Assembly (NCBI RefSeq): GCF_003011925.2
Contig: NZ_PXXU01000010.1
Span: 1-64,000 of the forward strand
Direction of reading: 5' to 3'
Origin: Nitrosomonas supralitoralis
GTDB lineage: Bacteria > Pseudomonadota > Gammaproteobacteria > Burkholderiales > Nitrosomonadaceae
Length of the DNA stretch: 64,000 nucleotides
Below are positions 1 through 64,000 of this stretch, piece by piece. The position numbers and the translations under genes are program-made. The first letter of the stretch is position 1. The number at the start of each line of letters is the position of its first letter. Under the pieces are notes generated by a model. It saw only the letters and a program-made list of their open reading frames with translations. It had not been told where the DNA came from and did not search any database.

Positions 1-129
1 AAAGCAAATGAATGGATTCAATGCAATGCACCACAAAGGTAAGTATGGCTTCCCAGCCATTTTTGTTTCAAAGGCATGGTTTTCTCGCCAGTCATTGTAT
101 ATATTTTTCAGATCAGGCATCGGCCACAT
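1..129 (-). CDS. Partial ORF, N-terminal 43 codons, unrecognised
   Basis: An open frame begins with ATG at 129 and runs off the left edge with no stop, so only the first 43 codons are visible. An AGGAG ribosome-binding sequence sits five bases before the ATG, which is the main reason to believe it. The product begins MWPMPDLKNIYNDW and becomes hydrophobic at its visible end (LPLWCIALNPF), perhaps the start of a membrane segment. It lies 46 bp downstream of tyrA on the same strand. In many betaproteobacteria aroA or cmk follows tyrA here; this does not resemble either. Function unknown. Confidence 0.45.
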   Translation of the reverse strand, partial: MWPMPDLKNIYNDWRENHAFETKMAGKPYLPLWCIALNPFICF

Positions 130-175
130 AGAAACTCCTAGCGAAATTTAGACAAACTAAAATTAAAACACAAAA

Positions 176-1069
176 CTAACTATTAGATCTTGTTCTTAAC
201 CACTGTTCTCTAATTTTACGCGCCTGCGAAAAAGCCTGCTTCAGCGCCTCACCATCACGTTTTTTCAACAGCTCCCGTAGGCTATTCAACTCTTCCTGAT
301 ACGCATCAATTTGCTCAAGTAAAGTTGCGCGATTTGCCAAACAGATATCGCGCCACATTTCAGGGGAGCTACTGGCGATGCGGGTAAAATCACGGAAGCC
401 GCTGCCGGCGAAACGAAGCATATTCTCAGGTTGCTGAGTGCCATGATTGAGATGATTCATCAGTGTGAAGGCGAGGATGTGTGGTAAATGGCTAGTGGCG
501 GCGAGAACTTGATCGTGTTCATCGGCAGACATCAGCGAGACTTGTGCGCCGCAGGCTTGCCATAAGTGACGAACTCGTTCGACAGAATCGGTGCTGGTTT
601 CCGATAGCGGGGTAAGAATAACGTGCTTGTCAAGATACAAACTGGGTTGTGCGGCTTGTACACCGCTTTGTTCAGCGCCGGCGATCGGATGTCCGGGAAC
701 GAAATGATGCCGGCTTTGCATCGGAAGATGGTGACGTGCCATAGCAATCACATCCTGCTTAGTGCTGCCGGCGTCGGTAATGATGGTGTTTGCGCGTAAA
801 TGTGGGGCCATTTTCTCCATGATGTACCCGGTTTGGCCCACCGGCATTGCCAGGAACACCAAGTCTGCTTGGTGCAGGGCGCAAGCGATATCGCTTGCGA
901 TTTCATCAATCACGCCGATCTCAACAGCGCATTGCATGTTTTGCTGGCTGCGGCCAATGCCGACGATATGTCTGGCCAGTCCGGCGCTGCGTAAGGCCTG
1001 CGCAAATGATCCGCCGATTAGACCTACACCGATAATTACCAGTTTATTAAGCGCTACTGTATTTGTCAT
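176..1069 (-). CDS. tyrA: Prephenate dehydrogenase (TyrA)
   Basis: Oxidises prephenate (or arogenate) with NAD(P)+ to 4-hydroxyphenylpyruvate in tyrosine synthesis; cytoplasmic. The 297-residue protein opens with the dinucleotide-binding glycine motif GVGLIGGS (residues 14-21), followed by DAGSTK (99-104) and the substrate-site stretch HPIAGAEQSG (127-136). It is the monofunctional form: there is no fused chorismate mutase and the length leaves no room for a C-terminal ACT domain. It is the third gene of a pheA-hisC-tyrA run, 32 bp behind hisC. The ribosome-binding site before the ATG is weak. Cofactor preference (NAD or NADP) cannot be read with confidence. Confidence 0.93.
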   Translation of the reverse strand: MTNTVALNKLVIIGVGLIGGSFAQALRSAGLARHIVGIGRSQQNMQCAVEIGVIDEIASDIACALHQADLVFLAMPVGQTGYIMEKMAPHLRANTIITDAGSTKQDVIAMARHHLPMQSRHHFVPGHPIAGAEQSGVQAAQPSLYLDKHVILTPLSETSTDSVERVRHLWQACGAQVSLMSADEHDQVLAATSHLPHILAFTLMNHLNHGTQQPENMLRFAGSGFRDFTRIASSSPEMWRDICLANRATLLEQIDAYQEELNSLRELLKKRDGEALKQAFSQARKIREQWLRTRSNS

Positions 1070-1101
1070 TTGTGGTACTTAATCAAGTTTTTTGATTACT
1101 T

Positions 1102-2214
1102 CTATTCGCTTAATGCTAGTTCAAGTGCTTCCAGGAATCGTTTGTTTTGCGCTTGTAATCCAACTGTAACCCGAAGATGATTGGGCATTTCATAAATACC
1201 GAGTGGACGGACGATGATGCCTTGTTGTAGCAGCTTCTGATAAACCTTCAAAGTGTTGGATGCATCTCCCTTGACTCGAAAACTGATGAAATTGCCATAC
1301 GAAGGAATATATTCAATGTTCATTTTGCGCAAGCCATCCGTGAGTTGTAGCATGCCCGCACGGTTTAGCGCATATGAACGCTGTACAAATTCGCTGTCAC
1401 GTAATGCGGCCAGAGCGCCTACCAAACCTATGCTGCCGACATTGAAAGGCTGACGCACGCGATTCATCAGGTTAGCAACGTCTGGATGCGTCAATCCGAA
1501 TCCAACGCGCACACCCGCCAAGCCGTACACCTTGGAGAAAGTTCGTGTAATCAGCAGATTGGAAAACTGCCTCAACCAACTGATACTATCCGGTTTGTTG
1601 GCTTCGGGTAAGTATTCGTAATAGGCTTCATCTATAACAACTAATACATCACGGGAAACGTGCTCCATAAATCGGAATAGCTCGTTTTCGCTGGATAAGG
1701 TGCCAGTCGGGTTATTGGGACTGGCAATAAATACGATACGTGTTTCCGGTGTAATGGCATCAAGCATGGCTGACAAGTCATGGCCGAAATCGCGAGCAGG
1801 AACTGATATGCCGTTGGCGCCGATCATTTGCACTACCAGCGGATAAACGGCAAAGGCATGTTGTGAGTACACCGCAGCAGCACCCGGCTTCAGAAATACG
1901 CGTGCGGCCAGATCTAATACATCATTGGATCCATTGCCCAAAATAATCTGTTCCGGATCAATGTCATAACGGTTTGAAAGCGCGTTTTTCAATTCATAAC
2001 CGCTGCCGTCTGGGTAGAGCGCTACCTCGTGCAGCACATTTATTATTGCATCTAATGCGAGCGGACTGGCGCCTAGCGGATTTTCGTTGGAAGCCAGTTT
2101 GATTACATGAGTTTCATCCAAGCCCAGTTCCCGCGCTAGTTCGGAAATGGGTTTGCCTGGCTGATAGGGCTGAATCGAGCGGATGTATTCCGGAGCAAAG
2201 TCACAAAGATTCAT
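1102..2214 (-). CDS. hisC: Histidinol-phosphate/aromatic aminotransferase (HisC family)
   Basis: PLP-dependent fold-type I aminotransferase of 370 residues. Visible landmarks are SPNNPTG (165-171), DEAYYE (195-200) and the PLP Schiff-base lysine K228 in TRTFSKVYG. By family it converts imidazole-acetol phosphate to histidinol phosphate. Its place between pheA and tyrA, away from other his genes, suggests that it mainly or also transaminates phenylpyruvate, 4-hydroxyphenylpyruvate or prephenate. That role is inferred from context; sequence alone does not separate the histidine and aromatic subtypes. The gene is 80 bp behind pheA and probably in its transcript. Confidence 0.9.
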
Positions 2215-2294
2215 AGATTAAGTTTATGTTGAGTAAAAAAGAATATCGGCGTTTGAATGATTCAATCAAGAGATTATTCGGCAATGGTGAACCT

Positions 2295-3365
2295 TTATGT
2301 CGCCGGATATGATCCCAAGATTTTTAGGAAGGCTGCTTTGTCGCGTAATTCTGCCAACGCCGTGGCTACGTTTTCATTTTGCTGATGCCCTTCAATATCC
2401 ACAAAAAAAACATATTGCCACAGCCCGGTGCGTGATGGGCGCGACTCCAAACGACTCATACTGACGCCATGCTGCGCCAACGGCTTAAGTAATGTGTAAA
2501 TCGCTCCGGAACGGTTGTTGGTTGACATGATCAGAGACGTCTTGTCTTTTCCTGAAATATCCACTGTCTGTTTACCGATGATTAGAAAGCGTGTAGTGTT
2601 TTTTGGATCATCCTCAATATTTTCGGCACAGATGGAAAGTCCGAACAGCTCGGCTGCTCTCTGGCTTGCTATAGCCGCTGCATGTTTATCGATCGAGGCC
2701 TGTTGGGCTGCATCGGCATTGCTGGCGGTAGGGACAAAAGCAATATCAGAAATTTGCGGTAAATTTATTCTAAGCCACTGATGGCACTGCGCGAAAGATT
2801 GCGGATGAGTGTAGATCTTATTGATTTGCGTTAATTCGGTTTGTTGTGCCATCAGAAATTGATGAATAGCCAGTTGGATTTCGCCACAAATGATCAATGA
2901 AGTTTGCAGTAATAAATCCATGGTTCTGCCAACTGCACCTTCCGTGGAGTTTTCTACTGGTACTACCCCGTAATTGGCTGTGTCCGTTTCCACAGCACGA
3001 AATACTTCGTCGATAGAATCACACGCTATTGTTGTGATGGCGCTGCCAAAGCGTTTTAACGCTGCATCTTCAGAGAAAGTACCGCTAGGTCCGAGATAAG
3101 CGACGCTCATTGGTTTTTCCAGGGCGCGACATACAGACATGATTTCGATGAACAGTTGTTTGATATGTTTGTTGCCGATGGGGCCGGGGTTATGCTCCTG
3201 CATGCGTGTCAGTATTTGCGCTTCACGTTCAGGACGATAAATGATGCCGCTTTTTTTGATCTTGCCGATTTGCTGTGCCAGTCCGGCACGTTTGCTAATC
3301 AGCTGAAGCAGTTCGTTGTCAATGGCATCAATCTGGTTGCGTAATTGTTTGAGTTCTTCTGACAT
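2295..3365 (-). CDS. pheA: Bifunctional chorismate mutase/prephenate dehydratase (P-protein)
   Basis: Makes prephenate from chorismate and then phenylpyruvate, the committed steps to phenylalanine. The 356-residue protein has a helical chorismate mutase domain (about 1-85), a prephenate dehydratase domain (about 87-270, with the catalytic TTRF at 257-260) and a C-terminal ACT regulatory domain (about 275-356) containing ESRPSRT (307-313), the phenylalanine-binding signature. The start chosen is the ATG giving MSEELKQLRNQ. The same frame is open 44 codons further upstream into serA, but that extension is not homologous to any P-protein start. Feedback inhibition by phenylalanine is expected from the ACT motif. 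Confidence 0.93.
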   Translation of the reverse strand: MSEELKQLRNQIDAIDNELLQLISKRAGLAQQIGKIKKSGIIYRPEREAQILTRMQEHNPGPIGNKHIKQLFIEIMSVCRALEKPMSVAYLGPSGTFSEDAALKRFGSAITTIACDSIDEVFRAVETDTANYGVVPVENSTEGAVGRTMDLLLQTSLIICGEIQLAIHQFLMAQQTELTQINKIYTHPQSFAQCHQWLRINLPQISDIAFVPTASNADAAQQASIDKHAAAIASQRAAELFGLSICAENIEDDPKNTTRFLIIGKQTVDISGKDKTSLIMSTNNRSGAIYTLLKPLAQHGVSMSRLESRPSRTGLWQYVFFVDIEGHQQNENVATALAELRDKAAFLKILGSYPAT

Positions 3366-3405
3366 GAGTGATGAAAATTTTGGCTTAACGATAAGGTATG
3401 AAGGT

Positions 3406-4602
3406 TTATTTTGGGAGCGGCAGATATCGCGCCATGAGTACGCCGGCAATTGCGGCGATTTCATCCAATACTTGCTGTGATACCGGGCTGTCGACATCGA
3501 CCAATGTGAAAGCCATTTCTCCTCGTGACTTGTTGATCATGTTATGGATATTCAACCCTGCCTTGGCCATGCTGGTGGAAATTTGTCCCACAATATTTGG
3601 CACGTTGGCATTGGCGACAGCTACACGATAAGGTGATTCGCGTTCCATCTGAATATCAGGAAAATTGACCGTATGTGTGATGTTGCCGTTTTGCAGATAA
3701 TCAATGAGCTGGTCTACTACCATAACGGCGCAATTTTCTTCTGCTTCCTGCGTCGATGCGCCGAGATGCGGCAGCGTGATGACCGATTGCTGATGTTGCA
3801 ATTTCTGGCTGGGAAAATCACTGACATAATATTTGAGTTTGTTTGTGGCAATTCCTGTCAGAATGGCTTCTTCATTGACAACTTCTCTACGTGAAAAATT
3901 TAACAGGGTTACGTTTTGTTTCATCAGCTTGATGAATTTGTCATCGATCAGTTGGCGAGTTGAATTCAACAAGGGAACATGCACACTGACAAACTCGCTG
4001 TGACGAAGGAGATCTTCCATGCTGTTTGCTTTCTTGACTTCTGCAGACAAATTCCAGGCCGAATCTATGGTAATTTGGGGGTCATAACCGATTACTTTCA
4101 TGCCCAGCCTGAGTGCGGAATTGGCCACCAGCCGACCGATTTCACCCAGGCCAATAATACCAAGTGTACGCCCGGGCAATTCAATACCCGAGAAAAGTTT
4201 TTTCCCGTCTTCAGCCTGATTATCCAGCATCACATCATCGCCTTGCAGATTTTTAGCAAATTGTAACGCAGGTACCAGATTTCGTGCGGCTAAGAACAGG
4301 CAGGCTAAAGCCAGCTCTTTAACTGCATTGGCGTTTGCGCCAGGCGTATTGAACACGGGAATGCCACGGTTATTCATATCAGGTACGGGAATGTTGTTGG
4401 TGCCGGCACCGGCGCGACCAATTGCTTTAACGCTGATAGGAATATTCTGATTTAATAAGTTATGAGAACGCACCAGAATAGCATCCGGTTCAGTGATATC
4501 TTTGCCAACTTGAAAAATTTCTGTTGGAAAGCGACACAGGCCATGATGAGCAATCTGGTTGAGCGTGAGAATCTTGTAGGTTTTACGTTGATGTTCAGGC
4601 AT
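3406..4602 (-). CDS. serA: D-3-phosphoglycerate dehydrogenase (SerA)
   Basis: First step of serine synthesis: oxidises 3-phosphoglycerate to 3-phosphohydroxypyruvate with NAD+. The 398-residue protein has the 2-hydroxyacid dehydrogenase core with the NAD motif GLGEIG (151-156), the active-site arginine region NFSRRE (about 236-240) and the catalytic histidine H279 in LPHLGAST. A C-terminal ACT domain (about 325-398) follows directly, giving the short E. coli-like architecture usually feedback-inhibited by serine. Its start overlaps the serC stop by 8 bp, so the two serine genes are translationally coupled. It lies 40 bp before pheA. Confidence 0.93.
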   Translation of the reverse strand: MPEHQRKTYKILTLNQIAHHGLCRFPTEIFQVGKDITEPDAILVRSHNLLNQNIPISVKAIGRAGAGTNNIPVPDMNNRGIPVFNTPGANANAVKELALACLFLAARNLVPALQFAKNLQGDDVMLDNQAEDGKKLFSGIELPGRTLGIIGLGEIGRLVANSALRLGMKVIGYDPQITIDSAWNLSAEVKKANSMEDLLRHSEFVSVHVPLLNSTRQLIDDKFIKLMKQNVTLLNFSRREVVNEEAILTGIATNKLKYYVSDFPSQKLQHQQSVITLPHLGASTQEAEENCAVMVVDQLIDYLQNGNITHTVNFPDIQMERESPYRVAVANANVPNIVGQISTSMAKAGLNIHNMINKSRGEMAFTLVDVDSPVSQQVLDEIAAIAGVLMARYLPLPK

Positions 4603-5686
4603 GCTGACAGGCGAATTCCTTCATAAACGCTACCAATTTTGCCACACCTTCAATCGGCATAGCATTGTACATAGATGCACGCATGCCGCCCACTGAGCGA
4701 TGGCCTTTCAACTGAATCAAACCATTGTTGCTGGCCTGCATGAGAAATTCTTCGTCGAGTGCGGGATTTCTCAATGTGAAGGGAATGTTCATGCGAGATC
4801 GATCTGCTTTTGCTACTGGGCAATGATAAAAATCGGTGTTATCCAGCAAGCCATACAACAAATTGGCTTTGGCGATATTGATTTTTTCCATTGTGACCAG
4901 TCCGCCTTTATTTTTCAGCCATGCAAATACCAACCCGGTAATATACATGGCGTAGGTAGGTGGGGTGTTATACATCGAGTCATTTTGCGCATGAATCTGA
5001 TAATCATATAATGTTGGAGTGCCTGGCAGTGGTTTGCCTAATAAATCTTCGCGGACCACGACCAGTGTCAATCCGGCAGGCCCGAGGTTTTTTTGCGCAC
5101 CGGCATAAATCAATCCAAAACGCGTGATATCCAATGGTCGTGACAAGATATCAGATGACATATCGACTACCAGAGGAATGGTGTTGTTCAAATCAATTTC
5201 AGGAATCCAATGAAACTCAACGCCGCCAATAGTTTCATTGCTGGTGTAATGGATATAGGCTGCATTAGAATCCAGCCGCCAATTATCTTGCGTGGGCACA
5301 GAGGTGAAGTTAGTATTCGTTGAGGAAGCTGCCACGTTAATAGTGCAATATCGGCTGGCTTCTTCAATGGCCTTGGTCGACCATTGACCGGTATTAATAT
5401 AGTCCGCTTTTGTTTTGCCGCGCAGCAGGTTCATCGGCACCATGGAGAATTGACTGGAAGCACCGCCTTGTAGAAATAGCACTTTATAGTTTTTGGGGAT
5501 ACCAACCAGCTCGCGAAAATCACTTTCGGCTTTTTCGGCAATGGACATGAATTCCTTGCCGCGATGACTCATCTCCATCACTGACATCCCGCTGCCGTGC
5601 CAATCGAGCATCTCATCGCGCGCTTGCTGCAGCACTTCTTTGGGCAGAACAGCAGGACCTGCGCTAAAATTAAAGATTTGATCCAT
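4595..5686 (-). CDS. serC: Phosphoserine aminotransferase (SerC)
   Basis: Transaminates 3-phosphohydroxypyruvate with glutamate to phosphoserine; the same enzyme family acts in vitamin B6 synthesis. The 363-residue form starts at the ATG giving MDQIFNFSAGPAVLP, which matches the family; a TTG six codons upstream is also open but less likely. The PLP lysine is K199 in AGAQKNLGPAG, and the phosphate-binding GGASSQF loop is at 74-80. It lies just downstream of gyrA (29 bp) and overlaps serA by 8 bp, so gyrA may drive some serC transcription. Confidence 0.93.
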   Translation of the reverse strand: MDQIFNFSAGPAVLPKEVLQQARDEMLDWHGSGMSVMEMSHRGKEFMSIAEKAESDFRELVGIPKNYKVLFLQGGASSQFSMVPMNLLRGKTKADYINTGQWSTKAIEEASRYCTINVAASSTNTNFTSVPTQDNWRLDSNAAYIHYTSNETIGGVEFHWIPEIDLNNTIPLVVDMSSDILSRPLDITRFGLIYAGAQKNLGPAGLTLVVVREDLLGKPLPGTPTLYDYQIHAQNDSMYNTPPTYAMYITGLVFAWLKNKGGLVTMEKINIAKANLLYGLLDNTDFYHCPVAKADRSRMNIPFTLRNPALDEEFLMQASNNGLIQLKGHRSVGGMRASMYNAMPIEGVAKLVAFMKEFACQHA

Positions 5687-5715
5687 TACGTTATTCAGAG
5701 TCAAGTTTTGGTTAG

Positions 5716-8277
5716 TTATTCACTGTCGCCATCGTCATCTTCACTTTCTACCACTCGCTCCAAACCGGCCAGTTTTTCACCGGCATCCAGGTTAATTAGA
5801 GTAACGCCTTGTGTGGCACGACTCATTTCACGTACTTCATTAACACGGGTGCGGATCAATACGCCACCGGAGGTGATCAGCATGATTTCGTCATCCGGTT
5901 TCACCAGTTTTGCGGTGACAACCTTGCCGTTACGCTCGCTGGTAATGATTGCAATCATGCCTTGTGTGCCGCGGTTGTGACGCGTGTATTCGCTGATGGG
6001 GGTGCGCTTGCCGTAGCCGTTTTCAGTCGCTGTTAATACTGCGAGCTCCTCACTCTCTGCTACCAGCATAGAAATAACTCTCTGCCCTGAACCCAACTTC
6101 ATGCCGCGCACACCACGGGCAGTACGCCCCATCGGACGCACGTCATTTTCACTGAAGCGCATGGCTTTACCGTTATCTGAAAACAGCATCACGTCATGTT
6201 TGCCTTCGGTCAATTCGACGCCAATGAGATAGTCACCTTCATCCAATCCGATCGCAATAATGCCATTGTTGCGCGGACGGGAGAATTCTGACAAGGGTGT
6301 TTTCTTGACTGTGCCAAAAGATGTTGCCATAAAGACAAAACGATTTTCATCAAAGAGTTTGACCGGTAGAATTGCATTGATTTTCTCGCTCTCTTCCAGT
6401 TGTACCCAGTTGATAATCGGTTTGCCACGCGATTGCCGACCACCTTGTGGCACCTCATAAACTTTGATCCAATACACACGTCCCAAGCTTGAAAAACACA
6501 GGATATAATCATGCGTGTTGGCAATGAATAATTTGTCAATGAAGTCATCTTCCTTGGTGCTGGTTGCCAACTTACCGCGTCCGCCACGTTTTTGCGCGCG
6601 ATAATCATCCAGTAACTGGGATTTGATATAGCCACTATGCGATAGTGTAACCACGACATCTGCCGGTGTAATCAAATCTTCCATACTTAAATCTTGGGTG
6701 TCGACAACGATCTCACTGCGGCGTTTGTCGCCGAATTGTAGTTTGACCGTATCCAACTCTTCGGTAATGATATGTGTGATGCGTCCGGGATTTGCCAGAA
6801 TGTCAAGATAGTCAATGATCTTCTCAATGACATCCTTATATTCAGCGACAATCTTTTCTTGTTCCAAACCGGTGAGGCGCTGCAAACGTAACTCTAGAAT
6901 TGCTTGAGCCTGGGCGTCAGATAAACGGTAGTCATGTGCTTTTAATCCGAACGTGTTGTCCAACCCCTCTGGTCGTAGTGCGTTAGCGTCCGCCATTGCG
7001 CGCATCAGCATTTCTTCAACCAATAGTGAGTGCCAGATTCTTGCCATCAACGCTTCCTTGGCGTCAGCTGGAGTTGGAGCTGCTTTGATCAAGGCAATAA
7101 TTTCATCGACATTGGACAGTGCGACAGCCAATCCTTCGAGTAAGTGACCGCGTTCCCGGGCTTTCTTTAGCTCGAACACCGTACGGCGCGTGACAACCTC
7201 GCGGCGATGACGCAGGAAAGCATCTAAAATTTGCTTTAAATTTAACAGACGTGGCTGGCCATCGAGCAAAGCCACCATGTTCATGCCAAACGTGTCTTGC
7301 ATTTGTGTTTCTTTATACAAGTTGTTCAGAATGACTTCGGGCATTTCTCCGCGTTTCAGTTCTATGACAACACGCATGCCGGATTTGTCGGATTCGTCAC
7401 GTAAATCGGAGATGCCTTCAATCTTTTTATCGCGGACCAGTTCTCCGATGCGGATTAATAGGTTAGCTTTATTAACTTGGTAGGGTAATTCGTCTATGAT
7501 GATAGACTGGCGACTGCCTTTCTCCAGGTCTTCGAAGTGAGTGCGCGCACGCATGACAACACGACCACGGCCTGTACGGTAGCCATCTCGTACTCCAGTG
7601 ATACCATAAATAATACCGGCGGTGGGAAAATCTGGTGCCGGTATTAAGTCAATAAGTTCATCGATGCTGATGTCTGGATTTTTGAGTAATGCGAGACAAG
7701 CTTCCACCACTTCATTTAGGTTATGTGGTGGGATATTGGTTGCCATGCCAACAGCGATACCAGATGAACCATTGATCAGTAAGTTGGGTATTTTTGTCGG
7801 CAGTATGAGCGGTTCTTTTTCGGAATCATCATAATTGGGACCGAAATCTACCGTTTCCCTGTCAAGATCAACCAGCAATTCATGTGCAATACGCGACATA
7901 CGAATTTCGGTATAACGCATCGCAGCTGCGTTATCACCATCTACTGAGCCGAAATTTCCTTGCCCATCAATGAGCATATAGCGTAGCGAAAAATCCTGCG
8001 CCATGCGTACTATAGTGTCATAGACCGCAGTATCTCCATGTGGGTGATATTTACCGATGACATCACCGACGATACGAGCAGATTTTTTGTACGGTCTGTT
8101 CCAGTCGTTGGAGAGTTCATGCATGGCAAATAGCACGCGTCGATGTACCGGTTTCAAGCCATCACGAACATCAGGCAGGGCTCGACCTACAATCACACTC
8201 ATCGCGTAATCAAGATAGGAACGCCGCATTTCCTCTTCAAGACTGATAGGCAGGGTTTCCTTGGCAAATTGATTCAT
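5716..8277 (-). CDS. gyrA: DNA gyrase subunit A
   Basis: The DNA breakage-reunion subunit of gyrase; with GyrB it introduces negative supercoils using ATP. The 853-residue protein aligns without gaps to E. coli numbering at the N terminus: catalytic tyrosine Y122 in RYTEIRMS and the quinolone region [10 protein letters not shown]. Residue 83 is Thr rather than the E. coli Ser, a natural variant in several proteobacteria, and D87 is kept, so no resistance change is evident. The C-terminal DNA-wrapping domain has a GyrA-box-like QKRGGRGK and ends in an acidic tail [10 protein letters not shown]. The gene faces argD across a 295-bp gap. Confidence 0.97.
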
Positions 8278-8572
8278 ATCTTATGATTTTTGTGAGAACA
8301 ACGGGTTATGATGGTGAGGTGTATCTTCTTAAAATTTAACATAAGAAAATTTATAATCATCTATATTCTAACATGCTGCCATAATTTCTCAGTTCTTTGC
8401 GGTGTGAAAATTGTAAAAATAAGATGATCATTGGATAAAAAAGCTTGAAAAAGCAGACTAAATAAGTAAACATAATAGTTTTTTCAAATTTTTCTTACTT
8501 CGAATGTTGATAGAGATAGGGCGCGTAGTTGAATTTACCTTCTGAAATTAAAATAACTGTGGATCTAGTGCT
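8278..8572. other. Divergent gyrA/argD intergenic region
   Basis: AT-rich 295-bp gap that must hold the promoters of both gyrA (leftward) and argD (rightward). A weak rightward sigma-70-like pair is TTGTAA at 8411-8416 and GATAAA at 8434-8439, 17 bp apart, four of six matches each. On the leftward strand a TAGAAT element is present but without a good -35. No open frame, tRNA or strong hairpin was found. Confidence 0.4.
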
Positions 8573-9745
8573 GTGTCTAATTTAATGAATACTTATTCAC
8601 GATTGTCCGTTACCTTTGTAAAAGGGGAGGGAGTTTGGCTATGGGATAACCATGGTGAGAGGTATTTAGATGCGTTGGCCGGTGTGGCTGTGTGTGGGTT
8701 GGGACATTGTCATCCAAGATTGACTAAAGCCATCTGTGAACAAGCCGGGACGTTAATCCATACATCTAACCTCTATAACATTGAAAAGCAGGAACGATTA
8801 GCTGATCGTCTGATTGAAATATCAGGAATGGATAATGCATTTTTCTGTAATTCCGGGGCAGAGGCGAACGAAGCAGCTATAAAATTAGCTCGTTTGTATG
8901 GACATAATCAAGGAATTTCATTGCCCACTATTGTAGTAATGGAACGCTCCTTTCATGGTCGTACTATGGCAACCCTGACGGCGAGCGGGAATCGCAAGGT
9001 GCAGGCGGGGTTTGAGCCATTGTTATCTGGATTTGTGCGTGTTCCCTATAACAGTATGGAGGCTATAACGCAAGTTGCTGCTAATAATAAAGATGTCGTG
9101 GCAGTTCTGGTGGAGCCCTTTCAGGGTGAGGGGGGGGTTAACATACCTGAAGCGCACTATCTACAGAAATTGCGCGATCTGTGTGATCAAAATGGATGGC
9201 TTTTGATGCTGGATGAGGTACAGTCTGGTATTGGACGAAGCGGGGAATGGTTCGCGTTTCAGCATAGCGACATTATGCCAGATGTGATAACACTGGCGAA
9301 AGGCCTGGGGGGAGGAGTTCCGATAGGTGCTTGTTTAGCTAGAAGTACGGCAGCGGAAGTTTTTAAACCGGGTAATCATGCTTCTACCTTTGGTGGTAAT
9401 CCTTTAGCTTGTGCTGCAGCGATTGAAACTTTAAACGTGATTGCCGATGCAAATCTTCTTGATCATGTAACTGAGTTGGGGAGTTTTATGCGTGATAGGT
9501 TGAAGAGGCAGCTTGCTGATGTTGCTGGAGTCGTGCACATCAGAGGGCAAGGTTTGATTATCGGCATCGAGCTTTCTGTGTCATGCGGTGAATTGGTTCA
9601 AAAAGCTTTAGAGAAGAAATTATTAATTAATGTAACTTCCGATAAAGTAGTCCGTTTGTTGCCTGCACTTGTAATGCAGCAAAACGAAGCTGAGCAGGTG
9701 GTTGATATCACTTGTCTGTTAATAAAGGAGTTTTTGAATAACTAA
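8573..9745 (+). CDS. argD: Acetylornithine aminotransferase (ArgD)
   Basis: PLP-dependent class III aminotransferase that converts N-acetylglutamate semialdehyde to N-acetylornithine; many ArgD enzymes also serve lysine synthesis. In the 390-residue form, SGAEANE (94-100), the DEVQSGIGR stretch (214-222) and the PLP lysine K243 in LAKGLGGGVP are all present. The start chosen is GTG (8573), giving MSNLMNTYSR, which matches the family; an ATG four codons later is the alternative. It opens an argD-argF-argG run, so arginine synthesis from acetylglutamate semialdehyde to argininosuccinate is clustered except for deacetylation and carbamoyl phosphate. Confidence 0.92.
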   Translation: MSNLMNTYSRLSVTFVKGEGVWLWDNHGERYLDALAGVAVCGLGHCHPRLTKAICEQAGTLIHTSNLYNIEKQERLADRLIEISGMDNAFFCNSGAEANEAAIKLARLYGHNQGISLPTIVVMERSFHGRTMATLTASGNRKVQAGFEPLLSGFVRVPYNSMEAITQVAANNKDVVAVLVEPFQGEGGVNIPEAHYLQKLRDLCDQNGWLLMLDEVQSGIGRSGEWFAFQHSDIMPDVITLAKGLGGGVPIGACLARSTAAEVFKPGNHASTFGGNPLACAAAIETLNVIADANLLDHVTELGSFMRDRLKRQLADVAGVVHIRGQGLIIGIELSVSCGELVQKALEKKLLINVTSDKVVRLLPALVMQQNEAEQVVDITCLLIKEFLNN

Positions 9746-9793
9746 ACAGTTAGCATCAAGCAAAGTAATGACTGGTTAGTTGTTTGTCTGGTT

Positions 9794-10720
9794 ATGCAAT
9801 TTAAGCATTTTTTGAAATTTAATGATTTTTGTCGCGATGAATATGAGTATTTGTTTGAGCGTGCTCGCTGGATAAAGCAGGAGTTCAAGCAATACCGGCA
9901 ATATTGGCCATTGAGTGATCGAACGTTGGCGATGATTTTTGACAAAAACTCGACGCGCACACGATTGTCATTTGAGGCAGGCATGCACCAGTTGGGCGGT
10001 GATGCAATTTATTTGTCAACGAAGGACACACAATTAGGTCGAGGAGAAACTGTAGAGGATGCTGCGCGCGTAATTTCGCGTATGGTTGATCTGATCATGA
10101 TTAGAACCTATCAACATGACACTATCAAGCGTTTTGCAGAGAATTCCAGAGTTCCGGTAATCAATGGCTTAACCGATGAATACCATCCCTGCCAAATCAT
10201 GAGTGATATTTTTACCTATTCCGAATACAGAGGTAGCATAGAAGGAAAAACCGTAGCGTGGATCGGTGATTCTAATAACATGTGCAATACCTGGTTGCAA
10301 GCGGCTGAAATTTTTAATTTCCAAGTGCGTGTTTCAACCCCTCCAGGGTACGACATTAATCCTGAGCGGATAGGATTAAACGATGCAACGCATTATGAAA
10401 CATATGCGAATCCCCGCGAAGCTGTGATGAATGCGGATCTTGTTACTACAGATGTGTGGACGAGTATGGGATTTGAAGCCGAAGCTGAGCAAAGGAAAAA
10501 TGATTTTGCTGCATTCTGTGTCAATACTGAAATGATGTCTTTAGCGAAATCAGATGCGCTATTTATGCATTGTTTGCCAGCACATCGTGGTGAAGAAGTG
10601 AGCGCCGAGGTTTTGGATGGGCCGCAATCGGTAGTATGGGATGAAGCGGAAAACCGATTGCATACGCAAAAAGCGCTCATGGAGTATTTGCTGCTGGGAA
10701 AAATAAAGAATGAAATGTAA
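9794..10720 (+). CDS. argF: Ornithine carbamoyltransferase
   Basis: Condenses ornithine with carbamoyl phosphate to citrulline. The 308-residue protein carries the carbamoyl phosphate motif STRTR (53-57), HPCQ (131-134) and the ornithine-loop HCLPAHRGEE (259-268), all intact. The DxxSMG-type ornithine contact appears as DVWTSMG (220-226). It follows argD by 48 bp. No clear Shine-Dalgarno sequence precedes the ATG, but the start MQFKHFLKF matches betaproteobacterial homologues as I know them. Confidence 0.95.
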   Translation: MQFKHFLKFNDFCRDEYEYLFERARWIKQEFKQYRQYWPLSDRTLAMIFDKNSTRTRLSFEAGMHQLGGDAIYLSTKDTQLGRGETVEDAARVISRMVDLIMIRTYQHDTIKRFAENSRVPVINGLTDEYHPCQIMSDIFTYSEYRGSIEGKTVAWIGDSNNMCNTWLQAAEIFNFQVRVSTPPGYDINPERIGLNDATHYETYANPREAVMNADLVTTDVWTSMGFEAEAEQRKNDFAAFCVNTEMMSLAKSDALFMHCLPAHRGEEVSAEVLDGPQSVVWDEAENRLHTQKALMEYLLLGKIKNEM

Positions 10721-10791
10721 GGTTGTCATTTAGAATTCTCAGTTGATGTATCTAATTATTTAATCGCTACGTAAAAAATGTAATAAATATA

Positions 10792-12003
10792 ATGAAAAAA
10801 ATTAATAAAGCAGTTTTGGCATTCTCTGGAGGGCTGGATACGTCAGTTATTTTGAAATGGTTGCAAGATAGCTATCAATGTGAAGTGGTGACATTTACTG
10901 CTGATATTGGACAGGGGGAAGAAGTTGAGCCGGCGCGTGCTAAAGCAAAACAACTTGGCGTCAAGGAAATTTATATTGAGGATTTACGGGAAGAGTTTGT
11001 GCGTGATTTCGTATTTCCCATGTTTCGGGCGAATACAGTTTATGAGGGAGAGTATTTGCTGGGTACGAGTATTGCGCGCCCATTAATTGCAAAAAGGCAA
11101 ATTGAAATTGCCAAAGAAACTGGGGCGGATGCGGTTTCACATGGAGCTACCGGGAAGGGTAACGATCAAGTGCGTTTTGAGTTGGGATATTATGCATTGC
11201 AGCCAGATATACATGTGATCGCGCCTTGGCGCGAATGGAATTTAACTTCGAGAGAAAAGTTACTTCACTATGCTGAGCAGCATGGTATTCCAGTAGAAAT
11301 GAAAAAAAAGAGTGGCTCACCTTATAGCATGGATGCGAATTTGCTACACATATCATATGAGGGAAGAGTCCTCGAGAACCCGGCGACTGAGCCAGAAGAG
11401 TCGATGTGGCGTTGGAGTGTGTCGCCTGAAAAAGCACCTGATGCGCCTGAGTATTTGGATATGGAATTTAAACGTGGGGATGCCGTGGCATTAAATGGCG
11501 TTAAATTGTCGCCAGCTGGTTTGCTGGAAACACTTAACGTGCTGGGAGGTAAGCACGGGATAGGCAGATTGGATTTGGTGGAGAATCGATACGTTGGCAT
11601 GAAATCGCGGGGGTGCTATGAGACTCCAGGGGGGGTAATTCTATTGCGTGCGCATCGAGCAATAGAATCAATTACTTTGGATCGAGAGGTTGCTCACTTA
11701 AAAGATGATTTGATGCCGCGGTACGCTGCGCTGATTTACAATGGCTATTGGTGGAGCCCGGAACGAAAAATGATGCAACAAATGATAGATGCGAGCCAGG
11801 AAAAAGTGAATGGATGGGTAAGGCTGAAGTTGTATAAAGGAAATGTCATTGTGGTTGGCAGAGATTCTCCTGCTGATTCATTATTTGATTCAACTATAGC
11901 CACGTTTGAAGATGATGCTGGAGCATACGATCAGGGAGATGCAGCGGGATTCATTAAATTGAATGCACTAAGGTTACGTATTGCTGCAAAGCGTAAATAT
12001 TGA
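10792..12003 (+). CDS. argG: Argininosuccinate synthase
   Basis: Joins citrulline and aspartate with ATP to form argininosuccinate. The 403-residue protein starts [14 protein letters not shown] and has the PP-loop ATP-pyrophosphatase signature SGGLDTS at 12-18, and the short type-I length typical of most bacteria. [13 protein letters not shown], the citrulline/aspartate region, is intact. It lies 71 bp after argF; the gap is AT-rich and lacks a strong ribosome-binding site, so it could carry its own promoter. argH is not adjacent. Confidence 0.96.
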
Positions 12004-12018
12004 TTAGCTAAAATTAAA

Positions 12019-12504
12019 ATGCCAACATTTGATATAGTCTCGGAAGTTGATAAGCAGGAAATCAAGAATGCAGTGGATCAAGTAAATAAAGAAGTTAGTA
12101 CTCGCTTTGACTTCAAGGGTTCGGATGCGAGAGTGGAGCAAATTGATTATCAATTAACGATATTTGCAGATGATGAGTTTAAGTTGGAGCAGGTTTTAGA
12201 CATTCTAAGAACTAAGTTGACAAAACGAAATGTAGATGTAAGATGCCTAGATAAGGGGCAGGCTGAAAAAATAAGCGGCAATAAAGTAAAGCAGCTTATA
12301 ACTGTTAAAACAGGGGTAGAAACAGAGCTGGCTAAAAAAATAACAAAAAATATTAAAGATAGCAAACTCAAAGTGCAGGCTAGCATCCAAGGAGATGTAG
12401 TACGTGTAACGGGTTCAAAGAAAGATGTGCTGCAGGACGTAATACAGTTAATAAAAAGATCAATTGATAATTTTCCATTACAATTCCAAAACTTTAGAGA
12501 TTGA
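12019..12504 (+). CDS. yajQ: YajQ family nucleotide-binding protein
   Basis: A 161-residue protein with the full-length YajQ pattern: an N-terminal [10 protein letters not shown], then two RNP-like alpha/beta halves, the second including [15 protein letters not shown]. Family members bind nucleic acid, and some (Xanthomonas, Pseudomonas) bind cyclic di-GMP and affect transcription; whether this one does is unknown. It follows argG by 15 bp, so it is probably cotranscribed, although there is no known functional tie to arginine synthesis. Confidence 0.9.
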
Positions 12505-12604
12505 TAGAATTCTCTAACTTCATTGTTTGGTATAAGATTAAGAAAAATAAGGGAAGGAATAGCAAGATACTGGAAAATTCATATCTCTGCTAACGCGGTT
12601 TGTC

Positions 12605-12633
12605 TTGACACGAAAATATAAACCCAATAGAAT
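12605..12633 (+). promoter_or_regulatory. Strong sigma-70 promoter for the rpsL (str) operon
   Basis: TTGACA (12605-12610, perfect) and TAGAAT (12628-12633, five of six) are separated by exactly 17 bp. It is the best promoter match in the window and lies 150 bp before rpsL, in a 279-bp gap with no open frame. Transcription should begin near 12640, giving a leader of about 144 nt. Confidence 0.75.
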
Positions 12634-12650
12634 CCGCTCTCTTTTTTGAC

Positions 12651-12682
12651 GCATCTTTTATCTTTTGTATAAAAAAGATGTT
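12651..12682 (+). promoter_or_regulatory. Hairpin early in the rpsL leader
   Basis: CATCTTTT and AAAAGATG can pair across an AT-rich loop just after the predicted transcription start. It is an eight-pair stem of mostly A-T pairs, so only moderately stable. It could act in pausing or RNA stability; no protein-binding signature is recognised. Confidence 0.35.
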
Positions 12683-12741
12683 GCATAAATAGTTAATTAA
12701 TTTTAACACCACAGATAGATAGAATTCAGCAATAGGTTAGT

Positions 12742-12772
12742 TGCGAACGGCTTAAAGCCGTCGCAGATTTTT
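12742..12772 (+). promoter_or_regulatory. Hairpin plus T-run just before rpsL (attenuator-like)
   Basis: Bases 12742-12751 pair with 12757-12765 (nine pairs, one bulged A, TTAAA loop), followed two bases later by TTTTT at 12768-12772. The AGGA ribosome-binding site starts at 12773 and rpsL at 12784. The arrangement resembles an intrinsic terminator inside the leader, so it could attenuate the operon, or it could instead control ribosome access. Direct function is inference. Confidence 0.4.
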
Positions 12773-12783
12773 AGGACATAGAA

Positions 12784-13161
12784 ATGCCGACAATTAGTCA
12801 GTTAGTTCGAAAGCCGCGTACAGCTAAGCGGGTAAAAAGTAATGTTCCTGCGTTAGAAAACAGTCCGCAGAAGCGGGGTGTATGTACAAGGGTATACACA
12901 ACTACACCCAAAAAACCAAATTCAGCTTTGCGTAAAGTAGCTAGGGTGAGGTTGACCAACGGATTTGAAGTTTCTAGTTATATCGGTGGAGAAGGTCATA
13001 ATCTTCAAGAGCACTCAGTTGTTTTGATTCGTGGCGGTCGCGTCAAAGACTTGCCGGGTGTGCGCTATCACACAGTAAGAGGGAGTTTGGATACTGCGGG
13101 TGTTAAAGACCGTAAGCAGGGGAGATCAAAATATGGCTCCAAAAAACCGAAAACTGCTTAG
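12784..13161 (+). CDS. rpsL: 30S ribosomal protein S12
   Basis: S12 sits at the decoding centre of the 30S subunit and affects accuracy. The 125-residue protein shows the invariant [19 protein letters not shown] region and [14 protein letters not shown]. Both lysines known for streptomycin resistance changes (E. coli K43 and K88 by protein-with-Met numbering) are the wild-type residues. It is first gene of the str cluster, with AGGA seven bases before the ATG and a strong promoter 150 bp upstream. Confidence 0.98.
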
Positions 13162-13238
13162 TGATATAGAGCTAATTACACGCGTATTTTTTAAACCGGA
13201 AACAAACAGGAAAGTAATAATCCAGATGAGGTCGCATA

Positions 13239-13709
13239 ATGCCAAGACGTAGAGAGGTTCCAAAGCGAGAAATACTGCCAGATCCAAAATATCACAATGT
13301 AGAACTGGCAAAATTTGTCAATGTTCTCATGACGCGCGGTAAAAAGTCAGTGGCTGAAAGGATTATCTACGGTGCACTCGAGAGCATTGAAAAGAAAACT
13401 GGAAGTGACCCGTTAGATATTTTCACACAAGCATTGAATAATGTGCGGCCAATCGTAGAGGTAAAAAGTCGTCGGGTTGGAGGTGCAAATTATCAAGTTC
13501 CCGTAGAAGTGCGCTCTGTTAGACGTAATGCTCTGGCCATGAGATGGCTTCGGGATGCGGCAAGGAAAAGAAGCGAGAAATCTATGGATGCAAGATTGGC
13601 GGGCGAGTTGGCTGAAGCAGCTGAGGGGCGTGGCGGTGCGGTTAAGAAGCGCGAGGAAGTTCACAGAATGGCGGAATCCAACAAGGCATTCTCGCACTTT
13701 AGATTTTAG
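13239..13709 (+). CDS. rpsG: 30S ribosomal protein S7
   Basis: S7 nucleates assembly of the 30S head by binding the 3' major domain of 16S rRNA and contacts E-site tRNA. The 156-residue protein starts [16 protein letters not shown] and has the conserved beta-hairpin region [11 protein letters not shown]. It is the normal length for the family. It is second in the str operon, 77 bp after rpsL. In E. coli S7 represses its own operon through the rpsL-rpsG spacer; whether this spacer folds similarly was not established. Confidence 0.98.
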
Positions 13710-13768
13710 TTAAATCTTAGAAATGCAAATTTCATTCATTAATTGAAAATTCGTAAGGCATTAATACT

Positions 13769-15859
13769 GTGGCAAGAAAAACTCCTATAGAACGTTATAG
13801 AAATATCGGTATCATGGCGCATATTGATGCTGGAAAGACAACAACAACAGAACGTGTGCTGTTTTATACCGGTGTGTCTCATAAATTAGGTGAGGTTCAT
13901 GATGGTGCGGCCACTATGGACTGGATGGAGCAGGAGCAAGAAAGAGGTATTACGATAACGTCAGCTGCCACAACTTGTTTCTGGCAGGGGATGGGCGGTA
14001 ATTATCCAGAGCATAGAATTAATATCATTGATACTCCAGGTCACGTAGACTTTACAATTGAGGTGGAGCGTTCTCTTCGGGTGTTAGATGGGGCTTGTAC
14101 AGTATTTTGTGCGGTTGGTGGAGTTCAACCACAAACAGAGACGGTTTGGAGGCAGGCAAATAAATATCATGTTCCTCGATTGGCATTTGTAAATAAGATG
14201 GATCGCTCAGGAGCAAATTTTATGCGTGTGTATGAGCAAATCAAAACGCGACTCAAAGCGATGCCTGTGCCGATACAGCTACCGATAGGAGCTGAAGATA
14301 AATTTGAAGGTGTGGTCGATTTAGTTAAAATGAAAGCTATCTACTGGGATGATGAAAGTAGAGGGATGAAATTTGACGAGCGAGATATTCCGGAATCTTT
14401 GCTAAAGGAAGCTAAAACATGGCGTGAGAAGCTGCTAGAAACTGCAGCTGAAGCCAATGAAGACTTAATGAATAAGTACCTGGAAGAGGGTGATTTGACT
14501 GTTTCAGAAATAAAGACTGGTTTGCGAGCGCGAACTATAAATAATGAAATAGTGCCCATGATGTGCGGGACCGCCTTTAAAAATAAAGGGGTTCAGGCAA
14601 TGCTGGATGCAGTGCTAGATTATATGCCATCGCCTAAAGATGTCTTGGCAGTGCAAGGTGAGAAGGAAAATGGCGAGGAAGATAAGAGAATGCCTGATGA
14701 TAATGAGCCATTCTCAGCGCTTGCATTTAAGATTGCTACAGATCCATATGTGGGGCAACTCATTTTCTTTAGAGTGTATTCTGGTGTAGTTGCGTCAGGA
14801 GATACGGTGTATAACCCGATTAAGGGAAAAAAAGAAAGAATTGGTAGAATTTTGCAAATGCATGCGAATCAGCGCGAAGAGATTAAAGAGGTGCGAGCGG
14901 GGGATATTGCCGCAGCGGTAGGGTTAAAAGATGTTGTTACCGGGGATACACTGTGTGATTATCAAAAAATCATAACTTTAGAAAGAATGGATTTTCCGGA
15001 ACCGGTAATTCATGTCGCGGTTGAACCGAAAACTAAAATAGATCAAGAAAAAATGGGGCTAGCGCTAAATCGATTGGCTCAAGAAGATCCGTCATTTAGA
15101 GTTAGAACAGATGAGGAGTCAGGACAAACAATTATTTCTGGTATGGGTGAGCTTCATCTGGAAATCATTGTGGATCGTATGAAGCGGGAGTTTGGCGTAG
15201 AGGCAAACGTGGGGGCTCCACAGGTGGCTTATCGTGAAGCGATAAAAAAGTCAGTAGAGATAGAGGGAAAGTTTGTAAAGCAATCTGGCGGTCGTGGACA
15301 GTATGGTCATGTTTGGTTAAGAATGGAGCCAAATGAAACCGGTAAAGGATTTGAATTTATAGATGAAATAAAAGGCGGAGCAGTGCCGAGAGAATATATA
15401 CCTGCGGTAGAAAAGGGACTGTTAGAGACTCTTCCTAGCGGAGTGTTGGCGGGATATCCCGTAGTGGATGTAAAGGTTACTCTTTTTGATGGTTCATATC
15501 ATGATGTGGATTCGAATGAGAATGCATTTAAAATGGCGGCATCAATAGCGTTTAAGGATGGAATGCGTAAAGCTAATCCAGTGTTGTTGGAACCTATGAT
15601 GGCAGTTGAGGTGGAGTCACCAGAAGATTTTATGGGAAATGTTGTAGGTGATTTATCGTCTAGGCGAGGTATGATACAAGGAATGGAGGATGTTCCTGGA
15701 TTTAAAGTTATACGATCTGAAGTTCCGCTTGCAGAAATGTTTGGGTATTCTACAGCGCTGAGATCTGCCACGCAGGGCAGGGCGACTTATTCGATGGAGT
15801 TTAAACATTATTCTGAGGCGCCAAAAAATGTGGCAGAAGCCATAATAAATAAAAAATAA
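13769..15859 (+). CDS. fusA: Elongation factor G
   Basis: Translocation GTPase of protein synthesis, also active with RRF in ribosome recycling. The 696-residue protein has the P-loop AHIDAGKT (17-24), the switch DTPGHVDF and the base-specificity NKMD motif, followed by domains II-V of usual length. Translation starts at GTG, giving [12 protein letters not shown]; no ATG alternative fits. It is 59 bp after rpsG and precedes tuf, the usual str order. Confidence 0.97.
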
Positions 15860-15891
15860 TGAATTTGTGTATAGAGTGAAAAGGACAAGAC

Positions 15892-17082
15892 ATGGGAAAG
15901 AGTAAATTTGAGCGGTCGAAGCCACATGTAAATGTTGGTACGATTGGTCACGTGGATCATGGTAAGACTACACTTACTGCGGCAATCACGACGATTTTGA
16001 CGAAGAAATTTGGAGGAGAAGCGAAGAGTTACGCTCAAATTGATTCTGCGCCAGAAGAGCGTGCTCGTGGGATAACGATTAATACGTCTCATGTTGAATA
16101 TGAGACAGATAATCGTCATTACGCTCATGTGGATTGTCCGGGCCATGCAGATTATGTAAAGAATATGATCACGGGCGCGGCCCAGATGGATGGAGCAATA
16201 TTGGTGGTATCGGCGGCTGATGGCCCTATGCCACAGACACGGGAACATATTTTGTTGGCGCGTCAAGTGGGTGTTCCCTACATCATCGTATATATGAATA
16301 AAGCGGACATGGTTGATGATGCGGAGCTGATTGAGTTGGTGGAAATGGAGATCCGCGAGCTGTTATCGAAATATGAATTTCCAGGTGATGATACGCCAAT
16401 CATAGTTGGATCAGCTTTGAAAGCGTTGGAAGGAGATCAGAGTGATATTGGTGAAGCGTCCATTTTGAAGTTAGCGGAGGCTCTGGATAGCTATATTCCG
16501 CAACCGGATCGTGCTATTGACGGTGCCTTCATTATGCCAGTTGAAGATGTATTCTCAATATCGGGCCGAGGGACAGTAGTAACGGGTCGCGTAGAGAGGG
16601 GCATAATCAAAGTAGGTGAGGAGATTGAAATAGTGGGTCTCAAGCCGACTCTGAAAACGGTATGTACAGGCGTTGAAATGTTTCGTAAACTGCTGGATCA
16701 GGGGCAGGCAGGAGATAACGTAGGGATACTTCTGCGCGGCACGAAACGAGAAGAAGTTGAACGTGGTCAAGTGTTGGCAAAGCCGGGTAGCATATTGCCT
16801 CATACCAAATTCACGGCAGAAATATATGTGTTAAGTAAGGAAGAGGGAGGAAGGCACACTCCGTTTTTTCCTGGTTATCGCCCACAGTTTTATTTTAGGA
16901 CGACGGATGTGACGGGGGCGATAGAATTGCCAGCGGGAACAGAGATGGTGATGCCTGGTGACAACGTTTCAGTGACGGTAAATTTAATAGCGCCAATTGC
17001 GATGGAAGATGGGTTGCGATTTGCGATACGTGAAGGTGGTAGGACCGTTGGTGCAGGTGTTGTTGCTAAAATTATTGAGTGA
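15892..17082 (+). CDS. tuf: Elongation factor Tu
   Basis: Delivers aminoacyl-tRNA to the ribosome as a GTP complex. In the 396-residue protein, GHVDHGKT (19-26), DCPGHADY and NKADM are intact, as is the C-terminal GRTVGAGVV. Its third-position base use is visibly less AT-rich than the ribosomal protein genes that follow, as expected for a very highly expressed and possibly duplicated gene. A second tuf copy near rplK is common in betaproteobacteria but would lie outside the window. Confidence 0.98.
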
Positions 17083-17154
17083 TATAAGAAGGTTAAGAAA
17101 GGTAAGTCCAGTTTAGCGTTCAAATATTGGACATGTTAATTCAGGAACAGGTAT

Positions 17155-17463
17155 ATGCAAAATCAGAAAATAAGAATTCGCCTTAAAGCCTTCGATTATC
17201 GTTTAATAGATAAATCAGCTATAGAAATTGTTGAAACTGCAAAAAGAACAGGGGCCGTTGTGAAAGGCCCAGTACCACTGCCAACCAAGATCGAACGTTT
17301 CGATGTGCTGCGTTCGCCACATGTAAATAAGACGTCGCGAGATCAGTTCGAAATTAGAACACATTTGAGATTGATGGATATCATTGATCCAACAGATAAA
17401 ACAGTAGACGCGTTAATGAAATTAGATTTGCCTGCAGGCGTTGATGTAGAGATAAAGCTTTAG
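17155..17463 (+). CDS. rpsJ: 30S ribosomal protein S10
   Basis: S10 is part of the 30S head and is also NusE, the partner of NusB and NusG in transcription antitermination. The 102-residue protein starts [19 protein letters not shown] and is full length, with the conserved [19 protein letters not shown] stretch. It opens the S10 cluster 72 bp after tuf, with AGGAACAGG just before the start. No convincing separate promoter was seen between tuf and rpsJ. Confidence 0.98.
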
Positions 17464-17536
17464 TTAGGTTATAAGTTCTAAATTTGTAAGCTTCAGTAAT
17501 TAAATAAGTAAAAGACCTCCTGTAAAGAGAGATAGA

Positions 17537-18184
17537 ATGAGTCTAGGATTAATAGGCCGTAAAATCGGCATGACGCGAATATTTGCTGAAAATGGAGATA
17601 CATTTCCGGTGACCGTAATAGATGTTTCTAGCAATCGTGTTACACAAATAAAGCAAACTGCATCCAATGGTTATTGCGCTGCTCAGATATCTTTTGGTCA
17701 GAAAAAGACATCAAGGGTAAAGAAATCGATGGCAGGACATTGTGCGAAAGCTGGTGTAGTTGTCGGAAGCATTGTCAGAGAGTTTAGGGTAAGAAATGAT
17801 TCAGATCTTGATCAACTCAAGAATGGAATGGAGATTAAGAATGATATTTTCAAAGTAGGACAAAAAGTTGATATATCAGGTGTCACAATTGGAAAGGGCT
17901 TTGCAGGGGCGATAAAGTTACATCATTTTTCGTCCAATAGAGCAAGTCACGGTAATTCAAAGGCACATAATAAGCCAGGTTCAATAGGCATGGCTCAAGA
18001 CCCTGGGCGAATATTTCCAGGCAAGCGTATGGCCGCACATATGGGTAATGTGAAAAGAACTACACAAAATATTGAAATACTAAGAATCGATACTGAAAGA
18101 GATTTGCTGTTAGTTAAAGGTGCAATTCCAGGATCTAAAGGCGGTTACGTGATAGTTCGGTCGAGCATAAAAGAAAAAAAGTAA
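17537..18184 (+). CDS. rplC: 50S ribosomal protein L3
   Basis: L3 is an early-assembly protein whose extended loop reaches the peptidyl-transferase centre. The 215-residue protein starts MSLGLIGRKIGMTRIF; the loop is represented by GSIGMAQDPGRIFPGKRMA, which contains the Gln that PrmB methylates in E. coli. The 73-bp spacer after rpsJ contains ACCTCCT (17515-17521), identical to the 16S anti-Shine-Dalgarno sequence, and a GAGAGA ribosome-binding site. Confidence 0.97.
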   Translation: MSLGLIGRKIGMTRIFAENGDTFPVTVIDVSSNRVTQIKQTASNGYCAAQISFGQKKTSRVKKSMAGHCAKAGVVVGSIVREFRVRNDSDLDQLKNGMEIKNDIFKVGQKVDISGVTIGKGFAGAIKLHHFSSNRASHGNSKAHNKPGSIGMAQDPGRIFPGKRMAAHMGNVKRTTQNIEILRIDTERDLLLVKGAIPGSKGGYVIVRSSIKEKK

Positions 18185-18223
18185 GCTTATAAAGATAGAA
18201 TATAAAAAGTAGGGTGACTAAAA

Positions 18224-18844
18224 ATGGAAATAGAGCTAATCGGCAATGCAGATCAGAAATCAGCGAGCATAAATGTTTCTGATGAGCTTTTTAAGAGAGA
18301 GTATAACGAAGCGCTCGTTCATCAAGTTGTGACTTCATATTTATCTAATGCTCGTTCCGCAACTCGTGCACAAAAAGGTAGATCAGATATTGCAAAGTCA
18401 ACACATAAACCTTGGCGACAAAAGGGGACAGGTAGGGCGCGTGCCGGTATGGCGTCGAGTCCAATTTGGCGGGGGGGCGGAAAAATATTTCCAAATAGCC
18501 CCGATGAAAATTATAGAAAAAAATTAAATAAGAAAATGTATCGAGCAGGTATAAGTTCTATATTTTCACAGCTTATTCGTGATGGTAGGTTATTTGTTAT
18601 AGAATCATTTGACGTTGATTCGTATAAGACTAAGGCATTTTCGAAAAAATTAGAAGGTCTTGGAATGAGTGATGTAATGATCATCACTAATGAGATTGAT
18701 AGTAATCTTTATTTGTCATCACGAAATATTCCAAATGTTGCAGTTGTTGAAGTAGGCAATGTGGACCCAGTAAGTCTACTTAAATTCAAAAAAACACTTA
18801 TCACTAGAGAGGGTTTGAAGCGAATCGAGGAGCTTCTTTCATGA
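18224..18844 (+). CDS. rplD: 50S ribosomal protein L4
   Basis: L4 binds 23S rRNA domain I, and its loop lines the peptide exit tunnel. The 206-residue protein has the tunnel-loop sequence [15 protein letters not shown] followed by [11 protein letters not shown]. In E. coli L4 represses the S10 operon; no matching leader was identified here, since rpsJ follows tuf closely. Its stop codon overlaps the rplW start (ATGA). Confidence 0.97.
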
Positions 18845-19176
18845 ATAGTAAAAATATCAATCAAGAGCGTTTGTTAAAAATTATATTGGCGCCTCATATT
18901 TCTGAGAAAGCAACCTATCTGGGCGAGAAAAATAATCAGAGTATATTTCGAGTTGTAAAAGATGCTACTAAACAAGAGATTAAGAGCGCTGTAGAGCTGA
19001 TATGGAAAGAACAAAAGATTGAAGTTAAAAAAGTCCAAACAATTAATGTAAAAGGGAAACAAAAACGGTTTGGACGTTTTATGGGAAAAAGATCAGATTG
19101 GAAAAAGGCTATCGTAAACATTAAGCAGGGACAAGAATTAAATTTTACAAATTTTGTGAATATAGAGGCTAAGTAA
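18841..19176 (+). CDS. rplW: 50S ribosomal protein L23
   Basis: L23 lies at the tunnel exit and is the docking site for trigger factor and SRP. The protein is 111 residues, about ten longer than E. coli L23, because of an N-terminal extension before the conserved [15 protein letters not shown]. The C-terminal [16 protein letters not shown] is typical. It starts inside the rplD stop (4-bp overlap) and its stop overlaps the rplB ATG by one base, so the three genes are translationally coupled. Confidence 0.96.
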
Positions 19177-20009
19177 TGGGACTTGTAAAGTTAAAACCGA
19201 CATCTCCTGGTAGAAGATCCGTTGTTAAACTGATAAATAAAGAAATATACAAAGGAAATCCGTATAAAAATCTACTTGAAAAACAATCTAAAACTGCTGG
19301 ACGTAATCATCATGGCCGTATTACTACAAGGCATCGCGGTGGAGGTCATAAACAACAGTATAGATTCATAGATTTTAAACGGAATAAAGATAGTGTTATT
19401 GCAACGGTGGAGCGCATTGAATACGATCCTAATAGATCGGCAAACATTGCTTTAGTTTGTTATAGCGATGGCGAAAGAAGATATATAATTGCACCAAAAG
19501 GTTTGTCAGTAGGAATGAAAATTGGCAGTGGAAAATTAGCCCAAATTAAGCTTGGTGATGCTTTGCCACTTCGTAATATACCAATGGGAACAATAATACA
19601 TTGTGTAGAGCTGTTACCTGGAAAGGGAGCTCAGTTAGCCAGATCAGCAGGTTCGTTTGTTCAATTGCAAGCAAGAGAAGGTAATTATGCACAAATTAAG
19701 CTTCGTTCAGGCGAAATGCGTAAAGTACATATAGATTGTCGCGCGACGGTCGGTGAGGTAGGAAACGCAGAGCATAATTTAAGATCGATCGGAAAAGCGG
19801 GAGCTATAAGATGGCGCGGAATTAGACCGACTGTCCGTGGCGTGGCGATGAATCCCGTAGATCATCCTCATGGCGGCGGCGAAGGTAGAACTTCAGCAGG
19901 TAGACATCCGGTAAGTCCTTGGGGTACGCCAGCTAAAGGTTATAGAACTCGCAATAATAAAAGAACAAATGTTATGATAGTTCGTCATCGATATTCAAAA
20001 AAGGGGTAA
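19176..20009 (+). CDS. rplB: 50S ribosomal protein L2
   Basis: L2 is needed for subunit association and supports the peptidyl-transferase centre. The 277-residue protein includes [19 protein letters not shown] near residues 43-61 and the strongly conserved [15 protein letters not shown] near the C terminus, containing the histidine linked to peptidyl-transferase activity. Start and length match the family. One-base overlap with rplW. Confidence 0.98.
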
Positions 20010-20016
20010 TGATTAA

Positions 20017-20298
20017 ATGCCACGCTCAGTAAAAAAAGGACCTTTCGTTGATGCGCATTTGATTGCAAAGATTGAAAAAGCAAGAAATACAAATGATAAG
20101 CGTCCTATTAAAACCTGGTCGAGACGATCAACGATACTTCCTGATTTTATTGGATTAACAGTGTCCGTACATAATGGAAAACAACACATACCTATATTTG
20201 TTACCGAGAATATGGTTGGGCATAAGTTTGGTGAATTTTCATTAACACGCACTTTTAAAGGGCATGCTGGTGACAAGAAAATTGTTACTAAGCGTTAG
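20017..20298 (+). CDS. rpsS: 30S ribosomal protein S19
   Basis: S19 forms the 30S head with S13 and contacts the A-site finger bridge. The 93-residue protein starts [15 protein letters not shown] and contains [14 protein letters not shown] and [13 protein letters not shown], all typical. It lies 7 bp after rplB. Confidence 0.98.
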
Positions 20299-20307
20299 AG
20301 GATACAA

Positions 20308-20664
20308 ATGGAAACAGTTGCTAAATTACGGGGTGCAAGAATATCAGCGCAGAAATGTCGCCTTGTTGCCGATCAAGTAAGAGGATTGCCTGTTGACAAG
20401 GCATTGAGTATTTTGACGTTCAGTTCTAAGAAAGGTGCGGAAATTATACATAAACTTCTTGAATCAGCAATTGCTAATGCAGAGCACAATGATGGTGCAG
20501 ATATTGATGAACTAAAAATTTCATCCATCATGGTAGATCAAGGAACATCTTTGAAAAGAACAAGTGCACGTGCAAAAGGTCGTGGAAATAGAATTGTGAA
20601 ACCAACATGCCACATATTACTGACTGTAGGTGATGGTAGTTATACTAATAAAGGCACTAACTGA
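20308..20664 (+). CDS. rplV: 50S ribosomal protein L22
   Basis: L22 spans the 50S from the surface to the exit tunnel; its beta-hairpin loop is where macrolide-resistance changes fall. In this 118-residue protein the loop region reads [14 protein letters not shown], without deletion. The N terminus ([18 protein letters not shown]) is typical. An AGAGG ribosome-binding site precedes the ATG. Confidence 0.97.
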
Positions 20665-20665
20665 T

Positions 20666-21481
20666 ATGGGTCAAAAAATAAATCCAACTGGCTTTAGGCT
20701 TTCCGTTCAAAAGAATTGGATGTCGAAGTGGTATGCGAATAGTACTAACTTTGCAACTATGCTTAATGAAGATATAAAAGTTCGAGCATTTCTTGCAAGT
20801 AGACTTAAGAATGCTTCTGTTGGAAGAGTTCTGATAGAAAGGCCCTCGAAGAATGCGAGAATTACAATTTTTAGCTCTCGTCCTGGTGTTGTTATCGGTA
20901 AAAAAGGAGAGGATATTGAAGTTTTACGAGGCGAGCTTCAAAAACGAATGGGTGTTCCTGTTCATGTAAATATCGAAGAGATCAGAAAGCCAGAGATTGA
21001 TGCGCAATTAATAGCGGACAATATTGCACAGCAGTTAGAAAAAAGAATTATGTTTCGAAGAGCAATGAAACGTGCAATGCAAAATGCAATGAGACTTGGC
21101 GCGCAGGGTATAAAAATCATGAGTTCTGGTAGATTAAATGGAATAGAGATTGCTCGTACAGAGTGGTATAGAGAAGGGAGAGTACCGCTTCATACATTAA
21201 GGGCAGATATTGATTATGGAACATCAGAAGCTGAAACAACTTATGGGATTATAGGTATTAAGGTATGGATTTTTAAAGGAGAATTGCTTGGAAAGGGCGA
21301 CCAAGTAAATCAATTAACAGCAAATCCAAATTCTGAAAATGAAAAAAAGAAGCCTAATAAGAGAACATTATCATTTGCAAATCCCACTGACTTGAAGAGT
21401 GGCAAGAACATTACTAAAGAATCAGAATTACAAGATAGTTCTACTAATATCGAGCACACAACAATAGTCGATGAAAAATGA
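20666..21481 (+). CDS. rpsC: 30S ribosomal protein S3, with a long C-terminal tail
   Basis: S3 lines the mRNA entry tunnel, and with S4 and S5 has helicase function. The start chosen is ATG 20666, one base after the rplV stop, giving [14 protein letters not shown]; a longer reading from 20630 lies inside rplV. The KH domain ([16 protein letters not shown]) and the C-terminal domain are normal up to about residue 213. A polar, low-complexity tail of nearly 60 residues follows ([15 protein letters not shown] and on), making 271 residues against 233 in E. coli. The tail has no recognised motif. Confidence 0.97.
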
Positions 21482-21496
21482 ATAGTGGAGAATTGA

Positions 21497-21913
21497 ATGC
21501 TTCAGCCAGCTAGAACAAAATATAGAAAACAACAAAAAGGTAGAAATACTGGAATCGCCACTCGTGGAGCTAAAGTTAGCTTTGGCGAGTTCGGCTTGAA
21601 GGCAGTAGGAAGAGGGCGGTTAACCGCGCGACAGATTGAAGCAGCTCGAAGAGCTATGACAAGACATATAAAAAGAGGTGGTAGAATTTGGATAAGGATT
21701 TTTCCAGATAAACCGGTATCACAAAAACCTGCAGAGGTTAGGATGGGAAATGGAAAAGGAAATCCAGAATATTACGTAGCAGAGATACAGCCTGGAAAAG
21801 TTCTATATGAAATGGATGGAGTGACTGAAGAACTGGCAAAAGAAGCTTTCCGGTTAGCTGCTGCTAAACTTCCAATTAGAACAACATTTACTATAAGGCA
21901 AATTGGTGGATAG
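21497..21913 (+). CDS. rplP: 50S ribosomal protein L16
   Basis: L16 contacts A-site tRNA and the peptidyl-transferase region. The 138-residue protein starts [17 protein letters not shown] and contains [19 protein letters not shown] and [19 protein letters not shown], both typical. An arginine corresponding to the hydroxylated E. coli R81 is present in the RMGNGKG loop. GGAG lies before the start; the next gene, rpmC, begins 2 bp after the stop. Confidence 0.97.
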
Positions 21914-21915
21914 TA

Positions 21916-22116
21916 ATGAAGTCAAGTGAATTGAAAAATAAACAAATACCTGAATTAAACGTTGAACTAATTTCACTTTTAAAAGCGCAATTCGGGTTAA
22001 GAATGCAATTGGCAACACAGCAACTGACGAATACGAGACAATTAAGAATGATAAGACGAGATATTGCCAGAGTAAAAACCGTTATAACTCAGCGACAAAA
22101 CAATCATGAAGAGTGA
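21916..22116 (+). CDS. rpmC: 50S ribosomal protein L29
   Basis: L29 is a small helical-hairpin protein near the tunnel exit beside L23. This 66-residue protein starts [15 protein letters not shown] and contains the helix [17 protein letters not shown] with the following [15 protein letters not shown]; all are family features. Its last codons overlap the rpsQ start by 11 bp, which points to coupling. Confidence 0.95.
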
Positions 22117-22351
22117 TAAATTAAACCGTGCCATAAGTGGAAAAATTATTAGTACTAAAATGGATAAAACTGTAACGGTATTGGTTGAACGAAGATTGAT
22201 GCATCCACTTTATGGTAAATTTGTTACTCGGTCTAAGAAATATCAAGCACACGACGAAATAAATCAATATACGATAGGTGATACTGTTCTGATAGAAGAA
22301 TGTCGGCCATTATCCAAAACTAAGAATTGGAAAGTTGTAGATAAAATATAA
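22106..22351 (+). CDS. rpsQ: 30S ribosomal protein S17
   Basis: S17 is a primary 16S rRNA-binding protein of the 30S body, an OB-fold. In this 81-residue protein [20 protein letters not shown] and [16 protein letters not shown] match the family. It begins within rpmC (11-bp overlap) and ends the S10 cluster; a 166-bp gap follows before rplN, as in E. coli where the spc operon has its own promoter. Confidence 0.97.
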
Positions 22352-22517
22352 AATACTTAATAAATGAGATATATTCTTGGTTTATAAGGTATGAAAAAAG
22401 TAATTCCTGCTTTGACGAATTTCGTTAGACATTGTTAACGAGTGCCAATGAAGTGCATATAGAATTATTTATTTAGCAAATATCGGCGATAACATTTTAA
22501 TGAGAAGTGAATAAAAA
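22352..22517 (+). promoter_or_regulatory. S10/spc spacer, possible spc promoter
   Basis: This 166-bp gap interrupts an otherwise tightly packed gene block at the same place as the E. coli spc promoter. A TTGACG element is at 22412-22417 but no good -10 lies 16-18 bp downstream; a TATAGA element is at 22458-22463 with TG four bases upstream of it. A promoter is likely from position, but exact elements are uncertain. Confidence 0.35.
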
Positions 22518-22886
22518 ATGATCCAAATGCAATCAATATTACGAGTGGCTGACAATACGGGTGCTCGTTCACTTATGTGTATTAAAGTACTTGGTGGATC
22601 TAAAAGGCAATATGCTGGCATTGGTGACATTATAAAAGTTAGTGTTAAAGATGCTGCGCCACGAGGAAAAGTTAAAAAAGGCGAAGTATACAATGCAGTT
22701 GTAGTTAGGACCGCTAAAGGTGTAAGAAGAAATGATGGTTCTTTGTTGAAATTTGATCATAATGCTGCTGTGTTGCTAAATAATAAATTTGAGCCGATTG
22801 GAACGCGTATTTTTGGACCAGTGACTCGTGAGTTGAGAAACGTTAATTTTATGAAAATCGTATCTCTAGCTCCAGAAGTTTTGTAG
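22518..22886 (+). CDS. rplN: 50S ribosomal protein L14
   Basis: L14 is on the subunit interface and forms bridges with 16S rRNA. The 122-residue protein starts [17 protein letters not shown] and ends [13 protein letters not shown]-like ([13 protein letters not shown]), full length. It is the first spc gene, and the gap before it probably holds a promoter. Confidence 0.98.
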
Positions 22887-22904
22887 TGTTTGCAGGAGAA
22901 TATT

Positions 22905-23222
22905 GTGCAAAAAATAAGAAAAGGTGATGATGTAATAGTCATTACAGGCAAGGATAGAGGCAAAAGGGGCACTGTCGTAAGTATTGTGAAAAATGATTAT
23001 GTAATTGTTCAAGGAATTAATTTAGTAAAAAAACATCAGAAACCTAATCCAACTAATGGTACGGCAGGTGGTATAATTGGTAAGGAGATGCCGATACATG
23101 CTTCTAACGTAGCTATTTATAATTTTACTTCAAAAAAACCTGACAGAGTGGGATTCAAAGTTAGTTCGGATAATAACAAAGTACGAATATTCAAATCTAG
23201 TGGCGATTTGATTGAAACGTAA
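22905..23222 (+). CDS. rplX: 50S ribosomal protein L24
   Basis: L24 is an assembly initiator with a KOW motif that binds 23S rRNA domain I. The start chosen is GTG 22905, giving [19 protein letters not shown], with GGAG eight bases upstream; an in-frame TTG at 22890 would put the ribosome-binding site inside the gene. From the GTG the protein is 105 residues, the family length. KOW signature: [16 protein letters not shown]. Confidence 0.95.
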
Positions 23223-23239
23223 ATATGGAATGGAATTAT

Positions 23240-23779
23240 ATGGCTCGCTTACAAGAATATTATAGAAATGAAGTAGTACATAAATTGATGGAACAATTCA
23301 AGTATAAGTCAGTAATGGAGGTTCCGTGCATAACAAAAATAACGTTAAATATCGGACTTGGAGAAGCGACAATCGATAAAAAGATAATCGAAAATGCAGT
23401 GTCGGACATAAAGAAAATATCTGGACAGCAACCCGTTATTACAAAGGCAAAGAAATCTATTGCAACATTTAAGGTAAGAAAAGATTATCCTATAGGTTGC
23501 ATGGTTACATTGCGCAAGGTAAGAATGTATGAATTTTTAGATCGATTAATCACGATTGCAATACCTAGGATCAGGGACTTTAGGGGTATTTCAGGAAAAT
23601 CATTTGACGGCAGAGGAAATTATAATATGGGTATCAAAGAGCAAATAATTTTTCCTGAAATTGATTATGATAAAATAGATAGTTTACGAGGAATGAATAT
23701 ATCAATAACAACTACAGCTAAAAACGATAGTGAAGCAAAAGCTTTATTAGCTGCATTCCATTTTCCGTTTAAAAATTGA
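23240..23779 (+). CDS. rplE: 50S ribosomal protein L5
   Basis: L5 binds 5S rRNA and contacts the P-site tRNA. ATG 23240 gives [16 protein letters not shown] and 179 residues, the E. coli length. A second ATG five codons upstream is open but would add an uncharacteristic MEWNY. The conserved KKIMLNIGLGE region appears as [10 protein letters not shown], and [18 protein letters not shown] follows. Confidence 0.96.
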
Positions 23780-23786
23780 GATCAGA

Positions 23787-24092
23787 ATGGCAAAACTCGC
23801 TGTTATTAATAGGAACAATAGAAGAAATAAAATTGTTCAAAAGTATGCTGAGCAAAGAATCAATTTAAAGAAAATAATAAATGATTTTACACTAAGTGAA
23901 ACTGAGCGTCATGAAGCTCGCCTGTCCTTGCAAAGGCTTCCGAGAGACTCAAGTCCTGTCCGATTAAGAAATAGATGTGCTTTGACTGGTAGACCGCGTG
24001 GTGTTTACTCTAAATTTGGCCTGGGAAGAAGCAAATTAAGAGAAATAGCTATGAGTGGTAAAATACCAGGAATTATAAAAGCGAGTTGGTGA
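23787..24092 (+). CDS. rpsN: 30S ribosomal protein S14 (zinc-free long form)
   Basis: S14 joins the 30S head late in assembly. The protein is 101 residues and has no CxxC pairs, so it is the long zinc-independent form. The C-terminal [18 protein letters not shown] and IPGIIKASW are typical. It follows rplE by 7 bp. By contrast rpsD and rpmJ in this block keep zinc-binding cysteines. Confidence 0.97.
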
Positions 24093-24163
24093 TATAATTT
24101 TTCTTTATTAGTAAAATATTGTCAATTTAGTAATAACTAAACTAATCGGTAGGTAAAAACATT

Positions 24164-24559
24164 ATGAGTATGAGTGATCCTATAGCAGATATGCTAACAC
24201 GGATGCGTAATGCGCAAATGGCAAAAAAACAATCAGTGATAATGCCAAGTTCTCTTATTAAACAAGCAATTGCTAGTGTTCTGAAAGAAGAAGGGTATAT
24301 TGAGGGTTTTGAAATTGATGATCAAGGAAGCAAAAAAAATCTAGAGATAAAACTCAAATATTATTCGGGTGAGCGAGTAATTGAAAGAATAACACGCGTT
24401 AGTAAACCCGGTTTAAGAATCTATAAATCAAGTAAGAATTTGCCAAATGTAATGAATGGACTGGGAATTGCAATTATGTCTACTTCTAAGGGTGTAATGA
24501 CTCAAAGAAAAGCGCAGCAACTTGGTGTTGGAGGAGAGTTATTATGCTATGTTGTTTAA
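24164..24559 (+). CDS. rpsH: 30S ribosomal protein S8
   Basis: S8 binds helix 21 of 16S rRNA and, in E. coli, represses the spc operon at an mRNA site near rplE. The 131-residue protein starts [18 protein letters not shown] (a second ATG two codons on is equally possible) and ends with [19 protein letters not shown], typical. A 71-bp gap separates it from rpsN. Confidence 0.97.
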
Positions 24560-24571
24560 AGGATCTGTTAA

Positions 24572-25105
24572 ATGTCTCGTGTTAGTAAAAATCCGGTAAC
24601 TATACCCTCCAATGTGGAAGTCACTATTTCTAATCATAATGTATTAATTAAAGGCCCTTTGGGATCTTTACAACAAAAGATAACTGAATTTGTTGTATTG
24701 GAAGTAGTTGATAATGAAATTAGAATTAAAACAGCTAATGAATCTAAGCATGCTAACGCCATGTCTGGAACAATAAGGTCCCTTATTGCTAATATGGTTC
24801 ATGGTGTATCCCAGGGCTTTGAAAAAAGATTGCAATTGGTAGGAGTGGGATATCGAGCTCAGGCAGCTCAGGATAAAATAAATTTGGCTTTGGGATTTTC
24901 ACATCCTATAAATTATGTTATACCTGATGGGATTGAAATTGAAACGCCGACTCAGACTGAAATTCTTATTAAGGGAATGAACAAGCAGATAGTTGGTCAA
25001 ACAGCTGCTGAAATTCGCGCATATAGAAAACCAGAACCATATAAGGGCAAAGGTGTCCGTTATTCAGATGAGAAGATAATTCTCAAAGAAACGAAGAAAA
25101 AATAA
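24572..25105 (+). CDS. rplF: 50S ribosomal protein L6
   Basis: L6 lies near the GTPase-associated region and sarcin-ricin loop. The 177-residue protein begins MSRVSKNPVTIPSNVEV, with the two repeated domains of the family and the C-terminal KPEPYKGKGVRYSDEKI signature. It starts 12 bp after rpsH. Confidence 0.98.
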   Translation: MSRVSKNPVTIPSNVEVTISNHNVLIKGPLGSLQQKITEFVVLEVVDNEIRIKTANESKHANAMSGTIRSLIANMVHGVSQGFEKRLQLVGVGYRAQAAQDKINLALGFSHPINYVIPDGIEIETPTQTEILIKGMNKQIVGQTAAEIRAYRKPEPYKGKGVRYSDEKIILKETKKK

Positions 25106-25115
25106 GTGAAATAAT

Positions 25116-25472
25116 ATGGCAAATTTAAAAGATCGGCGATTGAGACGTTCAAGAAAAACTAGATATAAAATTGTAGAAATTGGCGCAGTACGATTATGTA
25201 TACATCGAACTAACTTACACATATATGCACAATTAATAGATGATAATCTGCATAAAACTATCGCATGTGCTTCAACTTTAGAGCCCGAAGTTAAAAAAGA
25301 AATATCTTCAGGTAGCACTGTAACCGCTGCATCCTTCATTGGGAAAAGAATCGCTGAAAAAGGAAAGATGTGTGGTATTTCAAATATCGCCTTTGACAGA
25401 TCTGGATATAAATTTCATGGAAGAATAAAAGCGTTAGCAGAATCTGCGCGTCAAAATGGATTAAAATTCTAA
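25116..25472 (+). CDS. rplR: 50S ribosomal protein L18
   Basis: L18 binds 5S rRNA with L5 and helps it join the 50S. In the 118-residue protein the basic N terminus ([13 protein letters not shown]) and the C-terminal [20 protein letters not shown] are diagnostic. It begins 10 bp after rplF. Confidence 0.97.
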
Positions 25473-25485
25473 TCAAGGATTTAAG

Positions 25486-26028
25486 ATGGCAAAAGTTGGA
25501 AAGTCAAGTGTGAAGCACTTAAGTAACGAAGAGACTGGCGATGATCTGCGTGAGAAAATGGTGGCTATCAACCGAGTTACCAAAGTTGTCAAGGGCGGGC
25601 GTATTTTAGGTTTTGCAGCACTTACTGTTGTAGGTGATGGCGATGGTAGTATTGGCATGGGAAAAGGTAAATCACGTGAGGTACCAGTTGCTGTGCAAAA
25701 GGCAATGGATGAAGCACGCCGAAAAATGATTAAAGTTAAATTAAAAAACGGTACAATATATCATCCGATTACAGCTTCACATGGAGCCGCAAAAATTTAT
25801 ATGCAGCCTGCACCGGAAGGTACCGGAATTATTGCTGGCGGACCTATGCGTGCCATTTTCGAAGTAATTGGGATGACAGACATTCTGGCGAAATGTATCG
25901 GGTCTACTAATCCGTATAATGTAGTGCGAGCAACAATTAAAGGATTAAATTCGATGAACACTCCTGCGAGTATAGCTGCGAAACGTGGGAAGACGGTTAA
26001 AGAAATTATGGGGCTTGATAATGGTTAA
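25486..26028 (+). CDS. rpsE: 30S ribosomal protein S5
   Basis: S5 works with S4 in decoding accuracy and at the mRNA entry. The 180-residue protein has the double-stranded-RNA-binding-like N domain ([17 protein letters not shown]) and [13 protein letters not shown]-type loop, here [17 protein letters not shown]. The loop linked to spectinomycin resistance shows no deletion. Its stop overlaps the rpmD start by 8 bp. Confidence 0.97.
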
Positions 26029-26212
26029 TGAAAAAGTGCCAAATACTATAAAAATAAGTTTGGTAAAAAGTTTGATAGGCGTGAAACAATCTCATAGAGC
26101 TACCATAATAGGTTTGGGGTTAAAAAGAATTAATAGTTCTTCAGTGCTAGAGAGAACACCAGAGACTATTGGAATGATTAATAAAATTAAATATTTAATT
26201 AAATACTGTTGA
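26021..26212 (+). CDS. rpmD: 50S ribosomal protein L30
   Basis: L30 is a small ferredoxin-like protein of the 50S. The start chosen, ATG 26021, gives [17 protein letters not shown] and 63 residues, the family length; an upstream in-frame ATG at 25985 lies inside rps[20 protein letters not shown] is the conserved core. Overlaps rpsE by 8 bp; rplO begins 1 bp after the stop. Confidence 0.95.
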
Positions 26213-26213
26213 T

Positions 26214-26645
26214 ATGTTTTTAAATACAATAAAACCTGCTATAGGTTCTGTAAAGAGTAATCTTAGAGTGGGACGTGGTATGGGGTCTGGTTTCGGAAAA
26301 ACTTGCGGCCGAGGGCACAAAGGACAGAAGTCACGTTCTGGTGGTTATCATAAGGTTGGATTTGAGGGAGGGCAGATGCCAATACAGCGACGTTTGCCAA
26401 AAAGAGGCTTTACGGTTTTAAGTAAACCGCAACATCAAAGTATTCAGATGAGCGTTATTAAATCGCTTAATGAAGATGTGATAACTATCGAATTATTAAA
26501 GAAATTAAATGTAATTACTGAAAAAGTAAAAAAAGTTAAGATTTATGGTGCGGAATCTATAGATCGGGTAATGTCATTTGAAGGTATTAGTGTAAGTAAC
26601 GGAACAAAGTTATCGATAGAAGCATTGGGTGGAAAAATATTATAG
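26214..26645 (+). CDS. rplO: 50S ribosomal protein L15
   Basis: L15 is a late-assembly 50S protein. The 143-residue product has the glycine-rich basic N terminus (GRGMGSGFGKTCGRGHKGQ, then SRSGG), and GFEGGQMPIQRRLPKRGF, typical. It lies between rpmD and secY, one base after rpmD. Confidence 0.97.
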   Translation: MFLNTIKPAIGSVKSNLRVGRGMGSGFGKTCGRGHKGQKSRSGGYHKVGFEGGQMPIQRRLPKRGFTVLSKPQHQSIQMSVIKSLNEDVITIELLKKLNVITEKVKKVKIYGAESIDRVMSFEGISVSNGTKLSIEALGGKIL

Positions 26646-26662
26646 AAACATAAGGAATAAAA

Positions 26663-27994
26663 GTGGCTATAAAAGGTGTTTCAAATAAGCCGGTCGATAA
26701 ATTTGCGGATTTAAAACGACGACTATGGTTTTTGCTGCTAGCGTTAGTTGTATATAGAATTGGTGCACATGTTCCTGTTCCAGGAATTGATTCAACAGTA
26801 CTAAAAGATTTGTTCGAATCACAAGAAGGCGGTGTATTGGGCATGTTTAACATGTTCTCAGGAGGTGCACTATCACGGTTTTCTATTTTTGCACTTGGCA
26901 TTATGCCTTATATCTCTGCTTCTATAATTATGCAGCTTGGTACGGTAGCTGTGCCTTACTTAGAAGCTTTAAAAAAAGAGGGTGAGAGTGGAAGAAGGAA
27001 GATTACTCAATATACGAGATATGGCACGCTTGCATTAGCTATTGTACAGAGTTATGGAATTTCTATCGCACTTCAATCACAAAATGGATTAGTAATTGAT
27101 CCTGGTGGTATGTTTACGTTGACTACTGTAATAACGCTAGTAACAGGAACAATTTTTTTAATGTGGTTAGGTGAGCAAATAACGGAACGTGGTATAGGCA
27201 ATGGGATTTCATTGATTATTTTTGCGGGAATAGCGGCAGGTCTACCAAGTGCTATTGGTGGCACATTAGATTTGGTTAGTACTGGCTCCATGCATTTCCT
27301 AGTTGCATTGGGAATTTTTATAGCTGCTGCTATAGTTACATGGTTTGTGGTTTTCGTTGAAAAAGGTCAAAGACGAATTTTAGTTAATTATGCTAAACGG
27401 CAAGTTGGTCAGAAAGTATATGGCGGGCAAAGTTCTCACCTACCGTTAAAAATTAATATGGCAGGGGTGATACCTCCTATTTTTGCTTCAAGCATTATAT
27501 TATTTCCAGCAACTTTAGCTGGGTGGTTCGCAAATAATGAGTCAATGGTTTTATTGAAAGATATTAGTGCTGCTTTATCGCCAGGGCAGCCGATTTATGT
27601 GATGCTCTATGCAGTAATGATAATCTTCTTTTGCTTTTTCTATACTGCACTTGTTTTTAATCCGAAGGAAACTGCTGATAATCTTAAAAAGAGCGGAGCA
27701 TTTGTTCCTGGTATTAGGCCTGGAGAGCAGACTACTCGTTATATCGAAAAAATAATGCTTCGACTTACGTTAGCTGGATCTATATATGTGACACTAGTAT
27801 GTTTGCTTCCAGAATTTTTGATACTTAAATGGAATGTTCCATTTTATTTCGGTGGTACGTCATTACTAATCATAGTGATTGTTACTATGGATTTTATGTC
27901 GCAAGTGCAGTCGCATGTCATGTCATCACAATATGATAGTTTATTAAAAAAGACTAATTTTAAATCCAATAGTGGCAAATTAAATGCCAGATAG
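26663..27994 (+). CDS. secY: Protein translocase subunit SecY
   Basis: The channel subunit of the SecYEG inner-membrane translocon for secretion and membrane insertion. The 443-residue protein has ten predicted membrane spans, with the plug region following the first span, and the conserved cytoplasmic stretch [15 protein letters not shown] plus [11 protein letters not shown] near the C terminus. Translation starts at GTG, giving [17 protein letters not shown]. It is placed after rplO as in other spc operons. Confidence 0.97.
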
Positions 27995-28014
27995 TGAGTT
28001 ATTACAAAAAATTA

Positions 28015-28233
28015 ATGGCTAAAGAAGAAACAATTCAAATGCAGGGCGAGATTTTAGAAACTCTTCCGAATGCAACATTTCGAGTAAAATTAGAAAATGG
28101 GCACATAGTGCTGGGTCATATATCGGGAAAAATGCGTATGCATTATATTAGAATCTTACCGGGTGACAAGGTTACTGTAGATCTAACGCCCTATGACCTA
28201 ACTAGAGCTAGAATCACGTTTAGAGCAAAATAA
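28015..28233 (+). CDS. infA: Translation initiation factor IF-1
   Basis: IF-1 blocks the A site during initiation and boosts IF-2 and IF-3. ATG 28015 gives [19 protein letters not shown] and exactly 72 residues, the family length; a GTG seven codons earlier overlaps secY and is rejected. The OB-fold core [20 protein letters not shown] is intact apart from normal substitutions. It lies between secY and rpmJ, a common betaproteobacterial order. Confidence 0.96.
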
Positions 28234-28263
28234 TAAATTTAAATATGTTAATGGACTGACTAT

Positions 28264-28377
28264 ATGAAAGTAAATGCTTCTGTAAAAAAGTTATGTAGGA
28301 AATGTAAGATGATACGCCGCAATAGAGTCCTCAGAGTGATATGCGAAGACCCAAGGCATAAGCAGCGCCAGGGATAA
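28264..28377 (+). CDS. rpmJ: 50S ribosomal protein L36 (zinc form)
   Basis: A 37-codon gene too short for routine calling. The protein starts [19 protein letters not shown] and has the zinc ribbon C11, C14, C27, H32, so it is the zinc-binding form of L36. It lies 30 bp after infA and 40 bp before rpsM, the standard position. L36 finishes the 50S near the peptidyl-transferase base. Confidence 0.97.
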
Positions 28378-28417
28378 GTTCAGAGTCAACTATATTTTTG
28401 ATAAACAAGGAAATTAA

Positions 28418-28777
28418 ATGGCGCGTATCGCTGGTGTAAATATACCAAACCATAAACATATTGGTATAGCTTTAACTTCTATTTATGGGGTTGGCAGAAC
28501 AAGATCCTCAAATATATGTAAAGTTATAGGTGTTGATATTGATAGAAAGCTTAAAGACTTGTCGGAAGAGCAAATTGAATTGATACGCGAGCAGGTCGCT
28601 AAATTTACGATCGAAGGAGATCTTCGTCGTGAAGTATCAATGAATATAAAAAGACTGATGGACCTTGGCTGTTATCGTGGTTTGCGTCATAGACGCGGAT
28701 TGCCAGTGCGCGGTCAACGAACACGTACAAATGCTAGGACACGGAAAGGCCCTCGCAAAGCGGTTCGTTCAAGATAA
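28418..28777 (+). CDS. rpsM: 30S ribosomal protein S13
   Basis: S13 is in the 30S head and forms bridges to L5 and the P-site tRNA through its basic tail. The 119-residue protein starts [19 protein letters not shown] and ends in the conserved [18 protein letters not shown] tail. It is first of the alpha cluster (rpsM-rpsK-rpsD-rpoA-rplQ). An AAGGA ribosome-binding site precedes it. Confidence 0.98.
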
Positions 28778-28813
28778 AATATTTATGTAGTGCTTTAATT
28801 ATTAGGAATTTAT

Positions 28814-29203
28814 ATGGTTAAGACAACCTCTAAAGTTCGAAAAAAAATAAAAAAGAATGTATCGGAAGGCATTGCACATATACATGCATCATTTAATAAT
28901 ACGATTGTTACAATTACTGACAGACAGGGTAATGCATTATCATGGGCAACATCTGGAGGAGCCGGTTTTAAGGGGTCTAGAAAAAGCACACCTTTTGCAG
29001 CTCAAGTTGCAGCAGAAAACGCCAGTAAAATTGCAATCGAATGTGGTGTGAAAAATCTAGAGGTTAGAGTTAAAGGACCTGGGCCAGGGAGAGATTCAGC
29101 TGTGAGAGCATTAAATTCAGCTGGCTTTAAAATTACTAGCATTTCTGATGTTACACCAGTGCCGCACAATGGCTGTCGGCCTCCAAAAAAACGGCGAATC
29201 TGA
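28814..29203 (+). CDS. rpsK: 30S ribosomal protein S11
   Basis: S11 lies on the 30S platform near the mRNA exit. The 129-residue protein contains [19 protein letters not shown] and ends with [19 protein letters not shown], both highly conserved. It follows rpsM by 36 bp. Confidence 0.98.
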
Positions 29204-29215
29204 GGAGATTAAACT

Positions 29216-29842
29216 TTGGCAAAGAATCTTGAACCAAAATGTAAGCAATGTAGACGCGAAGGCGAGAAGCTTTTTCTTAAAGGTGAAAAGTGTTTTACTG
29301 ATAAGTGCGCAATTGAAAGAAGAAATTATCCACCGGGCCAGCATGGTCAGAAAAAAGGAAGATTATCAGACTATGGCGGTCAATTACGTGAAAAGCAAAA
29401 AATAAGAAAAATCTATGGAATTCTAGAAAAGCAATTTAGAAATATTTATAAATTTGCCGATAAACAGCGCGGGATAACTGGCGAAAATTTGCTTCAATTA
29501 CTTGAAAGCCGTCTTGATAACGTGGCTTTTCAAATGGGCTTTGGAACATCTAGATCTGAGGCAAGGCAAATAGTTAGGCACAATTGTATTTTAGTTAATG
29601 GTAACCGAGTAAATATTCCTTCGTATAGAGTTAAGGCTGGAGACACAGTTGAAGTTGTACAGAAGGCACGTGACCAATTGCGTATTAAGAAATCAATTGA
29701 GATCGCAAATAATCGTGCTTTTCCAACATGGATAGAAGTTGATACAAAGGCAATGAAAGGTATCTATAAATCTAAACCTGAACGAGCTGATTTGCCTGCG
29801 ACAATAAATGAATCTTTAGTTGTCGAATTGTATTCTAAGTAA
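29216..29842 (+). CDS. rpsD: 30S ribosomal protein S4 (zinc form, TTG start)
   Basis: S4 initiates 30S body assembly and, in E. coli, represses the alpha operon. The 208-residue protein starts at TTG 29216, with GAGGAG nine bases upstream, giving [18 protein letters not shown]; no ATG fits. Cysteines C9, C12, C26 and C31 form a zinc site that the E. coli protein lacks. The S4 domain ([20 protein letters not shown]) is intact. The rare start may limit expression, consistent with its regulatory role, but that is inference. Confidence 0.96.
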
Positions 29843-29887
29843 TCAATATTATTATTGATTTTCTTTATCTAAAGGTACATTATTACT

Positions 29888-30895
29888 ATGCAAGGTACTG
29901 ATTTGTTAACCCCAAGAATTATTGATGTTCAAAATATATCACCTCTTCATGCAAAGGTTGTCATGGAACCATTCGAGCGTGGTTATGGGCATACGCTTGG
30001 GAATGCTTTAAGACGAATATTACTGTCATCAATGACAGGTTATGCTCCAACAGAAGTCAAGATTGCAGGCGTACTACACGAGTATTCGGCTCTGGATGGT
30101 GTGCAAGAAGATGTTGTCGATATTCTAATGAATATTAAAGGCATAGTATTAAAGTTGCACAATAATGATGAAGCAATACTAACTTTAAAGAAAATTGGTA
30201 AAGGCATTGTTACTGCAGCAGATATAGAACTAAGCCATAATGTAGAAATAATTAATCCAGATCATGTAATTGCACACCTTACTGCAGATGGCAAGATCGA
30301 TGTGGAACTTAAGGTTGAAAAGGGAAGAGGTTATGCTCCCGCTAACGTTAGAAAAATTGGGGCTAGTGATAAAAATGTCATTGGAACAATACTATTAGAC
30401 GCATCTTTTAGTCCGATCAGACGAGTTAGTTATTCAGTTGAAAGTGCACGAGTAGAACAGCGAACTGATTTAGATAAATTAATTGTTGATATAGAAACAA
30501 ACGGTGCAGTTGAGCCTGAAGAGGCAATAAGGTTTGCTGCGCGAGTTCTGGTTCAACAATTATCAGTTTTTGCAGATCTTGAGAGTACACCTATACCAAA
30601 AGAAAAGCCGCAAGCTCCTCAGATTGATCCTATATTGCTTCGACCAGTTGATGATTTGGAGCTAACTGTACGATCTGCTAATTGTCTTAAAGTAGAAAAC
30701 ATTTATTATATTGGCGACTTAATACAAAGAACTGAAGCTGAGCTCCTGAGAACACCAAATTTGGGTAGAAAATCTCTTAATGAAATAAAAGAAGTTTTAG
30801 CTTCAAGAGATCTTAGCTTGGGAATGAAATTGGATAACTGGCCTCCGGCTAATTTGGATAATATTTCAAAGGATACTAACCATGCGCCACAATAA
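29888..30895 (+). CDS. rpoA: RNA polymerase alpha subunit
   Basis: Alpha dimerises to start polymerase assembly and contacts promoter UP elements and activators. The 335-residue protein has the N-terminal assembly domain ([19 protein letters not shown] near residues 33-51) and a C-terminal domain from about 245 with the DNA-binding [18 protein letters not shown]. Length is usual for betaproteobacteria. Its end overlaps rplQ by 14 bp. Confidence 0.98.
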
Positions 30896-31286
30896 TGCAT
30901 TTAGAAAACTAAATCGGAACAGTAGTCATAGAAAGGCTATGTTTCGTAATATGAGTAACTCACTTCTACGCCATGAAACTATTAAAACAACATTACCCAA
31001 AGCTAAAGAGCTAAGAAGATATGTTGAGCCTATGATTACTTTAGGTAAAGAGCCAACACTCGCAAATAGAAGATTAGCATTCGATAGACTTAGAGATCGA
31101 GAAAGTGTAACTAAATTGTTCGCTGAGTTGGGACCTCGATATATTTCTCGTCCTGGCGGATATATTAGAATACTTAGATATGGATATAGGAATGGAGATA
31201 ATGCTCCCATGGCATTGGTAGAACTTGTTGATAAACCAGAATATGATATTGAAACTAATTCAGCAAATACAAATGATGACAATTAA
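30882..31286 (+). CDS. rplQ: 50S ribosomal protein L17
   Basis: L17 is a 50S protein near the tunnel exit. The 134-residue protein starts [17 protein letters not shown] with [20 protein letters not shown], typical, and ends in a short polar tail. It starts inside the last codons of rpoA (14-bp overlap) and closes the ribosomal block. No clear intrinsic terminator follows, so some readthrough into birA is possible. Confidence 0.97.
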
Positions 31287-31327
31287 ATAAACTACACTGT
31301 TGATTAAGTAAAGTAACCTAATAACAA

Positions 31328-31371
31328 CGCTCTTATTAACTCGTGCGTTTATGTATGTGAACCTAAGAGCG
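31328..31371. repeat. Inverted repeat straddling the birA start codon
   Basis: CGCTCTTA (31328-31335) and TAAGAGCG (31364-31371) are perfect inverted copies around a 28-base loop that contains the birA ATG at 31351. If transcribed, the hairpin would enclose the start region. The right arm as TAAGAGCGCT recurs exactly at 33711-33720. Function unknown; could be a chance pair. Confidence 0.4.
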
Positions 31372-32352
31372 CTGCAATTGTTAGTTCTGCTGAATGATGG
31401 GCTATGTCATTCTGTTAATACGCTAGCAAAAAATCTCGCTTGCTCCATCAAGTCAATTTATTTTTTAGTAGATCAGTTACATAAATATCGCATAGATATA
31501 GAAAATATTAATGAAGACGGATTTCGATTATGTAATCCAATAATATGGTTGAATAAAGATTTAATACTTAGTCATATCTCTGTTTTACCAGAGAGATTCG
31601 ATTTAAAATTGTTTGATGTTATAGATTCTACAAACAATTACCTTTTGCAGCAATTAAAACGAAACGCATTGAATAAAGGTAATGTCCATGTAATTGTGTC
31701 AGAATTCCAGTCAAGCGGTCGTGGACGTGAAGGACACATTTGGGAATGTGGCTTTGGAAATGGGCTTATGTTTTCGATGTGTTGGTACTTTGAAAAAAGC
31801 GTTTCTGATTTATCCGGCTTGAGTCTAGCGATAGGCATTGCAATTGTGAGAGTTTTAAAAGCTAACTCCATTCAAAACATCCAGATCAAATGGCCAAATG
31901 ATATTCTTTGCGAAAATCAAAAACTAGCTGGAATATTAACTGAAATTCGCAGTGAAATGCATGGACCAACGTATGCAGTCATTGGTGTTGGCATTAATTG
32001 CAATTTATCAAAATCTGTAAAAACGCATATAAACCAAGAATTCACCGACTTATCTTCTATAGCTAGTCATTTAATAGATCGAAATCAGTTATTAGGACAA
32101 TTGTTAACAGAGTTTTGTCAAGTTCTCAACGACTTCGAAAGTTATGGTTTTACTTATTTTAAGAAAGAGTGGATAAGTTATCATTCTTACGAAGGAAGAG
32201 AAGTTGATTTGAAATCTACAAGTGGTCCAATAGTAACGGGGATAATTGATGGGGTTACAAGCGATGGAGCAATCTGTTTGTTAACACCTGAAGGAAAAAA
32301 GTCGTTTAGTGGCGGCAGTATCTTTGTGCGACCCAGATACACGAATGTCTAA
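31351..32352 (+). CDS. birA: Biotin-protein ligase/biotin operon repressor (BirA)
   Basis: Activates biotin as biotinyl-AMP and attaches it to the biotin carrier protein of acetyl-CoA carboxylase. The 333-residue protein has an N-terminal helix-turn-helix (about 1-62: GLCHSVNTLAKNLACSIKS), so it is a class II ligase able to repress. The ligase core has GRGREG (123-128) and KWPNDI (180-185). A biotin operon lies 11 kb away, a natural target, though no canonical BirA operator was found before bioB. Overlaps coaX by 8 bp. Confidence 0.93.
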   Translation: MYVNLRALQLLVLLNDGLCHSVNTLAKNLACSIKSIYFLVDQLHKYRIDIENINEDGFRLCNPIIWLNKDLILSHISVLPERFDLKLFDVIDSTNNYLLQQLKRNALNKGNVHVIVSEFQSSGRGREGHIWECGFGNGLMFSMCWYFEKSVSDLSGLSLAIGIAIVRVLKANSIQNIQIKWPNDILCENQKLAGILTEIRSEMHGPTYAVIGVGINCNLSKSVKTHINQEFTDLSSIASHLIDRNQLLGQLLTEFCQVLNDFESYGFTYFKKEWISYHSYEGREVDLKSTSGPIVTGIIDGVTSDGAICLLTPEGKKSFSGGSIFVRPRYTNV

Positions 32353-33109
32353 TATATTAGCTATTGACTCAGGAAATTCTTATGTAAAATGGGGATTGTT
32401 CAGTGGTAATCAATGGATAAAGCAAGGTAGTGTTTTTTATGATGAGGTTTTAACCCTTAATAATGAATTCCTGAATTTTCCTACGCCAACGTCCATTATT
32501 ATCTCTCATGTAGCGCGTAGTGAAACAAAAGATCACATAACTAAGTTAATTTCCCAATGGCCAACAAAACCACAGTGGCTTGTTTCAAATAATTTTAGAT
32601 GTAATGTGATGAATGGTTATTCCAATCCTAATCAATTGGGTAGTGATCGTTGGGCGGCTTTAATTGCTGCATGGAAAATTGAGAAACATGCTTGTTTGGT
32701 TATCAACGCTGGATCAGCAGTGACAATTGATGTACTTTCTAAATCTGGAAAATTTCTTGGTGGAATTATACTTCCTGGAATTGATTTAATGGTTAAGAGT
32801 CTTCTTTTAGGTACACAACTTACAAAGATTGATTCGGCAAGTTATCAAGATTTTCCTGTCAGTACCGACAGTGCAATACAAAGTGGTATGATACATAGCA
32901 TCATAGGCGCTAGTGAACGAATGTACAATCTTCTATTGTCGAACGAAAATCTTAGATCTGTCAACTGCATTATAAGTGGTGGAAGTATTTCATTACTAAT
33001 GCCCTATTTTAAGTTTCCAATAAAGGTTGTAAATAGATTAGTGTTAGAAGGCTTGATCATAATTGCTTTAGACTCGGAAACCAATACAGAATTACAGTTT
33101 TCAATATGA
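32345..33109 (+). CDS. coaX: Type III pantothenate kinase
   Basis: Phosphorylates pantothenate, the first committed step of coenzyme A synthesis; type III enzymes are not inhibited by CoA and usually need a monovalent cation. ATG 32345 gives [19 protein letters not shown] and 254 residues. The ASKHA-fold phosphate motif DSGNS (8-12), GSDRWAAL and [10 protein letters not shown] are present. The start overlaps birA by 8 bp, and the birA-coaX pairing is common in proteobacteria. An earlier in-frame start at 32309 lies within birA and is rejected. Confidence 0.93.
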
Positions 33110-33708
33110 TTATGCGCCAATTGTTAAATGCTACTTTTTATGTCTCTGTTCATGAAACTCGAGAATTGCCTAAGCATTCTGGTGTTGAAATTGCGTTTGC
33201 TGGTCGATCAAATTCAGGAAAATCAAGTGCTATTAATGCACTAACTAATATAAATCGTTTGGCGTTTGTGAGTAAAACTCCTGGACGTACGCAACTAATT
33301 AATTATTTTCAATTGAAGTCGGACCATTTTCTTGTGGATTTACCGGGATATGGTTACGCTAAAGTTCCAGAGTCCATACGGCAACATTGGCAAAATCTAT
33401 TAAGTAATTATTTGCAGACCCGAAGTTCACTTAAAGGTTTAATATTAATTATGGATGTTCGTCATCCGCTCAAGCCTTTAGATATCCAGATGCTTGATTG
33501 GTTTTCAGCAACTGGAAAAGCGATTCACATTTTATTAACAAAGGCAGATAAAATGAGTAAGTTTCAAGCAAATGCCGCTTTGCAAAAGGTTGCTCTTTAT
33601 GTCAAGGAAGTTTACCCTCAATGCAGTGTTCAACTATTTTCTAGTTTGGCAAATATTGGCATCGATGATGCAACGGCAATCATAAATAAATGGATGCAAA
33701 CTGATTAA
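33106..33708 (+). CDS. engB: Ribosome-assembly GTPase EngB/YsxC
   Basis: GTPase acting in late 50S assembly. The 200-residue protein has the P-loop GRSNSGKS (33-40), switch region [22 protein letters not shown] and the specificity motif TKAD. Two ATGs (33106 and 33112) are both possible. It overlaps the coaX stop by 4 bp, so birA-coaX-engB form one transcription unit. The stop is followed by a 205-bp gap holding a candidate antisense-strand small RNA. Confidence 0.94.
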
Positions 33709-33745
33709 TATAAGAGCGCTATAGGATCCGTCGCGGTATGTGCGT

Positions 33746-33779
33746 AAAAAACCCCGGTTAAAGGGGAGTAAAACCGGGG
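33746..33779 (-). terminator. Intrinsic terminator on the minus strand
   Basis: An eight-pair GC-rich stem (33752-33759 with 33772-33779, 12-base loop) followed in the minus direction by six T residues (plus-strand A run 33746-33751). It would end the candidate small RNA, and could also stop leftward readthrough from mrcA across hemB. On the plus strand no T-run follows, so it is not an engB terminator. Confidence 0.75.
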
Positions 33780-33835
33780 GAACCGCCTTAATATCACACT
33801 CTCTGTCTCAGGGAGGAAAGACAGGGGACGATCAA
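33746..33835 (-). ncRNA. Candidate small RNA with two anti-Shine-Dalgarno loops
   Basis: Read on the minus strand, the engB-hemB gap forms two hairpins. The first pairs CUGUCU with AGACAG (33803-33824) around the loop UUCCUCCCUG; the second pairs CCCCGGUU with AACCGGGG (33752-33779) around UUACUCCCCUUU and is followed at once by six U residues. Both loops show pyrimidine runs (CCUCC, CUCCCC) complementary to Shine-Dalgarno sequences. The 5' end is uncertain; a TATCTT element (plus-strand AAGATA near 33834-33839) could be a -10 but no good -35 is seen. I recall an Rfam family called Betaproteobacteria toxic small RNA with anti-SD loops; membership is not verified. Confidence 0.55.
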
Positions 33836-33892
33836 GATAGTCCATTTATGTGACACAAACTATTTAAATCAGTTCCCCCAATTTATTTTTAA

Positions 33893-34921
<1,029 letters not shown>

Positions 34922-34926
34922 GTACA

Positions 34927-37245
34927 TTAAAATAATTGATCTTTAATGTCTTTTGTGATTTTAGGCGCGTGATCAATAGAATTGTCGATCATCGGAGGGA
35001 GCAATTCACTAAAGAAATGTTCCGTAATATCTCCATTATCATCTCTGAATCCTGTTGCTGAATTAATTTTAGCGGTCTGTATTCCGCTAGGTGGTCGGTA
35101 TTCGGTCATTGGAATATTCTTTAAAACAGGATCCATATAATCCATCCAGGTGGGTAATGCGACACGTCCACCGGTTTCATTGTTGCCTAACGATTTAGGC
35201 TCGTCATATCCCGTCCAGGCAATAGTGACTAAGTTTTTCTGAAAACCACAAAACCAAGCATCTACAAAATTACTGGTAGTGCCGGTCTTTCCTGCAAGAT
35301 CAGTGCGCCCCAGCTGTTTAGCTTTAACAGCGGTGCCGCGGCTAATCACATCTTGCATCATGCTAGTCATAATAAATGCATTGCGTGGATCAATTACTCG
35401 TTTGGCACCGCTTGATACTGTTATGGGGTTATATTGCTCAATGAGGGTACCTTTCTCATCTTCTATACTTTTTATAAAGTATGGAGCAATCCGGAATCCA
35501 CCATTTGCGAATACAGCATAACCCACAGCCATCTGCATGGGGGTGACGGAACCTGCTCCAAGTGCCATCGGTAAATAGGGAGGGTGTCGTTCCGCATCAA
35601 ATCCAAATCGTGTTATATAGTCTTGTGCGTAGCGGATACCAATGGCTTGTAGTATTCGAATAGATACAAGGTTTTTTGATTTGGCCAAGGCCGTACGCAT
35701 ACGAATTGGCCCTTCAAATTTGCCATCGAAGTTTCTTGGCTCCCATGACTGACTTCCAGTTTGGGTTGAACTAAACGAAAGCGGTGCATCATTGATGATG
35801 GTCGCAGGAGTGAAGCCTTTTTCCAGAGCTGCAGAGTAAATAAATGGTTTAAAGCTGGATCCCGGCTGTCGCCAAGCTTGAGTGACGTGATTAAATTGAT
35901 TTTTATAAAAATCAAAACCGCCAACTAAGGCACGTATGGCGCCATCATTAGAATCAATTGAAACAAGTGCAGATTCTACCTCAGGAAGCTGAACAATATG
36001 CCATAAATTCTTTGAGTCTTTTTGTATACGTATCAACGCCCCAGGAGTTATATACTTTTTTCCAGGCTCCTTTTTTTCAACTAGAGATTTTTGAACAAAT
36101 TTAAGCCCATCGCCTGTAATTTCGATAATTTCTCCGCCTTTACGATAAACCTGAACTTTATTCGGTCTTGCCGCTAATACAATTGCTGCATATATATCAT
36201 CACTGTCGTTAACTTCATCCAAAGCATCATTCAGTGTTTTTTCCTGGTTCATTCCATTTTTCAGTAGATCGATAAAGGCTTCAGGACCGCGATAGCCTCT
36301 ACGTTGATCGTATTCAATTACATTTTTTCGCAAAGCGCGATAAGCAGATTCTTGATCAAGTTGACGGATTGTTGTATAGACCTTGATGCCTTTGTTATAT
36401 GTATCTTCCTGGTATCGATCGTAGATGACCTGACGAACCATTTCAGCCACATAATCTGCTGGCATTGCAAAGGCTGTTGATCGTCTTTTCACAGGAACAG
36501 ATTGTTTTTCTAATTCGCTTAGCTCCTTACCAGAAATGTAATTAAGTTTATATAATCGTCCTAGAACGTAAAGTTGCCGACTTTTAGCTCGCTTAGGATT
36601 TGTTATAGGATTATAACTAGAAGGTGCCTTAGGAAGCCCTGCCAGCATGGCGGCTTCGGCTATATTGATTTCTTGTAAGGATTTTCCGAAGTATGTTTGA
36701 GCGGCTGCAGCAAAGCCATAGCTGCGCTGTCCAAGATATATTTGGTTGATGTAGAGTTCTAAAATTTTGTCTTTAGTAAGATTATGTTCAATCTTAAAAG
36801 CTAGTAGGGCTTCACTAAATTTTCTAGTTAGTGTTTTTTCTCTTGTCAGAAAAAAATTTCGTGCCACTTGCATTGTTATCGTACTGGCACCTTGTCGTAC
36901 ACTTCCAGCAGAAAAGTTTGAATACGCGGCTCGTAAAACACCCAGATAATCAACACCGCCGTGTTCATAAAAACGATCATCTTCTGCAGCCAGAATAGAT
37001 TGCTTAAGATTCTCTGGAACTTGAGAAATAGTTACGACGTCTCTACGTTCTGCACCAAATTCTCCAATCAATAATCCTTCATCACTATATATACGCAAGG
37101 GAATTTTAGGCCGGTAATCTGTTAATGTTTCGAGCGATGGCAAGTTTGAATAGATTACCAACGCAGCAAAACCTGCCAATAATACTCCGATCAAACCTAA
37201 CGCAGAAAATGTTAGGAATAAATAATATGTCCAGCGAGCTAACAT
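34927..37245 (-). CDS. mrcA: Penicillin-binding protein 1A
   Basis: Bifunctional inner-membrane peptidoglycan synthase facing the periplasm. The 772-residue protein has an N-terminal membrane anchor (about 8-32), a GT51 glycosyltransferase domain with the catalytic glutamate in ILAAEDDRFYEHGGVD, and a transpeptidase domain with the SxxK serine in PGSSFKPFIYS, SxN as AKSKNL and KTG as AGKTGTTSNF. An OB-like insert lies between them, as in PBP1A. Its position divergent from pilMNOPQ is conserved in many proteobacteria, where PBP1A and the secretin complex must fit through the same wall. Confidence 0.95.
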   Translation of the reverse strand: MLARWTYYLFLTFSALGLIGVLLAGFAALVIYSNLPSLETLTDYRPKIPLRIYSDEGLLIGEFGAERRDVVTISQVPENLKQSILAAEDDRFYEHGGVDYLGVLRAAYSNFSAGSVRQGASTITMQVARNFFLTREKTLTRKFSEALLAFKIEHNLTKDKILELYINQIYLGQRSYGFAAAAQTYFGKSLQEINIAEAAMLAGLPKAPSSYNPITNPKRAKSRQLYVLGRLYKLNYISGKELSELEKQSVPVKRRSTAFAMPADYVAEMVRQVIYDRYQEDTYNKGIKVYTTIRQLDQESAYRALRKNVIEYDQRRGYRGPEAFIDLLKNGMNQEKTLNDALDEVNDSDDIYAAIVLAARPNKVQVYRKGGEIIEITGDGLKFVQKSLVEKKEPGKKYITPGALIRIQKDSKNLWHIVQLPEVESALVSIDSNDGAIRALVGGFDFYKNQFNHVTQAWRQPGSSFKPFIYSAALEKGFTPATIINDAPLSFSSTQTGSQSWEPRNFDGKFEGPIRMRTALAKSKNLVSIRILQAIGIRYAQDYITRFGFDAERHPPYLPMALGAGSVTPMQMAVGYAVFANGGFRIAPYFIKSIEDEKGTLIEQYNPITVSSGAKRVIDPRNAFIMTSMMQDVISRGTAVKAKQLGRTDLAGKTGTTSNFVDAWFCGFQKNLVTIAWTGYDEPKSLGNNETGGRVALPTWMDYMDPVLKNIPMTEYRPPSGIQTAKINSATGFRDDNGDITEHFFSELLPPMIDNSIDHAPKITKDIKDQLF

Positions 37246-37474
37246 GAAAATAGATATGTGTTTATCATATAATTAAATTATCACTTTACCCAATGAAAGG
37301 GGGTGTATATAGTGTTTTTCTTTGAATAGATCTTTTTAGTTTCTGGCAGAATCAGTACTAGTTGCTTTTGTTTTCTGAATTGTTTCATGAAGTGTATTTG
37401 GATAGTGGAAATTCTACATATTTTAGCTTTAATAGGGCAATTTTTAATTTACGAGTATCGCTGCTAACTAGACA
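37246..37474. other. Divergent mrcA/pilM intergenic region
   Basis: AT-rich 229-bp gap that should contain the promoters of both transcription units. For mrcA a leftward TTGGGT (37288-37293) and TATGAT (37264-37269), 18 bp apart, are a weak candidate close to the start. For pilM no convincing sigma-70 pair was found. No open frame or RNA gene seen. Confidence 0.35.
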
Positions 37475-38578
37475 ATGTTCAAGGAATATTTTGCTATTAA
37501 TTTAGACTTCTTAAAAATGAAGTCGCCTCCATTGATTGGTGTCGATATCAGTTCCTCATCTATAAAAATGGTTGAATTATCTCAGATTGATAAAGGAAGC
37601 CAAACTTATCGAGTCGAACGCTATGTTATAGAATCTTTGCCAACTGATGCAATGCTCGATGGTGGGATTGCGAATATGGAAGCAGTGAGTGATTGCCTGT
37701 TGCGTGGTTGGAAACGTATGGGAACACGACATAAAAGTGTAGCGCTTGCATTGCCTGCAACAGATGTGATTACAAAGAAAATAATTGTTCCGGCGGGACA
37801 GCGAGAAGATGATTTAATTTTTCAAGTGGAAAATGAAGCCAGTCAATATATTCCATTTCCATTAGATGAAGTTGATCTTGATTTTCAAATAGCTCGATCA
37901 ATCCCCGATAGTTTGGAGGAAGTGGAAGTTCTAATTGCTGCTTCGCGTAAAGAAAAAGTGGAAGATCGTGTGGCGGCGGCACTATCCGCTGGTTTGAAGG
38001 CGACTGTTATGGACGTGGAACCTTATGCGGCGCAAGCTGCTTTCGAGTTGGCGTTGAATCAATTACCTGGGAGAGGAAAAGACCAGGTTATTGCATTGGT
38101 TGATATTGGCGCAACTATCATGAAAATTAATGTGCTTCTCAACGGTGAATCGATATATACCCGAGATCAATCATTTGGCGGCAATCAACTAACCCAAGAA
38201 ATACATAACCAATTTAACCTCTCTCTGGAAGAATCTGAGGCGGCCAAACGTAGTGGAGGGTTACCTAAAAACTATCAGGCAGATGTTTTGCAACCATTTT
38301 GCGAGACTTTAGCCATTGAAGTGATGCGTGCTATTCAATTTTTTTATACCTCAACGCAATATACTGAAGTGAACTATATTTTTATAGCAGGCGGAAGCGC
38401 AGTGATTCCAGGATTGGATGCGATTATTGCAGCACGTACGCAGGTCAGTACTCTGATTCTGAATCCTTTTGCGACAATGGAATTGTCGAGTCGTATTATT
38501 CCGCGGCAACTGAATCTCGATGCACCCTCTCTTTTGATTGCGTGTGGTTTGGCTCTAAGAAATTTTGATCCATCATGA
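37475..38578 (+). CDS. pilM: Type IV pilus assembly protein PilM
   Basis: Cytoplasmic actin-like ATPase fold protein that binds the N terminus of PilN and links the pilus motor to the inner-membrane alignment complex. The 367-residue form may be slightly long: the family core begins at SPPLIGVDISSSSIKMVEL, and an ATG at 37517 is an alternative start. GATIMKIN-like phosphate motif (DIGATIMKINVL) and IFIAGGSAVIPGL are visible. It overlaps pilN by 4 bp and heads pilMNOPQ. Confidence 0.94.
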   Translation: MFKEYFAINLDFLKMKSPPLIGVDISSSSIKMVELSQIDKGSQTYRVERYVIESLPTDAMLDGGIANMEAVSDCLLRGWKRMGTRHKSVALALPATDVITKKIIVPAGQREDDLIFQVENEASQYIPFPLDEVDLDFQIARSIPDSLEEVEVLIAASRKEKVEDRVAAALSAGLKATVMDVEPYAAQAAFELALNQLPGRGKDQVIALVDIGATIMKINVLLNGESIYTRDQSFGGNQLTQEIHNQFNLSLEESEAAKRSGGLPKNYQADVLQPFCETLAIEVMRAIQFFYTSTQYTEVNYIFIAGGSAVIPGLDAIIAARTQVSTLILNPFATMELSSRIIPRQLNLDAPSLLIACGLALRNFDPS

Positions 38579-39156
38579 TCCGCATTAATTTACTTCCTCA
38601 TCGTGAAATTAAACGTAAAGCGCGACAACAGCAAATTGCGATGCTGGCTGGCTTGGTTGGTTTGTTAGGCTTGATTGTAGTGTGGAGCATTCATGACATT
38701 ATTACTGGAAAAATAGAATTTCAGAATAACCGCAATCAATACTTAAAAGATCAGATTACGATTTTGGATAAAGAGATCGCGGAGATCCGAGATATTAAAA
38801 ATCAGACCCAAGAATTACTTACACGTAAACAAATCGTCGAGACCTTACAGAACAGTCGATCAGAAGTCGTCCATTTATTGGATCAGTTGGTGAGATTGCT
38901 TCCAGATGGTGTGTATCTGCAAAGTATCAAACAGGAAGGTCACAACATTACTTTGATCGGATATGCTCAATCTAATGCTTGGGTATCAACGTTGATGCGA
39001 AATCTTGAGTCTTCACCGTGGCTTGAGTCACCGTTATTAATAGAAATTAAGGCGATGATGATCAATAATGTGCGTCAGAACGAGTTCAACATGAAAATAA
39101 AGCTCAAGCAGGCATCTATCAGTGAAATGCTTAATTTGTCTTTAACACTTGAGTAA
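38575..39156 (+). CDS. pilN: Type IV pilus assembly protein PilN
   Basis: Bitopic inner-membrane protein. The 193 residues begin with the conserved cytoplasmic INLLPHRE (3-10), the PilM-binding motif, followed by a membrane span (about 21-42) and a coiled-coil then ferredoxin-like periplasmic domain (VYLQSIKQEGHNITLIGYA). It overlaps pilM by 4 bp; pilO follows after 5 bp. With PilO and PilP it connects the inner-membrane machinery to the secretin. Confidence 0.94.
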   Translation: MIRINLLPHREIKRKARQQQIAMLAGLVGLLGLIVVWSIHDIITGKIEFQNNRNQYLKDQITILDKEIAEIRDIKNQTQELLTRKQIVETLQNSRSEVVHLLDQLVRLLPDGVYLQSIKQEGHNITLIGYAQSNAWVSTLMRNLESSPWLESPLLIEIKAMMINNVRQNEFNMKIKLKQASISEMLNLSLTLE

Positions 39157-39161
39157 TATAC

Positions 39162-39788
39162 ATGCATAGTACGATGAACAACCTGCTCATTGAATTGCGT
39201 CAGCTTGATATCCATCAAGCTGGAAACTGGCCAGCGACATTTAAGATCGCAGCACTGGCTCTATTGTTTGCTGCGATTATCGTAGCAGGGCATTTTCTGG
39301 TCTGGCAGGATCAGATCGAGATGCTGGAAAATATTCAAGCTGAAGAAGAAGCGCTAAAAAATACTTATTTGGTTAAAAAAGTAAGTTCTGTCAATTTACC
39401 TGCTTTGCGTTTACAGCTAAAAGATATCGAGCAATCTCTGGGTGCTTTGTTAAAACAGCTTCCTGATAAATCCGAAATGGAAGCACTATTGGTGGATATT
39501 AATCAAGCTGGCCTGGGTCGCGGATTGCAGTTTGAATTGTTTAAACCAGATGTGCAGGAAACGATTAATGCATTTTATGCCGAGCTTCCGGTTTCTATCC
39601 GGGTGACTGGCAGCTACCATGATATTGGAGCGTTTGCGAGTGATGTTGCGCAATTGTCACGGATAGTTACGTTGAATGACGTTAACATTTTACCTGGAAA
39701 TGACGGGAAACTAGTGTTGGATGCCGTTGCAAAAACTTTTCGCTATCTGGACGAAGAAGAAGTATTAAAGCAGGCCGGAGGCAAATAA
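39162..39788 (+). CDS. pilO: Type IV pilus assembly protein PilO
   Basis: Inner-membrane alignment protein that pairs with PilN. In 208 residues there is a short cytoplasmic N terminus, a membrane span (about 25-47), a coiled coil and the periplasmic ferredoxin-like domain that contains LPDKSEMEALLVDINQAG and the typical VTGSYHDIGAFASDVAQLS. It lies between pilN (5-bp gap) and pilP (3-bp gap). Confidence 0.94.
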   Translation: MHSTMNNLLIELRQLDIHQAGNWPATFKIAALALLFAAIIVAGHFLVWQDQIEMLENIQAEEEALKNTYLVKKVSSVNLPALRLQLKDIEQSLGALLKQLPDKSEMEALLVDINQAGLGRGLQFELFKPDVQETINAFYAELPVSIRVTGSYHDIGAFASDVAQLSRIVTLNDVNILPGNDGKLVLDAVAKTFRYLDEEEVLKQAGGK

Positions 39789-39791
39789 ATT

Positions 39792-40310
39792 ATGATTAGA
39801 AACATATATCTGCTAGTATTACTTATAATCTGGTTTAACATGATAACTGCATGCAATAGAAATGATTACAGTGATCTGGAAGCATTCATACATAGCTCCG
39901 GAGAGGGTTTGCAAGGGAAGATTGATCCTTTGCCTGAGGTTGTTCCATATAAATCTTTTACTTATCAGGCATTTGATATACCTAGCCCTTTTGTGCCACG
40001 CAAGAATGATCAAGTACAGACGCTTGCAAGTGAAATTCAACCTGATTTGCATCGACGCAAGGAATTGTTGGAATCCTATCCACTGGAGAATTTATCTATG
40101 GTTGGTTCGTTACAACAGCAAGACAGGATTTTTGCTGTCATAAAATCACCGGATGGAGCTTTGTATCGGGTAAAGGTTGGTAATTATTTAGGTCCGAATT
40201 TTGGGAAAATTAGCCATATTTCTGAATCTGAAGTTAAACTATCAGAAATCGTACAAGATGGGGTGAGTGAATGGATTGAAAGGACTAGTGTACTTACGCT
40301 GAAAAATTAG
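39792..40310 (+). CDS. pilP: Type IV pilus lipoprotein PilP
   Basis: Inner-membrane lipoprotein bridging PilNO to the secretin PilQ. The 172-residue precursor has a signal sequence ending in the lipobox MITAC with C21 as the lipidated residue. A disordered stretch precedes the compact beta domain near the end (LSMVGSLQQQDRIFAVIKS). Fourth gene of the pil operon. Confidence 0.92.
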   Translation: MIRNIYLLVLLIIWFNMITACNRNDYSDLEAFIHSSGEGLQGKIDPLPEVVPYKSFTYQAFDIPSPFVPRKNDQVQTLASEIQPDLHRRKELLESYPLENLSMVGSLQQQDRIFAVIKSPDGALYRVKVGNYLGPNFGKISHISESEVKLSEIVQDGVSEWIERTSVLTLKN

Positions 40311-40341
40311 CAACGTAACAACCATTAAGCTAACAATAGCG

Positions 40342-42438
40342 ATGAAAGGGTATGGCCTTAATATGGTATTTGCTGCAATATTGATTTGTTTTTCATTGGT
40401 AATTTTTTCTCCACAACCGGTAACAGCCGAAGCGTTTCATAACAGTATCCGTTCAATCGATATTTCTACCTTTCAAAATAGCGAGGTAATTGCCAAGATT
40501 ACTCTCGATCAACCGCTTCAAACACTTCCAACAGGTGTTGCTCTTGACAATCCACAGCGTATTTATTTTGACTTTTATCAGGTTTCCAATGGCTTAGGAA
40601 AGAATGAACAGGAGGCCGCTGAAGGTGATTTGCGCAGTATAAATGTCGTTCAGGTGGGCGATAGAACACGGCTGGTATTAAATCTAGCCAGATTAATGCG
40701 ACATGAAATCCTGGCACAGGAAAATATACTGTTAATCAAACTGCTCACTGTGCCAGAGAATCGAACATCTGCTAATGTTGTGCGTTTTGCTGAGGAAGCT
40801 TCTAATGCGCATATGAATAGCCTGCAGGATATTGATTTCCGCCGCGGGGCAAATGGTGAGGGCCGTATTGAAGTAGATATGACAAAAGCTGGGACAAGCG
40901 TTGATGTGCAGCAACAAGGCGACGACATTTTCGTCGAGTTTGTCGATACGCTACTGCCGAGTAGTCTTAGAAGGCGTTTCGATGTGATGGATTTTGCTAC
41001 GCCAGTGCAGATCATTGAAACATCCAAGAAAGGAAATAATGTCCGTATGCATGTTAAATCCGGTGGACGGTGGGAGCACTCAGCCCGTCAATCTGGTACA
41101 AGATTTATTCTTGAAGTACGAGCGCTGACCGAAGATGAAGAGGAACAAGCGAAAAAAAGACGTGCTAATGGTGGATATACTGGCGAAAGATTGTCGCTAA
41201 ATTTCCAAGATGTGGAAGTTAGGGCAGTATTACAAGTCATCGCTGATTTCACTAATTTGAATATTATCGCCAGTGATTCGGTGGGAGGAAATCTCACATT
41301 AAGACTAAAAGATGTACCTTGGGACCAAGCGCTTGATATTGTGTTACAAGCGCATGGATTGGATAAGCGTAAGGTAGGTAACGTTATTTTTGTGGCGCCG
41401 CGAAAAGAAATGGCGGACAGAGAGTTGCTCGATGTGGAAGCGCAGATGCAAATAGCCGATATGGAGCCGTTACGTTCAGAAACATATCATCTGAATCATC
41501 GTAGGGTTAATTCAATTGTATTTGAAGGGATGCTCAGCAGGCGTGGTACGATTAACCTCGATGAGATTAGCAATACTGTGACAGTTACTGATATTCCAGC
41601 CAGGATAGAAGAAGTCAGAAAACGCATACAAAAACTGGATGTGTTTGAAAGACAGGTGATGATTGAAGCGCGTATTGTTGTAGCAACGGATACTTTTAGC
41701 CGCAATCTTGGCGCGCGTTTTGGTATACAGAATGCGACCGGCCTGGGCGATCAAACGTTAGGGATTTCTGGTAATTTAACAGGCTCAAGTCAGTTGGCTG
41801 CTGGGGGTGGGGCTAGTGGAGCCAACAATCTCAATGTGAATTTGCCTGCGGCAGCTGCCACTGGTTTATTGGGTGGACCGGCTGCACTGGGTCTGAGTTT
41901 GATGAAGATTAATAATGGCCGATTAATCAATCTAGAGTTGTCGGCATTGGAAACGGATCAAAAAGGGAGAGTGATTGCCAGTCCGCGTGTGGTCACAGCC
42001 CATGGTGTTGAAGCGATTATTGAGCAAGGTGATAGGATTCCCTTTCAACAAGCCACAAGCAGTGGTGCTACGAGTATTCGCTTCATAGACGCAACGCTTC
42101 GATTAAAAGTAAAACCATTGATTACCTATAATGGCCAAATTGATATGGAGCTAAATGTTAATCAAGATCAAATAGGAGCAACTATCAATCAATTTCTGCC
42201 GCCAGCGATAAATACCAAGCAAGTAACTACCAAAGTACTGGTGGAGAATGGTGGAACCGTTGTAATTGGTGGTATTTTTGATCGTACTGAGAATTTTGTC
42301 GTCAATAAGGTGCCGATGCTGGGTGATATTCCTGTGCTTGGTCACGTTTTTCGCAATACAACCAAGGTCGACAATAAACGTGAATTGTTGATTTTTGTGA
42401 CTCCGCGTATTTTGAACGATAGCTTGAATCTACAGTAG
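40342..42438 (+). CDS. pilQ: Type IV pilus secretin PilQ
   Basis: Outer-membrane secretin that forms the pilus exit channel, also used for DNA uptake. The 698-residue precursor has a signal peptide (cleavage likely after QPVTA near residue 29), AMIN-type peptidoglycan-binding repeats up to about 260, an STN/N0 domain (LSLNFQDVEVRAVLQVIAD), an N1 domain and the C-terminal secretin domain with VIGGIFDRTE and VPMLGDIPVLGHVFR. A Gly/Ala-rich loop around 480-515 is the variable part. It ends 6 bp before the oppositely directed trmL. With comF nearby, natural competence is plausible but not shown. Confidence 0.95.
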   Translation: MKGYGLNMVFAAILICFSLVIFSPQPVTAEAFHNSIRSIDISTFQNSEVIAKITLDQPLQTLPTGVALDNPQRIYFDFYQVSNGLGKNEQEAAEGDLRSINVVQVGDRTRLVLNLARLMRHEILAQENILLIKLLTVPENRTSANVVRFAEEASNAHMNSLQDIDFRRGANGEGRIEVDMTKAGTSVDVQQQGDDIFVEFVDTLLPSSLRRRFDVMDFATPVQIIETSKKGNNVRMHVKSGGRWEHSARQSGTRFILEVRALTEDEEEQAKKRRANGGYTGERLSLNFQDVEVRAVLQVIADFTNLNIIASDSVGGNLTLRLKDVPWDQALDIVLQAHGLDKRKVGNVIFVAPRKEMADRELLDVEAQMQIADMEPLRSETYHLNHRRVNSIVFEGMLSRRGTINLDEISNTVTVTDIPARIEEVRKRIQKLDVFERQVMIEARIVVATDTFSRNLGARFGIQNATGLGDQTLGISGNLTGSSQLAAGGGASGANNLNVNLPAAAATGLLGGPAALGLSLMKINNGRLINLELSALETDQKGRVIASPRVVTAHGVEAIIEQGDRIPFQQATSSGATSIRFIDATLRLKVKPLITYNGQIDMELNVNQDQIGATINQFLPPAINTKQVTTKVLVENGGTVVIGGIFDRTENFVVNKVPMLGDIPVLGHVFRNTTKVDNKRELLIFVTPRILNDSLNLQ

Positions 42439-42444
42439 TGTAAA

Positions 42445-42909
42445 TTAGCTTCCCATGGGAAAACTAGCTTGGCGCCACGCTTCATAAGCGATAATGGCGA
42501 CAGTATTGGATAAATTCAGACTGCGACTGGTGGCTACCAGCGGAATTCGAATGCGGTGCTGTTCCGGGAAAGTATCCATGATATGGGAGGGCAAGCCACG
42601 ACTTTCTGTGCCAAACAGAAAGGTATCACCTGCTGCGTAGGCTACTTTGTCATAACGCTGTTTTCCCTTTGTGGTGATTGCAAATATTCGATGACTCTGC
42701 AGACTCTGGCAGCAATCAGTCCAACTGTTATGTACTTTGATTTGGGCGAATTCGTGATAATCCAGACCTGCACGCAATAATTGCTTATCTTTGAGTGGAA
42801 ATCCTAATGGTTTAACAAGGTGCAATTGCATCCCGGTATTAGCGCATAGACGGATAATGTTACCTGTATTGGGTGGAATTTCGGGTTGATAGAGAATAAT
42901 GTTGTACAT
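42445..42909 (-). CDS. trmL: tRNA (cytidine(34)-2'-O)-methyltransferase TrmL
   Basis: SPOUT-class methyltransferase modifying the wobble base of tRNA-Leu isoacceptors. The 154-residue protein has the short TrmL architecture, with the knot region FLFGTESRGLP and IPLVATSRSLNLSNTVAI. PEIPPNTGNIIRLCANTG near the N terminus is diagnostic. It lies 51 bp downstream of comF on the same strand and is probably cotranscribed; it converges on pilQ. Confidence 0.94.
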   Translation of the reverse strand: MYNIILYQPEIPPNTGNIIRLCANTGMQLHLVKPLGFPLKDKQLLRAGLDYHEFAQIKVHNSWTDCCQSLQSHRIFAITTKGKQRYDKVAYAAGDTFLFGTESRGLPSHIMDTFPEQHRIRIPLVATSRSLNLSNTVAIIAYEAWRQASFPMGS

Positions 42910-42960
42910 TTCGATATAAAGATTATCTGCTCATCATAACGGATGAAGACCTATTTGGTA

Positions 42961-43620
42961 TTATTCAGGCAAAGCCCGAGCTATTACCCAATTACTGATT
43001 TCAATCGCGCCGTGTTGACGTAATACTTGGGCTAATTCATTCAATGTGGCACCAGTTGTCATGACATCATCAACCAACGCCACATGCTTCCCGGAAAGAT
43101 CTATTTTACACTTAAAAGCATTGCGAATATTTTTCTGCCTGTCCTTCCAGGGTAATCCGGCTTGTGATGGCGTGTGTTTAATCCGCGTACAGCTATCGGG
43201 CAATACAACAATTCCCATCGGCTTCGAAATATGACGACTGATTTCCATCGCTTGGTTAAATCCTCGCTCACGTAACCTGATTGGATGCAAAGGCATAGGT
43301 ATAATGACATCAGGAATAATATTTGTGATTTTTAGTTTTTTGATGAGTAAGTTACCCAGAATCGATGCCAAAGATAGATTGGCTTGATATTTTAAAGCAC
43401 GAATCAGAGCGTCAACAGGAAAAGCGTAGCGCAGAGTTGCAATGGTGCGTGTGAATGCAGGTGGTTTGTTCAGACAAGCACCACAAATTTCCGAGGTAGG
43501 TACTGGCCACAAGCAAACAGGGCAGTGATTGTACGGCAGTTGCGGCAAGTCGAGAATGCAAGGCTCGCAGAAATCCTGATTTGTGGGTATACCGCATAGT
43601 ATGCAATTTGTCTGAGTCAT
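42961..43620 (-). CDS. comF: ComF family phosphoribosyltransferase-like protein
   Basis: The 219-residue protein has a four-cysteine zinc-ribbon-like N terminus (CILCGIP and FCEPC, then CPVC and CGAC) and a type I phosphoribosyltransferase domain with VALVDDVMTTGATLNELA. Family members (ComFC, GntX) act in DNA uptake or gluconate use, and the exact reaction is unknown. Its position near pilMNOPQ and upstream of trmL makes a competence role plausible. In many betaproteobacteria it lies beside bioC/bioB genes, as here. Confidence 0.9.
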   Translation of the reverse strand: MTQTNCILCGIPTNQDFCEPCILDLPQLPYNHCPVCLWPVPTSEICGACLNKPPAFTRTIATLRYAFPVDALIRALKYQANLSLASILGNLLIKKLKITNIIPDVIIPMPLHPIRLRERGFNQAMEISRHISKPMGIVVLPDSCTRIKHTPSQAGLPWKDRQKNIRNAFKCKIDLSGKHVALVDDVMTTGATLNELAQVLRQHGAIEISNWVIARALPE

Positions 43621-43668
43621 GATGGATATAATGCGTGGAAAAGTTATGCAACAAAATTAATTGAAAAA

Positions 43669-43697
43669 TTGACAGAGCCACTTGAATCCTTGATCAT
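43669..43697 (+). promoter_or_regulatory. Candidate sigma-70 promoter of the bio operon
   Basis: TTGACA (43669-43674, perfect) and GATCAT (43692-43697, four of six) are 17 bp apart, in the 137-bp gap before bioB. ATCATC and GATGAT form a small inverted repeat just downstream, a possible operator. The canonical BirA operator (TTGTAAACC and its inverted partner) was looked for and not found. Confidence 0.4.
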
Positions 43698-43757
43698 CCA
43701 TGTTGTTGATGATAGAAGAATCGTGTTTCACTTTAAGAAAATGGTAGGTTAATCGGC

Positions 43758-44771
43758 ATGAATTTTAATTCACTTATAACTAGTAACGAAATGGAAGGTA
43801 GCACAAGCAACTTTACCAAGGAATCACAAGATGCTGAATTATGGAATGTAACAGAGATCGAGTCGTTGTTGAATGCGTCTTTTAATGATTTGATTTTTCG
43901 TGCGCAGACGGTGCATCGCCAATATCATGACCCAAATGGTGTGCAATTATCCACGCTGATTTCTGTCAAGACGGGCGGTTGTCCGGAAGATTGCGGCTAT
44001 TGCCCGCAGGCGGCTCGCTATCATACTGGTGTTGAAAATCAGGACATGCTCTCGTTGGATGAAGTGATGTTGGCCGCGACGGCAGCGAAAGACAAGGGTG
44101 CGTCGCGATTCTGTATGGGCGCTGCCTGGCGTGGCCCGAAGCAGCGCGATATCGAAAAAATGACTGAAATGGTGCGTGCAGTCAAATCACTGGGCATGGA
44201 AACTTGTGCCACACTGGGTTTGTTAAAACCCGGTCAAGCGCAACAACTCGGTGAAGCAGGGCTGGATTATTATAATCACAACCTTGATACAGCGCCTGAA
44301 TACTACGAAGAAATCATAACCACTCGGCAGTATCAGGATCGCTTGAACACATTACAACAAGTCCGTGATGCTGGTATCAACGTATGTTGCGGTGGTATTG
44401 TCGGCATGGGAGAGACACGCCGTTCGCGAGCCGGATTGATCGCTCAGTTGGCTAACATGAATCCTTACCCCGAATCGGTTCCGATCAACCATCTGGTGCA
44501 AGTCAAAGGTACACCCCTTTATGGTACTGCAGTGTTAGATCCGCTCGAATTTGTTCGTACTATTGCCGCCGCGCGGATTACCATGCCGAAAGCTATGGTG
44601 CGTTTATCCGCGGGTCGACAGGAAATGTCCGAAGCTGTCCAGGCATTATGTTTTCTAGCGGGTGCCAATTCCATTTTCTATGGCGATAAGTTACTGACAA
44701 CGGGAAATCCGGAAACCGATCGCGATCGATTGCTGATGGAAAAATTGGGGCTACACGCACTGTCAGCATAG
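43758..44771 (+). CDS. bioB: Biotin synthase
   Basis: Radical-SAM enzyme that inserts sulfur into dethiobiotin, using a [4Fe-4S] and a sacrificial [2Fe-2S] cluster. The 337-residue protein has the cluster motif C75-x3-C79-x2-C82 in [13 protein letters not shown] and the [2Fe-2S] cysteines and arginine region (VRLSAGR) further on. The N terminus is longer than usual by about 25 residues, so an internal start is possible, though no ATG lies close to the conserved core. It opens bioB-bioF-bioH-bioC-bioD; bioF begins at the base after its stop. Confidence 0.96.
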
Positions 44772-45938
44772 ATGTTTCCCGACCTGATTGAGCGGTTACG
44801 CAAGCGTGAACAGCAAGGTTTGCTGCGTCAGAGAAAAATTCTAGAAAGCCCGCAATCAAGCCAGGTCACTATGGATGGACGTGATTATTTGGCTTTTTGC
44901 AGCAATGACTACCTAGGCTTGGCCAATCATCTGGATTTGATTGAATCAGTTAGTAAAGGAGCGCGGCGATATGGTGTCGGCGCAAGCGCGTCCCACATGA
45001 TCAACGGCCATTTCTCAGCGCATCATGTTCTTGAAGAGGCGTTGGCGGAATTTGCCGGATTTCCACAAGCGTTGCTGTTTTCTACCGGTTACATGGCCAA
45101 TATCGGCGCTGTAACGGCGCTGGTTGGACGAGAAGATGCTATCTTTTCGGATAAACTGAACCATGCATCGCTGAATGATGCGGCTTTGTTATCGCGCGCC
45201 AAATTTATTCGTTACCCCCATGCTGATCTTGCGCTACTGGATCAGCGATTGTCTACAACGAATGCGCGACGTAAGCTTGTGATTTCGGATGCGGTATTCA
45301 GCATGGAAGGTGATATTGCGCCAATTCCTGAACTGGTGGCTGTATGTGAGAAACATCAAGCTGTGCTGTTGTTGGATGATGCGCACGGTTTTGGCGTGTT
45401 GGGTAGGCAGGGACGCGGTAGCTTATTTTTGCCGGATTGTGGCAGTATTCATTCGCCCAATATTATCTATATGGCGACCTTAGGAAAAGCTGCAGGTGTA
45501 TTTGGTGCTTTTGTTGCAGCACAGGCGGAAGTCATCGAAACTCTGATCCAGTCTGCGCATAGTTATATTTACACCACGGCAACGCCGCCATTGTTAGCAC
45601 AAGCGCTCATGGTCAGCCTAAAATTAATTCAACAGGATGAATGGCGAAGGAATGTATTAACGCAAAATATCGTGCAATTGAAAGAGGCATTGCAATCGCT
45701 GCCATGGAAGTTATTGCCTTCCAGTACCCCGATCCAGCCTCTGATGATAGGAGAAAGCGCTGAGGCAGTATGTATCAGCCAACGTTTGCGTGAACGGGGA
45801 ATTCTAGTGCCCGCGATCCGTCCGCCGACAGTTGCACAAGGTACTGCGCGCTTGCGTATTTCGTTGTCCGCAGAACATCAGCCGTGTGATCTCATGCGCT
45901 TGGCAGAAGCATTGCAAGAAATCGCATTGCAGGTATGA
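44772..45938 (+). CDS. bioF: 8-amino-7-oxononanoate synthase
   Basis: PLP enzyme condensing pimeloyl-ACP (or -CoA) with alanine. The 388-residue protein has CSNDYLGLA (43-51), the GVGASASHMINGH stretch and the PLP lysine K239 in MATLGKAAG; LDDAHGFGVLG (201-211) is conserved. The gene abuts bioB and overlaps bioH by 4 bp. bioA, the next enzyme of the pathway, is not in the cluster. Confidence 0.95.
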   Translation: MFPDLIERLRKREQQGLLRQRKILESPQSSQVTMDGRDYLAFCSNDYLGLANHLDLIESVSKGARRYGVGASASHMINGHFSAHHVLEEALAEFAGFPQALLFSTGYMANIGAVTALVGREDAIFSDKLNHASLNDAALLSRAKFIRYPHADLALLDQRLSTTNARRKLVISDAVFSMEGDIAPIPELVAVCEKHQAVLLLDDAHGFGVLGRQGRGSLFLPDCGSIHSPNIIYMATLGKAAGVFGAFVAAQAEVIETLIQSAHSYIYTTATPPLLAQALMVSLKLIQQDEWRRNVLTQNIVQLKEALQSLPWKLLPSSTPIQPLMIGESAEAVCISQRLRERGILVPAIRPPTVAQGTARLRISLSAEHQPCDLMRLAEALQEIALQV

Positions 45939-46705
45939 CACAGCTTCATATTGAATCCATGGGGCATGGCCCCGATCTGGTATTATTGCATGGCTGGGCA
46001 ATGCATAGCGGCATCTGGAGCAGTGTTCGAGATCACCTGATGCAACAGTTTCGTTTACATCTGGTGGATTTGCCTGGGCATGGACTGAGCCCTATGTGCG
46101 AACCGGGAACACTTGATCATTTGGCCGAGATCATTGCGGACATTCTGCCCGAGCGATGCATGCTCGGTGGTTGGTCATTGGGTGGACAGATCGCGATGGA
46201 GTTGGCGCTGCGCGAACCGCAACGTGTACAGAAACTGGTTTTGATTTCCACCACACCGTGCTTTGCCAAAAGCGACGATTGGGAATCGGGCATGGAGCGT
46301 AAATTACTGCAACTTTTCCTGGAAAATTTGAAACTCAATTATGTTACGACCATTAACCGATTTCTGACCTTGCAAATGAGTGGTGATCGTGATGCGGGCA
46401 AGATTTTGTCTCAATTGCGCAAGCATTTTTTTCAGCGCGTCGAACCTGATCCCAGCGCATTAGAGAAAGGGTTGAAGATTTTGCAGCAGACTGATTTGCG
46501 TGGTCGTTTCGTCGCAATTCAACAACCTGTTTTGTTATTGCATGGTGAGAATGACGTGATTACTCACCCCGCCGCTGCGGATTGGATGCATCAAAATTTG
46601 CAACAATCGCAGCGAGTGATGTTTGCGCACTGTGGTCACGCGCCGTTTTTATCCTATCCTGAACAATTTGTGACTTGCCTCAATGAATTCCGAATACACG
46701 CTTGA
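45935..46705 (+). CDS. bioH: Pimeloyl-ACP methyl ester carboxylesterase
   Basis: Alpha/beta hydrolase that removes the methyl group from pimeloyl-ACP methyl ester once BioC-started chain building is complete. The 256-residue protein has the nucleophile serine S81 in GGWSLGGQ, the aspartate in HGENDVITHP and the histidine in HCGHAPFLS. LHGWAMHSGIW near residue 18 forms the oxyanion region. Overlaps bioF by 4 bp and bioC by 23 bp. Confidence 0.94.
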   Translation: MTQLHIESMGHGPDLVLLHGWAMHSGIWSSVRDHLMQQFRLHLVDLPGHGLSPMCEPGTLDHLAEIIADILPERCMLGGWSLGGQIAMELALREPQRVQKLVLISTTPCFAKSDDWESGMERKLLQLFLENLKLNYVTTINRFLTLQMSGDRDAGKILSQLRKHFFQRVEPDPSALEKGLKILQQTDLRGRFVAIQQPVLLLHGENDVITHPAAADWMHQNLQQSQRVMFAHCGHAPFLSYPEQFVTCLNEFRIHA

Positions 46706-47564
46706 TAAAAAACAACTACGCGCTGCATTTGAGCGTGCTGCTGGCAGCTACGATCAAGCGGCAGTTCTGCAACGTGAAATCAGCAATCGCATGCTGTCGC
46801 GTCTGGAATATATCAAATACCGACCCGATGTCATTCTGGATGCCGGCAGTGGCACCGGTTATGGCAGCCAGCAACTGGCCAAACGTTATCCAAAAAGCCA
46901 ATTGATTGCGGTTGATATTGCCAGGACTATGCTGTCACACGCACGTCCCAATACTACCTGGTGGCAGCGCATGCTGCCGTTGCTGCAGCAACGTACGGAT
47001 TATGTGTGTGCGGATATTGAGCAGCTTCCGATTAAAAGTGAGAGTATCGGCATGGTTTGGTCGAATCTCGCTTTTCAGTGGTGTAATGATCTGGAACACA
47101 CGTTTGCCGAGATGCATCGCATTCTACGCACTGATGGTTTGCTGATGTTCAGCACCTTCGGCCCGGATACGTTAAAAGAATTGCGTCAGTCTTTCGCGCA
47201 TATCGACACATTCAGTCACGTCAATCGCTTCATAGATATGCACGATATTGGAGATTTATTGGTGCACAATGGTTTTTCCACGCCGGTGATGGATATGGAA
47301 TATATCACTCTGACCTATTCCGATGTCATCAGCGTGATGCGCGATCTAAAAGCCATTGGCGCGCATAACGTACTGCTCGGCAGGCAACAGGGATTGATGG
47401 GTAAAAATAAATGGCAACAAGCCATTAACGCCTACGAGGAACTGCGCCGCGATGGTAAGTTGTCCGCCACCTTTGAAGTAATCTACGGTCATGCCTGGCG
47501 GCCATTTGACCGCCACTCGGTACTGACACCAGAAACACGCCGGCAATTGGGTTTGATTCCTTAA
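46683..47564 (+). CDS. bioC: Malonyl-ACP O-methyltransferase
   Basis: SAM-dependent enzyme that methylates malonyl-ACP so that fatty-acid synthesis can build pimelate. In 293 residues the SAM-binding motif DAGSGTG is at 53-59, with VWSNLAFQWCNDL matching the BioC family. The only usable start is ATG 46683, inside the end of bioH (23-bp overlap) with no ribosome-binding site, implying translational coupling. bioD follows after 2 bp. Confidence 0.94.
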   Translation: MNSEYTLDKKQLRAAFERAAGSYDQAAVLQREISNRMLSRLEYIKYRPDVILDAGSGTGYGSQQLAKRYPKSQLIAVDIARTMLSHARPNTTWWQRMLPLLQQRTDYVCADIEQLPIKSESIGMVWSNLAFQWCNDLEHTFAEMHRILRTDGLLMFSTFGPDTLKELRQSFAHIDTFSHVNRFIDMHDIGDLLVHNGFSTPVMDMEYITLTYSDVISVMRDLKAIGAHNVLLGRQQGLMGKNKWQQAINAYEELRRDGKLSATFEVIYGHAWRPFDRHSVLTPETRRQLGLIP

Positions 47565-47566
47565 GC

Positions 47567-48250
47567 ATGGTTACCGGTTTTTTTGTCACCGGCACCGACA
47601 CCGGAATCGGCAAAACCACTGTGAGCTGCGCGTTGTTGCATACGTTTGCAGCACAAGGCAAGAAAGTGGTCGGCATGAAACCGATTGCTGCAGGCAGTGA
47701 GAATGGAAAATGGCTGGATGTCGAACGCTTACTCGCTGCCAGCAACATAAGTGTTACGCATCAGCAAATCAATCCGTATGCGTTTGATCCGCCGATTTCT
47801 CCGCACATCGCCGCGCAGCAGGCAGGTACGGAAATTGATCTGGCGCTTATCCATCAGGCTTACCAGGAGCTCAAAAACAAAGCAGACATCGTAATTGTCG
47901 AAGGCGCGGGTGGGTTCTTGGTGCCGATCAATCAAAGCCAGAATGGGTCGGATCTGGCGCAAGCATTGAATCTTCCGGTTATATTGGTTGTCGGTATGCG
48001 TTTGGGTTGTTTGAATCATGCGTTGCTGACGGTGCAAGCAATACGTGCTGCTGGTTTGAACTTGGCGGGTTGGGTGGCTAACTGTACAGATCCTCAGATG
48101 CAGGTTTTGAAGCAAAATATTGCGACATTGGAGCAGTGGTTAAATTGTTCTCTGCTGGGGGTTCTGCCGTTTGACAAAAAAATAGATATACAAGAAAATG
48201 TTATATCTGTTGATATTATAAAATTGCAGAACTGTGCGTTATGGCTGTAG
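47567..48250 (+). CDS. bioD: Dethiobiotin synthetase
   Basis: Makes dethiobiotin from 7,8-diaminononanoate, CO2 and ATP. The 227-residue protein has the P-loop GTDTGIGKT (9-17), KPIAAGSE and EGAGGFLVPI, all typical. It ends the bio operon. Base use through bioB-bioD is clearly richer in G and C than in the ribosomal block or in the FRG gene that follows. Confidence 0.95.
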   Translation: MVTGFFVTGTDTGIGKTTVSCALLHTFAAQGKKVVGMKPIAAGSENGKWLDVERLLAASNISVTHQQINPYAFDPPISPHIAAQQAGTEIDLALIHQAYQELKNKADIVIVEGAGGFLVPINQSQNGSDLAQALNLPVILVVGMRLGCLNHALLTVQAIRAAGLNLAGWVANCTDPQMQVLKQNIATLEQWLNCSLLGVLPFDKKIDIQENVISVDIIKLQNCALWL

Positions 48251-48354
48251 CGATTCAATAACGATATGCCGTTTATTGTGTCAATTGTTAGTTATCATCA
48301 TGTTTTTGAACTAATCGATGAATCAATCTGCTAATTTTATTTCAACTCAACTTG

Positions 48355-49182
48355 ATGCTGGTTATTATCCAGATAAAGCTTGATGAATGGAAACACTTTA
48401 TGGATTATGTTTTTCAAGACATGTTGGAATATGAAAAATATATTTGGAGGGGGCAGAGACGCGATGATTGGAGACTTGTTCCATCAATTGATCGGTTAAT
48501 TCAGAATGGAAAAATCTCGCAAGAGGAACACTACAAATTTCAGGAGCAACACCTAAAAAGTTTTAAATTGGCTGCGAGAGGCCTTCGTGGAGCCAATCCT
48601 TCACAGATTAATGAAGAAAATGATTGGTGGGCGCTTGGACAACATCACGGATTAGCTACACCACTCCTTGATTGGACTAAATCACCATTTATCGCGGCTT
48701 TTTTTGCATTTATAGAAATTGGTGATCCACAAACCGAAAGTCGTGCAATATTTGCTCTTCATCAATCAGTTGATAGCTGGTCAAAAGACAAATGTAGGAA
48801 GGAAAATATGCAGCACCGAAAGCAGCGAGAAGAGTATAGAAAAGCGAATAAACCGATAGGTCTTTTAAATTCTATTAGTTCGGATACAGATCCTGAGCTG
48901 ATTTTCATCAAACCTTTCTCGGATGAGAATCAACGCCTCATAAATCAGAGTGGTCTTTTTACGCGCAGTATGACAAAAGGATCAATTGAATCTTGGGTCT
49001 CAAAGAATCATTCATCTGACGATGAGGGTATGACGCTGATCAAATTTCTTATTCCAGACAAGGAACGAGAAAAATGTTTGCAAACATTAAATCGCATGAA
49101 CATAAATCCACTTACTTTGTTTCCTGATCTTTCAGGCGCTTCAATATACTGCAATTTACATTCTGAAATTAGGAATTACTAA
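48355..49182 (+). CDS. FRG-domain protein
   Basis: A 275-residue protein with the FRG domain named for its F/Y-x-W-R-G-Q motif, here EKYIWRGQRRDDWRL near residues 28-42. Further matches are LGQHHGLATPLLDWTKSPFIAAFFA and the C-terminal NINPLTLFPDLSGASIY. The biochemical function of this domain is not established; it is scattered in bacteria, often in variable regions. The start is ATG 48355 (a TTG one codon earlier is also open). It is notably more AT-rich than bioD before it, which suggests separate origin. DUF3175 follows 5 bp later. Confidence 0.85.
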   Translation: MLVIIQIKLDEWKHFMDYVFQDMLEYEKYIWRGQRRDDWRLVPSIDRLIQNGKISQEEHYKFQEQHLKSFKLAARGLRGANPSQINEENDWWALGQHHGLATPLLDWTKSPFIAAFFAFIEIGDPQTESRAIFALHQSVDSWSKDKCRKENMQHRKQREEYRKANKPIGLLNSISSDTDPELIFIKPFSDENQRLINQSGLFTRSMTKGSIESWVSKNHSSDDEGMTLIKFLIPDKEREKCLQTLNRMNINPLTLFPDLSGASIYCNLHSEIRNY

Positions 49183-49187
49183 ATTCA

Positions 49188-49508
49188 ATGCCCCAAAATC
49201 ACCCAAACCGTTGGTCGCAACATGTCACCGAGACCAGCAACGCGCTGGATCTTGAACCCGGTGTTTTTTCATGGGATGATCCGCGCAAAATTGCACTGTC
49301 GCTCAAACGATCGGCCGACAATAGTCGGAGACGCAAGGCTGCACCATTCGTGTCGGCGATGTCGATGCTTAATTTTTACATCAACCGAGCGGGGAAGCAT
49401 TTGTCCGCGCAGCAGCGGGGTGTTCTGGAAAAAGCCAAAGATGAGTTGCGGGAATTGTATGGCAAGCCGGGCATCGAAGCAGAACAGAAGTTTTTTAATG
49501 ACAAATAA
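49188..49508 (+). CDS. DUF3175 family protein
   Basis: A 106-residue soluble protein of the DUF3175 type, recognised by RWSQHVTETSNALDLEPGVF, DDPRKIALSLKRSA and AMSMLNFYINRAGK. Highly basic in the middle (SRRRKAAPF). The function of the family is not known to me. It starts 5 bp after the FRG gene, but the clear change in base composition between them suggests they did not arrive together. Confidence 0.82.
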   Translation: MPQNHPNRWSQHVTETSNALDLEPGVFSWDDPRKIALSLKRSADNSRRRKAAPFVSAMSMLNFYINRAGKHLSAQQRGVLEKAKDELRELYGKPGIEAEQKFFNDK

Positions 49509-49534
49509 TCAACAATAATTTTCATTTATACCTG

Positions 49535-50173
49535 ATGAGTTACTTAGATTTGACCAGCAATCAGTTTACCTCCAAAGGCTACTGGGAGCGGCCGCTAGAA
49601 TGTTTGAATCCGCCGACAGCCAATGAGCTTGCACTTTTTGATCAGAATGGTTATGACTTAACGGAATTGGAGCAATGTTATGCAGAAGTTAACTTGACAC
49701 CCGCCCAACCGCATCGAGAGCATCGACGTGCTTTAAAAACACACTGGTTCACACAACCGGAACGAGTGGAGGGGGCTGTGTTGAACCACAGTTTGCTGTT
49801 TGAGCGCAAAGGTTATGCCGGCGCAGCCTTGGAACAACTTGAGCGATGGGCGCAAACAAATCCGCTAGTCTATAAAATTATCAGGATGCGCCCCAAGTGG
49901 GGGTTGGATTTCAGCATGGATTATGTAGATCGTGCCGGGAATGTATTTGAAGTATTACACTGGGAATATGATGGCTTTGACTTTGATGAAGTAGAAACGC
50001 GCAAGCGGCAGTTGGAGCCTAAGCTTGCCGTGATCGATTGGGACGATGCCGCCGCCAGTATTTTGAAACTGAAAGTCCAATGGCACCATCTGGATTTCTT
50101 TGCGCAAAGCGACTGGAAGTGTAATTATTTTGGTATCGTCAAAGAGCGCTTCAAAATGGTGATTTGGGAGTAA
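49535..50173 (+). CDS. Hypothetical protein, 212 residues
   Basis: Not recognised. The protein is soluble by appearance, rich in Trp, Tyr and acidic residues, without signal peptide or membrane span. Distinct stretches are RMRPKWGLDFSMDYVD, EVLHWEYDGFDFDEVE and the ending VKERFKMVIWE. Codon use is like that of housekeeping genes nearby, and the frame is uninterrupted, so it is a real gene. It follows DUF3175 by 26 bp in the same direction. It could be a small enzyme or binding protein; no motif supports a choice. Confidence 0.7.
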   Translation: MSYLDLTSNQFTSKGYWERPLECLNPPTANELALFDQNGYDLTELEQCYAEVNLTPAQPHREHRRALKTHWFTQPERVEGAVLNHSLLFERKGYAGAALEQLERWAQTNPLVYKIIRMRPKWGLDFSMDYVDRAGNVFEVLHWEYDGFDFDEVETRKRQLEPKLAVIDWDDAAASILKLKVQWHHLDFFAQSDWKCNYFGIVKERFKMVIWE

Positions 50174-50203
50174 AAAATCACTTGGGGAAATGAATTGTAA
50201 ATA

Positions 50204-50264
50204 CTACAGACTCGAGGGTGTCCTTGATTTTGTATCAACTGCCGTTCTTTAAGATCGTCTGTAG
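50204..50264. repeat. Inverted repeat with 45-base spacer
   Basis: CTACAGAC (50204-50211) and GTCTGTAG (50257-50264) are perfect inverted copies in the 116-bp gap between two converging genes. There is no T-run next to either arm, so it is not a typical intrinsic terminator. A similar inverted pair with the same 45-base spacing but other arms lies at 55331-55393. Confidence 0.35.
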
Positions 50265-50289
50265 CTATTACGCATTCTACCAGTTAAAA

Positions 50290-51045
50290 TCAAGCAACCA
50301 GATCGACCTTGCCTGTTTTCAGGTTGTATACGCCACCAACCACAAGAAGTTTTTTCTCCGCTACCAGTCTATTTAGAATGGGTGTTTGCTTTTTCAATTC
50401 TCGCACATTTTGTATAACATTCATTTCCACTACATCGTCAATACGGTCTTTCGATTTCCTGTCAATTGCTCTCACTGCTGGCGCTAAAGCGCTGGCTATA
50501 GATTGAATATGTCCAGGAAATTGCGTGCTATTGTCTGAGGCATCAATAGCAGCCTTGATTGCGCCGCAACTTTGATGACCAAGTACCATAATGAGCGGAG
50601 TATGCAATACTGCTGCCGCATACTCAAGTGTGGCTACAAAATCTATAGTCAAATAATTTCCAGCAACGCGCGCGATAAACAAATCCCCTCGTTGCTCATC
50701 AAAGCAGAACTCAGGGCTCACTCTTGAGTCGGAGCAGCTTAATATGCTGGCGTAAGGATTCTGGCCCCTGACCAACGCGGCACGCTCATGCTTAAAATTC
50801 AATGGCGTAGATTGACCCGCAACATACCGTTCATTACCCGCCATCAATCTCTCCAAGGCGGCTTTCGGTGTTAATACATTTTCAGGTTGAGGTGGCATCG
50901 TAATAGCACCCGATGTGGCCATTACCTTATCAGTTGCTGCAATTCCCAGCCCTAACGCAGATGCCACAGCCATTTTTAAAAATGAGCGTCTTTGCTGATT
51001 TTGCTGCAGGTACCCGCTTTCTTGTTCGCTAGATGTCTTGCACAT
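50290..51045 (-). CDS. Tat-exported beta-class carbonic anhydrase
   Basis: Zinc enzyme interconverting CO2 and bicarbonate. The 251-residue protein starts with a twin-arginine signal (QQRRSFLKMAVASALGLG, near 17-34), so it should be folded in the cytoplasm and moved to the periplasm. The zinc and catalytic residues are present: CSDSR (Cys, Asp, Arg) and GHQSCGAIKA (His, Cys). Most betaproteobacterial beta-enzymes are cytoplasmic, so export is noteworthy; it may help CO2 or bicarbonate supply or pH control in an autotroph. Alternative signal readings (Sec) are less likely because of the RR pair. Confidence 0.9.
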   Translation of the reverse strand: MCKTSSEQESGYLQQNQQRRSFLKMAVASALGLGIAATDKVMATSGAITMPPQPENVLTPKAALERLMAGNERYVAGQSTPLNFKHERAALVRGQNPYASILSCSDSRVSPEFCFDEQRGDLFIARVAGNYLTIDFVATLEYAAAVLHTPLIMVLGHQSCGAIKAAIDASDNSTQFPGHIQSIASALAPAVRAIDRKSKDRIDDVVEMNVIQNVRELKKQTPILNRLVAEKKLLVVGGVYNLKTGKVDLVA

Positions 51046-51356
51046 TTATCTTTTATCCTGAAATAATTGTTATGTGGATCTTTTTGTATTGTATAAGAAC
51101 ATAGAGGGATTGCGAAGAAAATAGACGATAATAATTGATGATGAATGTGTGGATTCATGCTGGATGAAAGTCTGGGTGTTTCCATTACCTATATTTCTGG
51201 AAGCAAAAAGATTGACTCGGATTCCTTACTCCGAAAAGTAATGCGTTTTTCTCTAACGAGCCATTAACCGTGCATCGTTTCATAGTACTGGTCTCGTAAA
51301 TGCAAGAGTTTTCTTGCCAGTTTTGACTGAACTTAACCTGGAAGACTAGAATAATC
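51046..51356. other. 311-bp divergent gap with candidate carbonic anhydrase promoter
   Basis: On the minus strand TTCGCA (51111-51116) and TACAAT (51088-51093), 17 bp apart, form a plausible sigma-70 promoter for the carbonic anhydrase gene, giving a leader of roughly 36 nt. Near 51210-51245 a short hairpin (TTACT with AGTAA) followed by GCGTTTTT is visible but weak. No gene was found in the gap. Confidence 0.4.
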
Positions 51357-51953
51357 ATGTTTTACAAAGAAATAGTTAGTGCGATTGCCATTGCACTCAC
51401 GTTGATGGCTTTCATTCCGTATATCCGCGCAATCCTTAAGGGAAGCGTTAAGCCGCATGTGTTTTCCTGGATCATTTGGGGTGCGACAACGCTGCTGATT
51501 TTTGTAGCTCAGCTTGAGGATAAAGGTGGCGTAGGTACATGGCCGATTGGCGTTTCGGCCAGTATTACGATATTTATTGCATATCTGGCTTTTTTGAAAC
51601 GCGCGGATATAAGCATCACCAGAACGGATTGGGTGTTCTTTATTTCGGCTTTATCTTCATTGCCACTGTGGTATTTCACATCTGATCCGTTGTGGGCGGT
51701 GGTGTTGCTGACGACGATCGATGTCATCGGATTCGGTCCCACAGTCAGGAAGATCTATCATTTCCCGTATTCGGAGTCATTGCTGTTTTTTGCGCTATTC
51801 ACGGTGCGTAATGTACTGGTCATTCTGGCGCTGGAGAATCTTTCAGTCACAACGTTATTATTCCCAGTTGTCATGGTGGGTTTATGCATTCTTCTGATCG
51901 CTCTAATCTCATATCGTAGGCGGTTTTTTGCGATGCAGAAAGTTCCGCATTGA
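51357..51953 (+). CDS. Membrane protein with two similar three-helix halves
   Basis: A 198-residue hydrophobic protein with about six membrane spans. The halves resemble each other: FIPYIRAILKGSVKPHVFSW near the N terminus and GFGPTVRKIYHFPYSESLLF in the second half, each a P-x-x-R turn followed by a basic loop and a proline. This is the layout of PQ-loop/SWEET-type small transporters, although the PQ dipeptide itself is absent. Substrate unknown. A clear terminator follows, so it is a single-gene unit. Confidence 0.75.
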   Translation: MFYKEIVSAIAIALTLMAFIPYIRAILKGSVKPHVFSWIIWGATTLLIFVAQLEDKGGVGTWPIGVSASITIFIAYLAFLKRADISITRTDWVFFISALSSLPLWYFTSDPLWAVVLLTTIDVIGFGPTVRKIYHFPYSESLLFFALFTVRNVLVILALENLSVTTLLFPVVMVGLCILLIALISYRRRFFAMQKVPH

Positions 51954-51971
51954 GCAATATCAGGGCAATGC

Positions 51972-52011
51972 ATGATCTATAACAGTATGATTCTGTTAGT
52001 ATCATTTTTTT
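51972..52011 (+). terminator. Intrinsic terminator after the membrane-protein gene
   Basis: ATGAT (51972-51976) pairs with ATCAT (52001-52005), TAACAG (51980-51985) with CTGTTA (51993-51998), around a seven-base loop and a small internal mismatch; seven T residues follow (52005-52011). It lies 18 bp after the stop codon. Confidence 0.7.
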
Positions 52012-52082
52012 AAACGAGCGACTCTTCTCAAAGTGACAACAAACTCAATTGCTGAATCTGACTTACACTAACGGAGTGAAAA

Positions 52083-52295
52083 ATGACTTATCGAGAGTAC
52101 AAAGTGTTACACGTAACAGAAGGTGGAATCGGAACAGTTTTCTTGGGTGCATCCGGTATTCCGATCAAACGACTGGAAATGACGTTGAATAAAGAGGCAG
52201 CCGAAGGCTGGACACTGGTGTTCCAGTTTGTTGAGCAGAAAAGATTTTTGCTGTTCTGGAAGCGTGAGGCGGTGATCATTACGCTGGCACGCTAG
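52083..52295 (+). CDS. DUF4177 small protein
   Basis: A 70-residue protein matching the DUF4177 pattern: REYKVLHV, an E-A-AEGWTLVFQF core and LLFWKREAVIITLAR near the end. The family function is unknown. It has a good ribosome-binding site (ACGGAGTG) and lies 4 bp before a TM2-domain gene, so the two form a small operon. Confidence 0.75.
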   Translation: MTYREYKVLHVTEGGIGTVFLGASGIPIKRLEMTLNKEAAEGWTLVFQFVEQKRFLLFWKREAVIITLAR

Positions 52296-52299
52296 TGTG

Positions 52300-52683
52300 A
52301 TGAGAACGAAAGAAGCGATTCAGGAAGATGAAGAGCGCATACGAGAGTTGGTGCGCGAATTGACGGATGAAAAGCAATTGCAATTTTTCAAGCAAACCGA
52401 GAAAGATCTGAAAGATCCAGATACCTATGCTACGCTCAATTTTTTGTTCATCGCCGGGTTGCATCATTTTTATCTGGGCAAGTGGCTTCGGGGTTTAATC
52501 AATTTCACAGTTTTTATGCTTGGAGCCATTTTGCTTTTCTCACCTGCGCTAGTTATAGGTGCATTTTTGCTGCTCGCAATTACGATAATCGAGCTTAAGG
52601 CCTTATTCAACTCACAGATTCTGGTTCAGGAATACAATAATGAAGTGATGGAAAGGATTTATCGTGAGGTTATTGGAAGCTAA
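52300..52683 (+). CDS. TM2-domain membrane protein
   Basis: About 127 residues. A charged N-terminal helix (EDEERIRELVRELTDEKQL) precedes two membrane spans with the TM2 pattern: FLFIAGLHHFYLGKWLRGL, then a second hydrophobic segment. TM2 proteins are small inner-membrane proteins of unknown function. ATG 52300 is chosen over the GTG one codon before. Confidence 0.8.
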   Translation: MRTKEAIQEDEERIRELVRELTDEKQLQFFKQTEKDLKDPDTYATLNFLFIAGLHHFYLGKWLRGLINFTVFMLGAILLFSPALVIGAFLLLAITIIELKALFNSQILVQEYNNEVMERIYREVIGS

Positions 52684-52952
52684 TACCATGACAATTGGGT
52701 TACTTATTGGTCATTTGCAAATACCGCATGCGGAGAAGTAAGATTTTGTTCACTTCATGGAAAAGAGTTCGGTATTTCTGTAGGCGCGGATTGACCGACG
52801 AGTGCTCGACTTTCTATCGCTCAGACTTAAAACAGCGAGCTATGCCGCGCCGCGTCATGAGTATGGGTGTTTCAGCCGTTTATGTCTTTGCTGATAATGA
52901 AATTTTTTAAAAATATTAGTGTAAATAACATGAATTGTCAGATTATAAGAGA
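52684..52952. other. Intergenic region with no supported gene
   Basis: 269 bp between converging genes. A 71-codon open frame (52695-52910) is present but has no ribosome-binding site, unusual amino acid make-up and no recognised pattern. Short palindromes such as CGAGTGCTCG are seen. Nothing else supported. Confidence 0.4.
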
Positions 52953-54260
52953 TTATGCTACGTCTGAAAGCTTGTTTGCAGTTGCGTTGGTGCGATCGAT
53001 CCATCCCTTTACTTGTGTTTCGATATCAGATAACTCTTCCAGACTCAGAAAATCGAGCTCCGATAAAATGGAATGAATAGACGCTATTTCACCTTTTTCT
53101 TTGGCTTCTATTAATTTTAATGCCTGACCCAGACGTCCGTGGCGAGTTAGCAAAGCTAGAGTCATGTCATCAGAAATTCCTAACTTTCTGATAATTTGTT
53201 GCATTTCAATGCCAAGTTGTTCATCTAGTAAAGATAAGATGCCGATCATATAGGCACGTTCCTGGTAATTTTTATCATGAGGGCGTTCGGCCGTTGCGAT
53301 TAATTCCATCAATTTCCCACGTATTACAGCAGTTTGCGTGATTTCATCGGATAAACTATCTTTCGATTGACTGGAGGTATAGAGTAAAAGCTGTATCCAT
53401 TTCTGTAACTGTTTGCATCCCATTAATTGAACGGCTTGTTTGATAGAATTAATTTTAAGCGGTAAACCATCGTTACCTGCGTTCACCATACGCAACAGGT
53501 TATAACTCAGGCTGGGTTGAAGTTTAAATTCCTTTTCAATTTCGTCAATTTCACTATCACTATTGCTATCTAGGCTATTGCCACGTAAAATCAAAGCTAA
53601 TAGCTTTAATAATGGCATCTTGCCAGGATCAGCCCGTTTGGCCGACATGACTTCGGGTTTGGCAAAGTAATACCCTTGAAACATTTGGAAGCCTAATTGC
53701 CTGCAATGCTCTTCCTGTTCCTGACTTTCAACTCTCAGTGCCAGAAGTAATACAGGCCAATGATTGAGTTGATTGACAAGCTGGGTGAGTTGATCTCTAG
53801 TCAGAGCCAGAACATCGACTTTGACGACACTGGCCAGGGGCAACAGCAGTTCGACTTTACTGTTAATAGCCACAATGTTGTCGAGCGCAAACTGATACCC
53901 CTTCTGTTTTAGTTCCTTGCATCGTTGTAAAAACTCCGCCGTAATGCATGCAGATTCTCTCACTTCTAACACAATATGCTTACTGGGTAACAAACTAATA
54001 ATGTCACTTAAAATAAGATCAGGATCTGCGTTGATAAAACCTCGCAAATGACCTAACACGTTGTGGATTCCGAATTTACCATAAGCATTCACGATAACGT
54101 TCGCGGATGCCGACAAATCATTAGTAAAATTAGCTGTTTCTTCTGATTCTTCTTGTCTAAACAGCAACTCAAATGCCACTAGGTTGTGATTGCGATCTAG
54201 AATTGGTTGACGGCCAAGGCAGACTTTTCCCATAGATTCCTCCGGAATATTCGATTGCAA
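52953..54260 (-). CDS. EAL/HDOD-domain signalling protein
   Basis: A 435-residue protein with the YuxH-type order: an N-terminal EAL-like domain (about 12-205; CLGRQPILDRNHNLVAFELL) whose catalytic signature is degenerate (FELLFR where EAL is expected), so cyclic di-GMP cleavage is unlikely, and a C-terminal HDOD domain (about 225-410; LQPSLSYNLLRMVNAG). Such proteins act as signal-transduction scaffolds, in some species controlling pilus motility or cell-cycle. Start ATG 54260 gives MQSNIPEESMGKVCLGRQP; a later ATG nine codons in is also possible. Regulation and partner unknown. Confidence 0.88.
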   Translation of the reverse strand: MQSNIPEESMGKVCLGRQPILDRNHNLVAFELLFRQEESEETANFTNDLSASANVIVNAYGKFGIHNVLGHLRGFINADPDLILSDIISLLPSKHIVLEVRESACITAEFLQRCKELKQKGYQFALDNIVAINSKVELLLPLASVVKVDVLALTRDQLTQLVNQLNHWPVLLLALRVESQEQEEHCRQLGFQMFQGYYFAKPEVMSAKRADPGKMPLLKLLALILRGNSLDSNSDSEIDEIEKEFKLQPSLSYNLLRMVNAGNDGLPLKINSIKQAVQLMGCKQLQKWIQLLLYTSSQSKDSLSDEITQTAVIRGKLMELIATAERPHDKNYQERAYMIGILSLLDEQLGIEMQQIIRKLGISDDMTLALLTRHGRLGQALKLIEAKEKGEIASIHSILSELDFLSLEELSDIETQVKGWIDRTNATANKLSDVA

Positions 54261-54540
54261 CGTGTAACTTTCTGTTAGTCGATGCTATTACGAAAAATAC
54301 AATTACCTTGAATAATAAGCATTCATGCAAATTATCTTTTAGCTGGGGGAAAGCATATAGCAAAACTGAAGATTGCTTTGCGATAATAAAGCGGGTTTTA
54401 ATAGCTAAATATCGATTTTGATCAGGTGCTTATTTTTTGTATTTGCAAGATGACTCAAGCACAGAGGATAAAGGGATGTTATTTTTCTATTGTATATGGA
54501 TTAGTCTATTATCCTATTATCAATAGGCTATCAAGAGAAG
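54261..54540. other. Upstream region of the EAL/HDOD gene
   Basis: AT-rich 280 bp between the start of the EAL/HDOD gene and the remains of a CPBP gene. It contains the short palindrome CCTATTATCAATAGG near 54512-54526. It presumably holds the EAL/HDOD promoter, but no convincing pair was identified. Confidence 0.35.
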
Positions 54541-55303
54541 AATAATCGCTGGAATAGGTTATCAATATTATCAGTTTGCTGCACTTTTGTCGTTCCCTGT
54601 GTATTTGCCATCAAATTCAGGAAATATTTGATAATCGCTTCGCCTGTATTCTGGGTGTTGCTGCTTGCGCCAGCCTTGTTTGCGGTTAGAATGAGTATTG
54701 CCAATCCGCTGGGAAATATGCTGGAAGGAATCCGGGCTGATTATTTGGCGGCGGTCATTACTTTGCCATTTAATTTTCTGATCGTGCTGATTCCTTTGGT
54801 TGTCTTGTACAGGCTGCTGCCCGCGCGCAACCAAGTTTTTGGGGCGCAACGATACATAACGTTCGGTGGCGGCCTTTACCGCCGGATGTTACTGCTGATG
54901 ATACCACTGATCATTTTTGCCAGTACGCAACCCAATTTTTTGTATACTTACCCCTAGTAAAAGCAAATTGCTTTTACTGCGCCTCAAACGGACAACTTGC
55001 TGATGTACCAGCTGCTGTAGTGATCAGTTATGAGATCGATTTTGTAACCTTTGTATTATTCTCTCTGGATTTCTGATGTTTGCTTTTGTACATTACGCAG
55101 GCGCAACGGCGATTTTGCCGATGTTTATGTTCTATTGTTATATTCATTTTGGTAAGTCACTGTTGAAATGTGTTTCTTCCCTCTTTGGTGGATGGGTGTT
55201 GGGAATTATTGCGTATAGAACTAAGTCTATGATGTAGGGAGTGGTTATGCATCTGGGGATTGCTTGGATAATGGAAGTCGGAGGGTATATTGGAAATTTA
55301 TAG
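54541..55303 (+). pseudogene. Degraded CPBP-family intramembrane protease gene
   Basis: Three reading frames in succession spell one membrane protein. Frame one, from about 54600, reads SPVFWVLLLAPALFAVRMSI and on to a TAG-TAA pair (54955-54960), then KQIAFTAPQTDNLLMYQLL and TAG-TGA (55018-55023). Frame two continues YEIDFVTFVLFSLDF to TGA 55074. Frame three from 55076 reads FAFVHYAGA, YIHFGKSLL, FGGWVLGIIAYRTKS, has TAG at 55235 and goes on GVVMHLGIAWIMEVGGYIG to TAG 55301. The C-terminal pattern is that of CPBP (Abi/CAAX-like) proteases; the catalytic EExxR region is lost. No in-frame start was found. Confidence 0.75.
54956..54978. repeat. Perfect 11-bp palindrome inside the CPBP remnant
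   Basis: AGTAAAAGCAA (54956-54966) and TTGCTTTTACT (54968-54978) are perfect inverted copies separated by one base. It overlaps the first pair of internal stops of the pseudogene, so it may mark how the gene was first broken, or be chance. Confidence 0.5.
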
Positions 55304-55330
55304 TTTAGCCGCAATATTGCGTGAATCTGC

Positions 55331-55393
55331 CTGATCATTACATTATCTCATGCTCTGCATTATCCTGGTTCCAGCAACTGGTGAAATGATCAG
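55331..55393. repeat. Inverted repeat with 45-base spacer before glxR
   Basis: CTGATCATT (55331-55339) and AATGATCAG (55385-55393) are perfect nine-base inverted copies. The spacer holds a smaller inverted pair (CCTGGTTCCAG and CCAGCAACTGG overlap). It lies between the CPBP remnant and the glxR promoter; it could be an operator or a leftover of rearrangement. Confidence 0.35.
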
Positions 55394-55437
55394 TTAACTA
55401 GGCTGAATTAGCGAAGTCGATGCAGTAGGACGAGCGA

Positions 55438-55466
55438 TTGGTTTCTAAAAAACAGTTAAGTATGAT
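55438..55466 (+). promoter_or_regulatory. Candidate promoter of the glxR-glcDEF operon
   Basis: TTGGTT (55438-55443, three of six) and TATGAT (55461-55466, five of six) are 17 bp apart, 60 bp before the glxR ATG. This is the best match in the gap. Confidence 0.4.
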
Positions 55467-55525
55467 GTAATTAGCTTCTCTCACTCATGCATTTTTAAAT
55501 CGGGTTTATATATTTATTATTGGCT

Positions 55526-56431
55526 ATGGCAAATATCGGTTTTATCGGTCTGGGTATCATGGGAAAACCTATGGCCAGGCATTTGATCAAGGGAGGACAT
55601 AATTTGTTTCTGCACTCGCGCAGTGGGGTGCCCGGAGACTTGATTGCGCTGGGTGGCAAAGAGTTTTTTTCGCCTAAAGAAGTAGCACAGCATGCAGATG
55701 TTATTATGACTATGTTGCCAGATACACCGGATGTGGAGAAAGTTTTATTTGACGGTAATGGTGTTGTCGAGGGTTTGGAACCTAGCTCGAGCCAGGTCAA
55801 GACGATTGTGGATATGAGTTCGATTTCGCCACTGGAAACGCGCAAATTTGCAGCACGTATTAATCTGTTGGGACATGATTATGTGGATGCACCAGTTTCT
55901 GGCGGAGATGTCGGGGCGCAAAATGCGGCACTGACAATCATGGTGGGTGCGCGCATGACGGTGTTCGAAAAAATCAAACCCATTCTTGAATTGATGGGAA
56001 AGAGTGTTACACGCGTGGGAGAAAATGGTGCGGGTCAAGTTTGCAAGATTGCCAATCAGATCGTCGTATCTTCAGCGATCGAAGCAGTGGCTGAAGCATT
56101 GTTGTTCGCATCCAAGGCAGGTGTGGATCCAGAGAAAGTCCGGCAGGCTTTGTTGGGTGGTTTTGCAGCTTCGCGTGTGCTGGAAATGCATGGAGAAAGA
56201 ATGATTAATCGGTGCTTTGAGCCCGGTTTTCGCATCGAATTACATCAAAAAGATTTGAATATTGCGTTGGAATGCGCTTCAACTTTGGGTGTGAGTTTAC
56301 CGAATACCGCCACGGTTCGAGAATTATTTTCTGCTTGTCTCGCACATGGTGGTGCAAAATGGGATAATTCTGCTATTGTGAAAGTACTGGAAAAACTAGC
56401 TGACCACGAAATTCGGAAGCATCAGGAATAA
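55526..56431 (+). CDS. glxR: 2-hydroxy-3-oxopropionate (tartronate semialdehyde) reductase
   Basis: Beta-hydroxyacid dehydrogenase of 301 residues that reduces tartronate semialdehyde to glycerate. NAD(P) motif GFIGLGIMG (5-13), the substrate loop DAPVSGGDVGAQ and the catalytic lysine in GAGQVCKIANQ are all present. ATG 55526 is chosen; a TTG two codons earlier is possible. It lies 8 bp before glcD, so it is made together with glycolate oxidase. That context favours this substrate over 3-hydroxyisobutyrate, which related enzymes use. glyoxylate carboligase, the step between, is not in the window. Confidence 0.88.
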   Translation: MANIGFIGLGIMGKPMARHLIKGGHNLFLHSRSGVPGDLIALGGKEFFSPKEVAQHADVIMTMLPDTPDVEKVLFDGNGVVEGLEPSSSQVKTIVDMSSISPLETRKFAARINLLGHDYVDAPVSGGDVGAQNAALTIMVGARMTVFEKIKPILELMGKSVTRVGENGAGQVCKIANQIVVSSAIEAVAEALLFASKAGVDPEKVRQALLGGFAASRVLEMHGERMINRCFEPGFRIELHQKDLNIALECASTLGVSLPNTATVRELFSACLAHGGAKWDNSAIVKVLEKLADHEIRKHQE

Positions 56432-56439
56432 TTAACTGC

Positions 56440-57894
56440 ATGGCTCTACAAGAACTTGTTAACAAACTGCGTGCGATATTACCGCATGAGTCGGTGCTAT
56501 ACGAAACCGAAGATTTGAGGCCATATGAATGCGATGGCCTATCAGCCTATCGACAATTACCTTTGGTGGTTGTGTTGCCGCACACGGAGGAGCAAATCGT
56601 CAAAATTTTGCAACTTTGTCATGCAACGAGAACTCCTATCGTGGCACGAGGTGCGGGTACCGGATTGTCGGGAGGTGCGCTGCCGCATGCACAAGGTGTT
56701 TTGCTGTCATTAGCTAAGTTGAATCAAATTGTCGCTATTGATCCACTGGCGCGTATAGCATGTGTGCAGCCGGGAGTCAGGAATCTGGCAATTAGTGAGG
56801 CAGTAGCGATGTATGGTTTATACTATGCACCAGATCCTTCATCGCAAATTGCTTGTTCAATTGGTGGCAATGTGGCTGAGAATTCGGGCGGCGTACATTG
56901 TTTGAAATACGGTCTCACTGTGCACAACATAGTTAAGTTACGAGTTTTGATGATTAACGGAGAGTATCTGGAAATAGGTGGTGAGAGTCTGGATAGCGCG
57001 GGGTATGACTTGCTCGCATTAATGACCGGAAGTGAAGGCATGCTGGGTATAGTCACGGAAATTACCGTGAAACTGATTCCAATACCGGAAAAAGCACAAT
57101 TGGTGATGGCAGCATTTGATGATGTACTCAAGGCAGGCAATGCAGTGGCGAATGTCATCGCCGCAGGCATTATTCCCGCTGGTATGGAAATGATGGATAA
57201 AATTACTATCCATGCGGTTGAAGAATTTTTACATGCGGGGTATGACTTGGATGCGGCGGCGATTTTACTGTGCGAATCAGATGGCAGTGTTGAAGAAGTA
57301 GCAGATGAAATCAGACGAATTTATGCCATCATGCAGCAAAGCGGAGCGACCAAAATCAGCACCTCACGCAATGAAGCCGAGAGGCTCAAGTTCTGGGCCG
57401 GTCGGAAAGCGGCATTTCCTGCAGCGGGCAGAGTTTCACCTGATTATTATTGTATGGATGGAACTATCCCCCGCAAACGTCTGGCGCATGTATTGAACGG
57501 TATTGAGAAGCTTTCTCAGGAATATGGATTACGATGCATGAACGTGTTTCATGCCGGTGATGGCAACTTGCATCCTTTGATATTATACGATGCCAATCAG
57601 CCCGGTGAATTGGAAAGGACCGAAGAGTTTGGCGGAAAAATACTAGAGATGTGCATTCATGCAGGTGGCACTATCACCGGGGAACATGGTGTGGGGATGG
57701 AGAAAATCAATCAGATGTGTATCCAATTCAGCAAGAGTGAGTTGGAAATGTTCCATGCTGTGAAGGCGGCATTTGATCCGATGGGATTGCTGAATCCTGG
57801 TAAAGCAGTCCCTACTTTGCATCGCTGCGCTGAATTGGGTGCCATGCATGTGCATCGTGGCGAGGAAAGATTTGCGGAATTGCCGCGTTTTTAG
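56440..57894 (+). CDS. glcD: Glycolate oxidase subunit GlcD (FAD)
   Basis: FAD-linked catalytic subunit of glycolate oxidase, which passes electrons from glycolate to the respiratory chain. The 484-residue protein has the FAD-binding PCMH-fold motif VARGAGTGLSGGALP, the GGNVAENSGGVHCLKYG loop and the C-terminal TGEHGVGMEKI typical of the GlcD/D-lactate dehydrogenase family. With glcE and glcF directly behind, glycolate is the most likely substrate. In an autotroph glycolate comes from RubisCO oxygenation. Confidence 0.93.
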   Translation: MALQELVNKLRAILPHESVLYETEDLRPYECDGLSAYRQLPLVVVLPHTEEQIVKILQLCHATRTPIVARGAGTGLSGGALPHAQGVLLSLAKLNQIVAIDPLARIACVQPGVRNLAISEAVAMYGLYYAPDPSSQIACSIGGNVAENSGGVHCLKYGLTVHNIVKLRVLMINGEYLEIGGESLDSAGYDLLALMTGSEGMLGIVTEITVKLIPIPEKAQLVMAAFDDVLKAGNAVANVIAAGIIPAGMEMMDKITIHAVEEFLHAGYDLDAAAILLCESDGSVEEVADEIRRIYAIMQQSGATKISTSRNEAERLKFWAGRKAAFPAAGRVSPDYYCMDGTIPRKRLAHVLNGIEKLSQEYGLRCMNVFHAGDGNLHPLILYDANQPGELERTEEFGGKILEMCIHAGGTITGEHGVGMEKINQMCIQFSKSELEMFHAVKAAFDPMGLLNPGKAVPTLHRCAELGAMHVHRGEERFAELPRF

Positions 57895-57899
57895 AATCC

Positions 57900-58979
57900 A
57901 TGCCACAAGCCATTATCGATCAATATAAAGCAGTCATTTGTAGCGCGACGGAGAACAAATCTTCACTACAAATACGCGGCGGCGGTACCAAACATTTTTA
58001 TGGTAATCCGTCATTCGGGCAAAAAGATACGTTGCTGGATACAACGGCATATAGCGGCATTATTGATTACGAACCGAGTGAACTGGTGATTACAGCGCGT
58101 GCGGGTACGCGCTTAGTAGATCTGGAGACTTTGCTAGCGCAGCATGGACAAATGCTGGCATTTGAGCCGCCGCATTTTGGTGCAAATGCGACTTTGGGCG
58201 GTTGTATCGCTGCTGGTTTATCAGGTCCGCGTCGTGTTGCTGCTGGTGCGTCACGTGATTTCGTATTGGGTACGAGATTGCTCGACGGAAGAGGTGGAGA
58301 TTTACGCTTTGGCGGGCAAGTGATGAAAAATGTCGCTGGTTATGATGTTTCCCGATTGATGGTGGGGGCCATGGGTACGTTAGGTGTATTGTTGGAAGTT
58401 TCACTGAAAGTCTTGCCAAAACCACCGATTGAAATTACGGTGCAGATGCCCATGGATGAAGCTGCAGCGATTGAAAAAATGAATCAATGGGCTAGTAAGC
58501 CGCTGCCGATTTCGGCGACTTGTTATGTTGATGGTGTGTTGTTGCTCAGGCTGTCTGGTGCTGAATCAGCAGTGCGAGCTGCACAGATAAAATTGGGAGG
58601 TGAAGAGCTGGCAGAAGATAGGGACTTCTGGCAATCGGTGCGCGAGCAGTCGCATGACTTTTTTCAATCAGATAAACAACTGTGGCGTTTATCGATTAAA
58701 TCTACAACAGCGCCTCTGTCACTGCCCGGAAAACAATTGTTGGAGTGGAGTGGTGGCCTAAGGTGGTTGCTTTGCGATGCAAACAGTGTAGATCAGGATT
58801 TAATTCGTAAAACAGCTAAAGATGCTGGCGGTCATGCTACGTTATTTCGTAGTGATGCGTTTCGTACTGATGTGTTTCATCCGCTAGATCCGGTCATGAT
58901 GAAAATTCATCGTTTGCTGAAAGAGAAGTTTGATCCCTCGGGAATCTTTAATCCCGGCCGGCTTTATTCAGAATTATAA
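57900..58979 (+). CDS. glcE: Glycolate oxidase subunit GlcE
   Basis: Second FAD-binding subunit of glycolate oxidase. In 359 residues it shows RGGGTKHFYG near the N terminus, PPHFGANATLGGCIAAGLSG and RDFVLGTRLLDGRG, then a shorter C-terminal part than GlcD and a FDPSGIFNPGRLYSEL-type end. It starts 5 bp after glcD and its stop directly touches the glcF ATG. Confidence 0.93.
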   Translation: MPQAIIDQYKAVICSATENKSSLQIRGGGTKHFYGNPSFGQKDTLLDTTAYSGIIDYEPSELVITARAGTRLVDLETLLAQHGQMLAFEPPHFGANATLGGCIAAGLSGPRRVAAGASRDFVLGTRLLDGRGGDLRFGGQVMKNVAGYDVSRLMVGAMGTLGVLLEVSLKVLPKPPIEITVQMPMDEAAAIEKMNQWASKPLPISATCYVDGVLLLRLSGAESAVRAAQIKLGGEELAEDRDFWQSVREQSHDFFQSDKQLWRLSIKSTTAPLSLPGKQLLEWSGGLRWLLCDANSVDQDLIRKTAKDAGGHATLFRSDAFRTDVFHPLDPVMMKIHRLLKEKFDPSGIFNPGRLYSEL

Positions 58980-60230
58980 ATGCAAACCAAGCTTGCTGAT
59001 TTTATAAGAAATTCACCGCAAGGACAGGAAGCGGATGCCATTTTGCGTAGCTGCGTGCATTGCGGCTTTTGTCTGGCTACTTGCCCTACCTATCAGATTC
59101 TGGGTGATGAGTTGGATAGTCCGCGCGGCCGTATTTATTTGATGAAACAAATGCTGGAGGGACAACTAGTCACGCAAAAAACGCAGTTGCATCTGGATCG
59201 TTGCCTGACTTGCCGCGCCTGTGAAACGACTTGTCCTTCAGGTGTACGTTATGGTGCTTTGGTGGATATCAGTCGTGGCATAATTGAGAAACAGGTAAAG
59301 CGTAATCTTGGATCAGCGGTGTTGCGTTATACATTACGGAAGATCTTGCCTAATCCATTACTGTTCAATGCATTGTTGAAGGCAGGTCAGATTGTGCGCC
59401 CATTCTTGCCGCAGCGCTTCAAAAGAAAAATTCCGGTTAAGCCTGTTCCTGCCAGTGCATGGCCTGCAGAGCAGCATGCGCGAAAAATGTTGGTTCTTGA
59501 CGGTTGCGTGCAACCGACATTGGCGCCTAGCATTAATGCCGCTACCGCGCGCGTGTTAAACAGTCTGGGCATATCATTGATCAAGGCTGAAAATGCAGGG
59601 TGTTGTGGTGCAGTCACCTTTCATTTGAATGCCCAACAGGATGGGCTTGATTATATGCGGCGCAATATTGATGCTTGGTGGCCTTTCGTTGAACAAAAAG
59701 CAATCGAAGCGATTGTGATGACTGCCAGTGGATGTGGTGTAACGGTCAAAGAATATGGGCACTTATTAAGTCATGATGCGAATTATGCAGAAAAAGCAGC
59801 GAATATTTCAGCTTTGACCAAAGATATTAGTGAGGTGTTATTGCTTGAAACCGAGAATCTCCAAGAATTGGCTAAATCAAGATTAGAATTGAATCAAACA
59901 AAATTATCTTTTCATTCGCCTTGTACTTTGCAACATGGCATGAAAATTCGTGGTGTAGTGGAGCGGATTCTGATGGCGGTCGGTTTTGAGCTAACCATTG
60001 TACCCAATGCACATCTATGCTGTGGTTCAGCAGGTACGTATTCAATTTTGCAACCTGAACTTTCACAGCAGCTATTGAAAAATAAAGTCATTGCTCTTGA
60101 GTCAGGAAAACCGGCTCAGGTTGCTACGGCAAATATCGGGTGTTTGATGCACTTGCAAAATGGCACATCAATACCAGTGAAGCACTGGATTGAGTTATTG
60201 GATGAGCGATTAACTCGTCATAAAGTATGA
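58980..60230 (+). CDS. glcF: Glycolate oxidase iron-sulfur subunit GlcF
   Basis: Electron-transfer subunit. The 416-residue protein has two ferredoxin-type [4Fe-4S] motifs, C25-C28-C31-C35 and C75-C78-C81-C85, followed by two CCG domains (GCCGAVTFH and CCGSAGTYS) that bind a further cluster or the quinone-reducing partner. It completes glcDEF. A six-pair A-T stem (60222-60239) with a short T-run after the stop may be a weak terminator. Confidence 0.94.
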   Translation: MQTKLADFIRNSPQGQEADAILRSCVHCGFCLATCPTYQILGDELDSPRGRIYLMKQMLEGQLVTQKTQLHLDRCLTCRACETTCPSGVRYGALVDISRGIIEKQVKRNLGSAVLRYTLRKILPNPLLFNALLKAGQIVRPFLPQRFKRKIPVKPVPASAWPAEQHARKMLVLDGCVQPTLAPSINAATARVLNSLGISLIKAENAGCCGAVTFHLNAQQDGLDYMRRNIDAWWPFVEQKAIEAIVMTASGCGVTVKEYGHLLSHDANYAEKAANISALTKDISEVLLLETENLQELAKSRLELNQTKLSFHSPCTLQHGMKIRGVVERILMAVGFELTIVPNAHLCCGSAGTYSILQPELSQQLLKNKVIALESGKPAQVATANIGCLMHLQNGTSIPVKHWIELLDERLTRHKV

Positions 60231-60424
60231 GGTTACTTTTTTCTCAGTAAATGAATTTTTTCAAGCAACGATGCTGCTCTGAATTGCTCTGGATTTAATC
60301 GGATGCTCGCTAACACAGCTTTCTTTAGAATTAACTTTCCAATTATTTTTCAATCAGAGCCTTAACTGGATAAAGTACTTGTTCTTTGCGACAGGATAAA
60401 GGAACCCCGCGATTTTTCAGTTTC

Positions 60425-60433
60425 TGATAAAAT
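60425..60433 (+). promoter_or_regulatory. Extended -10 promoter before the rhodanese gene
   Basis: TGATAAAAT is an extended -10 element (TG at 60425-60426, TAAAAT 60428-60433, five of six). No matching -35 lies 17 bp upstream, as is usual for extended -10 promoters. The start codon at 60462 is 28 bp on. The 231-bp gap before it has no other feature. Confidence 0.45.
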
Positions 60434-60461
60434 CATCGTTTAAAAACATAATAGAATTAAT

Positions 60462-60896
60462 ATGGAATTATCAATATTTCAAGATCATTTTTTACTGAGG
60501 TTGGAAAATCTTCTCTTTGTTATTACGGCATTAGTCAGTGGATCATTGTTATTGTGGCCTATGCTTACGCAGCGTGGCATTAAAGAGGTTGATGCACGAG
60601 CAGTGGTACAATTAATCAACTATCAGGATGCGTTAGTGCTAGATGTTCGTGATGATAGCGAGTATGCAGCAGGCCATTTACCAAACTCTAAACATATTCC
60701 CGCTGAAAAAATTGCAGAGCGCTGGACAGAGATTCAGAAGTTTAAGGAAAAACCTATTGTTGTAATATATCGCAGCGGTATTCGATCAAACAATCCCAGT
60801 CAGGTATTGAAGAAAAATGGTTTTTTACAGGTGATTAATCTGATGGGTGGTATTGACGCGTGGAAGCGCGCTGGTTTGCCTATTGCGAAGCGCTAA
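60462..60896 (+). CDS. Membrane-anchored rhodanese-like protein lacking the catalytic cysteine
   Basis: A 144-residue protein with one N-terminal membrane span (about 16-36) and a rhodanese domain (about 40-142; VLDVRDDSEYAAGHLPNSKHI). In active rhodaneses the loop reads C-x-x-G-x-R; here it is Y103-R-S-G-I-R, codon TAT, one base change from a cysteine TGT. The rest of the fold (NLMGGIDAWKRAGLP) is intact. Sulfur transfer is therefore not expected, and it may be a binding or scaffold protein. It lies 6 bp before grxC and heads a rhodanese-grxC-secB run often seen in proteobacteria. Confidence 0.88.
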   Translation: MELSIFQDHFLLRLENLLFVITALVSGSLLLWPMLTQRGIKEVDARAVVQLINYQDALVLDVRDDSEYAAGHLPNSKHIPAEKIAERWTEIQKFKEKPIVVIYRSGIRSNNPSQVLKKNGFLQVINLMGGIDAWKRAGLPIAKR

Positions 60897-60902
60897 AAAC
60901 CT

Positions 60903-61160
60903 ATGCCCAAAGTGATTATGTATACAACGAATTTTTGTCCATATTGTAAAATGGCCGAGAATTTATTGCGTTCAAAAGGTGTTGAGGAAATTGAAAAAAT
61001 CCGTATTGATTTGGATCCTGATCAACGCTCTGAAATGATGAATAAAACCGGCCGTCGCACGGTTCCTCAAATTTACATCGGGGATCGGCATGTCGGAGGT
61101 TATGATGATCTAACACAACTTGATCGTAAGGGGGAATTGGTGGCATTACTGGCAACTTGA
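60903..61160 (+). CDS. grxC: Glutaredoxin 3
   Basis: Small dithiol oxidoreductase using glutathione. The 85-residue protein has the active site CPYC (C12, C15), TVPQIYIGD cis-proline loop and GGYDDL glutathione-binding motif. It follows the rhodanese-like gene by 6 bp and precedes secB by 72 bp, a standard proteobacterial grouping. Confidence 0.95.
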   Translation: MPKVIMYTTNFCPYCKMAENLLRSKGVEEIEKIRIDLDPDQRSEMMNKTGRRTVPQIYIGDRHVGGYDDLTQLDRKGELVALLAT

Positions 61161-61232
61161 TCGCAAAATTTAAGTGTTTACTTGCGATTTGCAATATAAG
61201 TTAACTTTTTAAATCACTACTGGATATTAAAT

Positions 61233-61670
61233 ATGAGTGAGCAACAGCAACCAGTTTTTGCTATAGAGAAAATTTATGTGAAGGATTTATCTCTTGAGAT
61301 TCCTAATGCACCTAAAATTTTTCTAGAAAGAGATACGCCCGAGATTAATTTGCAGCTTGGAACTAAAAATCAGAGTATTGATGCAGGTTTATACGAAGTG
61401 CTCTTAACAGTAACGGTTACAGCTAAGATTAAAGACAAAATTATGTTTCTGGTTGAGACTCAACAGGCAGGCATTTTTCGTATTCAGAATATTCCGGATG
61501 AAGAGGTGGATCCCGTTCTGGGTATCGGATGTCCTAATATTCTTTTTCCCTATTTACGTGAAGTAGTATCGGATGTTGTGACTAGGGCCGGTTTTCCACC
61601 GGTAATACTCAATCCGGTAAATTTTGAAGCTATTTATCAACAAAAGAAAGCTGAGTCCAACGCAAACTAA
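61233..61670 (+). CDS. secB: Protein-export chaperone SecB
   Basis: Tetrameric cytosolic chaperone that holds preproteins for SecA. The 145-residue protein has [19 protein letters not shown] at the N terminus and the conserved [24 protein letters not shown]-region (given here from [12 protein letters not shown] to GFPPV). Expected length. It lies between grxC and an SH3-domain protein that precedes gpsA. Confidence 0.95.
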
Positions 61671-61706
61671 ACGAATATGAGGTTTGGAGCCTGACGTAAC
61701 CCTATT

Positions 61707-62189
61707 ATGATTAAAGTTTTGCAGAATCGATTTCGTTGGTTGAAATATAAAAAACTGATCGTTATGATTAGTATCAGTTTTTTATTCCCGGGCTACGTGA
61801 CCGCTGAGATGAATTTTTTTTCAATAGCCGAGAATGCAATCGTTATGTATGATGCGCCGTCATTACAAGCTGATAAATTGTTTGTTGCAGGTCGCCATCT
61901 TCCGGTTGAGGTCGTGGTGGATGTCGATGGATGGGCAAAAGTTCGTGATAGCAGCGGGGGCCTTGCTTGGATTCAGAAGAAAGACTTGAGTCAGCAACGA
62001 TACGTTATTGTGACAGTGCCATTGGCTGATGTTTATCAATACGCTGATATTAACTCAGAATTAGTATTTCAGGCTGAAGAGAATATCGTTATGGAATGGC
62101 TGCAGTCTGATTCCAATGGTTGGGTAAAAGTACGTCATCCCGATGGACAAATAGGCTTTGTCAAAGTCAATCAGGTTTGGGGTTCATGA
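61707..62189 (+). CDS. Exported SH3-domain protein
   Basis: A 160-residue protein with a signal peptide (hydrophobic LIVMISISFLFPGYVTA, cleavage likely near residue 33) and two bacterial SH3-type repeats, the first around residues 38-95 (VDGWAKVRDSSGGLAWIQK), the second around 97-157 (SNGWVKVRHPDGQIGFVKV). It resembles the YgiM-like/SH3_4 proteins that lie beside secB-gpsA in betaproteobacteria; function in the cell envelope is presumed but not known. It overlaps gpsA by 4 bp. Confidence 0.85.
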   Translation: MIKVLQNRFRWLKYKKLIVMISISFLFPGYVTAEMNFFSIAENAIVMYDAPSLQADKLFVAGRHLPVEVVVDVDGWAKVRDSSGGLAWIQKKDLSQQRYVIVTVPLADVYQYADINSELVFQAEENIVMEWLQSDSNGWVKVRHPDGQIGFVKVNQVWGS

Positions 62190-63178
62190 AAATTGCGATA
62201 CTGGGTGCAGGTGCATGGGGCTCAGCATTAGCAATAAGTTTCTCGATACGCCATCAAATTAATTTGTGGACGAAAGATCCAGATCATGCCGTTGATATGG
62301 GTAATCGACGCATTAATCAAGCTTTCCTACCTGGATATTCATTACCTGCATCTCTAAAAATCACCTCGCAACTTATCGAGGCATTGGAGGGTGTTGATCT
62401 GGCTTTGATTGTTGTTCCCATTGCAGGATTGCGCGAAACTTTACGGGCTATCGTTTCAAACAATATCAGAATACCGATTATATGGGGGTGTAAGGGCTTT
62501 GAAACAGAAACCGCTTATCTGCCGCATCAAATAGTTGAAGAAGAGTATGGTGACATACTTTCATATTGCGGAGTTCTATCAGGTCCCAGTTTTGCAGAAG
62601 AAGTTGCACAAGGTTTGCCGACAGCTTTGACATTTGCCTCAAGCAATCCTGAATTTTCAAGCAGAGTATCAGCTGAATTGCATAGCTCTATACTGAGAAT
62701 CTATACTAGTCAGGACATTATTGGCGTGGAAACAGGAGGTGCGATAAAGAATGTAATTACTATCGCAGTAGGTATCTCTGACGGTATTGGATTTGGTTAC
62801 AATGCACGTGCCGCCCTAATTACTCGTGGGTTAATGGAAATTACTCGTCTAGGTCTTGGTCTAGGCGGAAAGATGGAGACTTTTATGGGACTGGCTGGCG
62901 TAGGTGATTTGATTTTAACAAGTACTGGTGATCTATCTCGGAATAGAAAGGTAGGATTGATGCTGGCCGCAGGGAAAACATTGCATGATATTTTGAATGA
63001 GTTGGGGCATGTTGCTGAAGGTGTGCATACCGCGCGGTCAGTGCTGAAATTAGGTAAGAAATTGAATATTGAAATGCCGATTACACAAGCGGTTTGCAGT
63101 ATTTTACACGAAGGTGTATCGGCCCGAAGCGCTGTCGAAGTGTTGTTAAATCGTGAGCAGAAATCAGAAATTTATTGA
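62186..63178 (+). CDS. gpsA: Glycerol-3-phosphate dehydrogenase [NAD(P)+]
   Basis: Reduces dihydroxyacetone phosphate to sn-glycerol 3-phosphate for phospholipids. ATG 62186 gives MKIAILGAGAWGSALA and 330 residues; the longer in-frame reading from 62120 lies in the preceding gene. The NAD motif GAGAWG is at 7-12; GCKGFETET and the catalytic lysine region GGAIKNVITIAVGI are intact. It is the last gene of the secB cluster. Confidence 0.95.
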   Translation: MKIAILGAGAWGSALAISFSIRHQINLWTKDPDHAVDMGNRRINQAFLPGYSLPASLKITSQLIEALEGVDLALIVVPIAGLRETLRAIVSNNIRIPIIWGCKGFETETAYLPHQIVEEEYGDILSYCGVLSGPSFAEEVAQGLPTALTFASSNPEFSSRVSAELHSSILRIYTSQDIIGVETGGAIKNVITIAVGISDGIGFGYNARAALITRGLMEITRLGLGLGGKMETFMGLAGVGDLILTSTGDLSRNRKVGLMLAAGKTLHDILNELGHVAEGVHTARSVLKLGKKLNIEMPITQAVCSILHEGVSARSAVEVLLNREQKSEIY

Positions 63179-63331
63179 TATTGAATCGATTCGGGAAAGT
63201 AAGATTAATTTCTATTTATTTGCTATCAAGAGATTGTTTATAATGATTTATTGTTTGAGAAAATTAAAAAATGTTTCTTTTGTAACATGGATCAGTCAAA
63301 TAAATGATGTATCAGGAACGCCTTAATTTGC

Positions 63332-63360
63332 TTGACCGAGCGCTAACAGCTTGATATAAG
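63332..63360 (+). promoter_or_regulatory. Sigma-70 promoter of hupB and the tRNA genes
   Basis: TTGACC (63332-63337) and TATAAG (63355-63360), each five of six, are separated by exactly 17 bp. Transcription should start near 63367, 53 nt before the hupB ATG. A perfect TATAAT at 63239-63244 further upstream lacks a matching -35 and may be a second, weaker promoter. Confidence 0.65.
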
Positions 63361-63419
63361 TGCGTCTGCAGTATTTGCTTGTGATTTAATTACCATTATA
63401 AACTTAGAAGGGGAATTAT

Positions 63420-63692
63420 ATGAACAAATCCGAACTCATTGAAGCTATCGCAAAATCGGCTAAAATTTCTAAAGCTTCAGCAGGCAGCGCATTAGATGGA
63501 GCATTAACTGCAATAAAAGGAGCGCTTAAAAACAATGACAGTGTAACTTTGGTCGGATTTGGAACTTTTAAAGTGGGTACAAGAGCTGCACGAACGGGCC
63601 GAAATCCTCGTACCGGCGCAGCCATTAAGATCAAGGCAGCTAAGGTTCCAAAATTCAGTGCTGGTAAAGCACTTAAAGATGCAGTAAACTAG
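63420..63692 (+). CDS. hupB: DNA-binding protein HU-beta
   Basis: Nucleoid protein of 90 residues that bends and compacts DNA as a dimer. It starts [19 protein letters not shown] and has the DNA-binding beta-arm region [20 protein letters not shown] with the tip proline in [17 protein letters not shown] precedes the ATG. The two tRNA genes begin 15 bp after its stop without a terminator between. Confidence 0.96.
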
Positions 63693-63707
63693 CGCACTTT
63701 CTGATTG

Positions 63708-63783
63708 GGGTGCTTAGCTCAGCTGGTAGAGCGTCGCCCTTACAAGGCGAATGTCGGCGGTTCGATCCCGTCAGCACCCACCA
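63708..63783 (+). tRNA. tRNA-Val (anticodon UAC)
   Basis: Folds as a 76-base cloverleaf: acceptor GGGTGCT pairs with AGCACCC, the anticodon stem TCGCC/GGCGA (63734-63738, 63746-63750) holds the loop CTTACAA with anticodon TAC at 63741-63743, and GGTTCGATCCC-type T-arm (GGCGGTTCGATC) is present. CCA is encoded (63781-63783). The UAC anticodon reads GUA and related valine codons. Confidence 0.97.
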
Positions 63784-63804
63784 ATCAACAAAATAGCTAG
63801 TTCT

Positions 63805-63881
63805 GGAGTGGTAGTTCAGTTGGTTAGAATACCGGCCTGTCACGCCGGGGGTCGCGGGTTCGAGTCCCGTCCACTCCGCCA
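63805..63881 (+). tRNA. tRNA-Asp (anticodon GUC)
   Basis: A 77-base cloverleaf: acceptor GGAGTGG with CCACTCC, anticodon stem CCGGC/GCCGG with loop CTGTCAC and anticodon GTC at 63839-63841, T-arm GCGGGTTCGAGTCCCGT. The discriminator base is G and CCA is encoded (63879-63881). It follows tRNA-Val by 21 bp; the two are probably cut from the same transcript. Confidence 0.97.
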
Positions 63882-63891
63882 AAACAAAGTA

Positions 63892-63916
63892 AGAATTAGA
63901 TAAATACATTAATTCT
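63892..63916 (+). terminator. Weak hairpin after tRNA-Asp
   Basis: AGAATTA (63892-63898) and TAATTCT (63910-63916) pair around an 11-base loop; a broken T-rich stretch follows. It may end the hupB-tRNA transcript, but the stem is AT-rich and the T-run poor. The remaining 84 bases of the window hold nothing recognised. Confidence 0.35.
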
Positions 63917-64000
63917 CTAGTTTCTTTCCACTTTAATAGTTTTCGTAGATTCTAATTGTGTTTGATCTAGTCAACCGAAAAAAACGTATCGTACAAGTTA

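Follow-up and report, generated by a model that had tools for sequence, protein, structure and literature searches.

Positions 33,746–33,843 of the minus strand likely hold the gene of a trans-acting small RNA (sRNA), a divergent ortholog of anti-hemB that would be driven by RpoE, would probably be assisted by Hfq, and would mask Shine-Dalgarno sites with its loops. It would belong to an old engB-linked lineage that includes anti-hemB and probably also ErsA and sX13. The window (the whole 64,000-nt stretch of Nitrosomonas supralitoralis DNA that was analyzed) and the genomes compared with it provide computational support for the locus, a covarying structure, open loops, a promoter of the RpoE class, and the presence of rpoE, rseA, and hfq. 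Judged on all the comparative evidence, the candidate is a real sRNA gene. The literature examined assigns no function to anti-hemB, although it is a curated RNA. The gene itself is a variant of this known RNA; what is new and testable is its RpoE-type promoter and the engB/polA lineage.

Locus, structure, and family of the sRNA gene

The candidate gene (33,746–33,843, minus strand) is approximately 98 nt long, with its start placed by promoter spacing and the first conserved G. Its convergent neighbor engB (yihA/ysxC; 33,106–33,708), which marks the locus, and its divergent neighbor hemB (33,914–34,921) are both on the plus strand, opposite to the sRNA as the initial annotation had stated. 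The presumed start at 33,843 precedes the first hemB ATG (33,914) by about 70 bases, and transcription of the sRNA would point away from hemB. The true gene likely extends beyond the interval annotated earlier (33,746–33,835), with promoter elements reaching as far as 33,876. A covariance model built from 35 Nitrosomonadaceae copies (R1), one of which is the window copy, matches 33,743–33,843 with 82 bits. A mobile origin was rejected, as the sRNA has a single copy in its own genome and the plasmid collection searched contained no DNA similar to the locus. A small protein was also rejected; the 46-aa minus-strand open reading frame at 33,705–33,845 begins 2 bases before the presumed RNA start, and its ATG is missing at that position in many relatives (by eye, uncounted). 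Inspection of 33,914–33,960 by eye suggests that hemB itself may start at 33,947, an in-frame ATG after AAGAAGA, and not at the first ATG (33,914).

Reading of the minus-strand sequence at 33,746–33,835 confirmed two hairpins with CCUCCC and CUCCCC loops. Hairpin H1 (33,803–33,824) pairs CUGUCU (33,824–33,819) with AGACAG (33,808–33,803) over 6 pairs and exposes the anti-Shine-Dalgarno loop UUCCUCCCUG (33,818–33,809). The terminator hairpin H3 (33,752–33,779) pairs CCCCGGUU (33,779–33,772) with AACCGGGG (33,759–33,752) over 8 pairs, 6 of which are G-C, around the loop UUACUCCCCUUU (33,771–33,760), and is followed by a tract of six U (UUUUUU; 33,746–33,751) that may form an Hfq-binding 3′ end. 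The eight-pair stem and the six U described earlier as a terminator are therefore present, but the second hairpin is this terminator itself and there is no third element. On the plus strand, no T-run follows the H3 stem, and thus the stem would terminate a minus-strand transcript only. A simple terminator scan did not list H3 because its loop is 12 nt long and the scan permits loops of 3–8 nt.

The folds of L066, L080, L091, L115, and similar relatives contain four hairpins, namely H0 at the 5′ end, H1, H2 (e.g., GCCUUAA...UUAAGGC), and the terminator H3, and most of the other copies in the family retain the middle hairpin H2. The left arm of H2 has been lost in the window copy and in six relatives (G045, G063, G085, G089, G090, and G091). 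In the window copy, the former right arm of H2 (33,780–33,795, minus strand) is predicted to pair with the 5′ arm (33,831–33,843, minus strand), which is part of H0 in most relatives, and to close a long stem around H1. The same pairing, with both loops open, is predicted for five of the six relatives; the predicted fold of G091 deviates, and its H1 loop is less open (0.43). Relative to dinucleotide shuffles, the fold of 33,746–33,835 has a z-score of −2.25 (4 of 200 shuffles fold as well), and that of the likely full transcript, 33,746–33,843, has a z-score of −2.65 (2 of 200 shuffles as good). Conservation is a stronger argument against chance than these scores.

At the curated Rfam cut-offs, the whole window contains two tRNAs and nothing else. 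At a relaxed threshold, a search of 311 bases gave RF02837 (anti-hemB) as the best match (35.8 bits, E 5.7e-7), under its gathering cut-off of 49.5 bits. The cmscan run suggested with the initial annotation thus returned an Rfam match on the minus strand, albeit sub-cut-off, but did not support the family that had been named there, RF02278 (Betaproteobacteria toxic small RNA; 17.7 bits against a cut-off of 50, E 0.29), although RF02278 likewise has two hairpins with CU-rich loops directed against ribosome-binding sites (PMC5688073). LhrC, BSR0626, and the remaining weak cmscan matches were far under their respective cut-offs and were rejected, and RF01719 and RF02232 (cut-offs of 50 bits) and RF00021 had no matches in the window region up to E 10.

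Anti-hemB, also called “Burkholderia RNA 7” and represented by ncS04 in B. cenocepacia, lies on the opposite strand between engB and hemB as the window copy does, and its H1 with a CCUCCCUG loop and its terminator hairpin are both found in the window copy. The window copy differs in lacking the left arm of H2 and refolding, in a terminator loop with CUCCCC in place of the short U loop of the Rfam consensus, and in an RpoE-type promoter where Burkholderia-like copies have TATATCAT-type elements. By place and structure, the window gene is a divergent ortholog of anti-hemB, and a variant by its sub-cut-off score and missing hairpin arm. ncS04 is described as anti-hemB, 105 nt long, expressed, with a confirmed 3′ end, and is said to bind Hfq with reference to Ramos 2013 (PMC5688073). 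RF02837 has 81 positions, and the greater length of ncS04 is consistent with additional sequence at the 5′ end, as in H0. An Hfq-bound B. cenocepacia RNA, Bc7, is described as having hemB as a predicted target and as resembling RybB (PMC6321483).

RF02837 matches 113 of 125 Nitrosomonadaceae genomes, 89 of them above the cut-off, compared with 3 of 14 control genomes and none above the cut-off. The analysis covered 98 of the 113 matching genomes, which provided 100 loci and 104 copies; the other 15 (with loci among L002–L030) were left out. On the opposite strand, engB and/or hemB adjoin the copy in 101 of the 104 cases; the three others are G055, G096 (a chance-like match), and the second copy in G056. 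Throughout the order Burkholderiales, 235 of 300 genomes match (195 above the cut-off), so the name “Burkholderia RNA 7” is too narrow. The rest of the order was sampled with the 30 top-scoring loci and 20 loci (21 copies) that are mostly one per further family, a choice that favors high scorers; among these 51 copies, engB is convergent downstream and/or hemB divergent upstream in 39, engB is on the other side in 7, and neither is in the stretch examined in 5.

Additional copies were observed at several sites. Locus L041 (G018:C126) has three tandem sRNA copies between hemB and engB (1458–2074), each with its own [GT]GAACT-type promoter, and despite these Tandem Repeats Finder reported no array there. 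One genome of the order, with six RF02837 matches, has above-cut-off copies away from engB and hemB (L183, 1593–1858; L184, 1495–1579), which are preceded by CATAAT-like elements and no GAACT motif. The assembly G033 contains two different hemB-linked copies (L131, G033:C15; L055, G033:C7), one of which is on a 3.3-kb contig, and may reflect a paralog or contamination.

Alignment A1 was taken from 100 of the 104 copies (three without a −35 element and one with an odd distance were left out) and thinned to <90% similarity, leaving 36 copies, of which 35 were aligned and the short L131 was omitted. Hairpins H0–H2 were set by hand from single folds; H1–H3 were counted, and H0, which aligns poorly, was omitted. 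The structure was thus drawn partly from the same sequences in which it was counted, and shuffled and slid controls accompany the counts. In the 35 copies, 88.9% of the H1–H3 cells pair, 17 of 23 base pairs are changed on both sides (matched by none of 500 shuffles), and the covariation score is 0.296 (at most 0.149 in the slid controls), with a less striking count of further pair types, reached by 5 of 500 shuffles. RNAalifold on a MAFFT alignment recovered the terminator stem only (8 pairs). The motif CTCCCT is present in 100 of the 104 copies and CCTCCCT in 92. The H1 loop of the window copy is predicted to be unpaired with a probability of 0.96, and among 100 copies the loops are predicted to be open in 96 for H1 (unpaired probability >0.8) and in 99 for H3. 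The loops are the fixed part of the RNA. Both the conserved loops and the covarying stems that the initial annotation had proposed to look for in other Nitrosomonadaceae are thus present, and conservation, covariation, and predicted accessibility lend good support to the claim of exposed anti-Shine-Dalgarno loops on a minus-strand sRNA.

RpoE-type promoter

Upstream of the sRNA, the minus strand carries a −35 element, GGAACT (33,871–33,876), followed after 17 bases by an atypical −10 element, TCACA (33,849–33,853). The RpoE (sigma-E) promoters of E. coli have the form GGAACTT-N16-TCTGA/TCAAA, and the promoter of the sRNA has, by its sequence, the shape of this class. The motif [GT]GAACT is upstream of 101 of the 104 family copies, the exceptions being G096 and the second copies of G094 and G114. 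Together with a −10-like element (GTC or TCT, 13–21 bases on, with GAACC allowed), it is found in 98 of the 104. A stricter pattern holds for 81 copies, with spacers of 17 or 18 and TCTTA in 61 of the 81, among which TCACA is unique to the window copy.

The genome encodes rpoE (322 bits) with rseA directly after it, as well as hfq and four weaker matches to other RpoE-like ECF factors. The same kind of motif precedes rpoE at 27 of 31 family loci (the best 30 loci of 61 genomes and the genome’s own locus), compared with 2 of 31 on the reverse strand, and in 26 of the 27 loci it lies 152–171 bases ahead of the matched region, and its spacer to GTC is 16–17. The sRNA and rpoE therefore share a promoter class. 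Across the genome, the strict pattern GGAACT-N17/18-TCTNA is not enriched (6 matches versus 11 for a reversed control), and accordingly no regulon was drawn.

In the rest of the order, the motif (with TCA also allowed) is found in 37 of the 51 copies, spread over 30 of 38 bacterial families. L132, L133, and L151, the Burkholderia-like copies, have no RpoE-type motif and carry TATATCAT or TATATGAT elements, which fits the report that ncS04 was unchanged across the seven conditions of Table 2 in PMC5688073. The promoter shared with rpoE and the ErsA-like locus give anti-hemB a testable role as an RNA arm of the betaproteobacterial envelope stress response, which would take in ammonia oxidizers.

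Copies in other Gammaproteobacteria and comparison with ErsA, sX13, and Spot 42

A class-wide sample yielded RF02837 matches in 92 of 184 genomes, including the window’s own genome and one of the same order, and 10 were above the cut-off; the weak matches may be due to chance because three control genomes match as well. The gammaproteobacterial set was read from 49 loci with 55 copies, which comprise nearly all listed matches down to E 2.8e-6 and leave out G579, G487, the second site of G524, and all weaker matches. Within this set, engB is downstream on the opposite strand at 30 of the 49 loci and polA is upstream on the same strand at 28; one or both are so placed at 39 loci and both at 19, the neighbors are reversed at 3, and neither is in the stretch examined at 7. 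The gene hemB was found at none of the 49 loci. An RpoE-type motif precedes 41 of the 55 copies (mean 0.5 and maximum 4 in 200 base shuffles).

In all 49 loci, R1 has a match where RF02837 has one (E 7e-9 to 5e-3), a result that is partly circular as the loci were found with RF02837; one of them, L267, lacks engB, polA, and CTCCC, and its match could be due to chance. In a control of 208 kb comprising the window and other loci, the single R1 match is the window’s own gene. Several gammaproteobacterial copies overlap sub-threshold matches of the sX13 and ErsA models, most clearly L258 (48.3 and 37.1 bits against cut-offs of 50). Taken together, these results give good support to a common origin of anti-hemB and the engB-linked gammaproteobacterial copies. 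As separate observations, L258 has four tandem copies between polA and engB (1549–2287), of which one scores close to the sX13 cut-off and another matches ErsA weakly, and one gammaproteobacterial genome has a c-di-GMP-I riboswitch (77.9 bits; L237, 2037–2121) near its engB-linked sRNA.

ErsA and sX13 loci were located with their own Rfam models, independently of RF02837. One of 370 genomes has an ErsA locus (L280, 121 bits), and sX13 loci were identified at L281–L283 (103–124 bits), with a further locus, L284, at 49.5 bits. At all five loci polA is just upstream, and engB was not found in the stretches examined. By eye, L280 has the promoter TGAACTT-N17-GTCATA, no GAACT-type motif was seen at L281–L283, and L284 has GAACC...GTCTTA and a CCCCTCCCTG loop. 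In 22.6 kb, R1 found the five ErsA/sX13 sites and nothing else (E 0.002–0.034), with weak and correctly placed matches on ErsA (L280, E 0.0025) and on sX13 (L281–L283, E 0.014–0.034). Searched over all 55 sources together, R1 gave the same five sites at E 0.015–0.25.

ErsA (Pseudomon-1, RF01719) of Pseudomonas resembles the window sRNA in the engB/polA-type locus of L280, in its C-rich terminator loop, and in its promoter class, as GGAACT-N17-TCACA in the window is of the sigma22/RpoE type and use by RpoE is predicted; it differs in an H1 without CCUCCCUG. ErsA is described as 132 nt long (PMC7565897), strictly sigma22-dependent, and repressing algC at its ribosome-binding site with Hfq, as well as oprD (PMC7565897, PMC6321483), and as activating anr (PMC8575079). 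The Xanthomonadaceae RNA sX13 (RF02232) shares three C-rich loops and the polA locus, but has no GAACT-type promoter in L281–L283 and is reported to be Hfq-independent, with its C-rich loops acting on G-rich motifs (PMC3771888). The same source describes sX13 as lying at polA like Spot 42 and alpha-r7, without sequence similarity to either (PMC3771888). These comparisons make a shared origin with ErsA and sX13 likely.

Spot 42 (spf, RF00021) of E. coli is located between polA and yihA (= engB), after polA and convergent with yihA, an arrangement as in the gammaproteobacterial copies. Its homology was not supported, as R1 had no match at its E. coli locus and RF00021 had none in the window region up to E 10. 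The E. coli annotation places a small protein, SpfP, within Spot 42 at this kind of locus (L279, 4418–4465).

On balance, we lean toward the view that anti-hemB, Pseudomon-1/ErsA, and sX13 form one ancient family of RpoE-driven RNAs with anti-Shine-Dalgarno loops at the 3′ side of engB in beta- and gammaproteobacteria. Its neighbor polA would have been exchanged for hemB in betaproteobacteria and its sigma-E promoter replaced in Burkholderia and Xanthomonas, and Spot 42 would be the enterobacterial occupant of the site, either derived from the family or substituted for it. If the polA- and engB-linked copies indeed form a single family, findings on ErsA and sX13 could be transferred to anti-hemB, and the three Rfam families, which currently have no clan, should be joined. 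Among the papers listed in the literature searches, none linked anti-hemB with ErsA or sX13, and none combined “Nitrosomonas,” “small RNA,” and “hemB.”

Proposed function and alternative explanations

We infer transcription, Hfq binding in the Nitrosomonas host, and the existence of mRNA targets for this sRNA. Envelope stress would free RpoE (sigma-E) from RseA, and RpoE would then transcribe both rpoE and the sRNA. Hfq may hold the sRNA by its U-tail, allowing the CCUCCC and CUCCCC loops to pair with ribosome-binding sites resembling AGGGAGG or AAAGGGGAG. Such pairing would block translation of the targets, as reported for ErsA on algC. The RybB/MicA-type sRNAs of enterobacteria, which the window sRNA may resemble in function, are sigma-E-driven and shut off mRNAs in envelope stress, but they pair through a 5′ seed instead of C-rich loops and differ from the window sRNA in locus and structure.

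The position of the gene also raises the question of cis-antisense control, in which the RNA would act on hemB or engB by pairing with an engB–hemB read-through transcript or by interference between divergent promoters. The sRNA is opposite to both genes, roughly 70 bases separate its presumed start from the first hemB ATG, read-through from engB could occur as the plus strand lacks its own terminator at the H3 stem, and the linkage to hemB is retained in betaproteobacteria. Nevertheless, the sRNA overlaps neither reading frame, the gammaproteobacterial copies at polA/engB have no hemB, and fixed unpaired C-rich loops with covarying stems fit action in trans better, making control in cis quite improbable. 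Antisense action on hemB is probably not the main role of the sRNA, given that its transcription would run away from that gene.

Doubts about the window copy itself center on its promoter and its lost arm. The atypical −10 element (TCACA), the strict pattern’s lack of enrichment (6 versus 11), the four weaker ECF factor matches, and the TATATCAT-type elements of Burkholderia-like copies would all suit a trans-acting anti-Shine-Dalgarno sRNA that is transcribed with the housekeeping sigma factor or a different ECF factor and stands outside the envelope stress response here. We consider this a minor possibility, given that the motif is shared with the rpoE upstream region at 27 of 31 family loci, recurs at the above-cut-off ErsA locus L280, and belongs in ErsA to a promoter published as strictly sigma22-dependent (PMC7565897). 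The same −10 element, together with the lost left arm of H2 and the score under the RF02837 cut-off, could also indicate a copy that was functional in an ancestor and is losing its function in the window lineage. This is very improbable: the window copy retains an intact H1, H3, and U-tract, the six relatives that share the H2 loss keep both loops and have −10 elements nearer the consensus, and five of these relatives are predicted to form the refolded closing stem.

Against the preferred reading of an RpoE-driven, Hfq-assisted sRNA that blocks translation in trans speak the atypical −10 element and the lack of enrichment of the strict pattern, the missing promoter of the Burkholderia-like copies and the unchanged ncS04, the Hfq-independence reported for sX13, and the activation of anr by ErsA. 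Candidate targets were sought with the exact ribosome-binding-site pattern complementary to the H1 loop, which occurs at 4 places compared with 2 for a reversed control. One match is before a 501-aa open reading frame that appears helicase-like by eye, and the others are before frames of 29–39 codons; this thin attempt gave no convincing target. In the same genome, a promoter-like sequence, GGAACT-N18-TCTTA, is located 161 bases before a 103-aa frame (L171, 1501–1529; G000:C169:30887–30915). By eye, the encoded protein resembles a small c-type cytochrome and is possibly the product of an RpoE-regulated gene.
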